Shown here piece after piece: positions 1 through 64,000 of a DNA stretch of 64,000 bases. How positions within the stretch are numbered: position 1 is the first letter of the stretch; every line of letters begins with the position of its first letter. Below the pieces are notes generated by a model. It did no database searches, had not been told where the DNA came from, and saw nothing but the letters and a program-made list of their open reading frames with translations. This stretch comes from Prochlorococcus sp. AG-402-N08 (GTDB taxonomy: Bacteria > Cyanobacteriota > Cyanobacteriia > PCC-6307 > Cyanobiaceae): NCBI GenBank assembly GCA_003216535.1, contig QCIS01000001.1, positions 124,001 through 188,000 of the forward strand, read 5' to 3'. Both the position numbers and the translations under genes were made by a program.

Positions 1-357
1 AATCTTTAATTCAGGTAAACTTAAAATCTTATCTGACTTAGATTTATATTTTACTTTTACACAATCCCATCTAGGATTATCAGGTTTCGATTTTGGATCA
101 AAATATTTCGAATCTTTATCAAATTGTGTAGGATCAACAATATTTAGATCTATTACCTCCATAAGTCCCACAATACCTGGGGGTTTACAGTTCGAATGAT
201 AGAAAAAAACCTTATCTCCTTTATCCATTTTTCTCATAAAATTTCGAGCCTGATAATTCCTTATTCCGTCCCATAAAGTTACCCCGTCCTTTTTTAAAGT
301 ATCAATGCTATAAGCATCAGGCTCACTTTTCATTAGCCAAAAATTTTCTTCAGTCAT
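1..357 (-). CDS. EVE-domain protein (3' end outside window)
   Basis: The reverse strand from the ATG at 355-357 encodes a protein beginning MTEENFWLMKSEPDAYSID, followed by LWDGIRNYQARNFMR and a K-V-F-F-Y-H-S stretch. This is the typical start of EVE-domain proteins, the PUA-like fold related to human THYN1 that is thought to bind modified bases. The reading frame is open to the window edge, so about 119 residues are seen and the C-terminus is missing. It is divergent from the HLIP operon. The family is clear; the biological role in cyanobacteria is not known. Confidence 0.85.
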   Translation of the reverse strand, partial: MTEENFWLMKSEPDAYSIDTLKKDGVTLWDGIRNYQARNFMRKMDKGDKVFFYHSNCKPPGIVGLMEVIDLNIVDPTQFDKDSKYFDPKSKPDNPRWDCVKVKYKSKSDKILSLPELKI

Positions 358-590
358 ATCAAGGTATTTGGAGGAAATTGCAAATCGTGAACGAATCGTG
401 AATGTAATATCATACTATTCGCTTTTATATATTTATTATCCATTAAAGTTTTTTTTCCGGAAAGTAAGATTTTCAAAATGTACTTTAAAGTATTAATACC
501 AATAATTTATTCATCTAATAAGCTACTTGTTTCAGGTTTACTCGTTTTATTTTGCTGAGAAGGTTTATCTATTTCATAATAAAATACAGT

Positions 591-601
591 TATGTAGCAG
601 T
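591..601 (+). promoter_or_regulatory. Conserved upstream element of HLIP locus 1
   Basis: TATGTAGCAGT lies 109 bases before the start of the first HLIP gene. The same 11 bases occur on the reverse strand at 21935-21945, 108 bases before the start of the other 35-residue HLIP gene. Conservation of sequence and distance suggests an upstream control site. The regulator is unknown. Confidence 0.45.
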
Positions 602-645
602 ACCGTGAAGATTTAATATAAAAATAAGTATATGCGACTGATTTC

Positions 646-684
646 TTTACATTAGTTAATACTTATGTTATATTTGTTTACATA
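646..684 (+). promoter_or_regulatory. HLIP promoter with HLR1-like (RpaB) site
   Basis: TTTACA at 646-651, a 16-base spacer and TTATAT at 668-673 make a plausible promoter. GTTATATT-TG-TTTACATA at 667-684 resembles the HLR1 site, which is two (G/T)TTACA(T/A)(T/A) half-sites separated by two bases. The first half-site has one mismatch and the second none. The site overlaps the -10 box, which would fit repression in low light. The same arrangement precedes the HLIP loci at 20663 and 21837. Motif match only, not tested. Confidence 0.6.
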
Positions 685-699
685 ATCATTCTTTTAATT

Positions 700-807
700 A
701 TGACACCTGAAGCAGAAAGATTTAATGGTTGGGCGGCAATGCTCGGTTTCGTAGCAGCTGTTGGCGCATACGTAACAACTGGTCAAATTATTCCTGGTTG
801 GTTCTAA
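700..807 (+). CDS. hli: High-light-inducible protein, 35 aa
   Basis: A one-helix relative of chlorophyll a/b-binding proteins. It is 35 residues long, with the core ERFNGWAAMLGF and the C-terminal signature TGQIIPGWF. HLIPs sit in the thylakoid membrane, bind chlorophyll and carotenoid, and protect photosystem assembly under excess light. The protein is identical to the one encoded at 21730-21837, although many codons differ. Its stop and the next gene's start overlap as TAATG, so the two are probably translationally coupled. Confidence 0.92.
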   Translation: MTPEAERFNGWAAMLGFVAAVGAYVTTGQIIPGWF

Positions 808-947
808 TGACAAATTCAAAAACAAAAACAATCGAAAAGGAAAAAGTTGTTGCAGAGACACTTAACGGCAGGTTTGCAATGCTTGGGTTAGTAGCTGCTA
901 TTGGCGCATATCTAACTACTGGACAAATTATTCCTGGGTTCGTTTAA
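807..947 (+). CDS. hli: High-light-inducible protein, 46 aa
   Basis: The ATG overlaps the preceding stop (TAATG). A charged N-terminus rich in Lys and Glu is followed by LNGRFAMLGLVAAIGAY and the TTGQIIPGFV end, the HLIP single-helix core with the chlorophyll-binding NGRxAM motif. It is closely similar to the 46-residue HLIP at 21590-21730, which has the same partner in the same order. A longer in-frame reading begins inside the previous gene, but the coupled ATG is the better start. Second gene of the HLIP operon. Confidence 0.92.
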   Translation: MTNSKTKTIEKEKVVAETLNGRFAMLGLVAAIGAYLTTGQIIPGFV

Positions 948-977
948 AAACCAATTCAAAAATTACTTAACTAAATA

Positions 978-1106
978 ATGGAAAACTCAAAACCAACTTA
1001 TTGGCAAAATGCCGAGAGAACCAATGGAAGAATGGCAATGATGGGTTTATTCGCATTGGTAGTAAACTACGGTCTTTTTGGCTGGATCATCCCAGGTATT
1101 TTTTAA
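978..1106 (+). CDS. hli: High-light-inducible protein, 42 aa
   Basis: This 42-residue protein has the HLIP motif AERTNGRMAMMGLFALV and ends FGWIIPGIF. The C-terminus replaces the usual TTGQ with NYGLFGW, so it belongs to a different HLIP subgroup from the two genes before it. It follows the 46-residue gene by 30 bases and precedes another small gene by one base, which suggests one transcript. It probably acts in the thylakoid membrane as a photoprotective pigment-binding helix. Confidence 0.9.
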   Translation: MENSKPTYWQNAERTNGRMAMMGLFALVVNYGLFGWIIPGIF

Positions 1107-1107
1107 A

Positions 1108-1203
1108 ATGAATGTAGACATTTTCTTAATCTCCTTCTTTACATATCTATTAGTGCCAGTGGTAATGATAGCTAAAGGAAAAAAGCAACTAATTAAAAAA
1201 TGA
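1108..1203 (+). CDS. Small single-helix membrane protein, 31 aa
   Basis: The predicted protein begins MNVDIFLISFFTYLLVPVVM, one hydrophobic helix, and ends in a basic tail AKGKKQLIKK. The start lies one base after the stop of the preceding HLIP gene, and the stop overlaps the ATG of the next gene. I do not recognise the family. Its place in the HLIP operon suggests a role with light-stress membrane proteins, by inference only. Confidence 0.6.
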   Translation: MNVDIFLISFFTYLLVPVVMIAKGKKQLIKK

Positions 1204-1379
1204 ATTTAGGTATTCTTTTTCTCTTAGTTAATGCAACTGGATCAATAACTTTATCCGAATTGGATTGGATTGCAGATCATCAATCAGAATTTTCAAGGTT
1301 AGATATGGCACTAGTTCTAAAGATTGGTCGCCTTATGGATGAAGGAATGATAGAACTTGATTGTAAATTGCCAGCATAA
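1200..1379 (+). CDS. Conserved small protein at end of HLIP operon, 59 aa
   Basis: ATG at 1200 overlaps the previous stop by four bases (ATGA). The 59-residue product has a short hydrophobic start (NLGILFLLV) and a soluble part with SELDWIADHQSEFSRLD and KIGRLMDEGMIELDC. The second half resembles a small winged-helix-like or helical bundle module, but I do not recognise the family. It is followed by a good terminator at 1404-1437, so it is the last gene of the operon that begins at 700. Confidence 0.65.
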   Translation: MNLGILFLLVNATGSITLSELDWIADHQSEFSRLDMALVLKIGRLMDEGMIELDCKLPA

Positions 1380-1403
1380 ATATTTAAAATTTAATCTTCA
1401 TGA

Positions 1404-1437
1404 GAGCTTGCTTTTAGCAATATAAGCGAGCTTTTTT
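1404..1437 (+). terminator. Rho-independent terminator of HLIP operon
   Basis: AGCTTGCTT and AAGCGAGCT form a nine-pair stem with one G:U pair, followed by six T. It ends the operon at 700-1379. Confidence 0.8.
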
Positions 1438-1465
1438 GTTTTCTATCTGTCATGAGTGTGTTCAT

Positions 1466-1646
1466 AAAAAAAAGGGCTAATTGCCCCTTATTGTGGATCG
1501 ACTGTCAATCAAGTTTTTGTTACTTGTGATGGGTGTATTTCTTAGGTATAAGTGGTTTAAGGACTTGTCCTTTTCGTAAGGACTTGAGCCTAGCGGTTTC
1601 AAGGTTAACCCCGCACTCCTACACATGGGTACAAAAACCTTTTTAA
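1466..1646 (-). ncRNA. Structured RNA of about 180 nt, 6S-like
   Basis: No open frame explains this block. On the reverse strand the ends pair (AAGGTTTTTGTAC near 1640 with GTAACAAAAACTT near 1510), inner segments continue a rod with internal loops, and the apex is a GTCCTT/AAGGAC hairpin. A perfect GGGC/GCCC hairpin followed by eight T ends the reverse-strand transcript at 1466-1486, and TTGATC with TAAATT 16 bases later precedes the 5' end. A rod of this length with a central bubble resembles bacterial 6S RNA. Strand and family were judged by eye; a plus-strand RNA is the alternative. Confidence 0.5.
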
Positions 1647-1747
1647 TTTATGAAGATTTCTTATTTGATCAATAGTATTCTCGACTAATTCCTACAATAT
1701 TATTTAATTGCTAACTGCCAATAACGATAGCAATTATAAAATTTTTG

Positions 1748-2464
1748 TTAATTTAATTCTTTCATCAATAAATTCCAACCAATTGATGATGCTTCTTTAT
1801 CGAAGGATTCTCTTTCCTCACACATAAAGCCATGATGAGCTCCTTTAACTTCAACATAAATAAATCTCTCTTCTAACGGATCTACTTTTTTAAATCTTTT
1901 TTTTATTTCTAATCTATCTTGTAAGGGAATTAAATCATCAGAAGAACCACAAATAAAATTTAATTTTCCAGAAACTTTTTCAAGTAAATCTAAAGGTGCA
2001 AAATTAGTATCGGATCTTGGTGTTGTAACTCCTGCTCCATAAAAACAAAATGAACTTTCTATTCCTTTTAATGAAGAAGCAATAAGTGCTGCATGACCCC
2101 CAAAACAAAATCCAATTATTGAGATTTTCTTTTGGGGATATTTTTCTTTAACCCAACTTATAGCTGCAGAAACATCTTCAATAATATTGTTTGAAGTAGT
2201 TAAATTTTTATAATGCCGGCCTAATTTTAAGTCCTCTTCGCTGTAACCCAAATCCAACTTTGGAGCTGTTCTACCGTAAAGTGGTAAGGCTAATGCAGAT
2301 ACATTTTGTTTGGCTAATTTTTGAGAAAAATTTCTTATCCAATTATTAATCCCAAATACTTCAGGTAAAACTATGGATATAAATCTACAATCATTCCCTG
2401 AATCTACCCACCAAGATCTAAGTGGTAAATCAGAACTATAAATGTTTGTCCATTGCCCTTTCAT
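1748..2464 (-). CDS. Dienelactone hydrolase family protein
   Basis: The 238-residue product is an alpha/beta hydrolase. The nucleophile elbow is GFCFGG with Cys120, the cysteine nucleophile typical of dienelactone hydrolases rather than a serine. The acid is in GSSDDLIP (Asp176 or Asp177) and the histidine in GAHHGF (His210 or His211), completing the triad. Length matches the family. In cyanobacteria the substrate is unknown, and carboxymethylenebutenolidase activity should not be assumed. It has no signal peptide and is probably cytosolic. A hairpin of the dispersed element family lies just upstream of its start, at 2490-2530. Confidence 0.85.
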   Translation of the reverse strand: MKGQWTNIYSSDLPLRSWWVDSGNDCRFISIVLPEVFGINNWIRNFSQKLAKQNVSALALPLYGRTAPKLDLGYSEEDLKLGRHYKNLTTSNNIIEDVSAAISWVKEKYPQKKISIIGFCFGGHAALIASSLKGIESSFCFYGAGVTTPRSDTNFAPLDLLEKVSGKLNFICGSSDDLIPLQDRLEIKKRFKKVDPLEERFIYVEVKGAHHGFMCEERESFDKEASSIGWNLLMKELN

Positions 2465-2778
2465 TTGTTTTAAGTAAAAAATTTTGCCAGAAAAAAGAGG
2501 TTTTATTCCTCTAAGTTTAAATCGATTTTCAATGTAAATTTTCCTTATCTTTTTTATAAATTAAATCTTAAATTAAAAAGAGAAACTTATACAGAAGTTG
2601 TTTTTACATAAGTTATATAAATCAACAAAAGTAGTCTTTATTACCAATTAAATAGATCTGTTTTTAAATGCATATTTTTGTCCTTGAAAACCTCCTAAAA
2701 CATACTTTTTCTTGAAATAAAGATTGACAAGACATTCATAAAAAAAACTTCTATAAAACATTAACTTCTTTTATAAAT
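2465..2778. other. Gene-free interval
   Basis: About 310 AT-rich bases between divergent genes. It holds the hairpin element at 2490-2530 and TTTACATA followed by TTATATAA near 2605-2622, a weak HLR1-like look-alike. I see no convincing small gene. Confidence 0.4.
2490..2530. repeat. Dispersed hairpin element, copy A
   Basis: Hairpin AGAGG/CCTCT followed (plus strand) by AAGTTTAAATCGA. It shares the layout hairpin + AAGTTTAGATCGA with copies at 13541 and 16674 and in part at 1466. Read on the reverse strand it is a terminator-like hairpin with a T run sitting 26 bases before the start of the hydrolase gene. Confidence 0.55.
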
Positions 2779-3087
2779 ATGTTTCTAACCAACAAAACTC
2801 GTTTAAAAATTAAGGATATTGTTAATAGGATTTCACTAAATAAACCTGTTTCATTGGAAGAAAGAATTTATGTAGAAAAGTTTTCAAAACATAATTCAAC
2901 AATATGGACATGGCTTAAGAAAGCTAACAGTTTGAGGAGATATGGCAAACAAAATTCAGATGGAATAAATGGACTTATCCAGAATCTTGGGCTCGATGGT
3001 TTAGAAACTGAAAATCATTTTGATCCCAAAAATGATGATCTTGCTGATTGGTTTAGCGGATCTCCTGATTGGGTGAGAAGAAGCTAG
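2779..3087 (+). CDS. Conserved hypothetical protein, 102 aa
   Basis: A soluble, Asn- and Lys-rich protein of 102 residues. It has a helical first half (VSLEERIYVEKFSK, TIWTWLKKANSLRRYG) and an acidic, Trp-containing end (DDLADWFSGSPDWVRRS). I recognise no domain. It has a clean ATG start and a good length for a real gene. It is monocistronic between a long AT-rich spacer and a small reverse-strand gene. Confidence 0.7.
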   Translation: MFLTNKTRLKIKDIVNRISLNKPVSLEERIYVEKFSKHNSTIWTWLKKANSLRRYGKQNSDGINGLIQNLGLDGLETENHFDPKNDDLADWFSGSPDWVRRS

Positions 3088-3147
3088 ATCTAAAATTAAT
3101 AAAGCTAAAAGTATAGTTGCAAAAATAAACAATAAACCCCAGTAAAT

Positions 3148-3255
3148 CTAAAAATAAGGTGTATATGGAATTTCTGTTTTCATTGATTCGCCGTAGTAAC
3201 TTTCAGCTGACTTTAGTAAGATCCAATAAATGAAGTCTAGAAATGATTTTTCCAT
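3148..3255 (-). CDS. Small SAESxYGES-family protein, 35 aa (copy 1)
   Basis: The frame is open for 84 residues, but the similarity to a second copy at 14783-14902 begins exactly at the internal ATG at 3253-3255, so I choose that start. The protein reads MEKSFLDFIYWILLKSAESY, then YGES, then a short tail. The two copies share EK, FxYWxLxxSAES and YGES. A half-hydrophobic helix followed by a polar patch suggests a peripheral membrane peptide. No known family is recognised. Confidence 0.5.
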   Translation of the reverse strand: MEKSFLDFIYWILLKSAESYYGESMKTEIPYTPYF

Positions 3256-3480
3256 AGGAAGACCTATATAACTATCCCAATTCCACTCAGAATCGCAAAT
3301 AAAAACATCGTAGAAAATACTTAATAGAAGAGATTTAGATTTTCTTAGTTTATATATGATGGCTAACTTTGTATGAAATGCTACTAAAGCTCTTCTTATC
3401 AATCGATTTGGTATTATTGCTTATTGATTCTTGTAATTTCAGAAGATATATTCAATGAACAAACTTAATATAAGAAATTT

Positions 3481-3597
3481 ATGAGTACTCAAAACAGTCA
3501 GAAATATAAAAGACAAGAGCAAAATAATACAGAATGGTTGGATGAATTAATCAATAAAATTGAAAAAATGAAAAACAAAATATCTAATTCTTATTAA
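3481..3597 (+). CDS. Small hypothetical protein, 38 aa
   Basis: A charged 38-residue protein (MSTQNSQKYKRQEQ, then TEWLDELINKIEKMKNKI) predicted to be one amphipathic or coiled-coil helix. A terminator follows 60 bases later, which supports a real transcript. No family recognised. Confidence 0.5.
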   Translation: MSTQNSQKYKRQEQNNTEWLDELINKIEKMKNKISNSY

Positions 3598-3657
3598 TTA
3601 ATTGCATCTTCTGTCGTTTATTGCGCTATTAAATATTTTTAAATATGTTTTTCATTA

Positions 3658-3690
3658 AGTCAGCTTTTAGCAAAACAGGCTGGCTTTTTT
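3658..3690 (+). terminator. Rho-independent terminator
   Basis: AGTCAGC and GCTGGCT pair over seven bases with one G:U, followed by a T run. It insulates the small gene at 3481 from the operon that starts at 3826. Confidence 0.75.
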
Positions 3691-3825
3691 AATGGAGTTA
3701 TTTTTTTGATTTTTGCGAAAAGTTATTTAACAATGTTCCAATAAGGTTCTTTTTAAGCAAGTTTATGGTTCATTTTTATTTTTATTGACAATATTGAAAT
3801 AAGTGAAAAAAAGAATTTTAAATTT

Positions 3826-5016
3826 GTGACTACTGAATCATCTCAAAATCAAGACTTTAAAAGGAAGCATCCCAGCGAAGGAATGGATGCTTTAGAAAAA
3901 GAATCAAAATTATCTTTGAAAGGATGGGAAAACGAAGTTGCCCGAGCAAAGGAATATGGTCTAGAAGCAGCTAAAAGCATTGTTGATAGAAAAATATCTA
4001 CATTTTCAAGAGGAGAATTACCTCATTTTGCGGGTATAAATACCTTCATGAAAGCTCCATATGTTGAAAATGTAAATGAAGTCGGAAATTATGATGTTGC
4101 TATAGTTGGTGTACCTCATGATTCCGGAACTACTTATAGACCAGGTACAAGATTTGGACCTCAAGGAATAAGAAAAATTTCTGCTCTTTATACTCCTTAC
4201 AATTACGAAATGGGAGTGGATCTGAGAGAGCAGATTTCTATATGTGATGTAGGAGATATTTTTACAATTCCAGCAAATAATGAAAAAAGTTTTGATCAAA
4301 TTTCAAAGGGGGTGGCTCATATTTTTGCTAGTGGTGCATTTCCAATTATTTTAGGTGGAGATCACTCAATAGGTTTTCCAACAGTTAGAGGAGTTTGTCG
4401 CCACCTAGGAGATAAAAAAGTAGGAATCATTCACTTTGATAGACATGTAGATACTCAAGAAACAGATCTAGATGAAAGGATGCATACTTGTCCATGGTTT
4501 CATGCAACTAATATGAAAAATGCACCTGCAAAAAATCTTGTTCAATTAGGAATTGGAGGTTGGCAAGTACCAAGAGAAGGTGTGAAAATTTGTAGGGAAC
4601 GAAGTACAAATGTTTTAACTGTTACTGATATTTGCGAAATGGGTTTAAAAGAGGCGGCTGATTTTGCGATTGAAAAAGCTACTGATGGAACTGACTGTGT
4701 ATATATTTCTTTTGATATTGATTGTATTGATGCTGGATTTGTCCCTGGAACTGGCTGGCCTGAACCTGGGGGTTTATTACCTCGAGAGGCATTAAAACTT
4801 TTGGAGTATATTATCAGAAAAGTAAATGTATGTGGAATTGAGCTTGTTGAGGTTTCTCCTCCATATGATGTAAGTGATATGACAGCCTTATTAGCTACTA
4901 GAGTTATTTGTGATTCAATTGCACATCTTGTAGTAAGTGGTCAGCTCCCAAGAAAATCTAAACCAGAATGGATTTCAGATAAATGCAATATGTCAGTTGA
5001 TCAAAAATGGAGATAG
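3826..5016 (+). CDS. gdmH: Nickel-dependent guanidine hydrolase (ureohydrolase family)
   Basis: An arginase/agmatinase-family enzyme of 396 residues starting with GTG. Metal ligands are visible: GGDH (His180), HFDRHVD (Asp205, His207, Asp209) and SFDIDCID (Asp297, Asp299). True agmatinases are about 300-320 residues; this protein has an N-terminal extension of about 70 residues, as in the Synechocystis enzyme Sll1077, which is known to hydrolyse guanidine to urea and ammonia with nickel. The next two genes encode HypA- and HypB-like nickel chaperones, followed by an ABC importer, the same order I recall for sll1077-sll1082. Substrate is inferred from context; databases would often label it agmatinase. 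No guanidine riboswitch is apparent upstream. Confidence 0.8.
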   Translation: MTTESSQNQDFKRKHPSEGMDALEKESKLSLKGWENEVARAKEYGLEAAKSIVDRKISTFSRGELPHFAGINTFMKAPYVENVNEVGNYDVAIVGVPHDSGTTYRPGTRFGPQGIRKISALYTPYNYEMGVDLREQISICDVGDIFTIPANNEKSFDQISKGVAHIFASGAFPIILGGDHSIGFPTVRGVCRHLGDKKVGIIHFDRHVDTQETDLDERMHTCPWFHATNMKNAPAKNLVQLGIGGWQVPREGVKICRERSTNVLTVTDICEMGLKEAADFAIEKATDGTDCVYISFDIDCIDAGFVPGTGWPEPGGLLPREALKLLEYIIRKVNVCGIELVEVSPPYDVSDMTALLATRVICDSIAHLVVSGQLPRKSKPEWISDKCNMSVDQKWR

Positions 5017-5022
5017 ATTTTC

Positions 5023-5379
5023 GTGCATGAAATAGATATGACAAAATGCCTTATTCTTTCCATGGAAGAGTGGGCAGAGAAAAAAAATAAAGAAAAAATA
5101 GTTGTTGAAAAGATTAATCTTAAGATTGGCGAATTTACTTGTGTAGAACCAATATCATTAATTAATACTTTTAATTCTGCAGTCTTGGGCTCTTGGTTAG
5201 ATTCCTCTGAGATTACTATTGAAACAATACCTTTTGAAGGAAAATGCTCTAAATGCAATAGTTCATATTTTCCTAAGAAAGAGAATGGATATAAATCTCC
5301 ATGTTGCAATTTTAATTTAGAGGAAATTATTAGCGGGAGGGAATTGAAAATTGCATCTATTAATTTTAAAGAAAAGTAA
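5023..5379 (+). CDS. HypA-like nickel insertion accessory protein
   Basis: Starting at the GTG at 5023 gives M-H-E-I-D-M, and His2 and Glu3 are the nickel ligands of HypA, so this start is strongly favoured. Zinc-type cysteines follow at C75-x2-C78 and C94-C95; the second pair is adjacent instead of the usual CxxC, which is unusual. Length is 118, typical of HypA. It starts six bases after the ureohydrolase stop. Together with the next gene it probably loads nickel into the ureohydrolase; no hydrogenase genes are seen here. Confidence 0.85.
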   Translation: MHEIDMTKCLILSMEEWAEKKNKEKIVVEKINLKIGEFTCVEPISLINTFNSAVLGSWLDSSEITIETIPFEGKCSKCNSSYFPKKENGYKSPCCNFNLEEIISGRELKIASINFKEK

Positions 5380-5419
5380 AAATTTAGTATCTAGAATAAA
5401 AATGTATTTTCAAAAATAA

Positions 5420-6100
5420 ATGCATTTACCAATTTCAGACAAAATTGAATTAAATATTCTTCATCAAAATAGTCATCAAGCTGAGAAAAATAAAGTAAAG
5501 TTCAATAATTATAATTTACTCTGCTTGAACATAATGAGTAGTCCTGGAGCAGGAAAAACAAGATTACTTGAAATAACTTTAGAAGATCTTTCAAAAGAAT
5601 TTCAAAGTGCTGTTTTAGAGGGTGATATGACTACTAACCTTGATGCTGCAAGATTAGAAAAATTAAATATTCCAGTAGTACCAATCACAACTGGAAGAGC
5701 GTGCCATCTCGATGCAAATATGGTTAGTGGAGGTTTGAAATTACTAGAAAAAAAAATCAATCCTAATATCCTAGATATTTTGTTAGTGGAAAATGTAGGA
5801 AATTTAGTGTGTCCTGCAGAATTTGAGATTGGGGAACATTTTAAAGTTGCACTTTTAAGTATTACTGAAGGTGAGGATAAACCTCTTAAATATCCCATAA
5901 TGTTTAGAGAAGCAGATTTAATTTTGATTACTAAAGTTGATTTATTGCCGCATTTAAATTTTGATATTAACGAATTAAAATCGAATATAGCATCAACTAA
6001 TCCCAAGGCAGATGTTATAGAAATTTCCTCGATAACTAAGTCTGGATTTGATTTATGGCAAAAATGGATTAGTAAAAAGATTCTGAAATTTAAAAAATAA
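5420..6100 (+). CDS. HypB-like GTPase, nickel insertion accessory protein
   Basis: A SIMIBI-class GTPase of 226 residues. The P-loop is MSSPGAGKTRLLE, followed by EGDMTTNLDAARL, VENVGNLVCPAEFEIGEH and TKVDLLPH (the guanine-recognition TKxD). These are the HypB signatures. The N-terminus lacks the poly-histidine nickel-storage stretch of some HypB proteins. HypB with HypA inserts nickel into apo-enzymes at the cost of GTP; here the client is most likely the ureohydrolase two genes upstream. Confidence 0.88.
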   Translation: MHLPISDKIELNILHQNSHQAEKNKVKFNNYNLLCLNIMSSPGAGKTRLLEITLEDLSKEFQSAVLEGDMTTNLDAARLEKLNIPVVPITTGRACHLDANMVSGGLKLLEKKINPNILDILLVENVGNLVCPAEFEIGEHFKVALLSITEGEDKPLKYPIMFREADLILITKVDLLPHLNFDINELKSNIASTNPKADVIEISSITKSGFDLWQKWISKKILKFKK

Positions 6101-6203
6101 GTAATATTGATTAATTAATAGTAATCTCTTAAAAGTATCAGTCATTACAACTTTAGATTTACTTTTTCTTAAGTATTGATAGTACGTAAAATTTTTTTTA
6201 AAA

Positions 6204-7202
6204 ATGTTCAAAAAATTAAGAGTTTTTGCGGCCTCTTTGCTTGCCCTGATATTAGCGATTTCATTAAGTACATTATCAAGCCCTGCCGCTCCAAAAGGAG
6301 AAACTATCACTTTGGGATACAGTAACTGGGCAGGATGGTGGCCGTGGGCAATAGCTGTTGATCAAAAAATGTTTGAAAAAAATGGAGTTAATGTTCAGAT
6401 GAAATGGTTTGATGGATATGTTCAATCCATGGAAACTTTTGCTGCTGGAAAAATCGATGGAAATTCGCAAACTCTTAATGATACTATTTCGTTCTTACCC
6501 GGAGAGAATGGAGGGGAAGTAGTAGTTTTAGTTAATGATAATTCTGCAGGAAATGACCAAATAATTGCAGATAAATCAATTAAAAGTGTTGCTGATTTAA
6601 AAGGTAAAACTGTAGCAGTAGAAGAGGGAGTTGTGGATGATTTTTTACTTGTTTTAGCTCTGAATGATGTTGGATTAACTAGAGATGATGTAATTATTAA
6701 AGGTTTGCCAACTGATCAGGCTGCAACTGCATTCGCAGCAGGAAAAGTCGATGCAGTTGGTGCATTCCCTCCTTTTACCGGAACTGCAATGAAGAGGCCT
6801 GGAGCAAGAGTTATTGCTAGTTCAAAAGAATATCCCGGCGCAATCCCTGATTTATTAGCTGTAAGCGGAGATTTGATTTCTGAAAGACCAGATGATGTTC
6901 AAAAAATTGTTAAAACTTGGTGGGATATAAGAGAATTTATGGAAAAAAATCCAAGAAAATCTGAAAAGATTATGGCAAAACGAGCTGGGATCCCAACACG
7001 TGAATACAAACAATATAAGGGTGGAACTAGGTTCTTTTCTTTGGAAGAAAATCTAGAAGCTTTTAGTGATGGCTTTGGCATGAAATATATGCCTTATGCA
7101 GCGAAACAAATGGCAGACTTTATGGTAAAGGTAGGATTTATTCCTGAAAAACCAGATATGAGTAAATTATTTGATTCTTCTTTTGTTGAAAATATTAGTT
7201 AA
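6204..7202 (+). CDS. ABC transporter substrate-binding protein, NitT/TauT type
   Basis: A secreted binding protein of 332 residues. The signal peptide is a basic MFKKLR start, a hydrophobic core ASLLALILAISLSTL, and a probable cut near SSPAAP. The mature part has GYSNWAGWWPWAIAVDQKMF and DLKGKTVAVEEG, typical of the NMT1/THI5-like (NitT/TauT/SsuA) family. It is the first of three importer genes. By analogy with Synechocystis sll1080-sll1082 it may bind guanidine or a related guanidino compound. There is no lipobox, so it is a free periplasmic protein. Confidence 0.85.
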   Translation: MFKKLRVFAASLLALILAISLSTLSSPAAPKGETITLGYSNWAGWWPWAIAVDQKMFEKNGVNVQMKWFDGYVQSMETFAAGKIDGNSQTLNDTISFLPGENGGEVVVLVNDNSAGNDQIIADKSIKSVADLKGKTVAVEEGVVDDFLLVLALNDVGLTRDDVIIKGLPTDQAATAFAAGKVDAVGAFPPFTGTAMKRPGARVIASSKEYPGAIPDLLAVSGDLISERPDDVQKIVKTWWDIREFMEKNPRKSEKIMAKRAGIPTREYKQYKGGTRFFSLEENLEAFSDGFGMKYMPYAAKQMADFMVKVGFIPEKPDMSKLFDSSFVENIS

Positions 7203-7218
7203 TTAATAAAAAATTAAA

Positions 7219-8037
7219 ATGGTTAGTTCGAAATTAATCAAGAGGGATAAAAAATATTTATCCCTCTTTTCATTTGGTATTGAACCGAAAAAATTAAATA
7301 AAATATTTCTTCAAATTGCTTCACTTTTGCTTCCCCTTTTAATTTGGACAATAGTGTGTGAATTAAAACTTGTGAGTGAAATGTTTTTACCATCTCCGTT
7401 GGCCGTCTTTTATTCTCTTTTAGATATGGCTGAAAGTGGAATATTATTTGAAGATATTTTTGCAAGTACTGGAAGGGTATTTGCTGGTTTTATAATTGCG
7501 ACAATTTTTTCTGTTCCTTTAGGAATTTTAATGGGTTCTTTCCCTTCTTTTTGTGCTTTATGTGAACCATTAATTGCAATGCTTAGATATATGCCTGCTG
7601 CTGCTTTTTCTCCTTTGCTTATTATTTATTTAGGAATTGAAGAAGCTCCAAAAATCGCATTAATTTTTATTGGTACTGTTTACTTTAATATTTTGATGGT
7701 TATGGATTCAGTAAAATTTGTACCCAAAGAACTAATTGAAACAACTCTTACCTTAGGAGGAAATACAAAAGATTTATTGATCAGAGTAATAGCCAGATAT
7801 TCATTGCCAAGTATTATTGATACTTTAAGAATTAATATTGCTACTTCATGGAATTTAGTTATTGTTGCAGAGTTGATTGCAGCAGAAGTTGGTTTAGGCA
7901 AAAGGATTCAACTAGCTCAAAGATTTTTTCGCACAGATCAAATATTTGCAGAATTAATAATTCTTGGATTAATAGGATTTGCTTTGGATATGAGTTTTAG
8001 ATTGCTACTTAGACGTACATGTAAATGGGCTGTTTAA
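7219..8037 (+). CDS. ABC transporter permease, NitT/TauT type
   Basis: A 272-residue inner-membrane permease with about six hydrophobic segments. It has the family EAA-like loop region (ELIETTLTLGGNTKDLLIRVI and ARYSLPSIIDTLRI) that docks to the ATPase. The MLRYMPAAAFSPLLIIYLGI stretch is typical of SsuC/TauC-like permeases. It lies 16 bases after the binding protein gene, and its stop abuts the ATG of the ATPase gene, so it forms one importer with both. Confidence 0.88.
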   Translation: MVSSKLIKRDKKYLSLFSFGIEPKKLNKIFLQIASLLLPLLIWTIVCELKLVSEMFLPSPLAVFYSLLDMAESGILFEDIFASTGRVFAGFIIATIFSVPLGILMGSFPSFCALCEPLIAMLRYMPAAAFSPLLIIYLGIEEAPKIALIFIGTVYFNILMVMDSVKFVPKELIETTLTLGGNTKDLLIRVIARYSLPSIIDTLRINIATSWNLVIVAELIAAEVGLGKRIQLAQRFFRTDQIFAELIILGLIGFALDMSFRLLLRRTCKWAV

Positions 8038-8799
8038 ATGAAATTAGATGTTAATAATATTTCAAAATATTTTGGGGAAGGTTCAAATAGAAAAAAGGCA
8101 ATCGAGGGAATAAGCTTTTCAATAAGTTCTGGCGAATTTAAAACTCTTGTTGGGAGCTCTGGATCAGGTAAAAGTACTATATTGAGGATAATTGCTGGGC
8201 TTGAGAGTCCATCTAAAGGGAATGTAAAAGTAGATGGAAAAATAGTTAGTGGTCCCGGTTTGGATAGAGGAATGGTTTTTCAGAAGTATAGTCTTTTCCC
8301 TTGGCTCACTGCATCTGAGAATATTGCATTTGGAATGAATTTAAATTCTTATAAATTGAAAGAAATAAAATATAGAACATCTTATTTACTAGAAGTAGTA
8401 GGTCTCCAGGATTCGGCAAACAAGTATCCAAAAGAATTATCTGGAGGAATGCAACAAAGAATTGCAATTGCAAGAGCTCTAGCGACTAACCCCAAAATCT
8501 TACTTTTAGATGAACCTTTTGGAGCCTTGGATTTGCAGATAAGAGAATCTATGCAGAAATTTCTCTATGAATTATGGAAAAAAACTTCATTGACAGTTTT
8601 ACTTATAACCCATGATATTGAAGAAGCATTGGCCCTTTCTCAGCAAATATGTATTTTGGCACCAAACCCTGGAAGAATCATAAAAGAAGTTAAGGTAGAT
8701 TTACAAAAAGGTGATTTAGATCAATTGAGACTTGATTCGGATTTTTCAAAGTTACGATATGAATTATCTGATTTTTTAAGAAGCCTCCAAAAACATTAA
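8038..8799 (+). CDS. ABC transporter ATP-binding protein, NitT/TauT type
   Basis: A 253-residue ATPase with Walker A GSSGSGKST, the Q-loop MVFQKYSLFPWLT, signature LSGGMQQR, Walker B ILLLDEPFGALD and the switch His in LLITHD. SsuB/TauB-type length. It starts immediately after the permease stop and the Rieske gene starts three bases after it, so all these genes appear to be one transcript. Confidence 0.92.
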   Translation: MKLDVNNISKYFGEGSNRKKAIEGISFSISSGEFKTLVGSSGSGKSTILRIIAGLESPSKGNVKVDGKIVSGPGLDRGMVFQKYSLFPWLTASENIAFGMNLNSYKLKEIKYRTSYLLEVVGLQDSANKYPKELSGGMQQRIAIARALATNPKILLLDEPFGALDLQIRESMQKFLYELWKKTSLTVLLITHDIEEALALSQQICILAPNPGRIIKEVKVDLQKGDLDQLRLDSDFSKLRYELSDFLRSLQKH

Positions 8800-8802
8800 A
8801 TA

Positions 8803-9825
8803 ATGTCAATTAGTTTTTTGCCTACTTGGCTCTATAACGACCAAAAAATATTTGAACTTGAATTAGATAAATATTCAAAAAATTATTGGCACCCATTGAT
8901 TTTTTTAGGAGAAATTAAACCTGGGGAAATATTAGAAAAAAAATTTTTTAATCAATCTTTATTTATCTCTTGTTCAGAAAATAGTTTAATAACTGTTTTT
9001 AAAAATAGATGTCCTCACCGTGGTGCGAAATTATGTTTGCCAAAAACAAAATTAAATCCTTCCACAAATATTTTTTGTCCTTACCATGGCTGGACTTTTG
9101 ATAGTTTTGGTAAACTTAAAACCTTTCCATTAAAGTACGATTTTGAAAAGAAAATAGAAACAGGTGATTATTTTTTAGAAAAAGTTAACTCTTTAGTAAA
9201 TGGACCTTTAATTTGGATTAATTTCAGCAAAAAACCGATCTCCATAGATGATCAAATTGAGCTTGTTGGGAGAAAATGTAATGATGAATGGGATATGAAT
9301 TATGACGTTTTTTCTGAATTTTTTGATACCTTAAATTGCAATTGGAAAATTGCCCATGACAATACATTGGATGATTATCATGTAGCAATCGCTCATAAAG
9401 ATACCTTACATAAAGAACAAGGTCCAATTAAAAACTACAGGTATTTTTTCAGTGAATTTTGTAATGTACTTGTTACCCCTCTTAGTAGTAAAGGAAATCT
9501 ATATACCTTTGGATTACTTCCATGGACCCATCTAATAATCTGGCCTGGAAAAGGTATTGTTTTAATAAATTATCTACCTAAAAATATTGATCAGTGTATT
9601 ATTGAAATTAAATTAGCATCTGCATCTTTGTGTGAAAATGATTTAGAAAATTGGAAAAAAAGTATATTAGAATTCATTTGGGAAGATAAAGTTATTGTCG
9701 AATCAGTTCATAAGTCTTATATGGAAAATTTTAAACTTGGACCGCCTAATAGACTTGAGCAAAGGATTATACACTGGCAAAAGATTTATAAAGATTTTCT
9801 AGATAAAAGTGGTATTTCTTTCTAA
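8803..9825 (+). CDS. Rieske non-heme iron oxygenase alpha subunit
   Basis: A 340-residue ring-hydroxylase-type oxygenase. The Rieske [2Fe-2S] ligands are Cys70 and His72 (CPHRG) and Cys92 and His95 (CPYHGW). The catalytic iron site is NTLDDYHVAIAH with His193 and His198, and Asp190 in the place of the bridging acid. It is the last gene of the guanidine-type operon. No reductase or dedicated ferredoxin gene is nearby, so electrons may come from the cell's ferredoxins. Known relatives hydroxylate or demethylate small molecules. A guanidino or N-methyl substrate feeding the hydrolase is my inference from position only. Confidence 0.88.
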   Translation: MSISFLPTWLYNDQKIFELELDKYSKNYWHPLIFLGEIKPGEILEKKFFNQSLFISCSENSLITVFKNRCPHRGAKLCLPKTKLNPSTNIFCPYHGWTFDSFGKLKTFPLKYDFEKKIETGDYFLEKVNSLVNGPLIWINFSKKPISIDDQIELVGRKCNDEWDMNYDVFSEFFDTLNCNWKIAHDNTLDDYHVAIAHKDTLHKEQGPIKNYRYFFSEFCNVLVTPLSSKGNLYTFGLLPWTHLIIWPGKGIVLINYLPKNIDQCIIEIKLASASLCENDLENWKKSILEFIWEDKVIVESVHKSYMENFKLGPPNRLEQRIIHWQKIYKDFLDKSGISF

Positions 9826-9945
9826 TATTAATCCAATTTATTGCACTAAGATTATTAATTAAATTAAATTTTTTATTTGGTAGGGATTTAACTAATATTT
9901 AATAGGCCTTATTTATAATGTAGTTTAAATACTAAAAAGTTGATT

Positions 9946-10263
9946 ATGAAAAATTTTATACTAGTAATAGTATCTTTATCTTTCCTATCTTCTTGCAGTA
10001 ATGACAAAGATTTTTTTCTCACGGAGAGAAACGCTTTGTTAAGTTGCGGAGGTAAATCTCGTATCATCGAAAATGATAAAGAAGAGATTATAAATACTGA
10101 AGTGAAGGATTTAAGAGATGGAATTGGTAAATATGTTGAATTTACAGTTGTAGAGACTGACAAAAAAGGAGGAAAATATAGAATTATTAATTGTTTCCCA
10201 AGTGAAGAACCACAAGATTCAATAATAAAAACTGTTAAAACAAATTATAAATTAAGTAATTAA
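9946..10263 (+). CDS. Small lipoprotein, 105 aa
   Basis: A lipoprotein signal peptide is visible: MKNFILVIVSLSFLSSC, with LSSC as the lipobox. The mature part is small and polar with two more cysteines (LLSCGG, IINCFPSEE) that could form a disulfide in the periplasm. The ATG at 9946 is preferred to an upstream TTG at 9940. The family is not recognised. It is separated from the operon before it by 120 bases and may have its own promoter. Confidence 0.65.
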   Translation: MKNFILVIVSLSFLSSCSNDKDFFLTERNALLSCGGKSRIIENDKEEIINTEVKDLRDGIGKYVEFTVVETDKKGGKYRIINCFPSEEPQDSIIKTVKTNYKLSN

Positions 10264-10400
10264 AAGTTATTTAAAAACAACTAAATCACTCTTTTTAAAA
10301 TTTTTGAATTTAAGATTAAGTAGTAAGCATTTCAATAAAAATATAGCTACCGAAAATAGATTTTTTTAGGATTATATTAATAAAACAAAGGGAGAATGTA

Positions 10401-10778
10401 ATGTCTATCATTACCGATAACACAGTGCTGGTTCACATTTATAGCGGTTTAGATTCCATAAATAAAGTAACTTTAGGTTTATTAGTTGCCCTCGAAGCAG
10501 AAAAAAACGATCATAAAGTAACTCTTTTTCTTGCGGGGGACGGAGTAAACTTATTAAGTTGCAAAAAAGCTGGCGAAATAGTTGGTCAAGGCACTGGAGA
10601 TTTATTCGATCATCTGGAAAATTTAAAGAATTCAAAAGTTAGGATATATGTCTCAAAAGCATCAGCTAAATCAAGAGGTTATGATGAGAAGCTCTTGAAA
10701 GGATATAGTGCGGAGTTTGCAATGCCAGATGTACTAGTTGATGAGTCAATCAAAGCGGATAGCATCCTTTGTTATTAA
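10401..10778 (+). CDS. DsrE/DsrF-like protein
   Basis: A 125-residue protein with the DsrE-like fold. It starts with a beta strand (NTVLVHIYSG), then LGLLVALEAEKNDHKVTLFLAGDGVNLL and a C-terminal conserved patch PDVLVDESIKADSILCY. Relatives take part in sulfur relay or bind small ligands; the function here is not known. A clear GGGAG ribosome site precedes the ATG. It converges with the LOG-family gene. Confidence 0.8.
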   Translation: MSIITDNTVLVHIYSGLDSINKVTLGLLVALEAEKNDHKVTLFLAGDGVNLLSCKKAGEIVGQGTGDLFDHLENLKNSKVRIYVSKASAKSRGYDEKLLKGYSAEFAMPDVLVDESIKADSILCY

Positions 10779-10799
10779 TTCTTTATTAAAACTGAAGTT

Positions 10800-11675
10800 T
10801 TAATCAGATATTTTTGATGATTTGATAATTGTCCATGCTTCTGATGCGGTGTCTGCATATTGGAAAAGATTTAAGTGTTCATCTTCAATTAATCCAAGAT
10901 CAGCTAGATATTCAAAGTTAATTATCTTATTCCAATACTCTCTTCCAAAAAGTATGATTGGGATTTTAGTTTTCATGCCTGTTTGACAAAGTGTCAATAT
11001 TTCAAATAATTCATCTAGTGTTCCAAAACCTCCAGGAAAAAATACAGCAGCCACTGATCGCATAACAAAATGGATCTTTCTTAATGCAAAATAATTAAAT
11101 TTAAAGCAAAGACCTGGAGTTATAAAAGCATTTGGTATTTGTTCATTATGGAGACTTATATTAAACCCTATAGACTTACAATTTGCTTCAAATGCTCCTC
11201 TATTAGCAGCTTCCATAATCCCTGGCCCACCACCCGTCACAATTACGTGCGAATTACAGTTTTTATTTTGATTACTAATTGAAGCAAGTTTCGAAAAATC
11301 CCTTGCGGATTGATAGTAGTGACCCATCAATAGCAAATTTTCTAATCTATTTAAATTTCGTTTTAGAAGTATCGATTTAGGATTTTTTTTAATTAACTCT
11401 TTTATATTTTCAATTCTCTTTTTTGTATTTGATTCTTCTGTGATGCTTGCACCTCCAAAAATATTTATGGTTGAAAAAATTTTATTTTCTTCAAGGATTA
11501 AATCTGGTTTAGTAATTTCAAGAAGCATCCTGACTCCACGCATTTCATTTCGGCTAAGTAAACCAATATCTTCGTGAGCCAATTTATAAGTATCAGAATT
11601 AATAATTAAATTCAGGTTTTTAAAATTATTAATTTTAGGCGAAATATGCCTTTTCGTTTTTTTCATTTCAAACAA
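10800..11675 (-). CDS. LOG family protein (nucleotide nucleosidase-like)
   Basis: The 291-residue protein has the two LOG signatures: GGGPGIMEAANRGAF and PGGFGTLDELFEILT. LOG-family enzymes cleave nucleoside 5'-monophosphates to ribose 5-phosphate and a base; some make cytokinins, others recycle nucleotides. An N-terminal extension of about 90 residues precedes the core. Its start overlaps the end of the cupin-like gene by eight bases, so they probably share a transcript. Old annotations may call it lysine decarboxylase, which is not supported. Confidence 0.85.
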   Translation of the reverse strand: MFEMKKTKRHISPKINNFKNLNLIINSDTYKLAHEDIGLLSRNEMRGVRMLLEITKPDLILEENKIFSTINIFGGASITEESNTKKRIENIKELIKKNPKSILLKRNLNRLENLLLMGHYYQSARDFSKLASISNQNKNCNSHVIVTGGGPGIMEAANRGAFEANCKSIGFNISLHNEQIPNAFITPGLCFKFNYFALRKIHFVMRSVAAVFFPGGFGTLDELFEILTLCQTGMKTKIPIILFGREYWNKIINFEYLADLGLIEDEHLNLFQYADTASEAWTIIKSSKISD

Positions 11676-12186
11676 GATTTTTAACTTTTCTTACTAGAGG
11701 ATTAAAATCAACTCTTTTGATTTTGTTATTTTCGTAAATCCAATAAACAGGTGGACTTTTTCTTGCCTTAACTAAATTAATTTTGTCTAATTTTTGTGGG
11801 ATAAATTCTTTAGCAGGATCAAAAAATTTATCTCTTTTGGGTTGATTTAAAACAATACTACCTTCTTTCCCTGAGATTGATCTGTGATAAGTTCCTATAG
11901 GTATTTCTAATACTCCCATAGATCTATTTAAATAAATCACATGATGAGGTTCATCCCAGGAAGGATTTATTAAAACAAATGTCCTTTGCCCGGTGATAAC
12001 TAAATTGTGGTCAATTTGATGATTGTGAACATAGTATTGCTCATCTTTTAAATCATCTGGAGGAGATATAGCTTCCCCAGAATGGATCACGACATCAGAA
12101 CCATTAGAACTATCTATGTCTGCATCGAAGAATGTGACTTTTGGAGTCTCTCTAAAAACATTAATTGGGAAGAATCTTAATTCCAT
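11668..12186 (-). CDS. Cupin-like protein
   Basis: A 172-residue protein with a jelly-roll pattern, HNHQIDHNLVITGQRTFVLI followed by GVLEIPIGTYHRS, reminiscent of RmlC-like or cupin folds. The histidines HNHQIDH could bind a metal. It is the first gene of a pair with the LOG-family gene, overlapping it by eight bases. I cannot assign a reaction. Confidence 0.65.
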   Translation of the reverse strand: MELRFFPINVFRETPKVTFFDADIDSSNGSDVVIHSGEAISPPDDLKDEQYYVHNHQIDHNLVITGQRTFVLINPSWDEPHHVIYLNRSMGVLEIPIGTYHRSISGKEGSIVLNQPKRDKFFDPAKEFIPQKLDKINLVKARKSPPVYWIYENNKIKRVDFNPLVRKVKNLV

Positions 12187-12264
12187 AGTGCTAACTCCCT
12201 TTTAAGAAATTTATAAATACTAAAAAAAATTTATTTACTTTAAAAAACAACTATTTTTTGATTT

Positions 12265-12411
12265 TTAATTACAACAAACCAAGCAATCTTCTTGATTTAG
12301 ATAATCCATGCATTCTTTATTTAAAGTTTCTTCTAAAAAATTCACTTTCTTAATATAATCTAGATCTTTTAATTCTTTGTTTGGAACCGTGAATTGTGTT
12401 TGTAGTTTCAT
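12265..12411 (-). CDS. Small cysteine-rich protein, 48 aa
   Basis: The product starts MKLQTQFTVPNKELKDLDYI and ends EDCLVCCN, with a fourth cysteine at NKECMDYL. An AGGAG ribosome site lies nine bases before the ATG, which makes translation likely. The C-terminal CxxCC could bind a metal. No family recognised. It sits in a run of tiny reverse-strand genes. Confidence 0.55.
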   Translation of the reverse strand: MKLQTQFTVPNKELKDLDYIKKVNFLEETLNKECMDYLNQEDCLVCCN

Positions 12412-12426
12412 TTTCTATTCTCCTAA

Positions 12427-12528
12427 TTAATACTGTTTTTTGAATCCATTCCAAGTTTGAGAAAATCTTAATCCCAGATAAGAAATTAAAATTGTCCAAA
12501 ATAAAATCTCTATACCTAAATTAGTCAT
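12427..12528 (-). CDS. Single-helix membrane peptide, 33 aa
   Basis: MTNLGIEILFWTILISYLGL forms a transmembrane helix and RFSQTWNGFKKQY a basic exposed tail. A GGAGG ribosome site precedes the ATG at the right distance. The size and layout resemble small photosystem or HLIP-associated subunits, but I do not recognise a family. Confidence 0.55.
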   Translation of the reverse strand: MTNLGIEILFWTILISYLGLRFSQTWNGFKKQY

Positions 12529-12613
12529 TTGCTTGGCCTCCTTTCTATCTGATTATTCTTTAGTACGGGTATTATGTAAAAATCAAGCGTAAGAATACCT
12601 AAAAGTTAAAGTT

Positions 12614-12766
12614 TTAATCACAAAAAATCTTGCAATGGTTGTTACTCGGATGTTCTGCACATTCGTTATTCCAATAAGCTTCAAGTTCTTTTGGATTAAT
12701 ATCATATGGAAGGTCTTTTTTATCCAAATTAATTTCTTGGATAGTAAATGTGTCGTTTAGTGCCAT
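12614..12766 (-). CDS. Small hypothetical protein, 50 aa
   Basis: The frame is open for 85 residues, but the internal ATG at 12764-12766 has an AGAGGT ribosome site and gives a compact acidic protein MALNDTFTIQEINLDKKDLP. The end holds three cysteines, ECAEHPSNNHCKIFC, after an amphipathic ELEAYWNN. Three Cys and two His in 15 residues could bind a metal. Family unknown. Confidence 0.55.
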   Translation of the reverse strand: MALNDTFTIQEINLDKKDLPYDINPKELEAYWNNECAEHPSNNHCKIFCD

Positions 12767-12973
12767 AAGACTTACCTCTTGACTACTCCTATGTTCTAAT
12801 TCATTTGAATAGTTAATTTCAAGTTTTATGTGTGCGGTTAGAGGAACAAAATTGTACGGATTAAGGATCAAAAGAAAATCTCAAATTAAAAATAATTACA
12901 AGGAAAATATATTCAAAAAATTTATTCCAAATTTAAAAAAATTTGGTTAATTTTGCTTGGAAATTATATTCTC

Positions 12974-13129
12974 TTAATACTTTCTCAGATCCGCAAATAA
13001 ACATTTTTCATCTAATCTATCTGCATATTCTCTTAGAATTTCAGCCATCTTTTGAGGTGGAATTTCTTGTTGATATTCTCTACATAAATCAAAAAATTTA
13101 TCCAAAAAATCTTTCATTGAAGAGGACAT
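12974..13129 (-). CDS. Small helical protein, 51 aa
   Basis: The 51-residue protein starts MSSSMKDFLDKFFDLCREYQ, then IPPQKMAEILREYADRLDEKC, a soluble helical design. The antisense plus-strand frame is longer by chance but has no recognisable features. It follows three overlapping membrane-peptide genes by six bases and may be cotranscribed with them. Confidence 0.55.
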   Translation of the reverse strand: MSSSMKDFLDKFFDLCREYQQEIPPQKMAEILREYADRLDEKCLFADLRKY

Positions 13130-13134
13130 AAAAA

Positions 13135-13230
13135 TTAGCGTTTCACTTTAAAAGTAAAGTATGCAAACCCACCAAGTAATAAAAGACTCAGAACCTCATA
13201 GGTAATCGCTATGCCGTACATGTGAGTCAT
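13135..13230 (-). CDS. Single-helix membrane peptide, 31 aa
   Basis: MTHMYGIAITYEVLSLLLLG continues as a hydrophobic helix and ends FKVKR. Its ATG overlaps the stop of the 46-residue gene upstream (ATGA), so the two are coupled. No family recognised. Confidence 0.55.
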   Translation of the reverse strand: MTHMYGIAITYEVLSLLLLGGFAYFTFKVKR

Positions 13231-13367
13231 TTATTTATAAAGACATAAGCAGAATATAAATAAACTAAGAAAACTCCAATAGCAATGGAACTTCCATAAA
13301 TAAGAAAGTTCCAAATTGTGTATAATTTAGGTTTTCTAAATTCTTTTTCTTCTTCTTTAGTAATCAT
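13227..13367 (-). CDS. Single-helix membrane protein, 46 aa
   Basis: A charged N-terminus (MITKEEEKEFRKPKLYT) precedes one hydrophobic helix (FLIYGSSIAIGVFLVYLYSA). Both ends overlap neighbours by ATGA, which is strong evidence for translation in a small operon. The charged head with one helix resembles HLIP or SCP layout, but the chlorophyll-binding NGRxAM motif is absent. Confidence 0.6.
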   Translation of the reverse strand: MITKEEEKEFRKPKLYTIWNFLIYGSSIAIGVFLVYLYSAYVFINK

Positions 13368-13480
13368 TTATTTTCATTTTCTTTTCTGGCAGCATTACCT
13401 TTTGCTCTTAATACCAAAGTTATAGTAAGGGCAGCGCTTAATATCACAGCATCAATTAATAGGTGTGGGGAGATATTCAT
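13364..13480 (-). CDS. Single-helix membrane peptide, 38 aa
   Basis: MNISPHLLIDAVILSAALTI begins a single transmembrane helix and RAKGNAARKENENK forms a basic tail. It is the first gene of the three-gene ATGA-coupled series. Unknown family. Confidence 0.55.
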   Translation of the reverse strand: MNISPHLLIDAVILSAALTITLVLRAKGNAARKENENK

Positions 13481-13540
13481 CAGCTTATAAGAGAAATAAT
13501 AAGAGTCATTATCTTTTCAGCAATAAATCTATTAAACATT

Positions 13541-13586
13541 AAAAAAGAGGGATTAATCCCTCTAAGTTTAGATCGACTGTCAATCA
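13541..13586. repeat. Dispersed hairpin element, copy B
   Basis: Hairpin GAGGGATTAATCCCTC followed on the plus strand by TAAGTTTAGATCGACTGTCAATCA; the last 14 bases ATCGACTGTCAATC also occur next to the hairpin at 1474-1510. On the reverse strand it has a T run after the stem and lies 47 bases beyond the stop of the 51-residue gene at 13633, so here it can serve as that gene's terminator. Confidence 0.6.
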
Positions 13587-13632
13587 CTATTCATTTTAGC
13601 TTTTTAGCTTCTCTAAAAAAACATTATTTTAT

Positions 13633-13788
13633 TTAGCCAGAACAAGAGAAGGCACCGGCAATCATATTTTTTAAAATTGGTGTTTGTCCTAAGGCGTACA
13701 AGAAGAAAGCTGATGATGTGAGAGTAATAGCTATTTTAGAAAGTCTGTTAAGTTTTAAATTTGATACTTTTGAAAATGCAGAGTTCAT
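13633..13788 (-). CDS. Small membrane protein, 51 aa
   Basis: The product starts MNSAFSKVSNLKLNRLSKIA and continues with a hydrophobic helix (ITLTSSAFFLYALG), then PILKNMIAGAFSCSG. One helix with a short basic start may be an uncleaved anchor. It is followed by hairpin copy B as a likely terminator. Family unknown. Confidence 0.55.
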   Translation of the reverse strand: MNSAFSKVSNLKLNRLSKIAITLTSSAFFLYALGQTPILKNMIAGAFSCSG

Positions 13789-13863
13789 TTTTTATTAATG
13801 TAATTGTTTTATATTAATTGCATAAATTAAATATTTAGCATCAAAATTTACCAAAGAATAATT

Positions 13864-14067
13864 TTATTGCTTCTTTTTCTCAGCTTCCATTTTTACTAGT
13901 TCAAATTCTTTTTTAGAAACCACTCTGATTTTGTATTCTGGATATCTTGTTTTCCACCATTTATTGATCGAAATAGCTACTCCTTCTAAATCTTGGGCAC
14001 AAATATTGACCCATAAAATCTTAGTTTTTACTTCTTTATAGAATTCCCAACTCGTAGGTGAAGCCAT
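13864..14067 (-). CDS. Small hypothetical protein, 67 aa
   Basis: I choose the ATG at 14067, giving MASPTSWEFYKEVKTKILWV; an ATG four codons upstream is possible. The rest is soluble: VAISINKWWKTRYPEYKIRV then a Lys/Glu-rich end. No cysteine or membrane segment. Conserved domain not recognised. Confidence 0.6.
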   Translation of the reverse strand: MASPTSWEFYKEVKTKILWVNICAQDLEGVAISINKWWKTRYPEYKIRVVSKKEFELVKMEAEKKKQ

Positions 14068-14302
14068 TATAAATTGCAAATGAAAATTTTTTAATTTTTG
14101 AAAAAAAGTCTATAAATTTAGGAATATGATAGAGTTTATTTTCTCAGACATTTCTTTTTTTAATGAGATGATTAAGTTGAAGATATTAGGTTTTTCATAA
14201 AGTGTTAATAACAACATTTAAACAAAAGATTTAAATCATGTTTACTTTTTGGAAAGTATTATTTTATTTTGAACGAGTTTCAATTAAAAAATATCTCCGG
14301 AA

Positions 14303-14329
14303 AGAAGGGGCCAAAAACTGACCCCTCTT
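14303..14329. terminator. Hairpin, probable weak terminator
   Basis: AGAAGGGG and CCCCTCTT form an eight-base stem with one mismatch. It lies 87 bases beyond the reverse-strand gene at 14416-14625. The T tract is poor on both strands, so termination is only plausible. Confidence 0.4.
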
Positions 14330-14415
14330 GGTGAAACTCTTCCAAAGAAACACCATTAAAATCTTACTCTGAAAGATGCAAATTTAAACAAATTAAAAAA
14401 ATTAAGATTAACAAT

Positions 14416-14625
14416 TTATGCGGCCTTTTTAAAAGGGTTCATATTCCTTAAAAAGTTATTACTTTTGGGAGAACTCATTTTTCTATATCTTTGATTTATC
14501 TCTAGGATATATTTTCTAGCTTTCTTATCACTTTCAATTTTCTTTTTTCGAAGACGCAAAGCCCTTAAGTCTTCTATTGACATGAGGCCATCATCTTCGT
14601 TGGAATTCAAATGATCAAATTGCAT
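14416..14625 (-). CDS. Small basic protein, 69 aa
   Basis: A 69-residue protein with an acidic start (MQFDHLNSNEDDGLMSIEDL) and a long basic helical middle (RALRLRKKKIESDKKARKYI), ending NMNPFKKAA. It is probably soluble and could bind nucleic acid by charge, but this is inference. An internal ATG at codon 15 is an alternative start. Confidence 0.55.
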   Translation of the reverse strand: MQFDHLNSNEDDGLMSIEDLRALRLRKKKIESDKKARKYILEINQRYRKMSSPKSNNFLRNMNPFKKAA

Positions 14626-14782
14626 CAGTTTAAGAAATTAAGTATCTTCTTTAAGTGCAAGATTAACAACCTTATTTTTATTTGCAATAGAGATAATTAA
14701 CTAAATTAACTCAAATAAGTTATTCAAAGTTCAAAAGCTATGAATTTAAATATTTGAACCTAAAATAATAAACTTTCTAAAA

Positions 14783-14902
14783 TCAAGAAAAACTTTTGAT
14801 TGAGTTAGATGGAACTTCTACAGTTACAAATGATTCTCCATAATGAGATTCGGCTGATCTTATTAGTAACCAGTAAAAAAAGTTAACTAAAGCTTTCTCC
14901 AC
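14783..14902 (-). CDS. Small SAESxYGES-family protein, 39 aa (copy 2)
   Basis: Reading from GTG at 14900-14902 gives VEKALVNFFYWLLIRSAESH, then YGES and a polar tail. It aligns from its first residue with the 35-residue protein at 3148-3255. An in-frame TAA two codons before the GTG rules out a longer protein. The start region is one arm of a perfect 17-base inverted repeat whose other arm begins the divergent mini-gene at 15063. Function unknown. Confidence 0.5.
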   Translation of the reverse strand: MEKALVNFFYWLLIRSAESHYGESFVTVEVPSNSIKSFS

Positions 14903-15068
14903 GAGGATTTAGTAACTAGTTTAAATAACCTCATAATTTTTGTAATAGCAATATACAAAATAAATTTATCAAGCAATCAAGATATTTATCTCATAAATCA
15001 TAGATTTATATCAATCGAGAAGAATTTGCACTCGCAGTCTTTAGGCAGCGGACTAAATCCTCGTGGAG
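14897..15068. repeat. Perfect 17-bp inverted repeat around divergent mini-genes
   Basis: CTCCACGAGGATTTAGT at 14897-14913 is exactly complementary to ACTAAATCCTCGTGGAG at 15052-15068. Each arm contains the stop TAA, then ATC CTC, then GTG GAG as the start of an outward-reading small frame. About 140 AT-rich bases lie between the arms. Confidence 0.8.
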
Positions 15069-15087
15069 AATTGGACTTTAGCCCGCT
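15047..15087. other. Strong hairpin overlapping the repeat arm
   Basis: AGCGGACTAAATCC pairs with GGACTTTAGCCCGCT over 14 positions with one wobble and one bulge. The loop contains TCGTGGAG. CTATTTTTG follows on the plus strand, so it can act as a terminator for a small plus-strand RNA, or hide the GTG start of the frame at 15063. Confidence 0.6.
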
Positions 15088-15161
15088 CTATTTTTGTAGC
15101 AAAAGAAAAATGGTACTGCAAGGTAGCTAGAGGACAAATTACTATATTTGATTCTGAATAA
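15063..15161 (+). CDS. Mini-gene, 32 aa, divergent from copy 2
   Basis: GTG at 15063 starts VENWTLARSIFVAKEKWYCK, followed by a 12-residue end. The composition looks protein-like. It shares its first 17 bases of initiation region with the gene at 14902 in the opposite direction. No ribosome site is clear and the start lies inside a hairpin loop, so translation may be controlled or absent. Confidence 0.3.
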   Translation: MENWTLARSIFVAKEKWYCKVARGQITIFDSE

Positions 15162-15307
15162 TCCTTTTTTGATTAATTAGATCAAGAGTATCTGAGCATA
15201 TTTTGGTATTATTTATTGTATAGCAATGCTACAAAACTTTAGTCATATCAAGAGATTCAGTATTTTTGCTCATTGATATATTTATTTTTAGAATAATATT
15301 ATTATGG

Positions 15308-15400
15308 ATGCCTAAAGAAGGTTTGATTTTGAAAAAAATAATTAAATTTTTTAAGCTTTTTAGAAAAGAATTGATATTCTCAATGCAGAGGCTTAATTAA
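15308..15400 (+). CDS. Possible small basic peptide, 30 aa
   Basis: MPKEGLILKKIIKFFKLFRK begins a short, strongly basic amphipathic helix. There is no clear ribosome site or family. It precedes the small membrane gene at 15423 by 22 bases. Listed with low confidence. Confidence 0.25.
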   Translation: MPKEGLILKKIIKFFKLFRKELIFSMQRLN

Positions 15401-15422
15401 AATTTATATTGGAAAAAAAATT

Positions 15423-15569
15423 ATGGGATTCCCACATTGTCCTATTTGCTTAGTTCTAGCATTCGTTTCAGTTTTTATAGGGGTTACTCGTAGTTATATG
15501 TTCTTTGTTCTTTTTAGGGAGTTCATGAGAGCAGAATTTAATTTAAAATTGAAATTTAGTTTTTATTAA
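15423..15569 (+). CDS. Small membrane protein with CPIC motif, 48 aa
   Basis: The product starts MGFPHCPICLVLAFVSVFIG, so a HCPIC cysteine pair sits directly before one transmembrane helix; the end is basic and aromatic. A CxxC next to the membrane could be redox-active or bind metal. Family not recognised. Confidence 0.5.
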   Translation: MGFPHCPICLVLAFVSVFIGVTRSYMFFVLFREFMRAEFNLKLKFSFY

Positions 15570-15607
15570 TTGTTGACATTTAAGTATAAATACTTTATAA
15601 ATAAATT

Positions 15608-15621
15608 GTAGTGAAAACTAC
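15608..15621. promoter_or_regulatory. Candidate NtcA site
   Basis: GTA-GTGAAAAC-TAC fits the NtcA consensus GTAN8TAC, extended to TGTAG/CTACA dyad symmetry. It lies 85 bases before the start of the DUF4278-like gene at 15706. I do not see a -10 box at the usual 22-base distance, so chance is possible. Confidence 0.35.
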
Positions 15622-15705
15622 AAAATCGTCCGATCTACCATTTGATAGACCGCAGTACGACTCAAGGCATAGGACGGGGACTTGAGCAAGTTCAGGAGCT
15701 GCATC

Positions 15706-15807
15706 ATGGTAAACATGTATTTCAATGGAAAGTCTTTCGTATACTGTAGAAAACAAGAAGAAAAAGCGATAAAGCTTACTTATAGAGGATCTAGTTACTT
15801 GAAATAA
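15706..15807 (+). CDS. DUF4278-like small protein, 33 aa
   Basis: The protein MVNMYFNGKSFVYCRKQEE ends with AIKLTYRGSSYLK. KLTYRGxxY is the hallmark of the cyanobacterial DUF4278 domain, here at the C-terminal end instead of the start. CAGGAG lies six bases before the ATG. A longer reverse-strand frame covers the same bases but shows nothing recognisable. Function of the domain is unknown. Confidence 0.55.
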   Translation: MVNMYFNGKSFVYCRKQEEKAIKLTYRGSSYLK

Positions 15808-15996
15808 GATTTCTAATTTTTTTTTTAAAAGTCTTGGCATTAATTGAAGATTTTTAACTCAGTATTTATTAATACTTCATAAGAAAAACTTATAGTGAAT
15901 ATATTTTTTGCCTATTTAAAATTCATATATTCGTATATTTCGTAACGAGAAATTAATTTAGAAATAACTAATTTATAATTAGATTTTTAAACGGCT

Positions 15997-16053
15997 ATGC
16001 AACCTATCTCTGAAGAACTTTACAAAAAAATAGTAGAGAGTTCTAAAAAATGA
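15997..16053 (+). CDS. Possible micropeptide, 18 aa
   Basis: MQPISEELYKKIVESSKK is a single charged helix. Its stop overlaps the ATG of the next small frame (ATGA), which is the main support. Confidence 0.3.
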   Translation: MQPISEELYKKIVESSKK

Positions 16054-16124
16054 GTAAGTTGCTAATTGCTTTATTAGCTTTAGATATAGGTGTTAGTCTT
16101 TCTAAAGTTTTTATTTTTACCTGA
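16050..16124 (+). CDS. Possible hydrophobic micropeptide, 24 aa
   Basis: MSKLLIALLALDIGVSLSKV plus four residues is one hydrophobic helix. It is coupled by ATGA overlap to the 18-codon frame before it. A peptide this short could be a membrane micropeptide or a chance frame. Confidence 0.3.
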   Translation: MSKLLIALLALDIGVSLSKVFIFT

Positions 16125-16207
16125 AAATCAAATTACTTAGCAAAAAAGAAGCAATTATTTTCTTAAAAAAAATAGATATTAGTTATTAGTTATTTTTTGT
16201 ATTTAAT

Positions 16208-16294
16208 TTATAAAAAATAATTAATTAAACCAACAAAAGAGCTACCTATAAGTAGTAGTACCATTAATAGGGCTATTAACTTTGCTAATCCCAT
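16208..16294 (-). CDS. Hydrophobic micropeptide, 28 aa
   Basis: MGLAKLIALLMVLLLIGSSF then VGLINYFL is almost one transmembrane helix. It begins 12 bases after the stop of the SnoaL-like gene on the same strand and may be cotranscribed. Family unknown. Confidence 0.4.
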   Translation of the reverse strand: MGLAKLIALLMVLLLIGSSFVGLINYFL

Positions 16295-16305
16295 AAAGAC
16301 AAATC

Positions 16306-16671
16306 TTAATTTCCTGTAGATCCTTGCATCCAGTGAATTTTCCAAATATTATTTACTTTTTTAAAAATTGACGTAACTGTTGGTAAGTCATCATTAGATT
16401 TCCCTTTATAAGTAAATTTTGAACCTAGTGTAAAAATGCACATTGCTATATCTTCGCTTAAAAATTCGAATTGGTGGATTTTGGTTATTTCTGATTTCTC
16501 TTGAACTATATCACCAGTAATCATTTGTTTAAATCCTTCTGCATTTATAGGTTTACCACTCGGACTTATGAATAAAAAATCTTGAGTTGCATTGTTAACA
16601 AAAAATGAAGCCATTTTTTTTGGATTAGCAAACTTATTTAATAATGAAATTATTGTTTCTTTATAATTCAT
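16306..16671 (-). CDS. SnoaL/NTF2-like protein
   Basis: A 121-residue protein with the NTF2-like cone-fold pattern: a helical start (ETIISLLNKFANPKKMASFF), FLFISPSGKPINAEGFKQMI, and a C-terminal strand IWKIHWMQGSTGN. Such domains bind small hydrophobic ligands or act as isomerases, and the active role here is unknown. The hairpin element copy C lies three bases before its start codon. Confidence 0.7.
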   Translation of the reverse strand: MNYKETIISLLNKFANPKKMASFFVNNATQDFLFISPSGKPINAEGFKQMITGDIVQEKSEITKIHQFEFLSEDIAMCIFTLGSKFTYKGKSNDDLPTVTSIFKKVNNIWKIHWMQGSTGN

Positions 16672-16673
16672 TA

Positions 16674-16712
16674 GAAATAGGGGGCTTATCCCTTCAAGTT
16701 TAGATCTACTAT
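16674..16712. repeat. Dispersed hairpin element, copy C
   Basis: Hairpin AGGGGGCTTATCCCTT followed by CAAGTTTAGATCTA on the plus strand, matching copies A and B outside the stem. On the reverse strand the hairpin lies directly before the ATG at 16671, where it could affect initiation. Confidence 0.55.
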
Positions 16713-16797
16713 TTTAAATAAACAAATCGAACTGGGATAATTAAAAAAATAATTCGTTAGGATGTTAGTAATAATTAGATTTATAATGTAAATCATC

Positions 16798-16917
16798 ATG
16801 AATTTATTAAACAAATTATTGCCCGTTGGCAAAAAGGTCAAAAAATATTTGCCTTTCTTTATTGGATTTAAATTACTGACATTTACTGGTTTTCTTACTT
16901 ATGTAATGAATCGCTAA
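16798..16917 (+). CDS. Small membrane peptide, 39 aa
   Basis: MNLLNKLLPVGKKVKKYLPF is an amphipathic basic start, followed by a hydrophobic FIGFKLLTFTGFLTYV helix and a short tail. One of several single-helix peptides in this region. No family recognised. Confidence 0.5.
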   Translation: MNLLNKLLPVGKKVKKYLPFFIGFKLLTFTGFLTYVMNR

Positions 16918-16960
16918 TTGGTATTAACATAACAATAAAGTTTTACTAAATTAATATCTA

Positions 16961-17155
16961 ATGAATAAAGAAAAGCGGATAAAGAAATTCAAGTCTATGT
17001 CTAGTATGCAAAGACAAGAATTGATATTAAAGAAGATGAAAGAGAAAGGAATAGAGGTAGGCAGTGGAATTCCTAATAAAAAATACGATAGCAAAGAGGT
17101 TTATGAATTAATTCATATTGCGAATTGTTTTCCAGAACTAAGAGAGAAAAAATAA
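16961..17155 (+). CDS. Small basic hypothetical protein, 64 aa
   Basis: A soluble, Lys-rich protein of 64 residues: MNKEKRIKKFKSMSSMQRQE, then a helical LILKKMKEKGIEVGSGIPN and EVYELIHIANCFPELREKK. No domain recognised. It has a sound ATG and is convergent with the DoxX gene. Confidence 0.6.
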   Translation: MNKEKRIKKFKSMSSMQRQELILKKMKEKGIEVGSGIPNKKYDSKEVYELIHIANCFPELREKK

Positions 17156-17186
17156 AAAATTATTTGATTTTCTTTAATTATGTTTT

Positions 17187-17567
17187 TTATTTTGGTTCCC
17201 TTATTGCAGAAATAATTAATCCACCTATCAATGCTAGATTCATAAAAACTGCTCTTTGATGGAATGGGAATACATGAAAAATTATTGTTGTAGGAATAAG
17301 AAATAGTAATAAAAAGACTGAACCGATTTTTTGATTCTCACCAAATATAAAAAATCCCGAACCCAAGATAAGACATATAACAGCTCCCACTAGAAGAATA
17401 GATGATATTGGTTCAGGAATACCTTTTGAAGAAATATAATCAACTGTTTTTTCAAAACCAAATATTTTGCCTGGTATGTCTGAGATAAATATTGCAGAAA
17501 TTGATACTCTTGAAAAAAAATCTAAAAAGGATTTGATACTTCTATTTTTTAAAAAAGAATATTTCAT
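17187..17567 (-). CDS. DoxX family membrane protein
   Basis: A 126-residue protein with four hydrophobic segments. Features are SAIFISDIPGKIFGFEKTVD after the first helix, SILLVGAVICLILGSGFFI, and the TTIIFHVFPF segment near the C-terminus. This matches the DoxX/DoxD-like quinone-related family. The reaction is unknown. A second DoxX gene is at 42073. Confidence 0.75.
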   Translation of the reverse strand: MKYSFLKNRSIKSFLDFFSRVSISAIFISDIPGKIFGFEKTVDYISSKGIPEPISSILLVGAVICLILGSGFFIFGENQKIGSVFLLLFLIPTTIIFHVFPFHQRAVFMNLALIGGLIISAIREPK

Positions 17568-17764
17568 AACTTAATTATAAGAAAAAAATTTTATTTGTTT
17601 GATAAATACTTTAATAGTTTTAAATACTTTTAAAATTTTCTCAAAGAGGTTTATGCTTTAATTTTAAAGAAAATTTTGGATTATACCTCTAAATTAGAAC
17701 TTTAAACAGAAACTCACGAATCTAAATTGATTGATTTTAGTATAGTTTAAATAAAATTTAAACT

Positions 17765-17908
17765 ATGAACATTTATCTATTTTGGATATTATTTTTAGCA
17801 CTATGGGCAATTGTTCCCTTAATGATTATTAAAGGTAGAGTAGACGAAGCGCCTAAGATTCAAACTTCACCAAAAGTTAAAGAAAAGAAAAAAGGTTGGT
17901 TCAATTAA
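17765..17908 (+). CDS. Single-helix membrane protein, 47 aa
   Basis: MNIYLFWILFLALWAIVPLM is a transmembrane helix. The tail IIKGRVDEAPKIQTSPKVKE then KKKGWFN is cytosolic and basic. It is monocistronic. No family recognised. Confidence 0.55.
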   Translation: MNIYLFWILFLALWAIVPLMIIKGRVDEAPKIQTSPKVKEKKKGWFN

Positions 17909-17960
17909 AGGTATCTATAACTAAGTAAATATAATCTGAAAGAATTCTTGATAATTTAAT

Positions 17961-17990
17961 TTAAATTCTAAGTTAAATTCTAAGTTAAAT
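17961..17990. repeat. 12-bp tandem repeat
   Basis: TTAAATTCTAAG occurs twice in tandem followed by a half copy (TTAAAT), in the spacer between the small gene at 17765 and the pseudogene at 18079. Confidence 0.8.
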
Positions 17991-18078
17991 TTACTTATTA
18001 AAAAAAATTGAAAATCATTGTTTTAATTTGGTGTGCTTTTAGGTAGATAAAAAAATTAATATTGAACTACATTATGTT

Positions 18079-18570
18079 ATGCGGGTTGTTAGATTTAAAA
18101 TTGAGGATACATACGATACTTTAAGAAAGTATTGGTTTTGATCTCAAAAGGTTTCATATTGATAATTATAAAAATATAAAATATATAGATAGTTATAAGA
18201 TTAACTTAATAATTTTTGAGTAGAATAAATAAAAAAAGCTATTAGTAAAAAAATAAGGCCAAAAAATAATTATGTATTGTCAATATTGGAGGCTATAATC
18301 CAACTTCCATGAAGGAAAAACATTAGTTTGGATTAGTTATAGCTTCAAATAAATTAGAGGTAAAAAATTTAGCTAAATCTTAATGACTTATTGGGTGTAA
18401 AAAAACATAAAAATGATATTTCTTCTTCAGAGATGTTAATTGGTTGCGATTATTGTGAACCAATAAAATAGATAGTAAATTGGGAAATAAAATTAACTAA
18501 AGATGATAAATTTATTGAAGAAAACAATTATCATAATTGGTACGGTTATCAAAAAATAGATGGGAAATAA
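18079..18570 (+). pseudogene. Decayed DUF1543 protein gene
   Basis: Fragments of a DUF1543 protein can be read in order in shifting frames: VRFKIEDTYDTLRKYWF near 18086-18136, then RFHIDNYKNIKYIDSYKI near 18150-18205, then NIGGYNPTSMKEKH near 18280-18325, FGLVIASNKLEVKNLAKS to 18380, NDLLGVKKHKNDISSSEM, and WEIKLTKDDKFIEENNYHNW near the end. At least two frameshifts and three stops interrupt it. The order and motifs (IEDTY..W, HIDxY, GGYxP..EKH) fit the family well. It explains most of an otherwise gene-free 700-base stretch. Confidence 0.7.
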
Positions 18571-18639
18571 AGATTTAAGAATCTTATCTTTCGAAGGGAT
18601 TTTGTTAAATAATTATATTATTATTTATTTTATTAAATA

Positions 18640-19845
18640 TTAAAAAGAACTTGATTTTCTTAGTAAATAAATACCACCTCCTAGAGAAATTAATACAGGT
18701 AACCATGCAGCAATAAGTGGTGGAAAGATACCTTTTACTCCTAACGAACTAAATATAAATGACATTACATAATAAATTAATATAAGGATTACGCTCAATC
18801 CAAATCCCTGACTTTTTGAAGATCTTAAATTAGATTTAGATCCAAGACTGCTCCCTATTAAACCAAAGACCAAGCATGCAAAAGGCAGGGTGAATTTTTC
18901 TTGAATCCGGACTTGAATTCTTCTAACCTCCTTTAAGTTTCCAGTTTTTTTATAAATTTCTTCTGCTTGTAAAGCCTGCTTTAAAGTCATTTCAGTTGCA
19001 TCCTTGGGCACTTTTGCTAGCTCCATAGGCCCTTCCACAAATGGATATATATATTCTTTAAATTGAATATTTGTTGTTTGCCCGCTTGGATCAATTGATA
19101 CAATACTCCCATCAAAAAATATCCAAGAAGAACTTTTTTTGTCAAATCTTCCAGTCTTTGCTTTTAAGATTTGTTGAATATCTTCTCTGGAAAAATCTAA
19201 AACTGTAACTCCCTCCATGATGTTGTTTTCATACCATGAAGCATAAAATATATGAGTAAGATAGGTATTTACTTTTGTTGGTTTTTTATTTGATGCACCT
19301 ATCCTAGATCCATATCTTGAAAACATAATATTATCTTTTCCTTGTTCGCCGCTAAAAGAACTTCCTATTCCTGCTCTTAATGTCGTTTCAGCCAATTTAT
19401 TACTCGTAGGAACTAAATTATCGTTAAAGTAAAAAGTCAATCCTGTCATAAATATTGAAAGAGCAATAGCTGGAGAAATAATTCTTGAAGTTTTTATACC
19501 CAAAGATTTCAATGCCAACAATTCAGAGTTGCTTGATAATTTTCCATAGGCTAATAATGTTGAAAGTAAAACTGCCATTGGGAATGACAAGACTAAAAAA
19601 CTGGGTAAACTAAAAAAAAGAACTTTTAAAGCCAAAAATAAAGGTAAACCAAATTCAACTATTTTCCTTATAAGATCAAACATTACCCCAACAGATAATG
19701 AAATAATACTAAAAGCAGAAATTGCAAATATCATTGGAGGTATTATTTGCCCTAATAACCATCTATCTATTAAAGGCAGTAAATACCAAGGAGAAATAAT
19801 TTTGTTAATAGTTTTTTTTATAAGTGATTGATTTGAAAGTTTCAA
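18640..19845 (-). CDS. LptF/LptG family lipopolysaccharide export permease
   Basis: A 401-residue YjgP/YjgQ family protein. Several transmembrane helices at the N-terminus (IPPMIFAISAFSIISLSVGV, the GLPLFLALKVLFFSLPSFLV region) and at the C-terminus flank a periplasmic beta-rich domain (about residues 130-290). SNSELLALKSLGIKTSRI is the family's coupling motif. LptF/G with LptB move lipopolysaccharide out of the inner membrane. Cyanobacteria often carry one such gene. It is monocistronic here. Confidence 0.88.
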   Translation of the reverse strand: MKLSNQSLIKKTINKIISPWYLLPLIDRWLLGQIIPPMIFAISAFSIISLSVGVMFDLIRKIVEFGLPLFLALKVLFFSLPSFLVLSFPMAVLLSTLLAYGKLSSNSELLALKSLGIKTSRIISPAIALSIFMTGLTFYFNDNLVPTSNKLAETTLRAGIGSSFSGEQGKDNIMFSRYGSRIGASNKKPTKVNTYLTHIFYASWYENNIMEGVTVLDFSREDIQQILKAKTGRFDKKSSSWIFFDGSIVSIDPSGQTTNIQFKEYIYPFVEGPMELAKVPKDATEMTLKQALQAEEIYKKTGNLKEVRRIQVRIQEKFTLPFACLVFGLIGSSLGSKSNLRSSKSQGFGLSVILILIYYVMSFIFSSLGVKGIFPPLIAAWLPVLISLGGGIYLLRKSSSF

Positions 19846-20036
19846 AAGAAATTTATTTGATTTTTACTATCTTTCTTAAACATTATAAAATATCAATGAT
19901 TTAGAAACCAATATAAAATTGATAGTTAAGAAAAATATTTTTATTCTTAAAATTTAAATAATAAATCAGAAAAATAATTTATTAACACTTGCAATAAAAC
20001 AAGAAATTTGGTTTCTTTAAAAAAAAGAGTTAAAGA

Positions 20037-20156
20037 ATGAAAAATAAAACTTTAATAAACGAATGCAATTGCATACATTGCAAACAAAAACTAAATCAAA
20101 TTAGTAATTCAAAAATATATTGGGACAAATTAATTTTTGTAAAAAAGCTGGTATAG
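20037..20156 (+). CDS. Small Cys-containing protein, 39 aa
   Basis: MKNKTLINECNCIHCKQKLN then a Lys-rich helical end. The cysteines C-x-C-x2-C with a His (CNCIHC) suggest metal binding. No ribosome site is obvious. Family unknown. Confidence 0.4.
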   Translation: MKNKTLINECNCIHCKQKLNQISNSKIYWDKLIFVKKLV

Positions 20157-20560
20157 ATTCTCTACTAAATCCTCTAAAATTCAAGACTTATTTTGAACTA
20201 GTCTTCTGAAAACAATAGATTTTCAGAAAAATGATAAAGTCTGCCGATCTTTAGCATTAAGAATTTTTGAGATTTTATTCATTAGGTAAAGAATTATCTA
20301 ATTGCTTATTTTATTTACTTACTTTTAAAATTGAAAGAGCCTGCAAGTATCCCGCTGGCAAGCTCATGACGACCTAGTTAATTCAGATTTTCTGATATTA
20401 ACCAGCTAAGCACTTCCTAAGTACTACTTTATATTAATAAGTAAAATTACTTACTGTGAGTATAAATGCTTATTTTTAGTGATTTACCTGCAAATTTGAT
20501 AATAATAAGGTGATTTTTTAAAATAATTGTGACTTTTAAATAGCTTCTTAAACAGAAATG
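20157..20560. other. Gene-free interval with two hairpins
   Basis: No coding frame is convincing here. TTCTGAAAA/TTTTCAGAA forms a nine-pair stem with a seven-base loop at 20204-20228. GAGCCTGC/GCAAGCTC forms an eight-pair stem with one mismatch around a GC-rich loop at 20337-20365, which is striking in such AT-rich DNA. One or both may belong to a small RNA or to transcript ends; neither has a good T tract. Confidence 0.45.
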
Positions 20561-20576
20561 TCACATATTGACCCAA
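20561..20576 (+). promoter_or_regulatory. Element shared with the petF upstream region
   Basis: TCACATATTGACCCAA lies 102 bases before the HLIP gene. The region before petF carries TCACATATCGACCCAA at 48253-48268, 15 of 16 bases identical. No known factor is assigned. Confidence 0.45.
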
Positions 20577-20610
20577 AAATACTCAGAGATAAGTCACTGG
20601 AGCTTTTTGG

Positions 20611-20649
20611 TTTACATAAGTTAATATTTGTGTTACTTTAGTTAACAAT
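20611..20649 (+). promoter_or_regulatory. HLIP promoter with HLR1-like (RpaB) site
   Basis: TTTACA at 20611-20616, then 16 bases, then TTACTT at 20633-20638. GTTACTTT-AG-TTAACAAT at 20632-20649 fits the HLR1 pattern with one mismatch per half-site. Same layout as at 646-684. Confidence 0.55.
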
Positions 20650-20662
20650 TATTATCTTTTAA

Positions 20663-20869
20663 ATGACAAAATCAGGAGTTACTACTGAATCAGGTGGAAG
20701 GCAGAATATGTTCCCATCAGAAACTAGACCTTATATCGATGAAACTGTATCTTACGATGGATATCCTCAAAATGCAGAAAAAGTTAATGGTAGATGGGCT
20801 ATGGTTGGTTTCGTTGCACTATTAGGTGCATACATAACTACAGGACAGATCATTCCAGGAATTTTTTAG
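20663..20869 (+). CDS. hli: High-light-inducible protein, 68 aa
   Basis: A 68-residue HLIP with a long polar N-terminal extension of about 36 residues (ESGGRQNMFPSETRP, YDGYPQ) before the helix core AEKVNGRWAMVGFVALLGAY and the end TTGQIIPGIF. The NGRWAM motif binds chlorophyll. Unlike the paired short HLIPs it stands alone, with its own promoter. It is likely a thylakoid photoprotective protein. Confidence 0.93.
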   Translation: MTKSGVTTESGGRQNMFPSETRPYIDETVSYDGYPQNAEKVNGRWAMVGFVALLGAYITTGQIIPGIF

Positions 20870-20989
20870 TGCCTAAATTACTGTTTTTATAAAATTTTTT
20901 TTAAAAGTATATTAAAGACTTTTAAATGAAAAAAATAAATTTTATTATAAATTAATCAACCTTCTCTACTACTTACAGCAATAATCCTT

Positions 20990-21118
20990 TTATTTTAAAT
21001 TTGAAAAAAAGAAAAACCAAATAAAAGTTATTACATTTAGGCTAAATATTATTCCTAAAAATATGTAAGCAAACTTTTTGCCAATAAATGCCGTCTCCGG
21101 TTCAAGCTTTACTCTCAT
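20990..21118 (-). CDS. Small membrane protein, 42 aa
   Basis: MRVKLEPETAFIGKKFAYIF leads into one hydrophobic helix that ends WFFFFSNLK. A short charged head before a helix is typical of small thylakoid proteins. Convergent with the 68-residue HLIP gene. Family unknown. Confidence 0.5.
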   Translation of the reverse strand: MRVKLEPETAFIGKKFAYIFLGIIFSLNVITFIWFFFFSNLK

Positions 21119-21535
21119 TAAATCCTCGAATTATCTCGATAAAAATAGCATCAATTAAAAAATAAATTGAAGTCTTTTAAGAAGAAAAACAATCAAATTA
21201 ATTTTTTCTGACTTTAGTGAGTTTTTTAGAATTCAGCCATTATGGATTTTTGGTTTTCCAGTTGTGAAGTTTAATTCTTTGATATTTTTGCATATAACCT
21301 TTCTCAGTTAGAGTAATTATTAAGCCAAATTAGATTAGTAAATTTAGCCAAAAAACTATTCCCAATCTACCATTTGATGGTTGTAACCCCAAAACTCCAA
21401 AACCGCTTTAAATCTAATTTTAGAATTGCGATAGGATTTTTATACTGATTCTTAGAATATTATTTTGTTCGAAATGGCATTATTAAAATCTCAACTATAA
21501 AGAGAAAGTTTAATGTCAATTATAAAAATAGACAT
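21119..21535. other. Gene-free interval
   Basis: About 415 AT-rich bases with stops in all frames. I see no gene, repeat or strong hairpin. Confidence 0.5.
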
Positions 21536-21567
21536 AAAAAAAGAGTCAAAATTAAAAATTGACTCTT
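21536..21567 (-). terminator. Rho-independent terminator of HLIP pair
   Basis: GAGTCAAAATT/AATTTTTGACTC-like stem (GAGTCAA pairs with TTGACTC) with a seven-T run on the reverse strand, 23 bases after the stop at 21590. Confidence 0.8.
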
Positions 21568-21589
21568 TGTGAAAAATATGGAAATTATA

Positions 21590-21730
21590 TTAGATAAAAC
21601 CAGGAATGATTTGACCAGTTGTTAGATATGCTCCAACTAGAGCAACAAAACCTAACATTGCGAATCTTCCGTTAAGCTTTTCAGCAACAATTTTTTCTTT
21701 TTCTACTGTTTTTGGTTCGTTATTTTTCAT
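21590..21730 (-). CDS. hli: High-light-inducible protein, 46 aa
   Basis: The HLIP core LNGRFAMLGFVALVGAYLT follows a Lys/Glu-rich start, and the protein ends TTGQIIPGFI. It is the second gene of a pair that repeats the arrangement at 700-947, with the same TAATG coupling. About four fifths of residues match the first copy. It ends at a good terminator. Confidence 0.93.
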   Translation of the reverse strand: MKNNEPKTVEKEKIVAEKLNGRFAMLGFVALVGAYLTTGQIIPGFI

Positions 21731-21837
21731 TAGAACCAGCCTGGAATAATTTGACCTGTTGTTACGTAGGCGCCGACGGCGGCAACGAAACCTAACATTG
21801 CTGCCCAACCATTAAAACGTTCTGCTTCTGGAGTCAT
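21730..21837 (-). CDS. hli: High-light-inducible protein, 35 aa (identical to copy at 700)
   Basis: The encoded 35 residues equal those of the gene at 700-807, although many third codon positions differ (for example GTTGCCGCCGTCGGCGCC here). So purifying selection, or old duplication without recent conversion, keeps the protein fixed. TAATG joins it to the 46-residue partner. Photoprotective chlorophyll-binding helix by family. Confidence 0.93.
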   Translation of the reverse strand: MTPEAERFNGWAAMLGFVAAVGAYVTTGQIIPGWF

Positions 21838-21851
21838 TTTTATTAAAGTGA

Positions 21852-21890
21852 TTTGTAAACAAATATAACATATTTATTTATTAATGTAAA
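21852..21890 (-). promoter_or_regulatory. HLIP promoter with HLR1-like (RpaB) site
   Basis: On the reverse strand TTTACA (21885-21890) is followed by 16 bases and TTATAT (21863-21868). GTTATATT-TG-TTTACAAA (21852-21869) fits HLR1. Nearly the same bases occur at 646-684. Confidence 0.6.
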
Positions 21891-21934
21891 GAAAAAATGA
21901 AATTCTCTTAACTCCGTAAGTTAATCTTAGCAAA

Positions 21935-21945
21935 CTGCTACATAT
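21935..21945 (-). promoter_or_regulatory. Conserved upstream element of the HLIP pair
   Basis: TATGTAGCAGT on the reverse strand, 108 bases before the start; same element and distance as at 591-601. It overlaps an inverted repeat, TGCTACA-TATG-TGTAGCA at 21937-21954. Confidence 0.45.
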
Positions 21946-22203
21946 GTGTAGCAAAAAATACCTTATTAGTTTTAATTTTTGTTCTGATATTTTTAAATTT
22001 GAAGCAAAAAAAATATAAACTATTACCTTTTTCTTTTAAAGATAAATCCTCATTTAAAGGTAATATAAATTAATATATTATTAGGGTCAGCTAGTAGGGA
22101 TACAGGCTGACTCTTTTTTATAAGAATTTTTAGTTTTTGACTATAAGTAGTTTTTAAGAATTCAAATAATTGCTATTAATAAATTAGATATATATATTAA
22201 TTT
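21946..22203. other. Gene-free interval with orphan terminator
   Basis: No gene is visible between the HLIP promoter and the small gene at 22204. A clear plus-strand terminator stands at 22085-22118 with no gene before it, so a short RNA starting after about 21960 is possible. Confidence 0.4.
22085..22118 (+). terminator. Rho-independent terminator without an obvious gene
   Basis: GTCAGC and GCTGAC form a six-pair stem around a 14-base loop, followed by TCTTTTTT. It may end an unannotated small RNA. Confidence 0.65.
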
Positions 22204-22368
22204 ATGTCATTTGCGACTTATTACATGCATTTAATTTTTGGAAAAATTCCTTCTCTAATGAGTCCTGATTTAATACTTTACATCTTGCCAGCTCTTACAA
22301 TTTCAATATTATTCTTTAGCCTTAAAATAATGTTTTTTAAGTCTCCAAAATTGAGAAAGGTTAAATAA
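22204..22368 (+). CDS. Small membrane protein, 54 aa
   Basis: MSFATYYMHLIFGKIPSLMS precedes a hydrophobic helix (LILYILPALTISILFFSLKI) and a basic tail (SPKLRKVK). Family unknown. Confidence 0.5.
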   Translation: MSFATYYMHLIFGKIPSLMSPDLILYILPALTISILFFSLKIMFFKSPKLRKVK

Positions 22369-22665
22369 TAATGTATTTAAGACTTATTCTTTGTACTGAA
22401 GTGCCCAATTTTTTAAATTTGGGATAACAGACTTTTTTTCGGCAACTCAAAGAAACAGAAACTGCTTTGTTGATTTACTATCCAAAATCATAAAAAAAGG
22501 TTCAGTATTGGAAATCTGAAGTAGCAGCGGTGAACTTGGAGTGGTTTTTCTTAAGAAAATATTGTAAGGATGCCCGCAAAAAATTTTTCAATAATTTTCA
22601 AATAAATTTCATGATAAGTCAAAAACAAATATCAATAAGTTATTCAATTCAATCATGTTAGATTA
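22369..22665. other. Gene-free interval
   Basis: About 300 bases with no frame longer than 20 codons that looks protein-like, and no clear RNA structure. Confidence 0.4.
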
Positions 22666-22827
22666 TCAACCCGATAGTTTTTTGCTCCATTCTTTATGCT
22701 TTTGATCTAAATCTGAAATTTTTTCGCCTAAACTCAACTGTCTTTCTAATAATTCAACTTTTGTAAGTGTTATTTTTTCTGAATAAAATTTAATAGGCTG
22801 CTTACCATGCAAATTGTCACCGCTCAT
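22666..22827 (-). CDS. Small helical protein, 53 aa
   Basis: MSGDNLHGKQPIKFYSEKIT is followed by LTKVELLERQLSLGEKISDL and a Lys-rich end. The second half is a probable coiled coil. No family recognised. It lies 125 bases past the desaturase stop of the same strand order and may be separate. Confidence 0.55.
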   Translation of the reverse strand: MSGDNLHGKQPIKFYSEKITLTKVELLERQLSLGEKISDLDQKHKEWSKKLSG

Positions 22828-22951
22828 AGAATTAATTTATTTGTGTAATTTCTAAGATGAAAATTTTGTTATTGCTAATTCTTTTATATTCTTTTCAGAT
22901 TTGCGTAAATTAATGTGATAAAGAATCGATACTTATTGAGTTTCTAATCCA

Positions 22952-24109
22952 CTATTTGTATGAAGATTGCCATATATATCTTCTTCTCTTGATGTCTGAC
23001 TTAACAGCAACGCAATTGCAAGCAATATTCCATAGAGCTTTATGTATTGGATCAGGATTAAAAAGATATGCTTTTTTAAAGGCTTTCTTAATTAAGACAG
23101 TTGCCTTTTTTGCATGATAATGAGGGATCGTTGGACATACATGATGAACGACATGGCTAGAACCTATATTATGATGAAGAAAATTAAGGACTCTACCGTA
23201 AGGCCTATCAATAGATAAAAATGCCCCTTTCATAAAAGAAAATTCCGTATTTGAAAGATGAGGTACATCTGAATCTGTATGATGAAGCCATGTATAAACT
23301 ACTAGCCAACAATTAACCACTAATAAAGGACCAAAATACAGAGCAATTACTGGAAATAATCCATTCTTGAAAACTAAAAAAACAATCCCTAATAATGTCA
23401 AACATACTCCAATATCTGATATCCAAACTTTCTTGGCCCATATTGATGGCCATAATGCTTTAGAAAATGGTTTAATTGGCCAAAAATGATTTGAAGTTCC
23501 ATATTTAATACCTCCTGTACTTCCAGTAAGTAAATAAGCAGGCCAGCCAAATATTAGATGTAAAAGCAGTTGAAGAATTCCGTAATTTTTTTTACCTAAG
23601 GAATTTGAAAAATGTAATTCTTTTTCTCCGCCAACTTTTTCTGTAACTCCATTCCCTTTAATGACTAAAGGGACGTGAGTTTCTCCATTGGTTATGTTAT
23701 TTGTAAATCGATGATGAACTGCATGAGAACGCTGCCAAGAAAAATAAGGCACTAGAAGTAATGAATGTAGTAAATAACCAGTTATAGATTCTAATGTCTT
23801 GTTTTTGGAGAATGCTCCATGCCCACATTCATGGGCAATCACCCAGAATCCCATTGCAGTGGTTCCTGATAGTAATGCGTAAATAATCCAAATTGGGATC
23901 ATTTTTGGAGTAAATGGAATAGCTAACCCTATCGCAACTACTAATGATTGGATTAAAGCTGATTGTAAAAGATACCTCAAAGAAGTTTTTGTATTGCACT
24001 TAAAGAAGTGATCTGGGACAACATCCTTAAATTCTTTTATGCTTGGAATATCTTTATCCTTTATTACAAGCGCTTGGCCTTTAAGACCTGAAAATTTTAT
24101 ATTACTCAA
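22952..24109 (-). CDS. Fatty acid desaturase, delta-12 (DesA) type
   Basis: A 385-residue membrane desaturase. The three histidine boxes are HECGHG (about residues 92-97), HHRFTN (about 130) and HHVCPTIPHYH with HNIGSSHVVHH (about 310-330). Spacing and length fit acyl-lipid omega-6 (delta-12) desaturases, which introduce a double bond into membrane lipid acyl chains using ferredoxin. Two pairs of hydrophobic helices separate the boxes. Position of desaturation is inferred from family resemblance. Confidence 0.85.
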   Translation of the reverse strand: MSNIKFSGLKGQALVIKDKDIPSIKEFKDVVPDHFFKCNTKTSLRYLLQSALIQSLVVAIGLAIPFTPKMIPIWIIYALLSGTTAMGFWVIAHECGHGAFSKNKTLESITGYLLHSLLLVPYFSWQRSHAVHHRFTNNITNGETHVPLVIKGNGVTEKVGGEKELHFSNSLGKKNYGILQLLLHLIFGWPAYLLTGSTGGIKYGTSNHFWPIKPFSKALWPSIWAKKVWISDIGVCLTLLGIVFLVFKNGLFPVIALYFGPLLVVNCWLVVYTWLHHTDSDVPHLSNTEFSFMKGAFLSIDRPYGRVLNFLHHNIGSSHVVHHVCPTIPHYHAKKATVLIKKAFKKAYLFNPDPIHKALWNIACNCVAVKSDIKRRRYIWQSSYK

Positions 24110-24346
24110 ATTTTTTTTGGTTAAGAATTTTGTTAAATAAAAGTGAATTTATATATCTATTATCCATCACAAGATCTCATAATGAAATGAATTTATAATT
24201 TTTTTTTCAAAATTTTTTACGATTTCATCTTCAAATAAAATTATTTGAGCCAAACATTTTTTATTTTTTTTTCGCAATTTTTTTATTTAACTATTTAATT
24301 CTTTTTTTATGCTAATTTTCTTGCTCTTCTTCAAAGCTTAATTAAT

Positions 24347-24478
24347 TTAAAGACCGCGTATATACCTCTTGGGTAAACCAGATTGTTTACGCGGCTTTAC
24401 TAAAATAGGTAAAACAATGACTCCTACCGTAAAAAGACAGATTGGAGCAACTACCATTAATATAGATTCTAGAGACAT
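24347..24478 (-). CDS. Single-helix membrane protein, 43 aa
   Basis: MSLESILMVVAPICLFTVGV is a transmembrane helix, and KPRKQSGLPKRYIRGL is a basic tail. The coding end overlaps an inverted repeat (CCGCGTA at 24354, TACGCGG at 24388), which on the plus strand could act as a hairpin. The protein looks real; family unknown. Confidence 0.55.
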   Translation of the reverse strand: MSLESILMVVAPICLFTVGVIVLPILVKPRKQSGLPKRYIRGL

Positions 24479-24670
24479 GAATAATTTTAAATTTATTAAT
24501 AAATAGCAGGATTTTTTTTAAAAGTCATGCGTATTTATATCTATTAAATGAAAAAAGATTCAAAATTTTTATAAATTATTAAGTAAAAAAGAAAAAAAGA
24601 TTAAAAAACATCAATTTTTTCATAATTCATCCTATTTACTTAATCATTATTTAGATTTAAATGAATACTT

Positions 24671-24820
24671 ATGGATCAAGAAATAAAGTGGATGCTTATG
24701 ACTTATTATTGTCCAACTCATGGCAATTCAGGTTTAGTAAAACCGATTCAACTAACAAAAAAAGAAATTAGTAAAAAATTCTTAAAAAAAGTTAGGAGTT
24801 CTAAAAAATTAATTTTTTAA
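24671..24820 (+). CDS. Small basic protein, 49 aa
   Basis: MDQEIKWMLMTYYCPTHGNS precedes a Lys-rich helix that ends SSKKLIF. An internal ATG at codon 10 is an alternative start giving MTYYCPTHG. No family recognised. Confidence 0.45.
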   Translation: MDQEIKWMLMTYYCPTHGNSGLVKPIQLTKKEISKKFLKKVRSSKKLIF

Positions 24821-25071
24821 AATAAAACCTAAGATATTGTGAAAATTTCTAAATCTTGATTGAAATCTTGTTAATTAAAAATTGATATCTTAAAAAATCC
24901 CATAAGTTGCTCTTTTATTAGCAGCAAAGGTAAAAATATTGAAAAAGAAATTTTTAAATTTAGACTGACTTCAAATCATTAAAAATGCAGCTTAATGGAA
25001 ATATTTTTTTGATACTAGCACCAAATTTTTTGCGTAATTAATAATTTTAAAAGATCTAGAAATAATTAATT

Positions 25072-25224
25072 TTAAAATTGATCAGAATCGCATGTTAATT
25101 CACATTGGTTAAGATCATGAGATGATATCTTTTCTAAAATTCTTAACATATCAATTTCCGAAAGCTCTCCATCGGAGTTCCATTTCAAAGTTGTTTTCCT
25201 TTGAGGTGAATTTTTTTTATTCAT
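25072..25224 (-). CDS. Small acidic protein, 50 aa
   Basis: MNKKNSPQRKTTLKWNSDGE is followed by SEIDMLRILEKISSHDLNQC and an end with a second Cys (ELTCDSDQF). A strong GGGGGGTGAT ribosome site sits inside the end of the gene before it, and the two overlap by eight bases, so they are coupled. Family unknown. Confidence 0.6.
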   Translation of the reverse strand: MNKKNSPQRKTTLKWNSDGELSEIDMLRILEKISSHDLNQCELTCDSDQF

Positions 25225-25375
25225 TTTGATCACCCCCCTTTAAATGAACTTCTAAACAACGAGTAATACATTCTTGATGACCATCAACAATACTGCATTC
25301 TGTAATACACTCAAAATATGAATTAATAGAATCTATTTCTGTATTCTGGTTTGTAGAAACAAATGAATTATTCAT
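25217..25375 (-). CDS. Small twin-CX3C protein, 52 aa
   Basis: I use the internal ATG at 25373-25375, giving MNNSFVSTNQNTEIDSINSY; a longer start at 25426 is possible. The core has C-I-T-E-C and C-I-T-R-C separated by nine residues (SIVDGHQE region), a twin CX3C pattern that in small Tim-type proteins forms a disulfide-linked helical hairpin. It could equally bind a metal. It is coupled to the next 50-residue gene. Confidence 0.55.
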   Translation of the reverse strand: MNNSFVSTNQNTEIDSINSYFECITECSIVDGHQECITRCLEVHLKGGDQNE

Positions 25376-25664
25376 AATTTTGTAAGATTTATTTGGAATA
25401 GAGATATAGCACGAAATCATGTTCAATAATTTAATTTATTAAGTTAATTAGAAAAAATAAGTATTATTTCCTAAATTTATTTTGCACTTGGTTTACCTTT
25501 AAAAAGGTACTAATATTTACCTTTTAAACAGAATAAGGAAAAAAGTATTTTGATTATTAAATATTATTTTTATAAGGTAATCTTTTAAAAAAATCAGCAT
25601 AAAGACCGATTTACTTTTAAGTAATTTAGTTAGATGATAAAAAAAGAATACTTTAGATTTTCAA

Positions 25665-25817
25665 ATGAAATCAGTAATTAATTGGCTTTCGAAAATGTTA
25701 GAGAGTATGGCAAATGCTTTTATGCATCCTTTAAAGAATGACTTGCCTCCATCTATTGGTACTCATGCATATAGCAATATTCCTCTAAAAAGAAAATTGA
25801 GAAGAAGGTTGAATTAG
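25665..25817 (+). CDS. Small basic protein, 50 aa
   Basis: MKSVINWLSKMLESMANAFM is an amphipathic helix, then HPLKNDLPPSIGTHAYSNIP and a basic end PLKRKLRRRLN. Stop lies three bases from the end of the convergent desaturase. Family unknown. Confidence 0.5.
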   Translation: MKSVINWLSKMLESMANAFMHPLKNDLPPSIGTHAYSNIPLKRKLRRRLN

Positions 25818-25820
25818 GTA

Positions 25821-26927
25821 TTAAATTATTGGAATTAATTTTTCATTTTTATTATCCCAAATAATATATTTAAAGCAGTTAGAAAAATCTCTTAATTTTA
25901 AGAACTTTGATTGTTGGAGCAAATGAATGTTTGCTTTATGACAAGCTCTTAAGTTGTAATTTGGTATTCTCTCAGAGAGATGATGAATGCTGTGGAAGGA
26001 TATGTCTGCTAAAAACCAATTTAGCCAATTAGGAATATCTAAATTGCTACTACCTAAAATCGCTCCATCGATGAGATCCCAATTTTTTGTATTTTTAGCA
26101 TATGCACTCTCATAGTTATGTTGTACGAAAAAAACACATATTAAAATTGCTGCTGATAAGGTTAATACCATGGAATAAAATGATAAGAAAAAAACTAAGC
26201 CAAACCATTTACACATAAAAATCCACCCTATTATTACTACTATGTTATTGATTATTAATTCACATAGTTCACTGAAATTATCTCCATAATCAGAAAAAGG
26301 TGGTTTGACTCTTGAGTATATAAAAAGAAGTTGAGAGATTTCTCCGTTTTTTATTTTGATAAAAAACTCTTCGAATATATCTTTAGTGAAATTAAAAATA
26401 ACTATAACCAGTCCTAATCTAGGTTTTAAAACTAAGTAAAAAAAACCGCCAGGGAAAAGCATCATCCAGTTTCGACTTACTTTATAAAATATTTGCTCTC
26501 TTTTTGTAAGGGAATTATAATCTTCAAGACTTAAAACATCTATCGGCCCTTTGTAAATTTCCCAATTTCCATTATTTCTATGATGAAATGCATGATCAAT
26601 TGACCATGACTTCTGGGGAATACCATTAACCAAGCCTAGTAAAAATCCAAAAAAGCGATTTAATTTCCGTTTTGTAAAAAGAGAATTATGACCGCAATCA
26701 TGCATTAATGAGAATGTTCGAGAAGAGAATAGAGTAAGAAGAACTATAAAAGGTATTAATAGAAATCCTTTTATCAATAATGAAAAAGGTTGATTTATTA
26801 TTTGGTAGATGATTAACCAAATAGAAATTATTGGGAAGATGGTAGAAATAATTTGATAGGAAGCTCTAATATTATTTCTTTTTAGAAATGGCTTTATTAA
26901 AAAATCACCTCTATTTACTTTAAGCAT
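25821..26927 (-). CDS. Fatty acid desaturase family protein
   Basis: A second membrane desaturase, 368 residues. Histidine boxes are HDCGHNS (about residue 75), HHRNNGN (about 115) and HSIHHLSERIP (about 320). HHRNNG with HxxHH differs from the DesA-type gene at 22952, so it is a separate subgroup. Hydrophobic segments flank the boxes. The substrate could be an acyl lipid or a carotenoid; I cannot decide. Confidence 0.8.
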   Translation of the reverse strand: MLKVNRGDFLIKPFLKRNNIRASYQIISTIFPIISIWLIIYQIINQPFSLLIKGFLLIPFIVLLTLFSSRTFSLMHDCGHNSLFTKRKLNRFFGFLLGLVNGIPQKSWSIDHAFHHRNNGNWEIYKGPIDVLSLEDYNSLTKREQIFYKVSRNWMMLFPGGFFYLVLKPRLGLVIVIFNFTKDIFEEFFIKIKNGEISQLLFIYSRVKPPFSDYGDNFSELCELIINNIVVIIGWIFMCKWFGLVFFLSFYSMVLTLSAAILICVFFVQHNYESAYAKNTKNWDLIDGAILGSSNLDIPNWLNWFLADISFHSIHHLSERIPNYNLRACHKANIHLLQQSKFLKLRDFSNCFKYIIWDNKNEKLIPII

Positions 26928-27010
26928 ACTTATCTTATTTTTTAGATATTAACAATTTTTAAAAAATATTGATTATTTAATAAAAAATTAAATTTTTTGA
27001 ACTTATAGTA

Positions 27011-27166
27011 CTAAAGAATAAATTCTTTAGACATAGTTCTCAATTGATCTAAATTTAATCTTTCTAAGTAATTTTTAAAATCACAAAGATTCCTAGTAGA
27101 GTCAGAATTTTTACTCTCGTAAGGAAGGCTATTAGAAATTAAATCAATAAGATGATCTTTATCCAT
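27011..27166 (-). CDS. Small hypothetical protein, 51 aa
   Basis: MDKDHLIDLISNSLPYESKN, then a helical end with LCDFKNYLERLNLDQLRTMS. Soluble; no known domain. Leads towards the next reverse-strand gene with a 55-base gap. Confidence 0.5.
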   Translation of the reverse strand: MDKDHLIDLISNSLPYESKNSDSTRNLCDFKNYLERLNLDQLRTMSKEFIL

Positions 27167-27251
27167 AACTTCTTATAGACCATAATTCCTATTTAAAAAA
27201 TTAAGGTCTTGAATTCGAGATCATTAACTCATATGTATCAAGAGTAATTTT

Positions 27252-27470
27252 TTATAAATTTTTTAAATCTTGTTCTATTTTTTCTAATTTTTCGTTTAAT
27301 TCTTTTTGTTCCTTAATTAAGGCTTTTTTCTTTTCTGCAATCTCTTTGTTCAAAGGAGAATTGAAATATTTTTGGTAAGAGACAAAAAAAACTGCTATTG
27401 CTACTGCAATACCAAGGGCACCAATTATTAAAATTGGAGATGAAGGAAAGTCATAAAATGGAATTGACAA
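27252..27470 (-). CDS. Membrane-anchored coiled-coil protein, 72 aa
   Basis: The start MSIPFYDFPSSPILIIGALG leads to a transmembrane helix (about residues 12-32), then a cytosolic coiled coil rich in Lys and Glu (KEIAEKKKALIKEQKELNEK). The layout suggests a scaffold or a complex subunit. No family recognised. Confidence 0.6.
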   Translation of the reverse strand: MSIPFYDFPSSPILIIGALGIAVAIAVFFVSYQKYFNSPLNKEIAEKKKALIKEQKELNEKLEKIEQDLKNL

Positions 27471-27679
27471 AATATTTTTATAAAAACAAATTCTAGCTAT
27501 CTCATAAACAAAAAAATGAGTAATAAATACTTATTCTTTACGAAGTTTTATAGGTAATTATGCTATTTATTTTTAAAAAATAAATAACGTTTATCTTTAA
27601 TTAAATTTTAAAAATAAGTAATTGTACGGCTGTCAAAGAATGAATAACTAATAATGATTAAACTAGTAAAAAATTTTTC

Positions 27680-27997
27680 ATGAAGAAAATCATAAATAAA
27701 AAGCATAATAAAAATGAACCATGGTTTAAATGGTTAACGAGAGAACTTAATTCTTATGAAGCTTTTCATGATTTCGAATCAGGCAAGAATCCACGAGATG
27801 TTGCAGAGGATTTTATTTCTAGAAATAGTATTGCTATATCAGAAGTTTTCGAGGATTTTGATGAAGAAGATAAAGATACACTCGATCAGTTTCTTAAATT
27901 AACCGAATGCGAGATGCATGTGTTTAGAATTCTTGAAAAACAAATAGAGTTAAGAAAAAAGGTAAGATTTGTAGATTTTAAAAAAAGAAAAAATTGA
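27680..27997 (+). CDS. Paralogue family protein (WFxW...FLKLTE), 105 aa
   Basis: A 105-residue soluble protein related to the 88-residue protein at 38461. Both have WFKWL or WFSWF near the start, then a helical RDVAEDFISRN or QIAERFVNENH, then FLKLTECEMHVFRIL or FMKLSESELHILKYF. It is a small family without a name known to me. It has a Lys-rich tail. Confidence 0.65.
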   Translation: MKKIINKKHNKNEPWFKWLTRELNSYEAFHDFESGKNPRDVAEDFISRNSIAISEVFEDFDEEDKDTLDQFLKLTECEMHVFRILEKQIELRKKVRFVDFKKRKN

Positions 27998-28008
27998 GGA
28001 GTTAATAT

Positions 28009-28344
28009 CTATATAAGTTTATTTTTCCCATTACCAGTCTTACCAAAGCCTAGCCAGATGAACCACAAGATCCATCCTAAGATAGGTATTAAATTAATAA
28101 AGATCCATTTCCAATCTTTTCCAAAATCTTTGATTCTTCTTAAATCAATAGCTATTTGAGGAATGATACAAACTATGCCATAAACATTGAAACCAAACGT
28201 TTTTAAAAATATCGGGATAGTTAGGAAAGAAATTATAAGATTCGCTAGTTGAACTAACCACCAGTCCGATCGAGATGTGAATCCTTTGAAGTCTGTAGCT
28301 TTAATCCAAAACTCTTTATATGCTTTTAAAAAATCATTAAACAT
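28009..28344 (-). CDS. DUF805 family membrane protein
   Basis: A 111-residue protein with the DUF805 hallmarks RSDWWL near residue 22 and DLRRIKDFGKDWKW in the middle, and four hydrophobic segments. These proteins are inner-membrane and of unknown function. It is convergent with the gene at 27680. Confidence 0.8.
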   Translation of the reverse strand: MFNDFLKAYKEFWIKATDFKGFTSRSDWWLVQLANLIISFLTIPIFLKTFGFNVYGIVCIIPQIAIDLRRIKDFGKDWKWIFINLIPILGWILWFIWLGFGKTGNGKNKLI

Positions 28345-28412
28345 AAATTAAAAATTCAAAGAATCTAACATTATCAATTTAATCTTTAATTTATCAAAAT
28401 ATTATTTATTTA

Positions 28413-28577
28413 CTAAATAGGATCAAATAAATTCATATCATTTGAATCTTGTTTTGAAATCTCATCTTGATTTGGTAATGAACAGAATCCGTCTTTGCAA
28501 ATCATCTTTTCTTTTGCAATACCGTTAGTTTTTGAGAATATGTTTTTGTTATTGTTATTTGAAGATTCTTTCAGCAT
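28413..28577 (-). CDS. Small Asn-rich protein, 54 aa
   Basis: MLKESSNNNNKNIFSKTNGI with a C-x4-C pair (ICKDGFCSL) and an acidic end. Mostly disordered by composition. No family recognised. Confidence 0.45.
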   Translation of the reverse strand: MLKESSNNNNKNIFSKTNGIAKEKMICKDGFCSLPNQDEISKQDSNDMNLFDPI

Positions 28578-28659
28578 TTATATAAAAAAATTAAATCCAA
28601 TATTAAATTAATAACTCAATTTATTTTTATAAGCAACAAAATTAATATTAATTATTTAT

Positions 28660-28755
28660 TTACTTTTTTTGATTTGGCAAGTCTCTCCAAAATAGCGCCA
28701 TTATATAAATGAATAAAGATATAGAACAAATATAAAGTAAAGAATTTAGATGCAT
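28660..28755 (-). CDS. Single-helix membrane peptide, 31 aa
   Basis: MHLNSLLYICSISLFIYIMA is the helix and WRDLPNQKK the tail. It has no strong ribosome site; listed because the pattern matches other micropeptides in this region. Confidence 0.4.
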   Translation of the reverse strand: MHLNSLLYICSISLFIYIMALFWRDLPNQKK

Positions 28756-29001
28756 TTTTATTTATTAAAGTAATAACAAAGAAGTCCTTTCATAAAAATG
28801 GGATTTCAAAAGATTGGTAATTTTCTGACTTAGCAATCAAACAAATTCTAGTATTTATTTAAGTTTTTTATGCTTTTCCCAAACTTTGAGAAGGAAAAGT
28901 TTTTAAATTTTATGAATATATCTATTTAGTTAGTAAAACTTATAAATCTAAAAGTTTTATAAATCTAATCAAATTCTACATTTTTGGATGTTTATTGTAT
29001 T

Positions 29002-29142
29002 TCACAATCTATCCTTATTTATTTCTGTTAGAGCTTTTCTACCTTCTTTAAGGGTTCTCAAGACGAGCCAGGTTAGAGAGGAAATCATAAGGATGGTAAG
29101 TGTAATTAGAGAAATATGAGTTATATCAATATTGTTCGCCAA
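29002..29142 (-). CDS. Single-helix membrane protein, 46 aa, TTG start
   Basis: From the TTG at 29140-29142 the product begins LANNIDITHISLITLTILMI and ends LRTLKEGRKALTEINKDRL. AAGGAA lies a suitable distance before the TTG. The composition (helix plus basic helical tail) looks real. Start uncertain. Confidence 0.45.
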   Translation of the reverse strand: MANNIDITHISLITLTILMISSLTWLVLRTLKEGRKALTEINKDRL

Positions 29143-29188
29143 TTTAATTAAATTCCTTATGAGTCTTTAATTCAAAAAATTCAAAAAT

Positions 29189-29371
29189 TCAAACGTCTGA
29201 TCTAGAGTAAGCAGGTATTAGCATTCCACCATCTTGATCGTCATTATTATCATCATCAAACCCACCCCCTAGAAGTAATTCAATAATTACAAGTACAGCT
29301 ACTGGATAAAGGCACCATAATATCGCTGTAAAAGGACTTACTGAGGAAGAAGCTGAGTAAAATTCTGTCAT
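29189..29371 (-). CDS. Small membrane protein with Asp cluster, 60 aa
   Basis: One transmembrane helix (TAILWCLYPVAVLVIIELLL) then a Gly/Asp-rich stretch GGGFDDDNNDDQDGGMLIP and a short end. The DDQDGG motif recurs in the gene at 30510. The acidic cluster could bind cations. Family unknown. Confidence 0.5.
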   Translation of the reverse strand: MTEFYSASSSVSPFTAILWCLYPVAVLVIIELLLGGGFDDDNNDDQDGGMLIPAYSRSDV

Positions 29372-29655
29372 AAATTGATATTAATCTAAAGAAACAACAA
29401 TTGTGGATCCTCTGGGAAGTGTTTTATTCAATATTTCTATAAATATTTTTTAAAAACTTTTCTCTTTAGCACGAATAGATCTTTGGTATGTATTGATATT
29501 TTTATTATTAAAATCAATTTGAATAATAATTTTTTTGAACCTAATGAGAAACTAATAATGACATAATGAATCGCGCGATTGTTATTTTTTATACTTAACA
29601 ATAATTGTACAATTTTGATTCAAAAACTATTATTTATCTTGATTTTATAAATTCT

Positions 29656-29787
29656 ATGTTTTCTTTCACTTTTGATCCTTTGGCTGCGATATTTGGTATA
29701 TCAGGAATTGTAGGCTTCTTTTTCTTCGTTTCTGCCGCTAAGGGAACTTCCAGTATCAATACAAAACCAAAAAAGGAATTAGATTAG
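29656..29787 (+). CDS. Single-helix membrane protein, 43 aa
   Basis: I choose the ATG at 29656, giving MFSFTFDPLAAIFGISGIVG; a TTG 17 codons upstream is less likely. A helix GIVGFFFFVSAA is followed by a polar Lys-rich tail. Family unknown. Confidence 0.5.
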   Translation: MFSFTFDPLAAIFGISGIVGFFFFVSAAKGTSSINTKPKKELD

Positions 29788-29851
29788 AACTTATTATCTG
29801 AGAAAACTAAATTGAAATTTTAAATTTAGTATTTAAAAGGCTTTTTAATTA

Positions 29852-30022
29852 TTACTTATTCCATTGTTTAGAAATAAATTCAAGAAAATCTTTTAGATCC
29901 TCTTCAGGACAATTTGTTTGTTTTTTTAAATCAATGCAAATTTGCTTAATATTTTCAAAGGCCTTTCTTACTATTTCGTTTTTTTCAATAACCTCAAAAT
30001 ATTCTTGATCAGTAAAAGGCAT
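29852..30022 (-). CDS. Small helical protein, 56 aa
   Basis: MPFTDQEYFEVIEKNEIVRK then FENIKQICIDLKKQTNCPEE and a helical end. Soluble, two cysteines. No family recognised. Confidence 0.5.
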   Translation of the reverse strand: MPFTDQEYFEVIEKNEIVRKAFENIKQICIDLKKQTNCPEEDLKDFLEFISKQWNK

Positions 30023-30113
30023 AATATTAGTTTCCTTCTTGAAATTATTTATTAACCATATTTTATCTACATTGACTTAACAGTAAAGAAGAAAAAATCT
30101 TTTTTTTTTAAAT

Positions 30114-30389
30114 TTAGCTACCCAATCGATAATGTTTTTTAATACTTTTGGTTACTTCCCATTCGCATTTAAGTCCAGCAGGAAACTCAACTAGATCTCC
30201 AGCTTTAATCACGTAAATGTCACCGTTTTGGGTACTTATTTTCGCTTGACCTTCAATAATTAAGCAAATTTCCTTATCATCATAATTCCATTGAAATTTG
30301 CTTGGCTCACATTCCCAAATAGACCAACTTTTTATTCCATACTGAATTATTACGCTTGCACTACAGGGGGAAGTTATTAGAACTTTCAC
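30114..30389 (-). CDS. Cupin-domain protein (cupin_3/DUF861-like)
   Basis: The 91-residue protein has the single-cupin pattern: CLIIEGQAKISTQNGDIYVI followed by KAGDLVEFPAGLKCEWEV. Proteins of this group bind a small ligand or metal in a beta-barrel. The short length leaves only the barrel. Function here unknown. Confidence 0.75.
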   Translation of the reverse strand: MKVLITSPCSASVIIQYGIKSWSIWECEPSKFQWNYDDKEICLIIEGQAKISTQNGDIYVIKAGDLVEFPAGLKCEWEVTKSIKKHYRLGS

Positions 30390-30509
30390 GAAATAGTTCG
30401 GATGTGTTTTTCCATTTTACAAATAAAAGAAATATTTATTTTCGAGAATGTGTATTTCTTTACTGTCTTTTATTTTTTTTCGTTTAACATAAAAAAAAAT
30501 TTATAATTT

Positions 30510-30644
30510 ATGGATGAGCTTTCTGCATTGTCAATTTCGCTATCTATAGCTTCTTTAGGAATATTTTTTTTATTTTTCGCTTCAAATGATGATGATGACC
30601 AAGATGGAGGTAAGTTGATTAAATCATTAGAAAGAATTAATTAA
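30510..30644 (+). CDS. Small membrane protein with Asp cluster, 44 aa
   Basis: A helix (ALSISLSIASLGIFFLFFAS) followed by NDDDDQDGG and KLIKSLERIN. The acidic DDDDQDGG block after the helix matches the 60-residue protein at 29189 in order and motif, so they probably belong together. Its end overlaps the convergent gene at 30641 by four bases. Confidence 0.5.
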   Translation: MDELSALSISLSIASLGIFFLFFASNDDDDQDGGKLIKSLERIN

Positions 30645-30763
30645 TTCCAAGTAAATAAAACATTTAAGAGAGATTTATAACCTATAAAGCCTGCATAAAT
30701 ACAGCTTAGAAAAATTACATAAACCTCCATTGTGCTGAGTCTTTTTTTCTTTAAAATTTTCAT
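30641..30763 (-). CDS. Single-helix membrane protein, 40 aa
   Basis: MKILKKKRLSTMEVYVIFLS is a basic head entering a helix; FIGYKSLLNVLFTWN follows. Composition is protein-like and the convergent overlap with 30510 is small. Family unknown. Confidence 0.45.
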   Translation of the reverse strand: MKILKKKRLSTMEVYVIFLSCIYAGFIGYKSLLNVLFTWN

Positions 30764-30841
30764 TGGTTTTCAGTGTTTATAGGCTAATTTTATTTAATCT
30801 GATTTCTATTAACATGAGTATTTTTTACATAAACACTGAGA

Positions 30842-31714
30842 TTAAAGAATTATTAATGTCAAGCCAAAAAATAAAAAACAAGTAAAAAATATTATTTTTT
30901 TGGTAATTTCCCTTTCCTCATTCTTAGCAAAAAATAAGGAAATTACTGGAGATGTGCTTAATAAAGCCCATCCCACTCCTATGGGAAGTGTTTTAAAAAC
31001 AACTTGTTGTAGCAATATTCCTATATTTGTTCCAAGAAGTATCGAAAGCAAAAATCTTTTTTGTTGTTTTTTTTCTATGTTTTTTAAGAAAAAATTAATC
31101 TTAAATCCTTTTAAACTAATCAAAAAAATTATTGCACCTAATAATCTTATTTCAGTTGTAAGGAAAGGAGATAAATTGCTTTGAAGGAAAACCATCCTTG
31201 ATAAAAGACCTCCAAGAACAGCACATAAAACTGATAAAAAAGGAAAAGCAAAAATCTTAAAGTTATTTTTTTCTGAGGAAGAGGAGTTTTTCTCTTTAAA
31301 ATCGTTACCTTTTCTGAGAATTATGAATAGCGAAATCGTTACTATAATTACTCCAACCCATGATTTAGTTGTTAAATTTTCATTAATAAAAAATTCTCCT
31401 GACAAAGCTGCCATTAACGGAGAAAGAGTTTCTATAGATAAAGTTTTTCTTGTGCCAATTTTTTGTAGTGACTTTAAATAGAAAGTATCACCTAAACCAA
31501 TACCTATTATCCCACTAATTAGTAGTATAAATATGTTTTTTAATGCAGTTGTAGAACTTAGATTGATAAAAGCAGGTATAAAAATTAAAAAAGCTATTAT
31601 ATTTTTTGTTAAATTAATATCTATTGATTTATATTTTTGAGTTTGCGCGCGCCAAATAAAGCACGCATATGTCCAAGATGTAGCAGCTCCAAAAGCAGAA
31701 AGGATTCCAATCAA
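30842..31714 (-). CDS. EamA/DMT family transporter
   Basis: A 290-residue membrane protein with about ten hydrophobic segments in two EamA-like halves. Features include GIGLGDTFYLKSLQKIGTRK and SIETLSPLMAALSGEFFINE, followed by WVGVIIVTISLFIIL in the first half. Drug/metabolite transporters export or import small metabolites, but the substrate cannot be told from sequence. Length matches the family. Confidence 0.8.
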   Translation of the reverse strand: MIGILSAFGAATSWTYACFIWRAQTQKYKSIDINLTKNIIAFLIFIPAFINLSSTTALKNIFILLISGIIGIGLGDTFYLKSLQKIGTRKTLSIETLSPLMAALSGEFFINENLTTKSWVGVIIVTISLFIILRKGNDFKEKNSSSSEKNNFKIFAFPFLSVLCAVLGGLLSRMVFLQSNLSPFLTTEIRLLGAIIFLISLKGFKINFFLKNIEKKQQKRFLLSILLGTNIGILLQQVVFKTLPIGVGWALLSTSPVISLFFAKNEEREITKKIIFFTCFLFFGLTLIIL

Positions 31715-31735
31715 AACGAATAATTTTTAGATAAT

Positions 31736-31834
31736 TTATTTTATAAATTGAGTAAATGCTAAAAAGAATACATAAAGGAGAATCAAAATCCCTGGTAAGT
31801 ACTGAATTAGTGATTTGAAATTATTTTTTGTCAT
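31736..31834 (-). CDS. Single-helix membrane peptide, 32 aa
   Basis: MTKNNFKSLIQYLPGILILL is followed by YVFFLAFTQFIK. It ends 21 bases before the EamA-type gene's start on the same strand, so they may share a transcript. Small hydrophobic peptide of unknown role. Confidence 0.45.
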   Translation of the reverse strand: MTKNNFKSLIQYLPGILILLYVFFLAFTQFIK

Positions 31835-31854
31835 ATTTTCTAAAATAATCAATT

Positions 31855-32091
31855 TTAAACAGTTTTTTTATTAGTAGGGTACAAACTCTCTAACTTCTTT
31901 CTTCTTTGAACTTTCGCATTAATTCTTTCTTCTTTTTCTTTTTTCTTGATCTCATCATTTATCTTATTTTGTCTATATCCAAACCAAAGTAGAACCCAAA
32001 TAACAGAAGTTATTAAAAGAAGAGCAGTATATTGACCAGTCATAGGAAAACTGGCCTCAGAATATTTAACGTAAGAAAATATTAAGCTCAT
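31855..32091 (-). CDS. Membrane-anchored basic protein, 78 aa
   Basis: One transmembrane helix (TALLLITSVIWVLLWFGYR, about residues 22-40) then a long Lys/Arg/Glu coiled-coil tail (NDEIKKKEKEERINAKVQRR). Related in layout to 27252. No family recognised. Confidence 0.6.
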   Translation of the reverse strand: MSLIFSYVKYSEASFPMTGQYTALLLITSVIWVLLWFGYRQNKINDEIKKKEKEERINAKVQRRKKLESLYPTNKKTV

Positions 32092-32275
32092 TTAATTAAG
32101 TTAAAGCATAAAAATAACGACTGCGTTGATTTTTTTAGAAATTTAAAAATTATTTAATTGCAGCTATTTGTTATGTATTTTTTAAGTTTTTTATTTGTTT
32201 TTTATAGTTTTTGGAGTAATTTTTCTTTGTAACTCATTGCTATTATCAAATTAAAGCATATTAAATAATAAGTTT

Positions 32276-33508
32276 TTGGAACCTTTTGATTTGGCAGTTG
32301 TTGGAGGCGGTGCAGCCGGTTTTATGACAGCAATAACTGCTGCTGAAAATGGAGTTAAAAGAATAATAATTCTTGAAGGCACTTCAAAACTTATGGAGAA
32401 AGTAAGGATTAGTGGAGGGGGAAGATGTAACGTCACTAATGCGACATGGATACCGAATGAACTAATTGAGAATTACCCCAGAGGTGGAATTCAGCTCTTG
32501 GAATCATTTAATCGTTTTGCTGCTGGAGATGTATATGATTGGTTTGAGAAAAAAGGGTTAAAATTAAAAATTGAGGAAGATCTAAGAGTATTCCCAGTGT
32601 CTAATTCTTCTTCAGATGTTATTGATTGTTTGAGAAAAAGTGCTTTATCAAAAAATGTAGAGATTTTAACAAAATTTTTTGTAAAAGAAATTTCAAAAAC
32701 TCCAGATAATATATTCAATATTTTTAGTCTTAAAAAAGCAAAGGTAGCTTCAAAAAATATTATTCTTTCAACTGGAGGTAATCCAAGCGGATATAAATTA
32801 GCTCAAAATCTTGGACATAATATTGTTAAACCTGTGCCATCGCTTTTTACTTTTTCTACAAAAGAACCAAATTTGGATGAATGTAGTGGGGTATCGATAA
32901 AGGGCATAGATCTAGAAATTGAATTAAGCAATAATAATTTTCAAAATAGAGGCGATTTACTAATAACTCATTGGGGTTTTAGTGGACCAGCAGTATTAAA
33001 ACTTTCATCAATTGCAGCAAGGGAACTTTATAGCCAAAAATATAAATTTAATCTAATCATTAAATGGTCTGCTTTAAGTTATGAGGAGTTAAAAGAAAAA
33101 GTTAAATTTTTAAGATTAAATAAAGGCAAGGTTAATCTAATTAATAGTAGACCTGTTCCACTATTAACAAAAAGATTATGGATTTTTTTATTAAATAAAA
33201 TAGGTATCGATAAAGAGAAAAAGTGGGCTGATATACTAGCGGATGAAAGAGAGAAAATGATAAATATTCTAATGAAGGACAAATATATAATTTCGGGCAA
33301 AGGACCATTTGGAGAGGAATTTGTTACTTCTGGAGGCGTAAAAATTAATGAAGTGAATTTTAAAAGTATGGAGAGCTTAATTTGTCCAGGATTATTTTTT
33401 TCTGGAGAAGTTTTAGATGTTGATGGGATCACAGGTGGATTTAATTTTCAACATTGTTGGACAAGTGGATGGATCGCTGGGATGGCAGTCTCAAAGTTAA
33501 AACATTAA
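32276..33508 (+). CDS. FAD-dependent oxidoreductase, HI0933/YhiN family
   Basis: The 410-residue flavoprotein begins with a dinucleotide-binding motif, VVGGGAAGFMTAITAAENG, and has KVRISGGGRCNVTNA typical of the HI0933 family, plus FVTSGGVKINEVNF and GLFFSGEVLDVDGITGGFNF at the end that close the FAD site. The start is TTG at 32276, because the in-frame stop at 32252 excludes any upstream ATG. Substrate unknown; it is probably cytosolic. Confidence 0.88.
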   Translation: MEPFDLAVVGGGAAGFMTAITAAENGVKRIIILEGTSKLMEKVRISGGGRCNVTNATWIPNELIENYPRGGIQLLESFNRFAAGDVYDWFEKKGLKLKIEEDLRVFPVSNSSSDVIDCLRKSALSKNVEILTKFFVKEISKTPDNIFNIFSLKKAKVASKNIILSTGGNPSGYKLAQNLGHNIVKPVPSLFTFSTKEPNLDECSGVSIKGIDLEIELSNNNFQNRGDLLITHWGFSGPAVLKLSSIAARELYSQKYKFNLIIKWSALSYEELKEKVKFLRLNKGKVNLINSRPVPLLTKRLWIFLLNKIGIDKEKKWADILADEREKMINILMKDKYIISGKGPFGEEFVTSGGVKINEVNFKSMESLICPGLFFSGEVLDVDGITGGFNFQHCWTSGWIAGMAVSKLKH

Positions 33509-33624
33509 GTAACTAATCAATAAGTAACAAATCAATAAGTTTATCTTTTTTTTATTAAGTATTAGAAGGAAAAAGTTTTTTGAAGAAACTTTAATTTTAA
33601 AGTTTTAATTATTGGTGAAGATTA

Positions 33625-34374
33625 ATGCAGAATCTTGTATCAAAAAAAGAAGAAGAGGAAAGAAGATTAAAAGCTTTAGCAGAATATAGGATTTTGGGAA
33701 CCAAGCCAGAATCATGTTATGACGATATTACAAAAATTGCTGCTACAACCTGTAATATGCCTATTTCTTTAATGACTTTGGTAGACAAAGATAAACAATG
33801 GTTTAAATCCAAAATAGGACTTCAAATATCAGAAACTAGAAGGGATTGGTCTTTTTGTACACATGCAATAAAAGAAAATAGTCCATTAATTATTCATGAT
33901 GCTCTCCAAGATGAAAGATTTATAAATAATCCATTGGTAACTGGAGACCCAAAGATTCGTTTTTATGCAGGTTTTCCCCTTAGAAATAGTGATGGTAATA
34001 AGCTTGGAACTCTTTGTGTAATAGATAGAAAGCCAGGAAATCTAACTACACAACAATTTAATATTATGGAATTATTATCCAAGCAAATAGTTTCATTTTT
34101 AGAGCTTAGAAAAAAGTCATTAAATTTGCTAGACGCATTGTCTAATTTGCATAAACAGGAAGGGATTTTATCTGTATGTTCATATTGCAGAGAAGTGAAA
34201 AATCAGGAGGGCGATTGGATGCATTTAGAAAAATATCTTTCGAAAATTAGTGATATTAGATTCAGTCATGGTGTTTGTGATAATTGTATGGAAAAACACT
34301 TCCCAGATGTAATCGAAGTATGGAATAAAAAGGATTTTTTTGAAGATGGCCAGAAAAGGTACTTAGAGTCTTAG
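33625..34374 (+). CDS. GAF-domain protein with C-terminal Cys cluster
   Basis: A 249-residue protein. Residues about 20-165 form a GAF domain (KDKQWFKSKIGLQISETRRD, RFYAGFPLRNSDGNKLGTLC). After a helix, VCSYCREVKNQEGDWMHLEK and FSHGVCDNCMEKHFPD form a Cys4 module also found at the end of some bacterial response regulators and sensor proteins. GAF domains bind small ligands or chromophores; I see no conserved bilin cysteine. Signalling role inferred. Confidence 0.85.
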   Translation: MQNLVSKKEEEERRLKALAEYRILGTKPESCYDDITKIAATTCNMPISLMTLVDKDKQWFKSKIGLQISETRRDWSFCTHAIKENSPLIIHDALQDERFINNPLVTGDPKIRFYAGFPLRNSDGNKLGTLCVIDRKPGNLTTQQFNIMELLSKQIVSFLELRKKSLNLLDALSNLHKQEGILSVCSYCREVKNQEGDWMHLEKYLSKISDIRFSHGVCDNCMEKHFPDVIEVWNKKDFFEDGQKRYLES

Positions 34375-34461
34375 ATTTAATACCTTGCTTTTAAGTTATT
34401 AATTTATTTCTAAACAAATTCTTCATTTGGTGGTTAGGATTGTATAAATTTTGACTTGAAC

Positions 34462-34947
34462 ATGTTATTAGGAACTTTATTAACAGGTGAAATTGCTAAA
34501 AGTGCATTAGTATCATATGTTCATTATTTAGGGATTATTTTGTGTTTCGGTTCTCTTTTGTTTGAAAGATTGACTCTAAAAGTAGGTCTTAATAGAAATG
34601 AGACGATCTCAATGATAATTGCAGATGTGGTTTATGGTCTGGCAGGAGTTGCAATATTAGTTACTGGGATTTTGCGTGTTAAGTATTTTGGTCAAGGAGG
34701 TGATTTCTATACAGGTAATCCTGTGTTTTGGATAAAGGTTTCTCTTTACATTCTGGTGGGATTACTTTCTTTATACCCAACAACAACCTATATTTTATGG
34801 GCCATTCCATTAAGTAAGGATAAATTACCTGAAATATCTGAAAATCTAGTTAAGAGGTTTAGACTCATCATTACTACTGAATTAGTGGGCTTTGCAACAA
34901 TACCTTTGTTTGCCACTCTTATGGCTAGAGGTGTAGGTTTAGGTTGA
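34462..34947 (+). CDS. DUF2214-type membrane protein
   Basis: The 161-residue protein has four hydrophobic segments: SALVSYVHYLGIILCFGSLL, VVYGLAGVAILVTGILRV, VFWIKVSLYILVGLLSLYPT and LIITTELVGFATIPLFATLM. The HYLGI and LRVKYFGQG motifs fit the DUF2214 family of cyanobacteria. The ATG at 34462 is preferred to a TTG two codons earlier. Function unknown. It overlaps the next gene by four bases. Confidence 0.75.
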   Translation: MLLGTLLTGEIAKSALVSYVHYLGIILCFGSLLFERLTLKVGLNRNETISMIIADVVYGLAGVAILVTGILRVKYFGQGGDFYTGNPVFWIKVSLYILVGLLSLYPTTTYILWAIPLSKDKLPEISENLVKRFRLIITTELVGFATIPLFATLMARGVGLG

Positions 34948-35480
34948 AAAATTTATTTCTAGAAAGAAATTGTTTAAAAAGTTCTAACAAACTGTATAGA
35001 TGGAGTTTAAGTTATAAGATTTCTAAATCTACAAAAGAAATTATTTTTGTTGGTTTAAATCCCTCATTTTCGGATGAAGTTTTCTTGGATAATACAACAA
35101 AAAAGATAATAAAAATTTCGAAAAACAATAATTATGGCAAAGTAAAATTAATCAATCTATTTGCTCTTATTTCAAGCAAACCAGAAAAACTTTTTAAGCA
35201 TAAAAACCCTGTGGGTTATCTAAACAATAATCATATTTATAAGAACTTAAAACACTGGTCTGAAAATAAAAATTGTGATTTATGGTTAGGTTGGGGTAAC
35301 AAAGGTAAATTTCTAAATAGAAATAAAAAAATAGCAAAAAAAATAATGCAATATGATTTAATTAGGAAAAATAATTTTAATAAACCTCTTGGACCGCTTT
35401 TTATTAAAAAAACAATCAAAGATAATCCAATACATCCTCTATACTGCTCTGATAATTCCATCCTCCAATCTTATTTTTAG
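34944..35480 (+). CDS. DUF1643 family protein
   Basis: A 178-residue protein with YRWSLSYKI, VGLNPSFSDEVFLDNTTKKI, LINLFALISSKPEKL and CDLWLGWGNKGKF, the DUF1643 pattern (R-W-x-L, NPS.A/S.D, T). The start is TTG at 34944, overlapping the previous stop (TTGA), so translation is probably coupled. Function unknown; no catalytic residues are known to me. Confidence 0.75.
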   Translation: MKNLFLERNCLKSSNKLYRWSLSYKISKSTKEIIFVGLNPSFSDEVFLDNTTKKIIKISKNNNYGKVKLINLFALISSKPEKLFKHKNPVGYLNNNHIYKNLKHWSENKNCDLWLGWGNKGKFLNRNKKIAKKIMQYDLIRKNNFNKPLGPLFIKKTIKDNPIHPLYCSDNSILQSYF

Positions 35481-35561
35481 GTAGTAAGGCTCAAATGCAA
35501 ACCAGTACTTTTAGCTATTCCATTAAATATGTGTTAACTTCTAGTTGTAATTTAAAATTAT

Positions 35562-35690
35562 ATGAAAATTTCAAAGCAATTAAATAAACTTAAAAACTTA
35601 AATTTTGAGGCGGAAAAATGTTCTACAAGAGAAGAAGCAAAAAAAATAATTAATAAAGCAAATAAAGCACAAAGTAAAATTAACAAATAA
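35562..35690 (+). CDS. Small helical basic protein, 42 aa
   Basis: MKISKQLNKLKNLNFEAEKC then a second helix AKKIINKANKAQSKINK. Highly charged and probably helical. No family recognised. Confidence 0.5.
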   Translation: MKISKQLNKLKNLNFEAEKCSTREEAKKIINKANKAQSKINK

Positions 35691-35775
35691 ATAAAAGGTA
35701 ATTTATTTTATTCATATTATAGTTTTCAAACGTATTTAATTTATAAAAATTCACTATATTTATTGCTAATAATTT

Positions 35776-36507
35776 ATGTCTTTGAAAATAATTAAAATAA
35801 GGAAATCGCACGAAAGATTTAGATCAAATAGAGAATGGCTAAATTCGATGCATTCATTTTCTTTTGCAGAGCATAGAGATCCAAAATGGGATAATTTTGG
35901 GAAAATAAGAGTTATAAATGAAGATATTATTTCTCCTAATGCAGGCTTTAATAAACATTCTCATGCAAATATGGAAATAATTACTGTCGTAACAAAAGGA
36001 GCAATAACTCATAGAGACTCGTTAAACAACCTTGGAAAAATTTACAAAGATCAAGTGCAAGTTATGTCTGCAGGTACTGGAATCTCTCATAGCGAGAAGA
36101 ATGAAGAAAATGAGACCTGTAAGTTATTCCAGATTTGGATATACCCTCAAAAAGAAAATATCAAACCTCGATATGATCAAATTTCATTAAATGAAAAGTT
36201 GTGGGACAACCTTATTTTTAACTACAAAAACGGTCAAAATAATAAGCTTTTTCTAAATCAAGATATCTCTTTATGGCGTTGTAAATATAAACCTATTAAA
36301 GAAAAAAAATTGCCATTAAAAATTGATAAATATAATTGGATACAAATAATAGAAGGTAATCTTTTATTAAAAAGTAAAAACTCTAATTCAAATATATGTC
36401 TAGAATCTGGTGATGGCTTGGGATTTGAAGTTAATTATTATGATGATGTTTCTATAAATACTGAAAAAGAGCTAGATTTTCTTTTATTTTCGATGCCTTC
36501 CTTATAG
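35776..36507 (+). CDS. Pirin family protein
   Basis: A two-cupin protein of 243 residues. The metal ligands are in the N-terminal cupin: HKHSHANMEIITVVTKGAITH-like pattern (His near 58-60, Glu in MEIIT) and MSAGTGISHSEKN. Pirin relatives such as YhhW act as quercetin 2,3-dioxygenases or iron-dependent regulators. Length and motifs match; the role here is unknown. Confidence 0.85.
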   Translation: MSLKIIKIRKSHERFRSNREWLNSMHSFSFAEHRDPKWDNFGKIRVINEDIISPNAGFNKHSHANMEIITVVTKGAITHRDSLNNLGKIYKDQVQVMSAGTGISHSEKNEENETCKLFQIWIYPQKENIKPRYDQISLNEKLWDNLIFNYKNGQNNKLFLNQDISLWRCKYKPIKEKKLPLKIDKYNWIQIIEGNLLLKSKNSNSNICLESGDGLGFEVNYYDDVSINTEKELDFLLFSMPSL

Positions 36508-36522
36508 TTTAATCTGTTACTA

Positions 36523-36837
36523 TTAACCATCAACTCCTTTATTAAATGCATTTAAGGCTTGCAAAGCCATGTTAAGGTGAACTTCCATAGCACCAAGGGC
36601 AATTAAAGAATTTGGTGATTTATCTTTTAGTAAATTCTTTTTTCTTTTGGATAACTCATTAACTACTTTCTTAGTTGAAGCTTCCCAATTGTTTATTAAC
36701 TCTTCAAATTCTCTTTTTTCGGGGCTTTCTAATTCTGCTAATTCATCAGAAAAATGAGAATCCTTTTGTGCCTTAAGCATCAAGTAACTTAATTTTTTAT
36801 GACTTATTGCTTGAGGTAAATTGTTAGATTCACTCAT
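36523..36837 (-). CDS. Conserved hypothetical protein, 104 aa
   Basis: I use the internal ATG at 36835-36837, giving MSESNNLPQAISHKKLSYLM; the longer start at 36861 adds eight residues. The rest is helical: SPEKREFEELINNWEASTKK and KVVNELSKRKKNLLKDKSPN, then ALGAMEVHLNMALQALNAFN. Soluble. Conserved domain not recognised. Confidence 0.6.
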   Translation of the reverse strand: MSESNNLPQAISHKKLSYLMLKAQKDSHFSDELAELESPEKREFEELINNWEASTKKVVNELSKRKKNLLKDKSPNSLIALGAMEVHLNMALQALNAFNKGVDG

Positions 36838-36923
36838 TATTAATAATTGATTTATACTCAAAATCTAACTAATTAAGTGAATATTTGCTAGAGGGGAGGC
36901 GGTTGTGATGACCGACCTGAAAA

Positions 36924-38360
36924 TTACGAAATGATATTTGAACAAAAAATGGATTTATTAACCTTTAATTTTTCACTTATTAGTTTCTTGAAATAATCTC
37001 CACGCTCTTCATAATTTTTAAATTGATCAAAACTAGAGCATGCAGGTGAGAATAATAATGTTTCAACCCTATTATTTTGTAAATAATGAAAAACAAAATT
37101 TAAAAGCTCTTTGAGTTCTGAAAATTCAAAAATATTTTTTTTAAATCCTTCATTAATAAGCGCCTTTTTTATGACTTTTGAGCTTTCTCCAAAAAGGAAA
37201 ACACATTTAACTTTTTTCTTTAAAACTTTTATCCACTCACGATATTCATTGCCTTTTAATTTACCTCCAGCAATAATTATTATTTGACCTTTAATTGAAT
37301 TTATTCCTGCAATTGATGAATCAAAATTTGTAGCTTTACTATCATTAATTACTTCCAGATAATTATTTTTAAAAATTGTTTCCATCCTATGGGGTAATTG
37401 TTTGTAATTAGATAAAGAATCTTTAATCTTCCTTCCAGATAATCCAACTTTTCTTGCTGCTGCTATAACCAATAAAAGATTTTGAAGATTATGCATTCCT
37501 TTTAAAGAAAAATGTTCAAGTTTGAATAGTCTCTTTCCTCTCTCAACAATGTATTCTCCATCATCTATCCAATAATCGCATTGAATAAAATTTGATTTAT
37601 CAAAACTAGTTGTTATCCAAACCCCTCTTGATAGTGAACTGTAGTGATTTCTTAGGTTTTTATCGTCATAATTATAAATTCTAAAATCTGATTTTTCTAG
37701 CAAGCTTTTTTTTATGTTGAAATAGTTCTCAAGTGTTTTATGTCTTTCAAGATGATCTTCTGTGAAGGTTGTCCAGATCCCAATATTAGGTTTTACTTCT
37801 GGAGATATTTCTATTTGATAACTGCTTAATTCAGCTACAACCCAATCAATTTTTTCGCGTTTTTTGGAGTGAGCATATTTACATAAAGGTGTACCAATAT
37901 TTCCAGCAAAAGGAGCATATAATCCAGTATCGCAGAGTATATGGCTTAGTAAATGAGTAACAGTAGTCTTGCCATTAGTGCCAGTAATACCTATCCAATT
38001 TGTGTCTTTTAAAATTTCCCATGCTACATTAATTTCTCCAATTACTTTAATTCCCTTTTTTTTTAATTCAATAATAGTTATATGGTCATAAGGTATTGAT
38101 GGACTTACAACAACAGATTCAATCTCTTTCACAAAAGGTTTAATTTCTTCAAATACAAATTCTTTATTCAGATAAACTTGTATATTAAGTCCCTCCAATT
38201 CTGTTTTTCTTTCTAAGAATTCTATCCCTTCTTTACTTTCCCAAACAATTACTTTCTTATTGATGCTTCTCAAATACTTGGCAGCCCAAAATCCAGATTT
38301 ACCTAATCCAATTACAAGATTAATATTTTTTCTTTTACTTGAATGATTATTATCTATCAT
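36924..38360 (-). CDS. murD: UDP-N-acetylmuramoyl-L-alanine:D-glutamate ligase MurD
   Basis: A Mur ligase of 478 residues. It has the Rossmann start [15 protein letters not shown], the ATP loop [15 protein letters not shown], the [16 protein letters not shown] metal/ATP region, and [11 protein letters not shown] with [20 protein letters not shown] in the C-terminal domain, all MurD hallmarks. It adds D-glutamate to the peptidoglycan precursor in the cytosol. Standalone here and divergent from a small gene at 38461. Confidence 0.95.
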
Positions 38361-38460
38361 TAAATTTATAATTGCATTTATATTAATTGTGTTTAAGAGT
38401 TAATTCAATCATGAGATCTTTCTTCATTATTTATAGAATTCGCCAAAGAAAAGTTAATTA

Positions 38461-38727
38461 ATGGAAGATAATACTGCAAAATATTGGTTCTCTTGGTTTT
38501 ATGAAAAGTGGGAGAAAAATGCTCCAGGTGAATTAATTGAACAGGGTTTAACTCCGTCTCAGATTGCTGAGCGCTTTGTTAATGAAAACCATAATAGTTT
38601 TATTCAATTGTCAAAAAAAATTGATGAAAAAAATTATGATGCCTTAACAGAATTTATGAAACTCTCAGAGAGTGAATTACATATCTTGAAGTATTTTCTA
38701 AAGTTAGTAAAAACGAAAAATTTATAA
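38461..38727 (+). CDS. Paralogue family protein (WFxW...FMKLSE), 88 aa
   Basis: Related to the 105-residue protein at 27680: WFSWFYEKWEKNAPGEL near the start, SQIAERFVNENHNSFIQLSK, DALTEFMKLSESELHILKYF. A small soluble helical family of unknown function. Its end overlaps the convergent SDR gene by six bases. Confidence 0.65.
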   Translation: MEDNTAKYWFSWFYEKWEKNAPGELIEQGLTPSQIAERFVNENHNSFIQLSKKIDEKNYDALTEFMKLSESELHILKYFLKLVKTKNL

Positions 38728-39651
38728 GAAGTTACTAAGTATTTCAAGGCTTTTTTCCCATAAATTTTTTCTTTCTTTTTTATTAATGGCGAAAGGAGAA
38801 GTAGGGGATAGTTTTGGATGACCTCTGAAATTAAATTTAGGACCATAATGATCTCCGCCTCTTGCATCTGGTGAAGTAGCTGCAAAAAGTTGAGGTAAAG
38901 CACCCATCTCAGCAGATTGGAAAATAGGGCTAAATAATTCCAAGGAGAATGTTTCTATTGGACTAGGTTTAGGTTTTTGAGCAGTAAAGAGATTTGTTTT
39001 TGCAATTCCTGGGTGAGCAGCTAAAGAAAGTATATTTTTGTGTTTTAAGTTCTCATTTAGTTCCAAAGCAAACATTACATTTGCTAATTTGCTATTGGAG
39101 TAAGATTCCCATTTGTTGTAATAGTTTTCGGCTTTCAGATTTTTCCAACCAACTTTGCCAAAAAATTGTGCTCCAGAAGTAACCGTAACTATTCTAGATT
39201 CTTCTTTTTTTTCAATAATTGGAAGTAGCTTTAGGGTCAAAAGCATGTGAGCTAGATGATTAACTGCAAATTGTATTTCATATCCCTGGACACTAAGTGT
39301 TTTAGGTGGATGCATAATGCCTGCATTATTGATTAGTAAATCCAAATTTTCAAAATCATCAAAAATTTTGGAATGAACATCAACAACATTTTTTAAATCT
39401 GACAAATCTAATTCTAAAGGTGTAAATATTCCTTCAGGATTAAGACCTTTAAGTTTTTTGATAGTTTGATTAGCTTTTTCAAGGGATCTACAAGCTATGA
39501 CAACATGAGCGTTTTTTTCGGCTAAGGCCTTTGCAGTGTAGTATCCAAGACCACTATTCGCACCAGTAATTAGTGCCGTTTTGCCTGTAAGGTTTGGAAT
39601 ATTAGATGTTTCCCAGTTAGAGATTTTAGGTCTTGAAATAGTGGCAGTCAT
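38722..39651 (-). CDS. Short-chain dehydrogenase/reductase
   Basis: A 309-residue SDR. NAD(P) motif TGANSGLGYYTA, the DLSDLKNVVDV adenine-site, NNAGIM and the catalytic tyrosine in YSNSKLANVMFALE with SGAQF before it. The length and SYSNSKLAN pattern resemble WWOX/retinol dehydrogenase-like or protochlorophyllide-reductase-like SDRs. Substrate unknown. Confidence 0.85.
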   Translation of the reverse strand: MTATISRPKISNWETSNIPNLTGKTALITGANSGLGYYTAKALAEKNAHVVIACRSLEKANQTIKKLKGLNPEGIFTPLELDLSDLKNVVDVHSKIFDDFENLDLLINNAGIMHPPKTLSVQGYEIQFAVNHLAHMLLTLKLLPIIEKKEESRIVTVTSGAQFFGKVGWKNLKAENYYNKWESYSNSKLANVMFALELNENLKHKNILSLAAHPGIAKTNLFTAQKPKPSPIETFSLELFSPIFQSAEMGALPQLFAATSPDARGGDHYGPKFNFRGHPKLSPTSPFAINKKERKNLWEKSLEILSNFL

Positions 39652-39759
39652 TTAGTAATTCTGCAAATTGCTTTGGAATTTAACCAAAATTTATTTTCTT
39701 TCCCACTTTAAATACTGGAAGTCAGTATCGTGGGCTCTTTTTGAAGGTACTATTTAATA

Positions 39760-40509
39760 TTATTTTTCAATTGCATATTGCCATTCGTTATTTTGAGATA
39801 AACTTTTGTCTCTAAGTAACTGTAGTTTCCTACTATTTATTTTAATAACTATCCCATTAGTTGGATATTTCGCAAATATTTTTCTCTCTAACCAATTTTT
39901 TTTATATATTTGGATTTCGCTTGTATCATTTGTGAAGTAACTGTCAGGGGTGCTGAAGCCACATTTTTTAAGATAGTTAAGGGTTTCATATTGATTAAGT
40001 CTTCCATTAAGTATTTGGAAACAGCAAAAGCTGAGACTGTCTCCAATCCCTTTCTTATCATTGAGGTATTTTCTTGTAATTCTCTGGGAAATTCCGGCAA
40101 CTTGGTTTGTAGCGTATAGTTCACCTCTAATTTGAAAATCTCGTTTGATAGGAATAAAATCGGGGACATTTTTAATTTGTTTAATTTTGCTTGAGACATC
40201 AAATCCTTTTTTTGTAATAGCTTTATTAAAATTGCCATTTATATATCTAATTGCAATAGCACAGCCATCAATTTTTGGTTGAATGCTTAATCTTGTTTTT
40301 GTTAATAAACTTCCCAAAAATTCTTTATAATTTCCTTTAGCCAATTTTGGCAAAAGTTTATTAATTTTTTGATTAAAATAGTCAGATTCTGGATCAAAAG
40401 GAATAAAGAGCTTCTCAAGTTGCTTAAATGCATCATCGGAAATTATGCCTTCACCTATTCTGTATTGTTCATCAAGATACTTGACATCTCTAACTAATAA
40501 ATTATTCAT
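39760..40509 (-). CDS. Stand-alone NAD-dependent DNA ligase adenylation domain (LigA-like)
   Basis: The 249-residue protein matches only the nucleotidyltransferase part of LigA. SIQPKIDG contains Lys79 and the KxDG motif, RGELYATN is motif III, GIVIKIN is motif IV and WQYAIEK is near motif V. A LigA-like Ia region (LDEQYRIGEGIISDDAFKQL) is present at the start. The OB-fold, zinc, helix-hairpin-helix and BRCT domains are missing because a stop follows motif V. It may be a degenerate copy, or a small enzyme that transfers AMP to an unknown partner. The cell's normal LigA should be elsewhere. Confidence 0.75.
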   Translation of the reverse strand: MNNLLVRDVKYLDEQYRIGEGIISDDAFKQLEKLFIPFDPESDYFNQKINKLLPKLAKGNYKEFLGSLLTKTRLSIQPKIDGCAIAIRYINGNFNKAITKKGFDVSSKIKQIKNVPDFIPIKRDFQIRGELYATNQVAGISQRITRKYLNDKKGIGDSLSFCCFQILNGRLNQYETLNYLKKCGFSTPDSYFTNDTSEIQIYKKNWLERKIFAKYPTNGIVIKINSRKLQLLRDKSLSQNNEWQYAIEK

Positions 40510-40784
40510 AATAATTTTGATAAATATTTAAAAATCTTTTAGAAAAAATCATTTAAATAAAGATTTGAAAATTAAAACTAGTTTTAAAAAGTAATTGACA
40601 ACTAAATATTCTCCTACGCAGAGAGCGATTTAAAAGTATAAAATTTACCTATTAGGGGTTTAAATTAAATACTTCTAGCAAACATATTTACTTAAAAGTA
40701 AAATAGAAAATTTTAAGGATTAATTTGCAGGCTAATTTTTAAAATTTTTATCAATTAAAAAAAATTTTTTAAAGTTATCAGAAA

Positions 40785-41939
40785 ATGTCATTTTTATTAA
40801 AAGCTCAAAGTATCTGGGACAATTTTGCAAAATATAAAATTAATGATTATGCAAAATTAAGAAATTTTGATTTTGGGCCAAATAACGAAAGTTCAGTTTC
40901 AAAATTATCACCTTATATTACTCATAGAATATTATCGGAATATGATCTGATTCATGATATTAAAAGAAAGTACAAAATAAAAAATTCAACTAAATTTGTT
41001 GAAGAAATATTTTGGAGAATTTACTGGAAAGGGTGGATGGAAAATAGACCTAAAGTTTGGCGAAATTTTATTTCAGAAAACAATCTTGATTTTGATTGTG
41101 AGCTATATGAAAGTGCAATTAATGGCAATACAGAAATAGATTTTTTTAATTCTTGGGTCCATGAATTAAAGCAGTACAACTATTTGCATAACCATACAAG
41201 AATGTGGTTTGCGAGTACTTGGATATTTAATTTAGGCCTCCCATGGCAATTGGGAGCAAAGTTTTTCTTTGAATATCTTTTTGATGGTGATGCTGCATCT
41301 AATCTCCTTAGCTGGAGATGGGTCGGAGGATTGCAAACGAAGGGAAAGCAATATCTTTTTTCATCATCAAACCTCAGAAAATTTTCAAATAATAGATTTA
41401 ATTCAGAAAAAATAAGTAATCAACAAATTTTTCTTGAAGAATTTAATCAAATACCATTAGAAGATGAAATTTATAAAAATAATATGGATTCTAAATCAGA
41501 TAATCTGATAATGTTTGAAAATGATCTGCACCTTGCAACCCTTAAAAACTTACTTCCATGCTATAAAAAAGTATTTATTATCCTTTTAAATAATGAACAA
41601 AGACAAATTAAATTGTCTGAATCTGTTTTGAAATTTAAAAAAGATTTGGTCTCTGAATTTGTAGAGCAATTTGATAATGTTGAACAGATTGATCCATATT
41701 CACTGGAAATTACTTTTAAAAATATTAACGAAATAGACATTATTTACCCTGGAGTGGGAGAAAATTATGATTTCATAACTGAGTTTAAAAATTTACACCA
41801 TAAAAGAATTTTTAATCTTGTGAGGGATGAAGATTTATTTTCTTGGAAATTTGCCAAAAAAGGGTTTTTCAAATTTAAAGAAAATATTCCGAAAATTAAT
41901 CAGAGAATATTAGAAAGTTATTCAAAAAATAATTTTTAA
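40785..41939 (+). CDS. Cryptochrome/photolyase FAD-binding domain protein, unusual domain order
   Basis: A 384-residue protein. Residues about 35-200 have the photolyase FAD domain: SKLSPYITHRILS, FWRIYWKGWMENRP, HNHTRMWFASTWIFN and FDGDAASNLLSWRWVGG. The usual N-terminal alpha/beta antenna domain is absent. Instead, residues about 240-384 start LIMFENDLHLATLKNLLPCY, which resembles the photolyase N-terminal pattern WFxxDLRLxDN, so the two domains may be in swapped order. Blue-light DNA repair or sensing is the family role; the exact substrate is not known. Confidence 0.75.
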   Translation: MSFLLKAQSIWDNFAKYKINDYAKLRNFDFGPNNESSVSKLSPYITHRILSEYDLIHDIKRKYKIKNSTKFVEEIFWRIYWKGWMENRPKVWRNFISENNLDFDCELYESAINGNTEIDFFNSWVHELKQYNYLHNHTRMWFASTWIFNLGLPWQLGAKFFFEYLFDGDAASNLLSWRWVGGLQTKGKQYLFSSSNLRKFSNNRFNSEKISNQQIFLEEFNQIPLEDEIYKNNMDSKSDNLIMFENDLHLATLKNLLPCYKKVFIILLNNEQRQIKLSESVLKFKKDLVSEFVEQFDNVEQIDPYSLEITFKNINEIDIIYPGVGENYDFITEFKNLHHKRIFNLVRDEDLFSWKFAKKGFFKFKENIPKINQRILESYSKNNF

Positions 41940-42072
41940 CTTAGTTGAATTTCTAAAAAAAAGAATCCTTTAGGTAAGTAGGTATAAATACTTAATTAGG
42001 TGCGACTTTTGCTGTTTAATCCACGATGGATATTGTGACTAGTTATTTTTACTTAAGGATAATTTTTTTATA

Positions 42073-42624
42073 GTGCTTTCAACAATTCTTACTAAATCGT
42101 TTAGCAAAGATACTGCTTTATTAATACTTAGAGTCATAACTGGAACTGTTCTCATTCATCACGGTTATGAAAAATTAGCAAATATAGAAAATTTTGCTGA
42201 TGCTTTTGTCAGACCATTACATCTTCCATTCCCGATATTTTTATCATACATAGCAGCATTCTCAGAGATAGGTGGTAGTTGGTTATTAATTATCGGCTTA
42301 GCCACAAGATTCGGAGCTTTGGCAATTGTTGGAACAATTTCTGTAGCTATATATCATGCACTTGTTACTTCAGGTTTTAATATTTTTTTACTTGAGCTTT
42401 TACTTTTGTATTTTGCTTCAGCAACTTCAATTGCTTTAACAGGGCCTGGTAATTTCTCTTTAGATGAAGTTATTATTAGAATCTTGAAGTCAGAAGATGG
42501 AGAAGAAATTATATCATCAACTAAATCAAAATCTTCTCAGGAAGTTGAAATTAAGGAAGAAGCCAGTAAAGGTGGCTTATTCCAATTTCTCCAAGCGAAC
42601 ATACTTTCAGATACTTCAAGCTAA
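42073..42624 (+). CDS. DoxX family membrane protein
   Basis: A 183-residue protein beginning with GTG. DoxX-type features are LLILRVITGTVLIHHGYEKL, IAAFSEIGGSWLLIIGLATR and LLELLLLYFASATSIALTGP, with four hydrophobic segments. The last 45 residues form a polar tail. A second DoxX gene is at 17187. Function unknown; relatives interact with quinones or thiols. Confidence 0.8.
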   Translation: MLSTILTKSFSKDTALLILRVITGTVLIHHGYEKLANIENFADAFVRPLHLPFPIFLSYIAAFSEIGGSWLLIIGLATRFGALAIVGTISVAIYHALVTSGFNIFLLELLLLYFASATSIALTGPGNFSLDEVIIRILKSEDGEEIISSTKSKSSQEVEIKEEASKGGLFQFLQANILSDTSS

Positions 42625-42789
42625 TTTTTTAGGATAAAGACTATTTATTAGTTCTAACCTTTTGCGATAACTGCTTCTCTTCTCGAGTTTTATTTTAATT
42701 GTTGCTTCAGAAAGACTTATAATTAGTCCTATAGCAGTAACCCAAGATAAAAAAATAAAAGGGTTTTCTGGAATTTCTGAGATATTCAT
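42616..42789 (-). CDS. Small membrane protein, 57 aa
   Basis: MNISEIPENPFIFLSWVTAI begins a helix (about residues 9-28) followed by a basic tail KLEKRSSYRKRLELINSLYP. It overlaps the DoxX gene's end by nine bases. No family recognised. Confidence 0.5.
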   Translation of the reverse strand: MNISEIPENPFIFLSWVTAIGLIISLSEATIKIKLEKRSSYRKRLELINSLYPKKLA

Positions 42790-42863
42790 ATGAATAATTC
42801 TTCTTTTTTAAAACTGACTGATCACTACTTGTTTTTCAACCTAAATATACAATTTAGAAATAT

Positions 42864-43415
42864 TTAAGGATTAATTTCAACTTTTTCCCATTTCTTAATC
42901 TTTTCCCAAAGATATCTTTTATGAATAGGCTGTTCTAATTTAAGTAGATCTACTGAATCGATTTCGAAATTTAGAACTACAAAATTTTCTGACTTAGGTG
43001 GATTGGATAATATTTCAAAAGCAGATTGCACTTTTGAGTTTATTTTCTCTCCAGGAGATCCCCAAAACCAAGAAGATTTTGATTTTTCAGATAATGAATC
43101 CCAATAATTTTTGTCATCACTTAATTCACGTATTTTCCCTTTGAATCTATATTGTGATTTGGTTTTTAAAAAGAACCATAATATTTCTGCATTAGGGTTA
43201 GATTTTAAGTGCCCAATTTTTTCACTTCTTCTATCTGTAAAAATAATCATTGAACTATTTTTGTGCCATCCTCTGAAAACAACAGTTCTTAATCTTGGCT
43301 CATTTTCTTCGCTAACTGTTGCAAGCTGTATCCATCTATTAGAAGGTGATTTGCCCTCTTTTTTTCTAGAAGATTTTAAGTCTTGTCTCCAACTTGGTAA
43401 GTTGTTATCAAGCAT
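42864..43415 (-). CDS. Pyridoxamine 5'-phosphate oxidase-like FMN protein
   Basis: A 183-residue PNPOx-like protein. NRWIQLATVSEENEPRLRTV contains the conserved start, VVFRGWHKNSSMIIFTDRRS the FMN-phosphate region, and the NPNAEILWFFLKTKSQYRFK stretch follows. The end LEQPIHKRYLWEKI-type motif is usual for cyanobacterial Alr4036-like members. It is likely an FMN- or heme-binding protein, not a proven PNP oxidase. Overlaps the next gene by eight bases. Confidence 0.8.
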   Translation of the reverse strand: MLDNNLPSWRQDLKSSRKKEGKSPSNRWIQLATVSEENEPRLRTVVFRGWHKNSSMIIFTDRRSEKIGHLKSNPNAEILWFFLKTKSQYRFKGKIRELSDDKNYWDSLSEKSKSSWFWGSPGEKINSKVQSAFEILSNPPKSENFVVLNFEIDSVDLLKLEQPIHKRYLWEKIKKWEKVEINP

Positions 43416-44025
43416 TTAATTTAGGCAAAATAAGACCACTTTTCTTTTTGTATTCTTCGAATGAATCATATTTTGCGAGCGATTTATCTTTTTTTATCAT
43501 TCTTGGCAGAAAAACTATAGAGAAAAATATTGCAAGAATTACTAATGGGATGAAACTCATTGAAAGGATGGCGAATGATAGATAAATTAGTATTTCTCCA
43601 AGATAATTTGTATTTCTTATATTTTCGAAAAATCCTTCTTTAATTAGATCTTTTTTTAATTTAAGAGAAAAATATTTTTGGGCATCACTAGCAAAGTGTA
43701 AAAACACACCAATTATATTTATAGATACAGAAGCAGCTATTAAAATATTTGGAACAGATTTCTGAGATGAGATAAGAATGTAGGGAGCTACCCAGTAACT
43801 TCCAAGGAAAATAAAACCAGTAACTGAAGTAAAAAAATTGATTTTTTCTTTAAAATAAGGATCTGGGAATATCTTTTCTTTTAGAAGCCAAAGTAATCCA
43901 TAAGTACCATGCAGAGCTAGATAAACGTAGGGAGCAATTGTAAAATTATCAAAAAAAATCATAAGACCTATAACTACAAATGCAGTAAGCCCCTTATGTA
44001 GATTAATTATTTGATTAAGTTTCAT
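43408..44025 (-). CDS. DUF1295/isoprenylcysteine methyltransferase-like membrane protein
   Basis: A 205-residue membrane protein with about five helices. NIIGVFLHFASDAQKYFSLK and GFFENIRNTNYLGEILIYLS resemble the steroid 5-alpha-reductase/DUF1295 or ICMT-like families (N-x2-YxGE motif). Eight bases overlap the PNPOx-like gene start, so the two form an operon. The reaction is unknown. Confidence 0.75.
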   Translation of the reverse strand: MKLNQIINLHKGLTAFVVIGLMIFFDNFTIAPYVYLALHGTYGLLWLLKEKIFPDPYFKEKINFFTSVTGFIFLGSYWVAPYILISSQKSVPNILIAASVSINIIGVFLHFASDAQKYFSLKLKKDLIKEGFFENIRNTNYLGEILIYLSFAILSMSFIPLVILAIFFSIVFLPRMIKKDKSLAKYDSFEEYKKKSGLILPKLNA

Positions 44026-44092
44026 CTTTTTTAATAATCTAAAAAAAGAAATTATTTTCTGTGGATATAACCTAGGTCGTCAAAAGTTTTAA

Positions 44093-44164
44093 TGGGCGAT
44101 ACTGGATTCGAACCAGTGGCCACTACCGTGTCGAGGTAGTGCTCTACCACTGAGCTAATCGCCC
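44093..44164 (-). tRNA. tRNA-Val (anticodon GAC)
   Basis: A 72-base cloverleaf: acceptor GGGCGAT/ATCGCCC, D arm GCTC..GAGC, anticodon stem CTACC/GGTAG, five-base variable loop and T loop TTCGAAT. The anticodon loop reads TCGACAC, giving GAC for valine. Position 33 is C; almost all tRNAs carry T there. CCA is not encoded. Confidence 0.9.
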
Positions 44165-44213
44165 AAATTGAAGAAGTTTAAATCCCCCTTATAAGAAAAT
44201 AGCAGGTTGTGTT

Positions 44214-45005
44214 TCATTTTCTAAGTAATTTAACTTTCCATCTTTCTCTTTTGGTGATTTCTAAATTTAGAATTTCGATAAATCCTTTATTTTCAAGTTC
44301 TAGTTTGTCGCCAATTTTTAGATTAATAGTTGGCTTATTAACTTTGTTTCCATTTAATCTGAGCATTCCATTTTCTATCCTTTCAACGATTTTGTTTCTT
44401 GATAACCTAAAGCCCGCTGAAGCTATAGCATCTAATCTTGTTGAAGCTTCTACTGTATTAATAAGTTTTTTTGATCTTCCAGCAGGTATTTGTAATTCAT
44501 CTATACCTACTACATTAATTTTTACTTTTACGTCTCTCAAATAAAAAAACTTTTCATCTAGTTGCTCAATATCTAAATTATCAATTATCCCCTGTGCCCC
44601 CCTATCGCCAATAGTCCATATATCTCCTACTTTTACTTTATTTACACCATTTTCAATTAAGAAGGATCTAAAGTCTTCTTGTGTAGCATTATCAAATAAA
44701 AAATTGCCATAAAATTTTATCCCTTGAGCCGGAAAATTACTTTTTAGCACATCCTCTTCAGGAATATTATCTCCTCTAAAGCAAGCTATCCTAGATCTTT
44801 GAGAAGAGGAGAATCCTCCATAAATAAAAAATTTGAAATCATTTAAATTTTCAAAATCTTTTAAAATCTCTTCGCAAACATAAGTTGAATTAAATCCAGT
44901 CCAATAAGTTTCCCAGTGTTTGTAGGCTAAGTTAGCAATATTTATTAATTCCTCAGTTTCTTTTTTGTAGTTTGAATTTATTAAGATTTCTTTTAAATCA
45001 ATCAT
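44214..45005 (-). CDS. Photosystem II S4-domain protein (YlmH-like)
   Basis: A 263-residue protein with an RNA-binding S4 domain near residues 180-245 (STRLDAIASAGFRLSRNKIV and GMLRLNGNKVNKPTINLK). The N-terminal part has the YlmH-type GGFSSSQRSRIACFRGD. In cyanobacteria this family is annotated as photosystem II S4-domain protein; its precise role is unclear. It starts immediately after the previous gene. Confidence 0.85.
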   Translation of the reverse strand: MIDLKEILINSNYKKETEELINIANLAYKHWETYWTGFNSTYVCEEILKDFENLNDFKFFIYGGFSSSQRSRIACFRGDNIPEEDVLKSNFPAQGIKFYGNFLFDNATQEDFRSFLIENGVNKVKVGDIWTIGDRGAQGIIDNLDIEQLDEKFFYLRDVKVKINVVGIDELQIPAGRSKKLINTVEASTRLDAIASAGFRLSRNKIVERIENGMLRLNGNKVNKPTINLKIGDKLELENKGFIEILNLEITKRERWKVKLLRK

Positions 45006-45572
45006 TTAGCCTTCTAAAAAAATTATATCTTTTGCTTCTGATTGTTTTATCAAAGCCCAAGGTAATTCAGTCCCAATTTGATTTTCAAGTAGAACAAGCC
45101 ATTTACCCTCTTTATTTAAATTAATAATTGATCTCAACTCTTTATTTCTATTGATGTTGATACTTGCAGAAGAAACAATGCTTCCTAAATAACCTGAACC
45201 CATTCCTAAGAGACCTCCAATTAATGATTCCCCGATATTATTTAAACCAAGAAAGCTGAAGGTAGATAAATTTGTCATATTAGAAAAAGCTATTCCAGCT
45301 ATAAAACCAAATGGCATAAGCCATCTTCTCATATCTTTTTGTCTAATCTTTCTATCAAGTTTAGGATTTAAAATTCTAATATCTTCAAAATTTTGAGATT
45401 TGAATAATATATTTGCTTTGGCATTAAGCAATTTGGTTTCTTCTGATGTTATTTTTTCACTTATTGGTGGGATCAATATAGCTTCAGAGAGCATTACTGA
45501 TTTTTCTTTGAAAGCATCAAATAGCTGGACACATTTATCGATGTCTTCGAATATCACAATACTTTTTGTCAA
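45006..45572 (-). CDS. Conserved membrane protein of unknown function
   Basis: A 188-residue protein. An N-terminal soluble domain (SIVIFEDIDKCVQLFDAFKE) leads to two hydrophobic stretches around residues 85-125 (MPFGFIAGIAFSNMTNLSTF and GLLGMGSGYLGSIVSSASIN) and a C-terminal soluble part. KDMRRWLMPFGFIAGI is typical of a cyanobacterial conserved hypothetical. It is upstream of the S4 protein gene in the same operon, with stop and start adjacent. Confidence 0.7.
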   Translation of the reverse strand: MTKSIVIFEDIDKCVQLFDAFKEKSVMLSEAILIPPISEKITSEETKLLNAKANILFKSQNFEDIRILNPKLDRKIRQKDMRRWLMPFGFIAGIAFSNMTNLSTFSFLGLNNIGESLIGGLLGMGSGYLGSIVSSASININRNKELRSIINLNKEGKWLVLLENQIGTELPWALIKQSEAKDIIFLEG

Positions 45573-45671
45573 ATTTCAATCCTCAACTTTTTGTGTGTTA
45601 TTCAAATTAATAAAATAAGATACATACACTATAGATTAAGTTAAAGTAAAAGATTAAAGAACCAATCTTCA

Positions 45672-47258
45672 ATGACAAAAGTTCTCATTACAGATCCAAT
45701 TGATCAAACAGGAATCGATATTCTTTCACAAGTTGCTCAGGTTGATCAGAAGATAGGAATACCAGAATCTGAGTTGGTTTCCATTATTGGAGATTATGAT
45801 GCTTTAATGATTCGCTCGGGTACTCAAGTGACTGAAGAAATTATTAACTCTTCAAGTAAACTGAGAATTATCGGAAGAGCAGGAGTTGGAGTCGACAATG
45901 TAGATGTTAAGGCTGCTACGCAAAAAGGAGTTCTTGTAGTTAATTCTCCAGGAGGTAACACGATAGCTGCTGCTGAGCATACTATAGCTATGATGTTGGC
46001 CTTATCAAGACATATTCCAGTGGCTAATAGTAGTACATTGTTAGGTAAATGGGAAAGAAAGAAATTTGTTGGGAATGAGCTTTATAAGAAAAAATTAGGT
46101 GTAGTAGGTTTAGGAAAAATTGGTGCTCATGTAGCGAAAGTTGCTAATGCATTGGGAATGGAAGTTTACGGATATGATCCCTTTGTTTCAAACGAAAGAG
46201 CTCAACAAATACAAGTAAAACTATCCGAACTGGAGGATTTATTCCAACAATCCGATTATGTAACTTTGCATTTGCCTCGCACACCAGAGACAGAGAATTT
46301 AGTAAATATAGATGTGCTTAAAAGTATGAAAAATAGCGCAAAATTAATTAATTGTGCTCGAGGAGGGTTAATTGACGAAGAGGCATTAGCAGAAGCTTTA
46401 AATCAATCATTGATTGCAGGCGCTGCAATAGATGTCTTTTCTAAAGAGCCTTTGGAATTTAATTCACCACTTTTGAAGGTTGAAAAGAATCTTATTCTTA
46501 CCCCTCACTTAGGAGCATCTACTCGGGAAGCACAAGAAAATGTAGCTGTTGATGTTGCAGAACAAATAAGAGATGTCTTGCTTGGTTTATCTGCTAGAAC
46601 TGCAGTAAATATACCGGGTTTGAGCCCTGATATTATGGATAGTCTAAAACCTCATTTGCAGTTGGCTGAAACAATGGGTCTGCTTATAAGCCAGCTTTCA
46701 GGTGGACAGATACAGAAACTAGAAGTAAAACTTCAAGGTGAATTTGTTCAACATCCTTCTCAGCCATTAATAATAGCTAGTCTAAAAGGCCTTCTAAGTA
46801 AAGCTTTAGGAGATAGGATTAATTATGTGAATGCATCGTTAGAAGCAGATTCAAGAGGTATTTCAGTAGTCGAGAATAAAGATGAGGCAAGACCTGAATT
46901 TGCTAGTGGCTCGCTTCAGTTAACCACTTATGGAGATAATGGCGACCATAGCGTAGCAGGAAGCATTTTTGCTGATGGGGAATTAAGAATTATTAGTATT
47001 GATCAATACCCAGTTAATGTATCGCCAAGCAGATATATGTTGGTTACTAGGCACAGAGATATGCCAGGCATTATTGGCAAGCTGGGATCTTTATTAGGTA
47101 GCAACAATGTAAATATTGCCTCAATGCAAGTTGGGCGCAAAATTGTTAGAGGGGAAGCTGTTATGGTCCTAAGTATTGATGATCCAATACCTAATAAGCT
47201 GCTTGATACTATTATTGAAGTAGATGGGATTACCAACGCTAATCCAGTTACTTTATGA
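45672..47258 (+). CDS. serA: D-3-phosphoglycerate dehydrogenase
   Basis: A 528-residue SerA of the long type. The NAD-binding GVVGLGKIGAHVAKVANALG is at about 140-160, LINCARGGLIDEEALAEAL and the catalytic LTPHLGASTREA histidine follow, then an intervening domain and the C-terminal ACT domain (RHRDMPGIIGKLGSLLGSNN). It catalyses the first step of serine synthesis from 3-phosphoglycerate. The ACT domain fits allosteric regulation. Confidence 0.97.
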   Translation: MTKVLITDPIDQTGIDILSQVAQVDQKIGIPESELVSIIGDYDALMIRSGTQVTEEIINSSSKLRIIGRAGVGVDNVDVKAATQKGVLVVNSPGGNTIAAAEHTIAMMLALSRHIPVANSSTLLGKWERKKFVGNELYKKKLGVVGLGKIGAHVAKVANALGMEVYGYDPFVSNERAQQIQVKLSELEDLFQQSDYVTLHLPRTPETENLVNIDVLKSMKNSAKLINCARGGLIDEEALAEALNQSLIAGAAIDVFSKEPLEFNSPLLKVEKNLILTPHLGASTREAQENVAVDVAEQIRDVLLGLSARTAVNIPGLSPDIMDSLKPHLQLAETMGLLISQLSGGQIQKLEVKLQGEFVQHPSQPLIIASLKGLLSKALGDRINYVNASLEADSRGISVVENKDEARPEFASGSLQLTTYGDNGDHSVAGSIFADGELRIISIDQYPVNVSPSRYMLVTRHRDMPGIIGKLGSLLGSNNVNIASMQVGRKIVRGEAVMVLSIDDPIPNKLLDTIIEVDGITNANPVTL

Positions 47259-47276
47259 AGTGGCTTGTCCTAGTTA

Positions 47277-48188
47277 ATGGAAACTAAAGATTGGTATAAA
47301 CTGACTTTCCTGATAGAAAGTGATTCTGAAGAAATTATTATTTGGAAATTAAATGAGCTGGGAATATTTAGTTTTTCATTTGAATATTTAATTAAAAATG
47401 AAAATAAAAAAGAGGTGAATATATGGCTCCCAAGTAATGATTGGGGCGAGACTTCTAGGAGTGGTTTTGAAAAAATAATTAGCAAACTTCTCAACATTAA
47501 TGAGCTTAATAATCAATTTTTTGACTGGAGTATTATTAAAGAGGAGGATTGGTTGACAAGCTGGAAAAAGTATTGGGCGCCTGAAATAGTAGGAAATCAT
47601 TTTTTAATATTGCCTTGTTGGATAAATCTAAATGAAAAATTTAAAGAAAAACAAATTATAAAAATTGATCCTGGAGCAGCCTTTGGTACAGGAAGTCATC
47701 CTTCGACTTATCTTTGCTTGGAAAAAATGGAGAATATTTTATTTTCTGATAAAAAGGTGTTAGATATTGGGAGTGGTAGCGGGATTTTGAGTGTCGCCGC
47801 AAGATTGCTTGGCGCTAAAGAGGTATGTGCAGTAGATAATGATTATTTAGCTATAAATTCAACTAACTCTAATTTTCAACTAAATTTCGGTAATTTAAAA
47901 AACTTAAATACATATTTGGGATCTTTTAATGAGGTAATTTTAGAAAATCAACTCAAACAATTTGACGTTGTTTTATGCAATATTCTTGCTGAAGTAATAA
48001 AAGAAATGATTCCAAATATTTTTAAGTGCTTGAGAAACAATGGGGCAGTCATTTTAAGTGGAATTCTGAATTCACAAAAAGATGAAATTATAAAAATATT
48101 AATTCAGAATGACTTGAAATTGTTGGATGTATCAACTAAAAAAGATTGGGCATGCATTTCTGCGCAAAAAGCCAGCGATCAAACCTAA
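47277..48188 (+). CDS. prmA: Ribosomal protein L11 methyltransferase
   Basis: A 303-residue methyltransferase. [20 protein letters not shown] is the PrmA signature, followed by the SAM motif [20 protein letters not shown] and the [12 protein letters not shown] catalytic region (N-I/L-A like NPPY-class). It trimethylates ribosomal protein L11. It begins 18 bases after serA and may be cotranscribed with it. Confidence 0.93.
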
Positions 48189-48252
48189 GTATAAGTTTTT
48201 CTTATAAATACTCATTAATACATTTTATTGTGTCATTTTTTACTTCAAAATC

Positions 48253-48268
48253 TCACATATCGACCCAA
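48253..48268 (+). promoter_or_regulatory. Element shared with HLIP upstream region
   Basis: TCACATATCGACCCAA, 55 bases before petF. It differs at one base from 20561-20576 before the HLIP gene. Role unknown. Confidence 0.45.
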
Positions 48269-48322
48269 TCGATGTTAAAAATGTAGTTGATAGGTATTAA
48301 CTACCAACAATTTTTTATTTAA

Positions 48323-48622
48323 ATGGCTTCTTACAAAGTTACACTCATCAACGAAGGTGAAGGTCTTAATTCAACTATCGAAGTACCTGATGACCAGTAC
48401 ATCCTTGATGCTGCTGAAGAACAAGGTATCGACCTTCCTTATTCCTGCAGAGCTGGAGCATGTTCAACATGCGCTGGAAAAGTTACTTCAGGTAGTGTTG
48501 ATCAATCAGATCAAAGTTTCTTGGATGATGACCAACTAGAAGCTGGTTTTGTACTTACATGTGTTGCTTATCCAACATCTGATGTAACAATTACAACTCA
48601 TGCTGAGGAAGAATTGTATTAA
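48323..48622 (+). CDS. petF: [2Fe-2S] ferredoxin, plant type
   Basis: A 99-residue ferredoxin with the cluster ligands in [13 protein letters not shown] (three cysteines) and [10 protein letters not shown]. This is PetF, which accepts electrons from photosystem I and passes them to FNR and to ferredoxin-dependent enzymes such as desaturases. Strong candidates for its clients are the two desaturases and the Rieske enzyme of this window. A terminator follows at 48669. Confidence 0.97.
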
Positions 48623-48668
48623 TTATAAAAAATTAACTTTTCTACGTTGATTATTCATTATTTCTCTG

Positions 48669-48697
48669 CCACCCTCTAAAAAGGTGGTTTTTTTTTA
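48669..48697 (+). terminator. Rho-independent terminator of petF
   Basis: CCACC and GGTGG with a nine-base loop, followed by eight T. Confidence 0.9.
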
Positions 48698-48700
48698 TGG

Positions 48701-49060
48701 ATGAATAAATTTGAATTTTTCAAGACTGGTAGTGTTCAATCAAGTTATGGAGGTCAGTACAGTTATAGGGTAATCGGACCATGTTGCAGACTATATGATA
48801 GGGAAGAGTTACCCTGGCCCTGTTCAAGACTTGCTTGGAGAAGTAAGGAGCCTAGTTGGAGAAGAATAGGCTCTAGGTTCGTTGCTGATATGGCTTCACG
48901 AAAATGCCCATCTTACTCAGTTCAGATTTTGGAGCCTGGATCAAAACCTGTTGAAACAGTTATAACTTTTTTTTCGAAGAAATTTTCTTCTGATATACAA
49001 GAATGGTGGTATAGCAAAAAACCAGACTCAAAAGAGCCTGGTAATATCCTCCCATCTTAA
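48701..49060 (+). CDS. Conserved cyanobacterial hypothetical protein, 119 aa
   Basis: A 119-residue protein, basic, with IGPCCRLYDREELPWPCSRL and three further conserved Trp-rich motifs (WRSKEPSWRRIGSRFV and IQEWWYSKKP). The protein is soluble with several Cys residues. I recognise it only as a cyanobacterial conserved hypothetical. It follows the petF terminator closely, so it must use its own promoter or read-through. Confidence 0.65.
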   Translation: MNKFEFFKTGSVQSSYGGQYSYRVIGPCCRLYDREELPWPCSRLAWRSKEPSWRRIGSRFVADMASRKCPSYSVQILEPGSKPVETVITFFSKKFSSDIQEWWYSKKPDSKEPGNILPS

Positions 49061-49078
49061 GTTAGTTAGCTTTAAATC

Positions 49079-49639
49079 TTATGCTTTTGGCTTTGGTGGC
49101 ATGTAACCTTTTAAGCCAGTGCATTCAAGACTATCAATTGTATTAACTCCAGTTTGTGGGTTAGTTCCACTAGCTCTTTCACATAATGATTTTCTCTGAG
49201 AAAGATCAAGATTTGCATCTGTAAAGTCTGCTCCATCTATAATTGCTCCATCAAAAACACTTTTCATTAGCTCACCATTTGTAAGATTCGCATCAGATAA
49301 ATCAGCATTATCAAAACGTACAGCATATGCAATAAGATCTTTCATGTTGGCGCTTTTGAAACTAGAATTTTTTGCAGTTGTCACGCTCATATAGGCGCCT
49401 TGTAGATTAGCTTCACCTAAATCTTGATAAGATAAATCATATTTTACAAATTCATTATTTTGAAGATCTGCTCCATGAAGATCTTCTTTCAATCCATCTA
49501 CTGATGAAGGATCACTAGGATATAGTGCATTAGCAGAAATTGGATTAATAAGTAAACCAACAATTAAAGGAAGAAAAATAAATAGTCTTTTGAAAGACTT
49601 ATGTAGTGATGAAAAAATAGATACCATTTCGATCGACAT
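49079..49639 (-). CDS. Pentapeptide repeat protein, exported
   Basis: A signal peptide (about residues 1-40, hydrophobic LFIFLPLIVGLLINPISANA) is followed by pentapeptide-like repeats with A(D/N)LxX periodicity: DLHGADLQNN, LGEANLQGAYM, FDNADLSDANLTNGEL and IIDGADFTDANLD. Pentapeptide proteins fold as a right-handed beta helix. It is likely in the thylakoid lumen or periplasm. The ATG at 49639 is preferred to a TTG just upstream; another ATG at 49627 is also possible. Confidence 0.8.
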   Translation of the reverse strand: MSIEMVSIFSSLHKSFKRLFIFLPLIVGLLINPISANALYPSDPSSVDGLKEDLHGADLQNNEFVKYDLSYQDLGEANLQGAYMSVTTAKNSSFKSANMKDLIAYAVRFDNADLSDANLTNGELMKSVFDGAIIDGADFTDANLDLSQRKSLCERASGTNPQTGVNTIDSLECTGLKGYMPPKPKA

Positions 49640-49713
49640 CAAATAGAAAAACCTAAGACTATTATTTCATGGGTTGGTCATTTACAACGCTCCTGCTAAC
49701 GAACTGTTGCAGT

Positions 49714-50652
49714 TTATTTAATTTCAGCAGTTAGAAAATCTTTTGCAAGCTGAGTATTTGGGAAAACTTTTTGCGCCTCTTTAAGCAAATCACTTGGTGT
49801 GATTGAATTCTTATTAGTGTATCTTGGACTTAAATGAGTAATAATTAATTTTTTTGTATTAGATAATAATGCTGTTTTGGCAGCCATGATTGTTGTGGAA
49901 TGTAATTTTTCGTAGGCCATGCTTTCATCTTCCTCTGAAAAAGTCGATTCATGTACGAGTAAATCAGCATTTTTTGATAGTGAAACAGCTGATTCACTAA
50001 AGACTGTATCTGTGCAATAGACAAAACTTTCACCCTCTCTAGGAGGTCCACAGAATTCTTTCCCATCAAATGTCCTACCATCCGCTAATACTACTTTTTT
50101 ACCTTGTTGCAGTTCTGAATAAATTGGTCCAGGTGCTATTTTTTGAGACTCTGCTTTTTTGATATCAAATATACCTGGTTTATCTTTTTCACTAACTCTA
50201 TAACCATAAGCAGGTATTTTATGTTTAAGACAAGCGCAGTTTACTTTTATTTTGTTGTTTTCAAATAGGATTTTATTTTCTGATGCAAAATTTTCAACTT
50301 CCACAAAATGTAATGGGAAAGATAATTTGCAAAAACTACTTTTAAGTGCAGAATTTATAAAACTTCTCAACTCTGAAGGACCGTAAATTTCAATACCTTT
50401 ACTATTTCCTGATAAACCTAAAGTAGCTAAAAGTCCAGGCAAACCATAAATATGATCTCCATGCATATGAGTAATAAATATTTTCTTGATTTGTGAAGAT
50501 TTAATATTGCTTTTCATTATTTGATGTTGCGTTCCCTCTCCACAATCAAAAAGCCAAACTTCTGATGACTGTGATAATTTAAGTGCTAGGGAAGAAACAT
50601 TTCTTGTTAAGGATGGGACTCCTGAGCTTGTTCCTAAGAAGGTGATATTCAC
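49714..50652 (-). CDS. rnz: Ribonuclease Z
   Basis: A 312-residue metallo-beta-lactamase fold protein with HMHGDHIYGLPGLL, the zinc-binding motif of tRNase Z, and LVHESTFSE and ITHLSPRY with further ligands. GTG start at 50652 gives MNITFLGTSSGVPS. It cleaves tRNA 3' trailers, which is needed for tRNAs without encoded CCA. Length 312 fits the short form. Confidence 0.93.
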   Translation of the reverse strand: MNITFLGTSSGVPSLTRNVSSLALKLSQSSEVWLFDCGEGTQHQIMKSNIKSSQIKKIFITHMHGDHIYGLPGLLATLGLSGNSKGIEIYGPSELRSFINSALKSSFCKLSFPLHFVEVENFASENKILFENNKIKVNCACLKHKIPAYGYRVSEKDKPGIFDIKKAESQKIAPGPIYSELQQGKKVVLADGRTFDGKEFCGPPREGESFVYCTDTVFSESAVSLSKNADLLVHESTFSEEDESMAYEKLHSTTIMAAKTALLSNTKKLIITHLSPRYTNKNSITPSDLLKEAQKVFPNTQLAKDFLTAEIK

Positions 50653-50741
50653 TTATTTATGATATTTTTATTTTTATATCTGGATTAAATCTAGACTTTT
50701 AGTCAAACTAAGGCAAATTAAGCATTTGTTTTTTAAACAAA

Positions 50742-51917
50742 GTGATACTTAAATTTAAAAATTACTATAGCAAATGTTGTCTGATTAGTATCTTATTTAT
50801 TTGTGTTTTTCAGAGTGAAAGTGTTTTCGCATCTAGAGAGCCAAAGATTAGAGTTTTGATATCAAAAAATAACAACTTAAGGATCAGATCAGATAGATCA
50901 ATTCCTTTAACCATAGAGGGGAAATTTTTTTCAAGTAAAAAAATAAAAGGCTTAACTTTGAAAAATGAGAAAAATAGAAAAATTTTATATTTTGATAAAA
51001 ATAAACAAAAAAAATATGACTTAAAAAGTAATCAACAATTTCAAGTTAGATCTTCTGATGGAAGAGGTATATGGGTAGGTCAGAAGAGATTTTCTGGTAA
51101 GCTTAATCTCTTTGTACTTGATTCTGAAATATTGGTAGTGAATGTTTTAGGAATAGAAAAATACCTTAGTAGTGTAGTTGGTTCAGAGATGCCAACAAAA
51201 TGGCCTATTGAAGCATTAAAGGCACAAGCAATTGCCTCAAGAACTTATGCTTTAAAGCAAAAGGGGAATAATTTATTTGATATAGATTCAACCCAGAAAA
51301 ATCAAGTCTATAATGGCTTGGAGTCGAGAACTTATAAAACTAGTAGAGCCGTTAAAAGTACAAGATCTTTGGTTCTGACTTATAAAAATAAATTAATAGA
51401 TGCATTATTCCATAGCAGCTCAGGCGGAATGACAGAAAACAGTCAAGATGTATGGAAGAATAAATATCCATATTTATCAAGTGTGAAAGATTTTGATAAA
51501 AATAATCCAAATTTTAGATGGCAAAAAAATTTTTCGAGTAATGAATTAACAAATTTATTTCCCAAGATTGGAGGTTTAAGAAATATAGAGATTCTAGATA
51601 TCACTAGCACGGGGAGGGTAAAAAATGTAAAACTTATTGGGGCTTATGGTTCTGATCAAATGTCTGGGGTAGTTTTAAGAAAAAGATTAGGCCTCAAAAG
51701 TAATTTTGTGAGATTTAAATTTTTTGAGGAAGAATTAAACAATAAATTTCCTATAAAAAAAGGTTTGATAGTTTTTGGACAGGGATCAGGTCATGGAGTA
51801 GGAATGAGTCAATGGGGTGCAAAATATCTGGCATATAGAGGCCAAAAAGCTGAAAGAATATTAAAGTATTTTTATAGGGGTGTGCAGATTAAACCTTTTA
51901 GGAAAGATTACCAATAG
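50742..51917 (+). CDS. SpoIID/LytB-domain protein, exported
   Basis: Starts with GTG and has a signal peptide (CLISILFICVFQSESVFA). The SpoIID core has VVGSEMPTKWPIEALKAQAI and ASRTYALKQKGNNLFDI, with FHSSSGGMTENSQDVW and GQGSGHGVGMSQWGAKYLAY. The family's lytic transglycosylases and amidase enhancers act on peptidoglycan. Length 391. Periplasmic role inferred. Confidence 0.85.
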   Translation: MILKFKNYYSKCCLISILFICVFQSESVFASREPKIRVLISKNNNLRIRSDRSIPLTIEGKFFSSKKIKGLTLKNEKNRKILYFDKNKQKKYDLKSNQQFQVRSSDGRGIWVGQKRFSGKLNLFVLDSEILVVNVLGIEKYLSSVVGSEMPTKWPIEALKAQAIASRTYALKQKGNNLFDIDSTQKNQVYNGLESRTYKTSRAVKSTRSLVLTYKNKLIDALFHSSSGGMTENSQDVWKNKYPYLSSVKDFDKNNPNFRWQKNFSSNELTNLFPKIGGLRNIEILDITSTGRVKNVKLIGAYGSDQMSGVVLRKRLGLKSNFVRFKFFEEELNNKFPIKKGLIVFGQGSGHGVGMSQWGAKYLAYRGQKAERILKYFYRGVQIKPFRKDYQ

Positions 51918-51920
51918 AAG

Positions 51921-52844
51921 TTATTTAGCATTAAGGACTAATTTTGGATTTATACTAGATTGATCCTTATTTAAGAAGCCTATCCCGAGAAGTGTTTGTT
52001 TTTTATCTATTACTTTTATGGGTTTTTTATGGTCAAAAGATTTTCTTTCCTGGAAATAATTATTATCAACTTTAATTGCTCTTCCTGTTTGCCAAAAATT
52101 GATTTGTTCTTCATTACTTAAAATAAATGTTGAAATGTGATTAAGAGCAGAAATTGTTGGAATAATAAAATTTTTCGATTCCCCCCCCCTTTTTTCTTTT
52201 TCGATATCAGATATTTTTATCGAGTTTTGTTCATCAAAGCCACAAGCTGAAATTCTTTTAAGTTGTAGAAGGCAACCTTCGGTATTGAGAATTTCTCCAA
52301 TATCTCTTGCGATTGATCTTATATATGTGCCAGCTGAACATTTTATTTTTATTTCTATGATTCCGTTAATTTGGTCCCATTTCATTAAAATAAGTTCGTC
52401 TATTTTTACTTCTCTTGGTGCTAATTCAAAATTTTCATTCCTGAAAGATTTTGTATAAGCTCTCTCTCCATTGACGTGCACACTAGAAACTTTCGGCGGA
52501 ATTTGTTTGATAATTCCTCTAAATCTATTTAAGTATTGATCTAATTTTTCAGCACTGATTTTAGGCCAATTTTTTTGATTAATTATTTCTCCGTGAATAT
52601 CATCAGTGTTAGTTCTTATCCCTAATTTAATTTGTCCTACGTAAGTTTTACCCTGAGGAAGATATTGAATAAATCTTGTTGCACTCCCTATAGCGATTGG
52701 TAATGTTCCTATAACTTCTGGGTCAAGAGTTCCTGTATGCCCGACCTTTTTTGTATTTAGTAACTTTCTTATTTGTTTAACACAATCATGAGAGGTACAG
52801 CCTTTATCTTTATTAATTACTAAGAATCCATCTTTAGTTTCCAT
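51921..52844 (-). CDS. truB: tRNA pseudouridine(55) synthase
   Basis: A 307-residue Tru[21 protein letters not shown] and [20 protein letters not shown] contain the catalytic aspartate region, and [16 protein letters not shown] is a later motif. It makes pseudouridine 55 in the T loop of tRNA. The coding strand carries a run of nine G (52181-52189) in an otherwise AT-rich gene; the frame stays open. Confidence 0.93.
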
Positions 52845-52920
52845 TTTAAATATTAAGAATACTTTGAGAAAGATTTATAACCATTCTATGATTTTGGTAT
52901 TGGAAATTTAGAGTAAGAAA

Positions 52921-53661
52921 TTGAAAAATAATAATTTTATTTTAAAAGAGTTTTTAGACAATGCTTTTAATTTGAAATCACATTTAATGGAATACTTATC
53001 TATTAGAGAATGTGATTTAGATGGATTCCTTGCAAATGCAAAGATAAATTTGGCAAATTCTCATCCTGGGGATGCTTTGAATGATGTTACAGATTTTTAT
53101 ACTGAGATTGTAGGAGAAAGACATGTAGCTGATTTAGCTGCTTGGCATATCACAAGTAGGGACTACATCGCCGATACTTTAAAACTTCAGCAGAGATTTT
53201 CTAGAGATTTAGTTTTGGATTTTGGAGGGGGTATTGGTACACATGCCTTAGCTAACGCTATGTCTTCAAAAGTTGAGCATGTTTTTTTTGTAGATATTAA
53301 TCAAACAAATAGAAATTTTGTTGAATACAGAGCTAAGAAATTAGGGGTCGAAAAAAAACTTACTTTTTGCAAGACAATTCAAGATACACAAATATTGAAA
53401 TTTGATACGATAGTTTGTCTTGATGTTTTAGAACATCTTGCAGATCCAGCTTCTCAAATTAATAATTTCAGTGAGATTATGGATGGAAATTCTATTGCTC
53501 TTTTCAATTGGTATTTCTACAAAGGAGATAAGAATGAATATCCCTTTCATATTGACGATAGTCAAATTGTTGAAAAGTTTTTTGAGACTCTTCAATCAAA
53601 TTTTTTAGAATTATTTCATCCTATTCTTATAACTACAAGAGCTTATAAGAAAATTAGATAA
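52921..53661 (+). CDS. Class I SAM-dependent methyltransferase
   Basis: A 246-residue protein with the SAM motif [20 protein letters not shown], then [11 protein letters not shown] and [23 protein letters not shown] at 52921 is the apparent start. The target is unknown. It ends eight bases inside the convergent rpmA gene. Confidence 0.8.
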
Positions 53662-53914
53662 CTACATTAACTCTTTTTCTATTTCTTAAATTTCTTTTAA
53701 TGCTTTCAAAACTTACGGTTCCCTCTTTTAGTGCAAAAAGAGTGTCATCTTTACCTTTACCTACATTGCTTCCTGGCAAAAATGATGTGCCTCTTTGGCG
53801 AATTAAAATTGATCCCGCAGTTACTTTTTCTCCACCATAAGCTTTAACACCCAGTCTTTTGGAATTTGAATCTCGACCGTTTCTTGTAGAACCTGTCCCT
53901 TTTTTATGTGCCAT
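53654..53914 (-). CDS. rpmA: Ribosomal protein L27
   Basis: An 86-residue L27, beginning [20 protein letters not shown], with [20 protein letters not shown]. Large-subunit protein near the peptidyl-transferase centre. It lies 21 bases after rplU in the usual rplU-rpmA order. Confidence 0.97.
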
Positions 53915-53935
53915 TAGAAATGTTTAATTTGTAGA

Positions 53936-54364
53936 TTATTCGGATTTTGGTTTAGTTTCCTTTTTAACAGTTTCTTTTTTTGAAGAAGACTTAGGAGCAA
54001 CCTTACCTATTGAAATAGATTTTACCATAACTCTAGTAAGTTCTTGTCTATGTCCCATTTTTCTTCTTGTCTTTTTTTTTGGACGCATTTTGTATACAAG
54101 AATTTTCTTATCTCTTTTATGGGAGACTACTTCTAATTCAATTTTCGCATTCTTAACGTAAGGTTTTCCAACAGTTATAGAGTCCTTATCTTTTAAAAGT
54201 AAAACTTTTTCTAGTGTTATCTTATCTTTCTCTTTTGCATTTAACCTGTCTATGTCATAGTATCTGTTAACTTCGAACCAAAATTGTTGACCCGAAGTTT
54301 CTGCTATCGCGTACAATTCATTACTTTTTAAAGAATTGTTTGAAGAGTTTTTAGAATTTGTCAT
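53936..54364 (-). CDS. rplU: Ribosomal protein L21
   Basis: A 142-residue L21: YAIAETSGQQFWFEVNRYYD at the start, VVSHKRDKKILVYKMRPKKK and the GHRQELTRVMV motif. It has extra residues at both ends (L21 is usually about 103), with a Lys-rich tail. Next gene in the same strand is rpmA. The divergent kaiB begins 144 bases away. Confidence 0.95.
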   Translation of the reverse strand: MTNSKNSSNNSLKSNELYAIAETSGQQFWFEVNRYYDIDRLNAKEKDKITLEKVLLLKDKDSITVGKPYVKNAKIELEVVSHKRDKKILVYKMRPKKKTRRKMGHRQELTRVMVKSISIGKVAPKSSSKKETVKKETKPKSE

Positions 54365-54508
54365 ATCTTAAAGACGCTTTTAGGCTCAAATTAATAATTT
54401 GATTAAGCCAAATAAGCAATCATAATCGTTTGTTTATTTTCATATTTTGTAGTGTAATAAGTCAAGGGTTTTTTAAAAATCTTTTATATCAATTAAGGAA
54501 CTATAACA

Positions 54509-54826
54509 ATGGCAGCGAGAAAAACATACATTTTAAAACTCTATGTTGCTGGAAATACTCCTAATTCAATGAGAGCTTTAAATACTTTAAAAGAAATTTT
54601 AGAAAATGAATTTAAAGGAGTTTATGCTTTGAAGGTTATTGATGTACTTAAGCAACCACAACTTGCAGAAGAAGATAAGATTTTAGCCACCCCAACCTTA
54701 GCTAAAATTTTACCGCCACCAGTGAGAAAAATAATTGGTGATCTCTCAGATAGAGAGAAAGTTTTAATTGGTTTAGATCTGCTTTTTGATGAATTAACTG
54801 AAACTGAATATAGTGGAGATAAATAA
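54509..54826 (+). CDS. kaiB: Circadian clock protein KaiB
   Basis: A 105-residue KaiB, a thioredoxin-like fold-switching protein: [60 protein letters not shown]. It binds KaiC during the clock cycle. kaiA is absent in the 144-base space before it, as known for high-light Prochlorococcus, where the clock behaves as an hourglass. Confidence 0.98.
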
Positions 54827-54897
54827 TATATTTAAAAACTTTTTAATTAAAGATAAATTCAAAATTTATTTTACTTTTGTTTAATTAGCACAAAACT

Positions 54898-56436
54898 ATG
54901 AATGATAAGAAATTTGGCAAATCAAATAAAATGCACGTACAAAAATTGCCAACTGGAATAGAAGGCTTTGATGATGTTTGTAGGGGTGGGTTGCCTGTAT
55001 CTAGAAGTACACTCGTTAGTGGTACTTCAGGAACTGGTAAAACTGTTTTTTCTTTGCAATATTTACACCATGGAATTTGTAATTTTGATGAGCCTGGAAT
55101 CTTTGTAACATTTGAGGAATCACCTTTAGATATTATTAGAAATGCCGCAAGTTTTGGTTGGGATTTACAAGAATTAATTGATCAAAATAAACTTTTTATT
55201 TTGGATGCTTCTCCTGACCCTGATGGTCAGGATGTTGCCGGTAACTTTGACTTGTCTGGACTTATTGAGAGAATTAGTTATGCAATTAGAAAATATAAAG
55301 CTAAAAGAGTTGCAATAGATTCAATAACTGCGGTCTTTCAACAGTATGATGCTATTTATGTTGTTAGAAGAGAAATATTTAGACTCATAGCAAGATTAAA
55401 AGAAATAGGTGTGACAACTGTTATGACTACAGAAAGGGTTGATGATTACGGACCAATTGCTAGATATGGAGTAGAAGAATTTGTATCGGATAATGTTGTC
55501 TTATTAAGAAATGTTCTTGAGTCAGAAAAGAGAAGAAGAACTCTAGAAGTTTTGAAGTTAAGAGGTACTGTACATATGAAAGGTGAATATCCATTTACTA
55601 TGGGAATGGATGGAATAAGTGTGTTTGCCCTAGGAGCAATGAGATTAACGCAGAGATCCTCAAATATTAGGATTAGCTCTGGAGTTAAAGATCTTGATGA
55701 TATGTGTGGTGGTGGATATTTTCAAGATTCAATCATTCTTGCCACTGGAGCTACTGGTACAGGTAAAACAATGCTTGTATCAAAATTTGTTGAAGATGCT
55801 TATAAAAATAATGAAAGAGCAATACTTTTTGCATATGAAGAATCTAGGGCTCAATTGCTTAGGAATGCGACCAGCTGGGGAATAGATTTTGAAAAAATGG
55901 AAAGTGATGGGTTATTGAAAATTATTTGTGCATATCCTGAATCAACTGGTTTAGAAGATCACTTACAAATTATAAAAACGCAAATTAATCAATTTAAACC
56001 AAAAAGAATGGCTATTGATTCTCTCTCTGCATTAGCCAGAGGTGTAAGTTTGAATGCATTTAGACAGTTTGTGATTGCTGTTACGGGTTATACAAAACAA
56101 GAGGAGATAGCAGGCTTTTTTACTAATACTGCAGAAGAATTTATGGGGAGTCACTCTATAACTGATTCTCATATCTCAACAATTACAGATACCATATTGT
56201 TGCTTCAATATGTAGAAATAAAAGGTGAGATGGCACGAGCTTTAAATGTTTTTAAAATGCGGGGATCATGGCATGATAAACGAATAAGAGAATTTATAAT
56301 TACAAATAGTGGTCCAGAAATAAAAGATTCTTTTTCTAATTTTGAACAAATATTTAGTGGTGCCCCTCATAGAGTTGTGCCTGATCAAAATGTTCAGAAT
56401 GTTCCAAATGTTTTTAAAGGATTAGAAAATAATTAG
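54898..56436 (+). CDS. kaiC: Circadian clock ATPase/kinase KaiC
   Basis: A 512-residue duplicated RecA-type ATPase. Walker A motifs are SGTSGTGKT (residues about 45-52) and TGATGTGKT (about 286-294). The phosphorylation region DSHISTITDTI has Ser-Thr as in the known site pair. KaiC sets the daily phase by its ATPase and autokinase activity. It ends four bases past the start point of the convergent nblS end, so the two overlap. Confidence 0.98.
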   Translation: MNDKKFGKSNKMHVQKLPTGIEGFDDVCRGGLPVSRSTLVSGTSGTGKTVFSLQYLHHGICNFDEPGIFVTFEESPLDIIRNAASFGWDLQELIDQNKLFILDASPDPDGQDVAGNFDLSGLIERISYAIRKYKAKRVAIDSITAVFQQYDAIYVVRREIFRLIARLKEIGVTTVMTTERVDDYGPIARYGVEEFVSDNVVLLRNVLESEKRRRTLEVLKLRGTVHMKGEYPFTMGMDGISVFALGAMRLTQRSSNIRISSGVKDLDDMCGGGYFQDSIILATGATGTGKTMLVSKFVEDAYKNNERAILFAYEESRAQLLRNATSWGIDFEKMESDGLLKIICAYPESTGLEDHLQIIKTQINQFKPKRMAIDSLSALARGVSLNAFRQFVIAVTGYTKQEEIAGFFTNTAEEFMGSHSITDSHISTITDTILLLQYVEIKGEMARALNVFKMRGSWHDKRIREFIITNSGPEIKDSFSNFEQIFSGAPHRVVPDQNVQNVPNVFKGLENN

Positions 56437-58499
56437 ATAATTTCTTTAATTTCAAAGCTTGAAAAAGAATCTGAATTATTAATAGCTTTTGTCAATAATT
56501 CATCTTTATCAGATTGTGCTAGGGCTAAATCAAACCAGAAAGTTGTTCCTACTCCTAATTCACTAGCCATACGAATCTCCCCACCGTGTTTTTCAATTAT
56601 TCCCCGCACTATAGATAGACCTAAACCGGTACCTTGCTCAGTATGAACTGAATTCTCTACTCTATAAAAACGATCAAATATCTTTTCTTGATCAGCCTGA
56701 GATATCCCTGAGCCAGTATCAGCAATCTCAATTCTTACTTTTGGTAGCGGTGAAACTAATTCACATTGAGGGGCTGCATCGTTCTTAATACTTGGAGGGA
56801 AAGCAGGACAGGAGTCTGGCCAAGTATAAGCTCTTATAATTAGGGAGCTATTTTTTGGACTGAATTTTAATCCATTACCAAGTAAATTATCAAAAACCTG
56901 TAAAAGTAAATCAAAATTTCCAAGAATTGGAGGAATATTTTCCTCTATGTCCTGAGCTAATGAAACATTTTTTTCTGTAGCATTAAGTCTATAATTTCTA
57001 AGAGTCTGTTCTATTGATGGTTTTATGTCCATTTGCTCTAGCTGAATAATTTTCCCAGACTCCAATCTTGACAAATCTAATACATCATTTACGAGTCTTG
57101 TTAACCTATCAGTCTCTGAATTCGCAATACCTAAAAATTCTATTTGTTCTTCATCTGAAAGTTGATCTTTTAAATCATATAAGGTCTCTACATAGCTTTT
57201 GATATTAAAAAGTGGTGTTCTTAATTCGTGCGAAACATTACTAATAAATCTATTTTGTGCAGCGTTAAGTTCAACTTCTCTAGTTAAATCTTGGATTGTT
57301 ACGGCAATTCCTTTTAATTCAACTTTATTTGTATCTAAAACTGATTGTAAGACAATTCTTAAGGTTCTTGCTGGTTCTCCTAAGCTGAATCTTAAATCGT
57401 CCATCTCCTTTTCCCTGTTTAGGATGGATTCTATATTCGTATGTAAGTCGTTGGATAAAATCTCGGGGATTTCATTTAAAAAATGTTTACCCTCTAGGAA
57501 TCTTCCTTCCCAACGAAATAATCTCTTCGCTGTTGGATTAGTAAGTACAATCTTGCCTTGTGAGTCCAATAATATTGCACCATCAGCCATTGTAGCAATG
57601 AGGGATTGCTGTTTGATTTGTGCCGCTTTTAGTTCTTCTATATTAGCTTCATCATAATTTTCTAACTGTGTGGCCATTCGGTTAAATCCATTTAAGAGTT
57701 CTCCTAGATCACCTGTCATAGGTAAAGAAATTCTGGACTTGAAATTTCCTTTTGAAATTTCTCTAACACCTCTCACTAACTCTCTGACTGGTCTTGTAAT
57801 TGTTAGTGCATTGAATACAGCTCCAAGTATTACTAAAACCCAAATAGAGATAAAAACTGCAATGGTTACTTCTCTAGTTAAGGCAGCACTGGCTAGTGCT
57901 TTTTTATTTGGGGTAACTCCCAAAGCTAAAGTTCCAAGATATTTGCCTTTCCACAACATTGGGACAAATACATCTGTTACTTGACCTTGAGGTGTCGCAT
58001 GCTGCCTAACCAAAGGGAATTGTGGTCTCTTCTTTAATTCTGAGGGCAATTTTAATCTTCGAGTTAGCTGAAACTGACTGCCTGAGCTTGTAGGTGTTGC
58101 ACTGATCGGTATCCCAAGTTGAACAATGTCTTCAGCATCAGTGAAGAATATATAACGCAGGTTTCGACTTGATCTCCAAAACTTTTCAGCTACGTTTGAG
58201 ATTTCTTTTTTTTGGTTATTAGCGACTAATTCTGTAACATTACCAGATAACAATAAGCCAAGATCTCGAGCATATCTAGTATCATTCATTCCTGCATCCC
58301 TTTGAATACTATTTAATGCAAAAAAAGTTATTCCTGTCATTAGGAGACTAACGACTAGAGTCGCAATAGCTAATAACTTTGTTCTTAAACTGAACCCACT
58401 CCACCAAGTAAGGAGTCCATTAATCCAATAGTTATTATTCATATCTTCACTATCAGAATTGTTATATTTTCTACTTTCTCGATTATTGGTATCCACCAT
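56433..58499 (-). CDS. nblS: NblS/DspA-type sensor histidine kinase
   Basis: A 688-residue membrane kinase. Two transmembrane helices (about 41-61 and 212-234) flank a periplasmic sensor domain; then come HAMP (235-290), PAS (300-405), and HisKA with the phosphorylation His424 in FISNVSHELRTPL. ATPase boxes are FDNLLGNGLKFSPKN and ADTGSGIS with GTGLGLSIV. NblS (Hik33) senses high light and stress and acts with RpaB, which represses hli genes. It lies four bases after purD. Confidence 0.9.
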   Translation of the reverse strand: MVDTNNRESRKYNNSDSEDMNNNYWINGLLTWWSGFSLRTKLLAIATLVVSLLMTGITFFALNSIQRDAGMNDTRYARDLGLLLSGNVTELVANNQKKEISNVAEKFWRSSRNLRYIFFTDAEDIVQLGIPISATPTSSGSQFQLTRRLKLPSELKKRPQFPLVRQHATPQGQVTDVFVPMLWKGKYLGTLALGVTPNKKALASAALTREVTIAVFISIWVLVILGAVFNALTITRPVRELVRGVREISKGNFKSRISLPMTGDLGELLNGFNRMATQLENYDEANIEELKAAQIKQQSLIATMADGAILLDSQGKIVLTNPTAKRLFRWEGRFLEGKHFLNEIPEILSNDLHTNIESILNREKEMDDLRFSLGEPARTLRIVLQSVLDTNKVELKGIAVTIQDLTREVELNAAQNRFISNVSHELRTPLFNIKSYVETLYDLKDQLSDEEQIEFLGIANSETDRLTRLVNDVLDLSRLESGKIIQLEQMDIKPSIEQTLRNYRLNATEKNVSLAQDIEENIPPILGNFDLLLQVFDNLLGNGLKFSPKNSSLIIRAYTWPDSCPAFPPSIKNDAAPQCELVSPLPKVRIEIADTGSGISQADQEKIFDRFYRVENSVHTEQGTGLGLSIVRGIIEKHGGEIRMASELGVGTTFWFDLALAQSDKDELLTKAINNSDSFSSFEIKEII

Positions 58500-58503
58500 A
58501 AAC

Positions 58504-59835
58504 TTAATTCTCCTTAGAAAAGTTTTTTCTGACTTGATGACCTATGTCATTTCTAAAGAAAATACCCTCAAAATGAATTTCTTTTAAATTTTTGTATGCT
58601 TTTTCAAAAACCATATCGAAATCTTTATCTTGACAGACAACACTTAAGACTCTTCCTCCATCTGTCAATAATTTGCCACTTTCACTTAAAGAAGTACCTG
58701 AGTCGAAAATTTGACAATCATTTGAGTCAATCTTACCTATTTTTATTTGATAGCCAATTTTATATTCGTTAGGATAACCATTGGAGGTCGCTATTACACA
58801 ACCACTAACTTTATCAGAAGTATTAATTTTTTCATCACCAGTTAAATTTCCCATTGAGCATTTTTCTAAAAGAAATACAAAATTTTGATCCATTAAAGGC
58901 ATTATTGTTTGACATTCTGGATCACCAAACCTGCAATTATATTCTATAACTTTCGGACCAGATTTTGTGATCATTAACCCAAAATAAATTACGCCTCTAT
59001 AGTCAATATTTCTTTTATTTAGTTCATTTATTGTAGGTTCAATTATCTCTTTTATGATTCTATTAAGGTAATCTTCTGTTAATAATGGGGCAGGAGAATA
59101 AGCTCCCATACCTCCTGTATTAGGGCCTTTATCTTTTTCGTTAAGTCGTTTGTGATCTTGGGCGGTTGGAAGTAATGTATATCTCTCTCCATCACATAAA
59201 GCAAAAACTGAAACTTCTGGGCCTTGAATTTTTTCTTCTAGAACAACTACATTCCCAGAATTGCCAAATCTACCATTAAAAATTGATTCTGCTGCTTTAA
59301 AACATTCATCTTTTGAATTAGGGATAAAAACACCTTTACCTGAAGCCAGCCCATCAGCTTTGACTACCAGAGGAATTGATGATGAATTAATAATTTTTTT
59401 GGCTTCTTCTAGAGAATTGACTTTCCAAAAGTTTGCAGTTGGAATATTTGCATCTTGCATAAATTCCTTCGCCCATGATTTGCTAAATTCTAATTTTGCT
59501 CCATCTTTATTAGGACCAAATACTTTAAAATCTTTTTTGCGAAGATAATCAGCTAATCCATTTGCTAGAGGTATTTCTGGTCCGATTACAATTAGATCTA
59601 TCTTAAGAAAATCAAGCTTTTCTACTAGTTCATTTTTATTATTTATATCAATTTTTATTCTTTCACATTTATTTATTCTTTCTGAACCAGCGTTGCCAGG
59701 TATTAAATAAACTTTTTTAACTAATTCATTTTTTTGAATAGCCCAAGCCAAAGAGTTTTCTCTCCCGCCACTTCCAATTATTAAGATATTTTCTAATCTA
59801 ATAAAGCTCCGAGAACTTGGTGAATGAATTCCCAT
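58504..59835 (-). CDS. purD: Phosphoribosylamine-glycine ligase
   Basis: A 443-residue GAR synthetase of ATP-grasp type: ILIIGSGGRENSLAWAIQ at the start, VVKADGLASGKGVFIPNSKD, and GPNTGGMGAYSPAP with FGDPECQTIMPLM at the metal site. Second step of purine synthesis. The extra 15 residues at the start are unusual; an internal start at LENILI is possible. purC is divergent at 59969. Confidence 0.95.
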   Translation of the reverse strand: MGIHSPSSRSFIRLENILIIGSGGRENSLAWAIQKNELVKKVYLIPGNAGSERINKCERIKIDINNKNELVEKLDFLKIDLIVIGPEIPLANGLADYLRKKDFKVFGPNKDGAKLEFSKSWAKEFMQDANIPTANFWKVNSLEEAKKIINSSSIPLVVKADGLASGKGVFIPNSKDECFKAAESIFNGRFGNSGNVVVLEEKIQGPEVSVFALCDGERYTLLPTAQDHKRLNEKDKGPNTGGMGAYSPAPLLTEDYLNRIIKEIIEPTINELNKRNIDYRGVIYFGLMITKSGPKVIEYNCRFGDPECQTIMPLMDQNFVFLLEKCSMGNLTGDEKINTSDKVSGCVIATSNGYPNEYKIGYQIKIGKIDSNDCQIFDSGTSLSESGKLLTDGGRVLSVVCQDKDFDMVFEKAYKNLKEIHFEGIFFRNDIGHQVRKNFSKEN

Positions 59836-59968
59836 ATATGTATTTTTTTAAGGTTATGAGGTTTGGATGAATAATCAGTTAAAATGAAATAAAATCATTT
59901 GAGTCGATCTTTAATAATTATGTTAATTACAAAAAGTACTTTAGTAATCATGATGAGGTTTTAAATTA

Positions 59969-60697
59969 ATGAATAAAAAATATGAGTTGATATATGAAGG
60001 CAAAGCAAAAAAAGTATTTACTCATGATGATGTAGATAAAGTAAAAATTGAATTTAAAGATGATGCTACAGCTTTTAATGCGTTGAAAAAAGAAAAATTT
60101 GAAGGTAAAGGCAAACTTAATTGCCTAATAAGTGCACGAATTTTTGAGATTCTTATTAAGAAGAATATTCCAACTCATTTCATTGAACTTGAAAATGAAA
60201 ATACAATGATTGCAAAAAAAATAAAAGTAATTCCATTAGAAATTGTTCTAAGAAATACTGCTTATGGTTCTTTGTGTAAACAAACTACTATTAGACCTGG
60301 AACTTTCCTATCGAAACCATTAATTGATATCTATCTTAAAAATGATGAACTAAATGATCCCCTTATTACAAAAGATAGAATTGAATTAATGAAAATATTA
60401 AACTCTGATGATTTAGAGTTAATAATTAATTTAACTTTAAAAATTAATTTAATCCTGAAAAGTTTTTTTAAAAATATTCAACTTCAACTTGTGGATTTCA
60501 AGTTGGAATTTGGTTATGATTTTAGAAATAACATTCTTCTGGGGGATGAAATAAGCCCTGATAATTGTAGACTGTGGGATTTAAACCAAAAAAATGATAC
60601 GATTGTAAGCTTAGATAAAGATAGATTTAGGAATGATTTAGGTGGTCTAATTGAAGCTTATAGTGAAATTCACCGAAGAATAAATGATTTTCTTTGA
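59969..60697 (+). CDS. purC: SAICAR synthetase
   Basis: A 242-residue PurC. LIYEGKAKKVFTHDD at the start, DDATAFNALKKEKFEGKGKL in the middle, VIPLEIVLRNTAYGSLCK and FKLEFGYDFRNNILLGDEIS-type region, ending DKDRFRNDLGGLIEAY. It joins aspartate to CAIR in purine synthesis. Divergent from purD, so the two purine genes share a 130-base control region. Confidence 0.96.
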   Translation: MNKKYELIYEGKAKKVFTHDDVDKVKIEFKDDATAFNALKKEKFEGKGKLNCLISARIFEILIKKNIPTHFIELENENTMIAKKIKVIPLEIVLRNTAYGSLCKQTTIRPGTFLSKPLIDIYLKNDELNDPLITKDRIELMKILNSDDLELIINLTLKINLILKSFFKNIQLQLVDFKLEFGYDFRNNILLGDEISPDNCRLWDLNQKNDTIVSLDKDRFRNDLGGLIEAYSEIHRRINDFL

Positions 60698-60742
60698 CCT
60701 AATTGAATAAGTAATGACTTATTTATCTTAATCAGAAGTACT

Positions 60743-62863
60743 ATGCCAAAACATTTTTTAAAATTTGGAAAGGTTTTCACAAATGTTGCCTGCTCTCCAT
60801 TGATTTTGATATCAAATAATTCAGAACTGGCTGCTAAGTATATTCCAAATGACGTTGATCAAACAATAACAACCTTAGAAATACCAAATTTTAATAATAA
60901 TTTTTATCAAGGGTTTGATCTCAAAAAAGAGAAGAAATTCTTTCTTGCTAAAAATAATAATGCCATTAATGAAGAAAGTGTTCTTATCTCAGAAATAATT
61001 ATCGAGGGTTGGGAAAATCATCCTGAGGGTAGAAAACTAGAATTGGCCGCATATGATTCTATGAGTATAAAGCCTGGAAGTATTGTTGATAATCGAATTT
61101 TAAATCAAGACCTTAATGCAATATATGCTAGTGGTTGGTTTTCAGGAGTTAAAATAAATTCTCAAGATGGGCCACTAGGCGTGAGGCTAATAGTAAATGT
61201 AGTGCCTAATCCAATTTTGAAGAAAGTTGAACTTAAACCAATAAACTCTGTAATTTCTAATGAATACTTAGATGATATTTTTAATAATTATTATGGGACA
61301 ACCCTTAACTTAAATGAACTTCAAAATAAGATAGGATTAATAAAAAAACGTTATGAAAAAGAGGGTTATTCTTTAGCTAGAATCATTGGACCCGATAGAA
61401 TCTCTGAGAACGGAGTAGTAACATTAAAAGTCTATGAGGGCATTATATCTGACGTAAAAATAAGATTCCCAGATTCTGATGGTGAATTTCTTATTGATGG
61501 AAAACTTAGAAAAGGGAAAACAAAAGACTGGGTTATAAAAAGAGAATTAAAATCACAACCTGGTTCAATATTTAATAGAAAAATTTTAGAAGCTGATATT
61601 GGTAGATTATATGCCACATCACTTTTTGATGATATCAAGGTATCTCTTGGTCCTGATAATTCTAATCCTGGTCAAGTCATAATTTTTCTAGATTTGAGTG
61701 AGCAAAGAACAGGTTCTTTAACAGGCGGCCTCGGTTATAGCAATAGTTCAGGTATATTTGCCTCAATTGGTTTGCAGGAAACTAATGCACTAGGCAGAGC
61801 ATGGTCTACGAACATCAACCTTAATTTTGGAGAATATTCAACTACATATAATTTTTCTTTAACTGATCCATGGATTAAAGGAGATAAACATAAAACTTCT
61901 TTTAGAACAAATGTTTTTTTAAGTAGAAATTATCCTCGAGAATTTAACAGTGATACTAATGGACGTATTTATGCAGTTGATGATACGCAACCTGAGAGTA
62001 CCGATTCATTTTCTTCAGTAGTTTTGGAAAAGACTGGAGGTGGATTTTCTTTTTCGAGACCTCTCAATGGTGGAGATCCATTTAAGGTGGCTAAATGGAG
62101 AGTGAATGCTGGGATGAACGTCAAAAAAGTAAGCATGATCGATAGTAGTGGAAATATTAAGCCTTATGGTGATATGACACCTACAACTGGAAACATTAGT
62201 GAAATTATTTGTATAGGATATAGTCCAAAAGATGGTTCCTGCCCCTCTGAAAATACTTTAGTTAGTTTTGTTGCAAGTACATCGAGAAATAATTTAGATA
62301 ACTCTATTAATCCAACTTCAGGGAATAAATTAACTCTAGCGAGTGAACAGTTTATATCTATGGGTAATAATTCCCCAACATTTAATAGAATAAAATCATC
62401 ATACTCATTCTTCATTCCAACAAGATTAATTAATTTAACAAAAGGATGCCGCACAAATGAAGATTGTTCTCAAGCTATTGGGTTTCAATTTAAGGCAGGA
62501 ACCATTCTTGGGGAATTGCCTCCTTATGAAGCATTTTGTATGGGAGGAACTTCATCCGTCAGAGGTTGGGGATCTTGCGATTTGGCTGTAAGTAAAAGTT
62601 TTGTTGAGGGCACAGCAGAATATAGATTCCCTGTTTGGAGAATGATATCAGGAGCTCTCTTCGTTGATGCAGGAAGTGATTTAGGCACCCAAAATGATGT
62701 CCCAGGAAAGCCTGGTAAATTATTGCAGAAATCAGGTTCTGGTTATTCGCTAGGAGGAGGAGTTGGGGTTAAAACACCAATAGGTCCATTAAGATTAGAT
62801 GTTGCTAGCAAGGACCTTAGTGGAGATTGGAGATATACACTTGGAGTTGGATGGAAGTTTTAA
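60743..62863 (+). CDS. Outer membrane assembly protein BamA/Omp85 (Toc75-like)
   Basis: A 706-residue protein. N-terminus is a likely signal sequence. Three POTRA-like repeats (about 80-310; for example LISEIIIEGWENHPEGRKLE, VVPNPILKKVELKPI) lead to a beta-barrel with GTSSVRGWGSCDLAVSKSF, the Omp85 signature (VRGY/W motif), and a C-terminal DWRYTLGVGWKF. It inserts outer membrane proteins. It directly precedes lpxC. Confidence 0.93.
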   Translation: MPKHFLKFGKVFTNVACSPLILISNNSELAAKYIPNDVDQTITTLEIPNFNNNFYQGFDLKKEKKFFLAKNNNAINEESVLISEIIIEGWENHPEGRKLELAAYDSMSIKPGSIVDNRILNQDLNAIYASGWFSGVKINSQDGPLGVRLIVNVVPNPILKKVELKPINSVISNEYLDDIFNNYYGTTLNLNELQNKIGLIKKRYEKEGYSLARIIGPDRISENGVVTLKVYEGIISDVKIRFPDSDGEFLIDGKLRKGKTKDWVIKRELKSQPGSIFNRKILEADIGRLYATSLFDDIKVSLGPDNSNPGQVIIFLDLSEQRTGSLTGGLGYSNSSGIFASIGLQETNALGRAWSTNINLNFGEYSTTYNFSLTDPWIKGDKHKTSFRTNVFLSRNYPREFNSDTNGRIYAVDDTQPESTDSFSSVVLEKTGGGFSFSRPLNGGDPFKVAKWRVNAGMNVKKVSMIDSSGNIKPYGDMTPTTGNISEIICIGYSPKDGSCPSENTLVSFVASTSRNNLDNSINPTSGNKLTLASEQFISMGNNSPTFNRIKSSYSFFIPTRLINLTKGCRTNEDCSQAIGFQFKAGTILGELPPYEAFCMGGTSSVRGWGSCDLAVSKSFVEGTAEYRFPVWRMISGALFVDAGSDLGTQNDVPGKPGKLLQKSGSGYSLGGGVGVKTPIGPLRLDVASKDLSGDWRYTLGVGWKF

Positions 62864-63700
62864 GTGTTTTCTTGGCCTGCTAATTATGATTCTTGTTATA
62901 CCTTGGCTGGTGTTGTCTCCAGAGAGGGTATAGGCCTGCACAGTGGAGAAAAAACGAGAGTTACAATTTCTTCTTATGAGAAAGAAGGATATTATGTCTC
63001 CTTTAGGGATAAACCTAACGAGATTTTTAAGTTAACTCAGGATTTAATTGGAAGTACGATGCTTTGTACGGCAGTTAAATTAGGGGGGAGAAATTTGTAT
63101 ACTATCGAACACTTATTATCTTCAATGGCAGGATGTGGGTTGAGCTTTATACATATTGAGGTTGATGGGAAAGAGATTCCTCTTTTAGATGGATCGGCAA
63201 TCCAGTGGGTTAGAGATTTTGAAAAAGTAGGTATAAAAAAGGCCCCTAAACCAGAAAATTTTTTTCGAGAGATTAATAAATCCATAATCTTAAATAAAGA
63301 AGGTTCAGTTATAGCGGCAACTCCTTCTAAAAAAACTACAATTATATCCACTATAAGTTTTGCCTATAAAGCAATTGGAAATCAAACTTTTGTGATTGAT
63401 TTAAATCCAAAAAGTTTTGTTGAAATGATTGCTCCTGCCAGAACATTTGGTTTTAAAGATCAATTTCAAGAGTTGAGCGAACTTGGATTAATAAAAGGCG
63501 GAAGTTTGGAAAATGCCCTTGTTTGTGACGGTGATAAATGGGTAAATCCACCATTAAGATTTGATAATGAACCAATAAGACATAAAATTTTAGATCTAAT
63601 TGGGGACTTGGCTTTGGTAGGGTTACCTAAGGCTCAAATTTTAGTTTATAAAGGATCACATTCTTTAAATGCTTTATTGGCCTCATCGCTAAAAAATTAA
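62864..63700 (+). CDS. lpxC: UDP-3-O-acyl-N-acetylglucosamine deacetylase LpxC
   Basis: A 278-residue zinc enzyme: [40 protein letters not shown] with the zinc histidine, [20 protein letters not shown], and [18 protein letters not shown] with the HKxxDxxGD motif. Committed step of lipid A synthesis. GTG start immediately follows the BamA stop. Confidence 0.95.
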
Positions 63701-63717
63701 CTTTATCTTTAATTGTT

Positions 63718-64000
63718 TTGGAAAAGAAATTATCCAGTGAAAATAATCAACTTTCCTCTGAGCACATACTAGGTTTATTACCTCACAGATATCCTTTTGC
63801 TCTTGTGGACAAAGTCATAGAGCATATTCCTGGGGAGAGAGCTGTTGCAGTAAAAAATGTAACTATAAATGAGCCTCAATTTCAGGGACACTTTCCTGAG
63901 AGACCCTTGATGCCTGGGGTTCTTATTGTTGAATCAATGGCTCAAGTTGGTGGAATAATTGTAACGCAAATGCCCGATCTTCCTAAAGGACTTTTCGTCT
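63718..64000 (+). CDS. fabZ: 3-hydroxyacyl-ACP dehydratase FabZ (3' end outside window)
   Basis: From TTG at 63718 the product reads [20 protein letters not shown], then [39 protein letters not shown] and the PGVLxxE region are the FabZ active site. Frame remains open at the window edge. It forms the bamA-lpxC-fabZ order common in Gram-negative bacteria. Confidence 0.95.

Follow-up and report, generated by a model that had tools for sequence, protein, structure and literature searches.

A Prochlorococcus guanidine-use operon carries a Rieske oxygenase that may dealkylate substituted guanidines

Prochlorococcus and Synechococcus carry a guanidinase cluster (Pro-eCAG_004 and Syn-eCAG_001, respectively), which in both genera holds speB2 (the orthologue of sll1077), hypA, hypB and genes for a TauABC-like importer, and which in most Synechococcus and Cyanobium carriers is followed downstream by a Rieske gene, CK_00002251 (Dore et al., 2023; PMC10119275). 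The passages of that paper that deal with the Rieske gene treat it as nothing more than an indicator of iron use, assign it no reaction and name none in Prochlorococcus, and the terms “NtcA” and “glutamine synthetase” do not occur in the main text (PMC10119275). The Synechocystis cluster sll1077-sll1082 shares a hydrolase, HypA, HypB and an SsuA-type importer with the locus studied here (PMC8390497; PMC12186494); its operon has a guanidine-I riboswitch (PMC12186494), and according to Dore et al. the Rieske gene distinguishes the picocyanobacterial cluster from it (PMC10119275). Our search of the open-access literature found one report, that of Dore et al., of a guanidine cluster that includes a Rieske gene, and the same report refutes the assertion, made in a sequence-only reading of the DNA analysed here, that these parts are combined in no known system (PMC10119275).

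The window, a 64,000-nucleotide stretch of the genome of Prochlorococcus sp. AG-402-N08, carries at 3826-9825 seven plus-strand open reading frames with gaps of 6, 40, 103, 16, 0 and 3 bases, just as that reading had described, and they are a guanidine-use gene set of a kind already known in marine picocyanobacteria, of which this locus is a further member. The first gene, gdmH (3826..5016, plus strand), starts with GTG and encodes a 396-residue protein of the Pfam Arginase family (267 bits), a predicted nickel-dependent guanidine hydrolase. Among PDB sequences its best matches are 7esr/7oi1, which we take to be Sll1077/GdmH of Synechocystis (751.9 bits over residues 14-396), followed by 9fek, presumably the guanidinase of Nitrospira inopinata (567 bits), whereas no other ureohydrolase exceeds 173 bits. 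GGDH, FDRHVD and DID, the motifs that contain the metal ligands, are all present, in agreement with the earlier claim of a complete ligand set. One NCBIfam agmatinase model matches the hydrolase barely over its cut-off (182 versus 174 bits), and agmatinase is an old annotation of the GdmH family (PMC10119275); an agmatinase identity is ruled out by the PDB scores, at 752 and 567 bits for the guanidine enzymes. In sequence, the hydrolase resembles Sll1077 more closely than it does agmatinase, arginase or guanidinobutyrase, and nickel-dependent guanidine hydrolysis is predicted from this resemblance.

Directly beside gdmH lie the genes of two chaperones. The hypA-type nickel metallochaperone gene (5023..5379, plus strand) has a GTG start followed by His-Glu, which yields the M-H-E previously claimed once translation is initiated, and its product, with CxxC and CC motifs, scores over the Pfam cut-off (PF01155, 74 bits) and below that of TIGR00100 (70 versus 88 bits); the hypB-type nickel-inserting GTPase gene (5420..6100, plus strand) exceeds the cut-off of TIGR00073 (276 bits). 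The importer, also on the plus strand, comprises an SsuA/NitT/TauT-type substrate-binding protein (6204..7202; TIGR01728, 271 bits, above cut-off), a permease (7219..8037) and an ABC ATPase (8038..8799), the last two assigned by Pfam and NCBIfam. The binding protein thus falls in the SsuA family inside a guanidine operon, and among solved structures its best match reaches 43 bits, none being close. Family scores and gene order together support the proposal of a guanidine-type nickel hydrolase accompanied by its chaperones and an importer. Among the 57 close loci found by contig scan (L119-L175), 41 have enough upstream sequence, and in all 41 of these gdmH sits beside the Rieske gene just as it does here, a recurrence beyond chance. 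The genome also encodes urease alpha, and a search for phage carriage returned no match in viral contigs to the peptide patterns of the Rieske enzyme or GdmH.

The spacer between hypB and the binding-protein gene contains a candidate NtcA box, GTATCAGTCATTAC (6135..6148, plus strand), 69 bases upstream of the latter gene, which may mark an internal promoter. Its GTA-N8-TAC pattern is kept in all 46 distinct hypB-to-binding-protein spacers from the window and close loci, but we regard it as a candidate only, because 36 of the 92 other columns are likewise invariant and no clear -10 box was seen near it in the spacers inspected. A second GTA-N8-TAC match (3371..3384, plus strand), 455 bases upstream of gdmH, is a weak candidate that is kept in many, not all, close loci and may be a chance occurrence or belong to another gene. 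Positions 1-12000 of the window gave no guanidine-I riboswitch match at E <= 1, a difference from the Synechocystis operon; the aptamer is present in 13 of the 16 gdmH-bearing loci scanned in the family.

The last gene of the operon (8803..9825, plus strand) encodes a Rieske non-haem iron oxygenase with Rieske (PF00355) and Ring_hydroxyl_A (PF00848) domains, both above cut-off. Its product has the full pattern of an oxygenase alpha subunit: the CxH/CxxH cluster ligands (C70, H72, C92 and H95), the two His and one Asp that bind iron (H193, H198 and D295) and the bridging carboxylate (D190), with roles assigned by family pattern and, for the Asp residues, by alignment with CntA as well. None of these residues varies among the 90 homologues compared. 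The nearest solved relatives by profile are carnitine monooxygenase (131 bits) and 3vca/4qup (108 and 107 bits), the latter presumably the stachydrine demethylases (Stc2). CntA, the carnitine monooxygenase, splits a C-N bond, and both CntA and Stc2 act on N-alkyl substrates. The match to the glycine betaine monooxygenase (GbcA) model NF058607 falls far below its curated cut-off, at 78 bits against 670. Since identity is low to every enzyme with a known substrate, the substrate of the Rieske enzyme cannot be read from its sequence. In a tree of 58 Rieske rows, the family rows were grouped only with open support (91/100). The window's own genome holds a distant, long-branched second Rieske enzyme, which is placed among those family rows. 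We draw no evolutionary history from this tree on account of both its open support and the position of that distant enzyme.

One reading would make the Rieske enzyme a co-inherited iron enzyme without a role in guanidine use. Of the seven genes, its own is under the weakest constraint, with a mean dN/dS against close loci of about 0.19 where the six others have 0.04-0.12 (7 to 53 pairs per gene, restricted to pairs of equal aligned length), and no Rieske match at E <= 1e-40 was found in 29 of the 98 gdmH-bearing genomes of the family. We consider this reading very improbable, however, given the conserved metal ligands, the placement of the Rieske gene, independently, beside a second guanidine pathway (described below) and its tight co-occurrence with gdmH: among 300 family genomes, gdmH is present in 69 of the 71 Rieske carriers versus 29 of the 229 non-carriers (carriage again judged at E <= 1e-40), an association whose tests take related genomes as independent and so overstate the p-values. 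Both exceptional carriers are draft genomes (81% and 89% complete) in which the locus reaches a contig end. Within the genus, 10 of 200 genomes have Rieske sequence but no gdmH match, eight of them at contig edges; the other two, in G109 and G125, are 3' remnants, and the sequence read around them holds none of the remaining operon genes, and the three gdmH genes without a Rieske gene all lie at contig edges. Comparative genomics shows that the Rieske gene is no passenger and belongs with guanidine use, and the earlier suggestion that the enzyme forms part of the guanidine system is borne out by its co-occurrence with gdmH and the importer. It is not required for guanidine use itself, since both the 29 gdmH genomes and three genomes of family f16 that carry a guanidine carboxylase are without it.

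The linkage of the genes points in the same direction and also introduces a competing explanation. Rieske and gdmH lie at most 7 kb apart in 64 of the 69 family genomes with both, so that close strains do not place the Rieske gene beside unrelated operons; three of the rest have the genes on different contigs, and two, each a single contig, separate them by more than 140 kb. In these two the Rieske gene still adjoins the importer while gdmH lies elsewhere, which would also fit an imported compound unrelated to guanidine. The Rieske enzyme might, on that account, act on a different small amine or N-methyl compound, taken up by the same importer and merely used alongside guanidine under nitrogen shortage, a proposal to which the action of its nearest named relatives on carnitine and betaine-like compounds lends some weight, as do the methylamine-ligase-like genes found in or near the operon of freshwater-type relatives. 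We nevertheless consider it rather unlikely, given the 69 gdmH-bearing genomes among the 71 family carriers and the evidence from outside the family.

There, 25 genomes have a Rieske match, and seven of these are without gdmH, with neither a match at E <= 1e-120 nor a fragment of the gene in the part of the locus that was read. In five of these seven, which represent two families, a “urea carboxylase” of TIGR02712 lies no more than about 4 kb from the Rieske gene, scoring 1844-1872 bits in four and 1295 bits, just below the cut-off of 1304, in one partial frame. Allophanate hydrolase is also present in the three f16 carboxylase loci, and UAAP1 and UAAP2 occur in L262, L266 and L276, the three loci in which the reading frames concerned were scanned. 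Members of this carboxylase family favour guanidine over urea (PMC12186494), and the pairing of the Rieske gene with two unrelated routes of guanidine degradation would be expected if its product makes guanidine. Guanidine-I riboswitches at 13 of the 19 outside-family loci scanned likewise point to guanidine as the signal, although the five loci with the carboxylase have their riboswitch beside the Rieske gene, not upstream of it. Five of the 25 outside-family Rieske loci show nothing tied to guanidine in the portion read (one of these starts at a contig edge), and three more show importer genes alone.

A further reading arises from the glutamate-methylamine-ligase-like gene of relatives: this ligase would first join glutamate to an amine such as methylamine, the Rieske enzyme would oxidise the product, and the two would form an amine module under guanidine control. 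Seven outside-family loci (L263, L264, L265, L267, L268, L269 and L271) run from riboswitch through ligase and importer to Rieske at a site apart from gdmH, and two (L266 and L276) have the ligase, importer genes and Rieske gene in a different order; the ligase is present in 47 of 49 carriers of both Rieske and gdmH versus 9 of 29 others once 20 genomes whose operon is of the marine type are set aside, an association whose test again takes related genomes as independent. In Prochlorococcus and in marine-type Synechococcus, the operon keeps its Rieske gene but has no such ligase, and the genome of the window has a single match to it, of 126 bits, in a 481-codon frame that is probably an ordinary glutamine synthetase, so that we judge the ligase-first scheme improbable. 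In all 31 full-length copies, the relatives' ligase resembles gamma-glutamylmethylamide synthetase, GmaS (PMC7948447), in having Thr for Asp50' and Trp for the flap Glu of glutamine synthetase and in keeping catalytic Asp177, Glu186 and Arg312, and differs from it in Gln175 to Ser, Asn188 to Asp and Trp189 to Phe; the window has no such ligase gene, and its genome has only the weak match. Simple demethylation yields formaldehyde, not methylamine, and on its own would leave the ligase of the relatives unexplained.

The reading that we favour, with slightly more confidence than doubt, is a guanidine-assimilation operon in which the Rieske enzyme would remove the alkyl group of an imported substituted guanidine by oxidation, with methylguanidine as a possible substrate, and so free guanidine for GdmH; release of guanidine by demethylation or a similar oxidation, as suggested in the sequence-only reading, would thus fit best. 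Homology shows a predicted hydrolase with its chaperones, an importer, urease and an oxygenase with a full set of metal ligands. The SsuA/NitT-type importer would take up guanidine and probably N-substituted guanidines as well; the Rieske enzyme, with photosynthetic ferredoxin as its likely electron donor because the operon holds no reductase gene, would hydroxylate the carbon adjacent to the guanidino nitrogen, and the hemiaminal would then break into guanidine and an aldehyde, formaldehyde in the case of methylguanidine. GdmH, its nickel inserted by HypA and HypB, would convert guanidine to ammonium and urea, and the urease of the genome would complete the breakdown. A guanidinase gave no detectable urea from methylguanidine, a result described as consistent with studies of the cyanobacterial enzyme (PMC11410670), and a dealkylase would then be needed. 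Against the reading, natural sources of methylguanidine are described as elusive except for its abiotic formation from creatinine (PMC12508155). A broader version, which we put forward tentatively, is that of a cyanobacterial Rieske N-dealkylase, supplied by a shared importer, that would release guanidine from methylated or other substituted guanidines and feed either GdmH or guanidine carboxylase, the ligase catching an amine by-product in many lineages.

Were the dealkylation reading true, substituted guanidines, and with them another share of dissolved organic nitrogen, would become usable by Prochlorococcus, which is more abundant than any other photosynthetic organism where the ocean is poor in nitrogen, and by its relatives, and a new enzymatic source of guanidine would be at hand. 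CntA and Stc2, the nearest solved Rieske oxygenases, differ from the window's enzyme in their low similarity to it, in their operons and in the reductase gene that is absent beside it. Vreelandella boliviensis offers a functional parallel, with an iron oxygenase and an importer in a guanidine operon that turns methylguanidine into guanidine and formaldehyde; it differs in using a 2-oxoglutarate dioxygenase and a lyase in place of a Rieske enzyme and guanidine carboxylase in place of GdmH (PMC12508155). The seven genes of our operon belong to other families and include no such dioxygenase or hydroxymethylguanidine lyase, and the parallel in methylguanidine demethylation is one of analogy only. 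Compared with the cluster of Dore et al., what is new here is the evidence that ties the Rieske enzyme to guanidine use, namely the invariance of its ligands, its co-occurrence with gdmH and its importer and carboxylase neighbours, and if our reading holds, the question that their account leaves about this enzyme turns into a direct assay (PMC10119275).

Seven plus-strand genes fill window positions 3826-9825, and family scans place them in the order arginase-family hydrolase, HypA, HypB, SsuA-family binding protein, permease, ATPase and Rieske oxygenase; the sequence-only reading had given this run with its gaps, and our open reading frame positions agree with it. Among PDB sequences the hydrolase best matches 7esr/7oi1, which we take to be the Synechocystis guanidine hydrolase, at 752 bits, followed by 9fek at 567 bits, and those ranked after 9fek reach at most 173 bits. 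Urea should be usable by this organism, as its own genome encodes urease alpha.

Among 200 Prochlorococcus genomes, we found a Rieske sequence of the window kind in 53, the guanidine hydrolase gene gdmH in 46 and both in 43. Of the ten genomes with Rieske and without gdmH, two hold remnants and in the other eight the gene sits at a contig edge; the same position holds for gdmH in all three genomes that carry it without Rieske. Rieske 3' remnants occur at 1392-1529 of locus L280 and 1803-2183 of L281, without other operon genes in the stretch read, and probably mark where two Prochlorococcus-type genomes have lost the cluster. The co-occurrence that the earlier reading had proposed to check holds across 300 Cyanobiaceae genomes (Rieske E <= 1e-40; gdmH E <= 1e-100), where 71 carry Rieske, 98 gdmH and 69 both, within 7 kb of each other in 64 of the 69. 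In two genomes assembled as a single contig, 147 and 164 kb separate gdmH-hypA-hypB from binding protein-permease-ATPase-Rieske, so the oxygenase travels with the importer. Rieske is optional to gdmH systems: 29 gdmH-bearing family genomes lack it at E <= 1e-40, and all three importer genes are present at each of the 11 such loci fetched (L221, L223-L232). We conclude that Rieske belongs to the guanidine system. On contig C3, at 81755-82354, the window genome encodes a further, distantly related Rieske protein (29% identity; frame of 441 codons), which has counterparts in many Prochlorococcus genomes.

Beyond the family, a class-wide search of 291 genomes yielded 25 Rieske homologues. The stretch around each was read, and a guanidine link was found at 17. 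Four loci hold a gdmH operon with Rieske (L272, L273, L274, L286); at L288, near a contig end, a Rieske gene with a broken reading frame sits beside hypB; seven have a run of riboswitch, ligase, importer and Rieske (L263, L264, L265, L267, L268, L269, L271); and five, from two families, place Rieske within about 4 kb of a "urea carboxylase" (L260, L261, L262, L266, L276), the family of guanidine carboxylase. Importer genes alone accompany Rieske at three loci (L270, L277, L289), and the stretch read at five holds neither guanidine link nor importer genes (L275, L278, L279, L285, L287). The five carboxylase-locus genomes gave no gdmH match at E <= 1e-120, and their riboswitch lies beside the Rieske gene, not upstream. 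Among seven outside-family Rieske genomes without gdmH, the carboxylase is absent from the stretch read in G547 and G673 only. One of the two carboxylase families, f16, has Rieske in 3 of 8 genomes, each with the carboxylase about 1.7 kb off, and three further genomes with carboxylase and without Rieske. Because the oxygenase accompanies two unrelated guanidine-degrading routes, it is best explained as producing guanidine or acting on the guanidine importer's cargo. Beside the divergent homologue of L278, a methyltransferase (7880-8653) exceeds the cut-off of the GntF (guanitoxin biosynthesis) model, at 110 vs 60 bits. Close to the L265 Rieske gene, a protein at 8524-9393 has a weak HRI1-like match; related reading frames lie similarly near Rieske in seven further loci, with about 260-290 aa across the eight.

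A guanidine-I riboswitch was detected in 13 of 16 gdmH-bearing family loci scanned, in none of three importer-Rieske-only loci (L183, L185, L187) and not in the scan of window 1-12000. A candidate NtcA-type box, GTATCAGTCATTAC, lies at window 6135-6148, 69 bases before the binding-protein gene. As its GTA-N8-TAC positions are kept in 46/46 distinct spacers from the window and close loci, control of the importer genes may have moved from sensing guanidine to the general nitrogen response.

Freshwater-type relatives, our label for loci with a diverged importer, carry an extra gene between hypB and the binding protein that passes the type III glutamine synthetase cut-off. The solved proteins closest to its product are 9qur at 397 bits, which bears the name glutamate-methylamine ligase, and, at 338 bits, 7cql, a structure of gamma-glutamylmethylamide synthetase (GmaS). 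All 31 full-length copies have GmaS-type residues (residues as given in PMC7948447): the glutamine synthetase Asp50' and Glu-flap residues are replaced and the catalytic Asp, Glu and Arg retained, with three other positions differing from GmaS. The ligase occurs in 56 of the 300 family genomes (E <= 1e-150), with gdmH in all 56 and Rieske in 47. Near the guanidine operon of L208, a further ligase that resembles GmaS more strongly, with 565 bits to 7cql, adjoins an alpha/beta hydrolase of the PRK07581 family (141-1457 and 1503-2876), and weaker ligase matches occur in other freshwater-type loci. An open reading frame scan placed a PRK07581-family hydrolase 10 bases after the Rieske gene in L270, and related frames follow Rieske at this distance in L272 and L273. 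The ligase and hydrolase genes hint at methylated nitrogen compounds and leave the Rieske substrate unfixed.

The Rieske cluster and iron ligands are invariant in 90/90 sequences, at identities down to about 33%, and the gene is under purifying selection, looser than in other operon genes (mean dN/dS 0.19 vs 0.04-0.12). Its nearest solved relatives by profile are carnitine monooxygenase and stachydrine demethylases. We favour a reaction in which the Rieske oxygenase would oxidatively N-dealkylate a substituted guanidine, because of these relatives and because a guanidinase gave no detectable urea from methylguanidine (PMC11410670) and a Vreelandella guanidine operon demethylates methylguanidine with an oxygenase of another kind than the window's (PMC12508155). 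Methylguanidine is the simplest candidate substrate; agmatine, arginine relatives or creatine could also serve.

The operon is real and of an already published kind. The earlier claim that no known system joins these parts does not stand, as the available part of Dore et al. 2023 (PMC10119275) reports the cluster for Prochlorococcus (Pro-eCAG_004) and Synechococcus (Syn-eCAG_001), comprising speB2, hypA, hypB and a TauABC-like importer, with a Rieske protein in most Synechococcus/Cyanobium carriers to which that part assigns no reaction. The combination is therefore known; our comparisons give stronger support than that part of Dore et al. for assigning the Rieske protein to guanidine metabolism.
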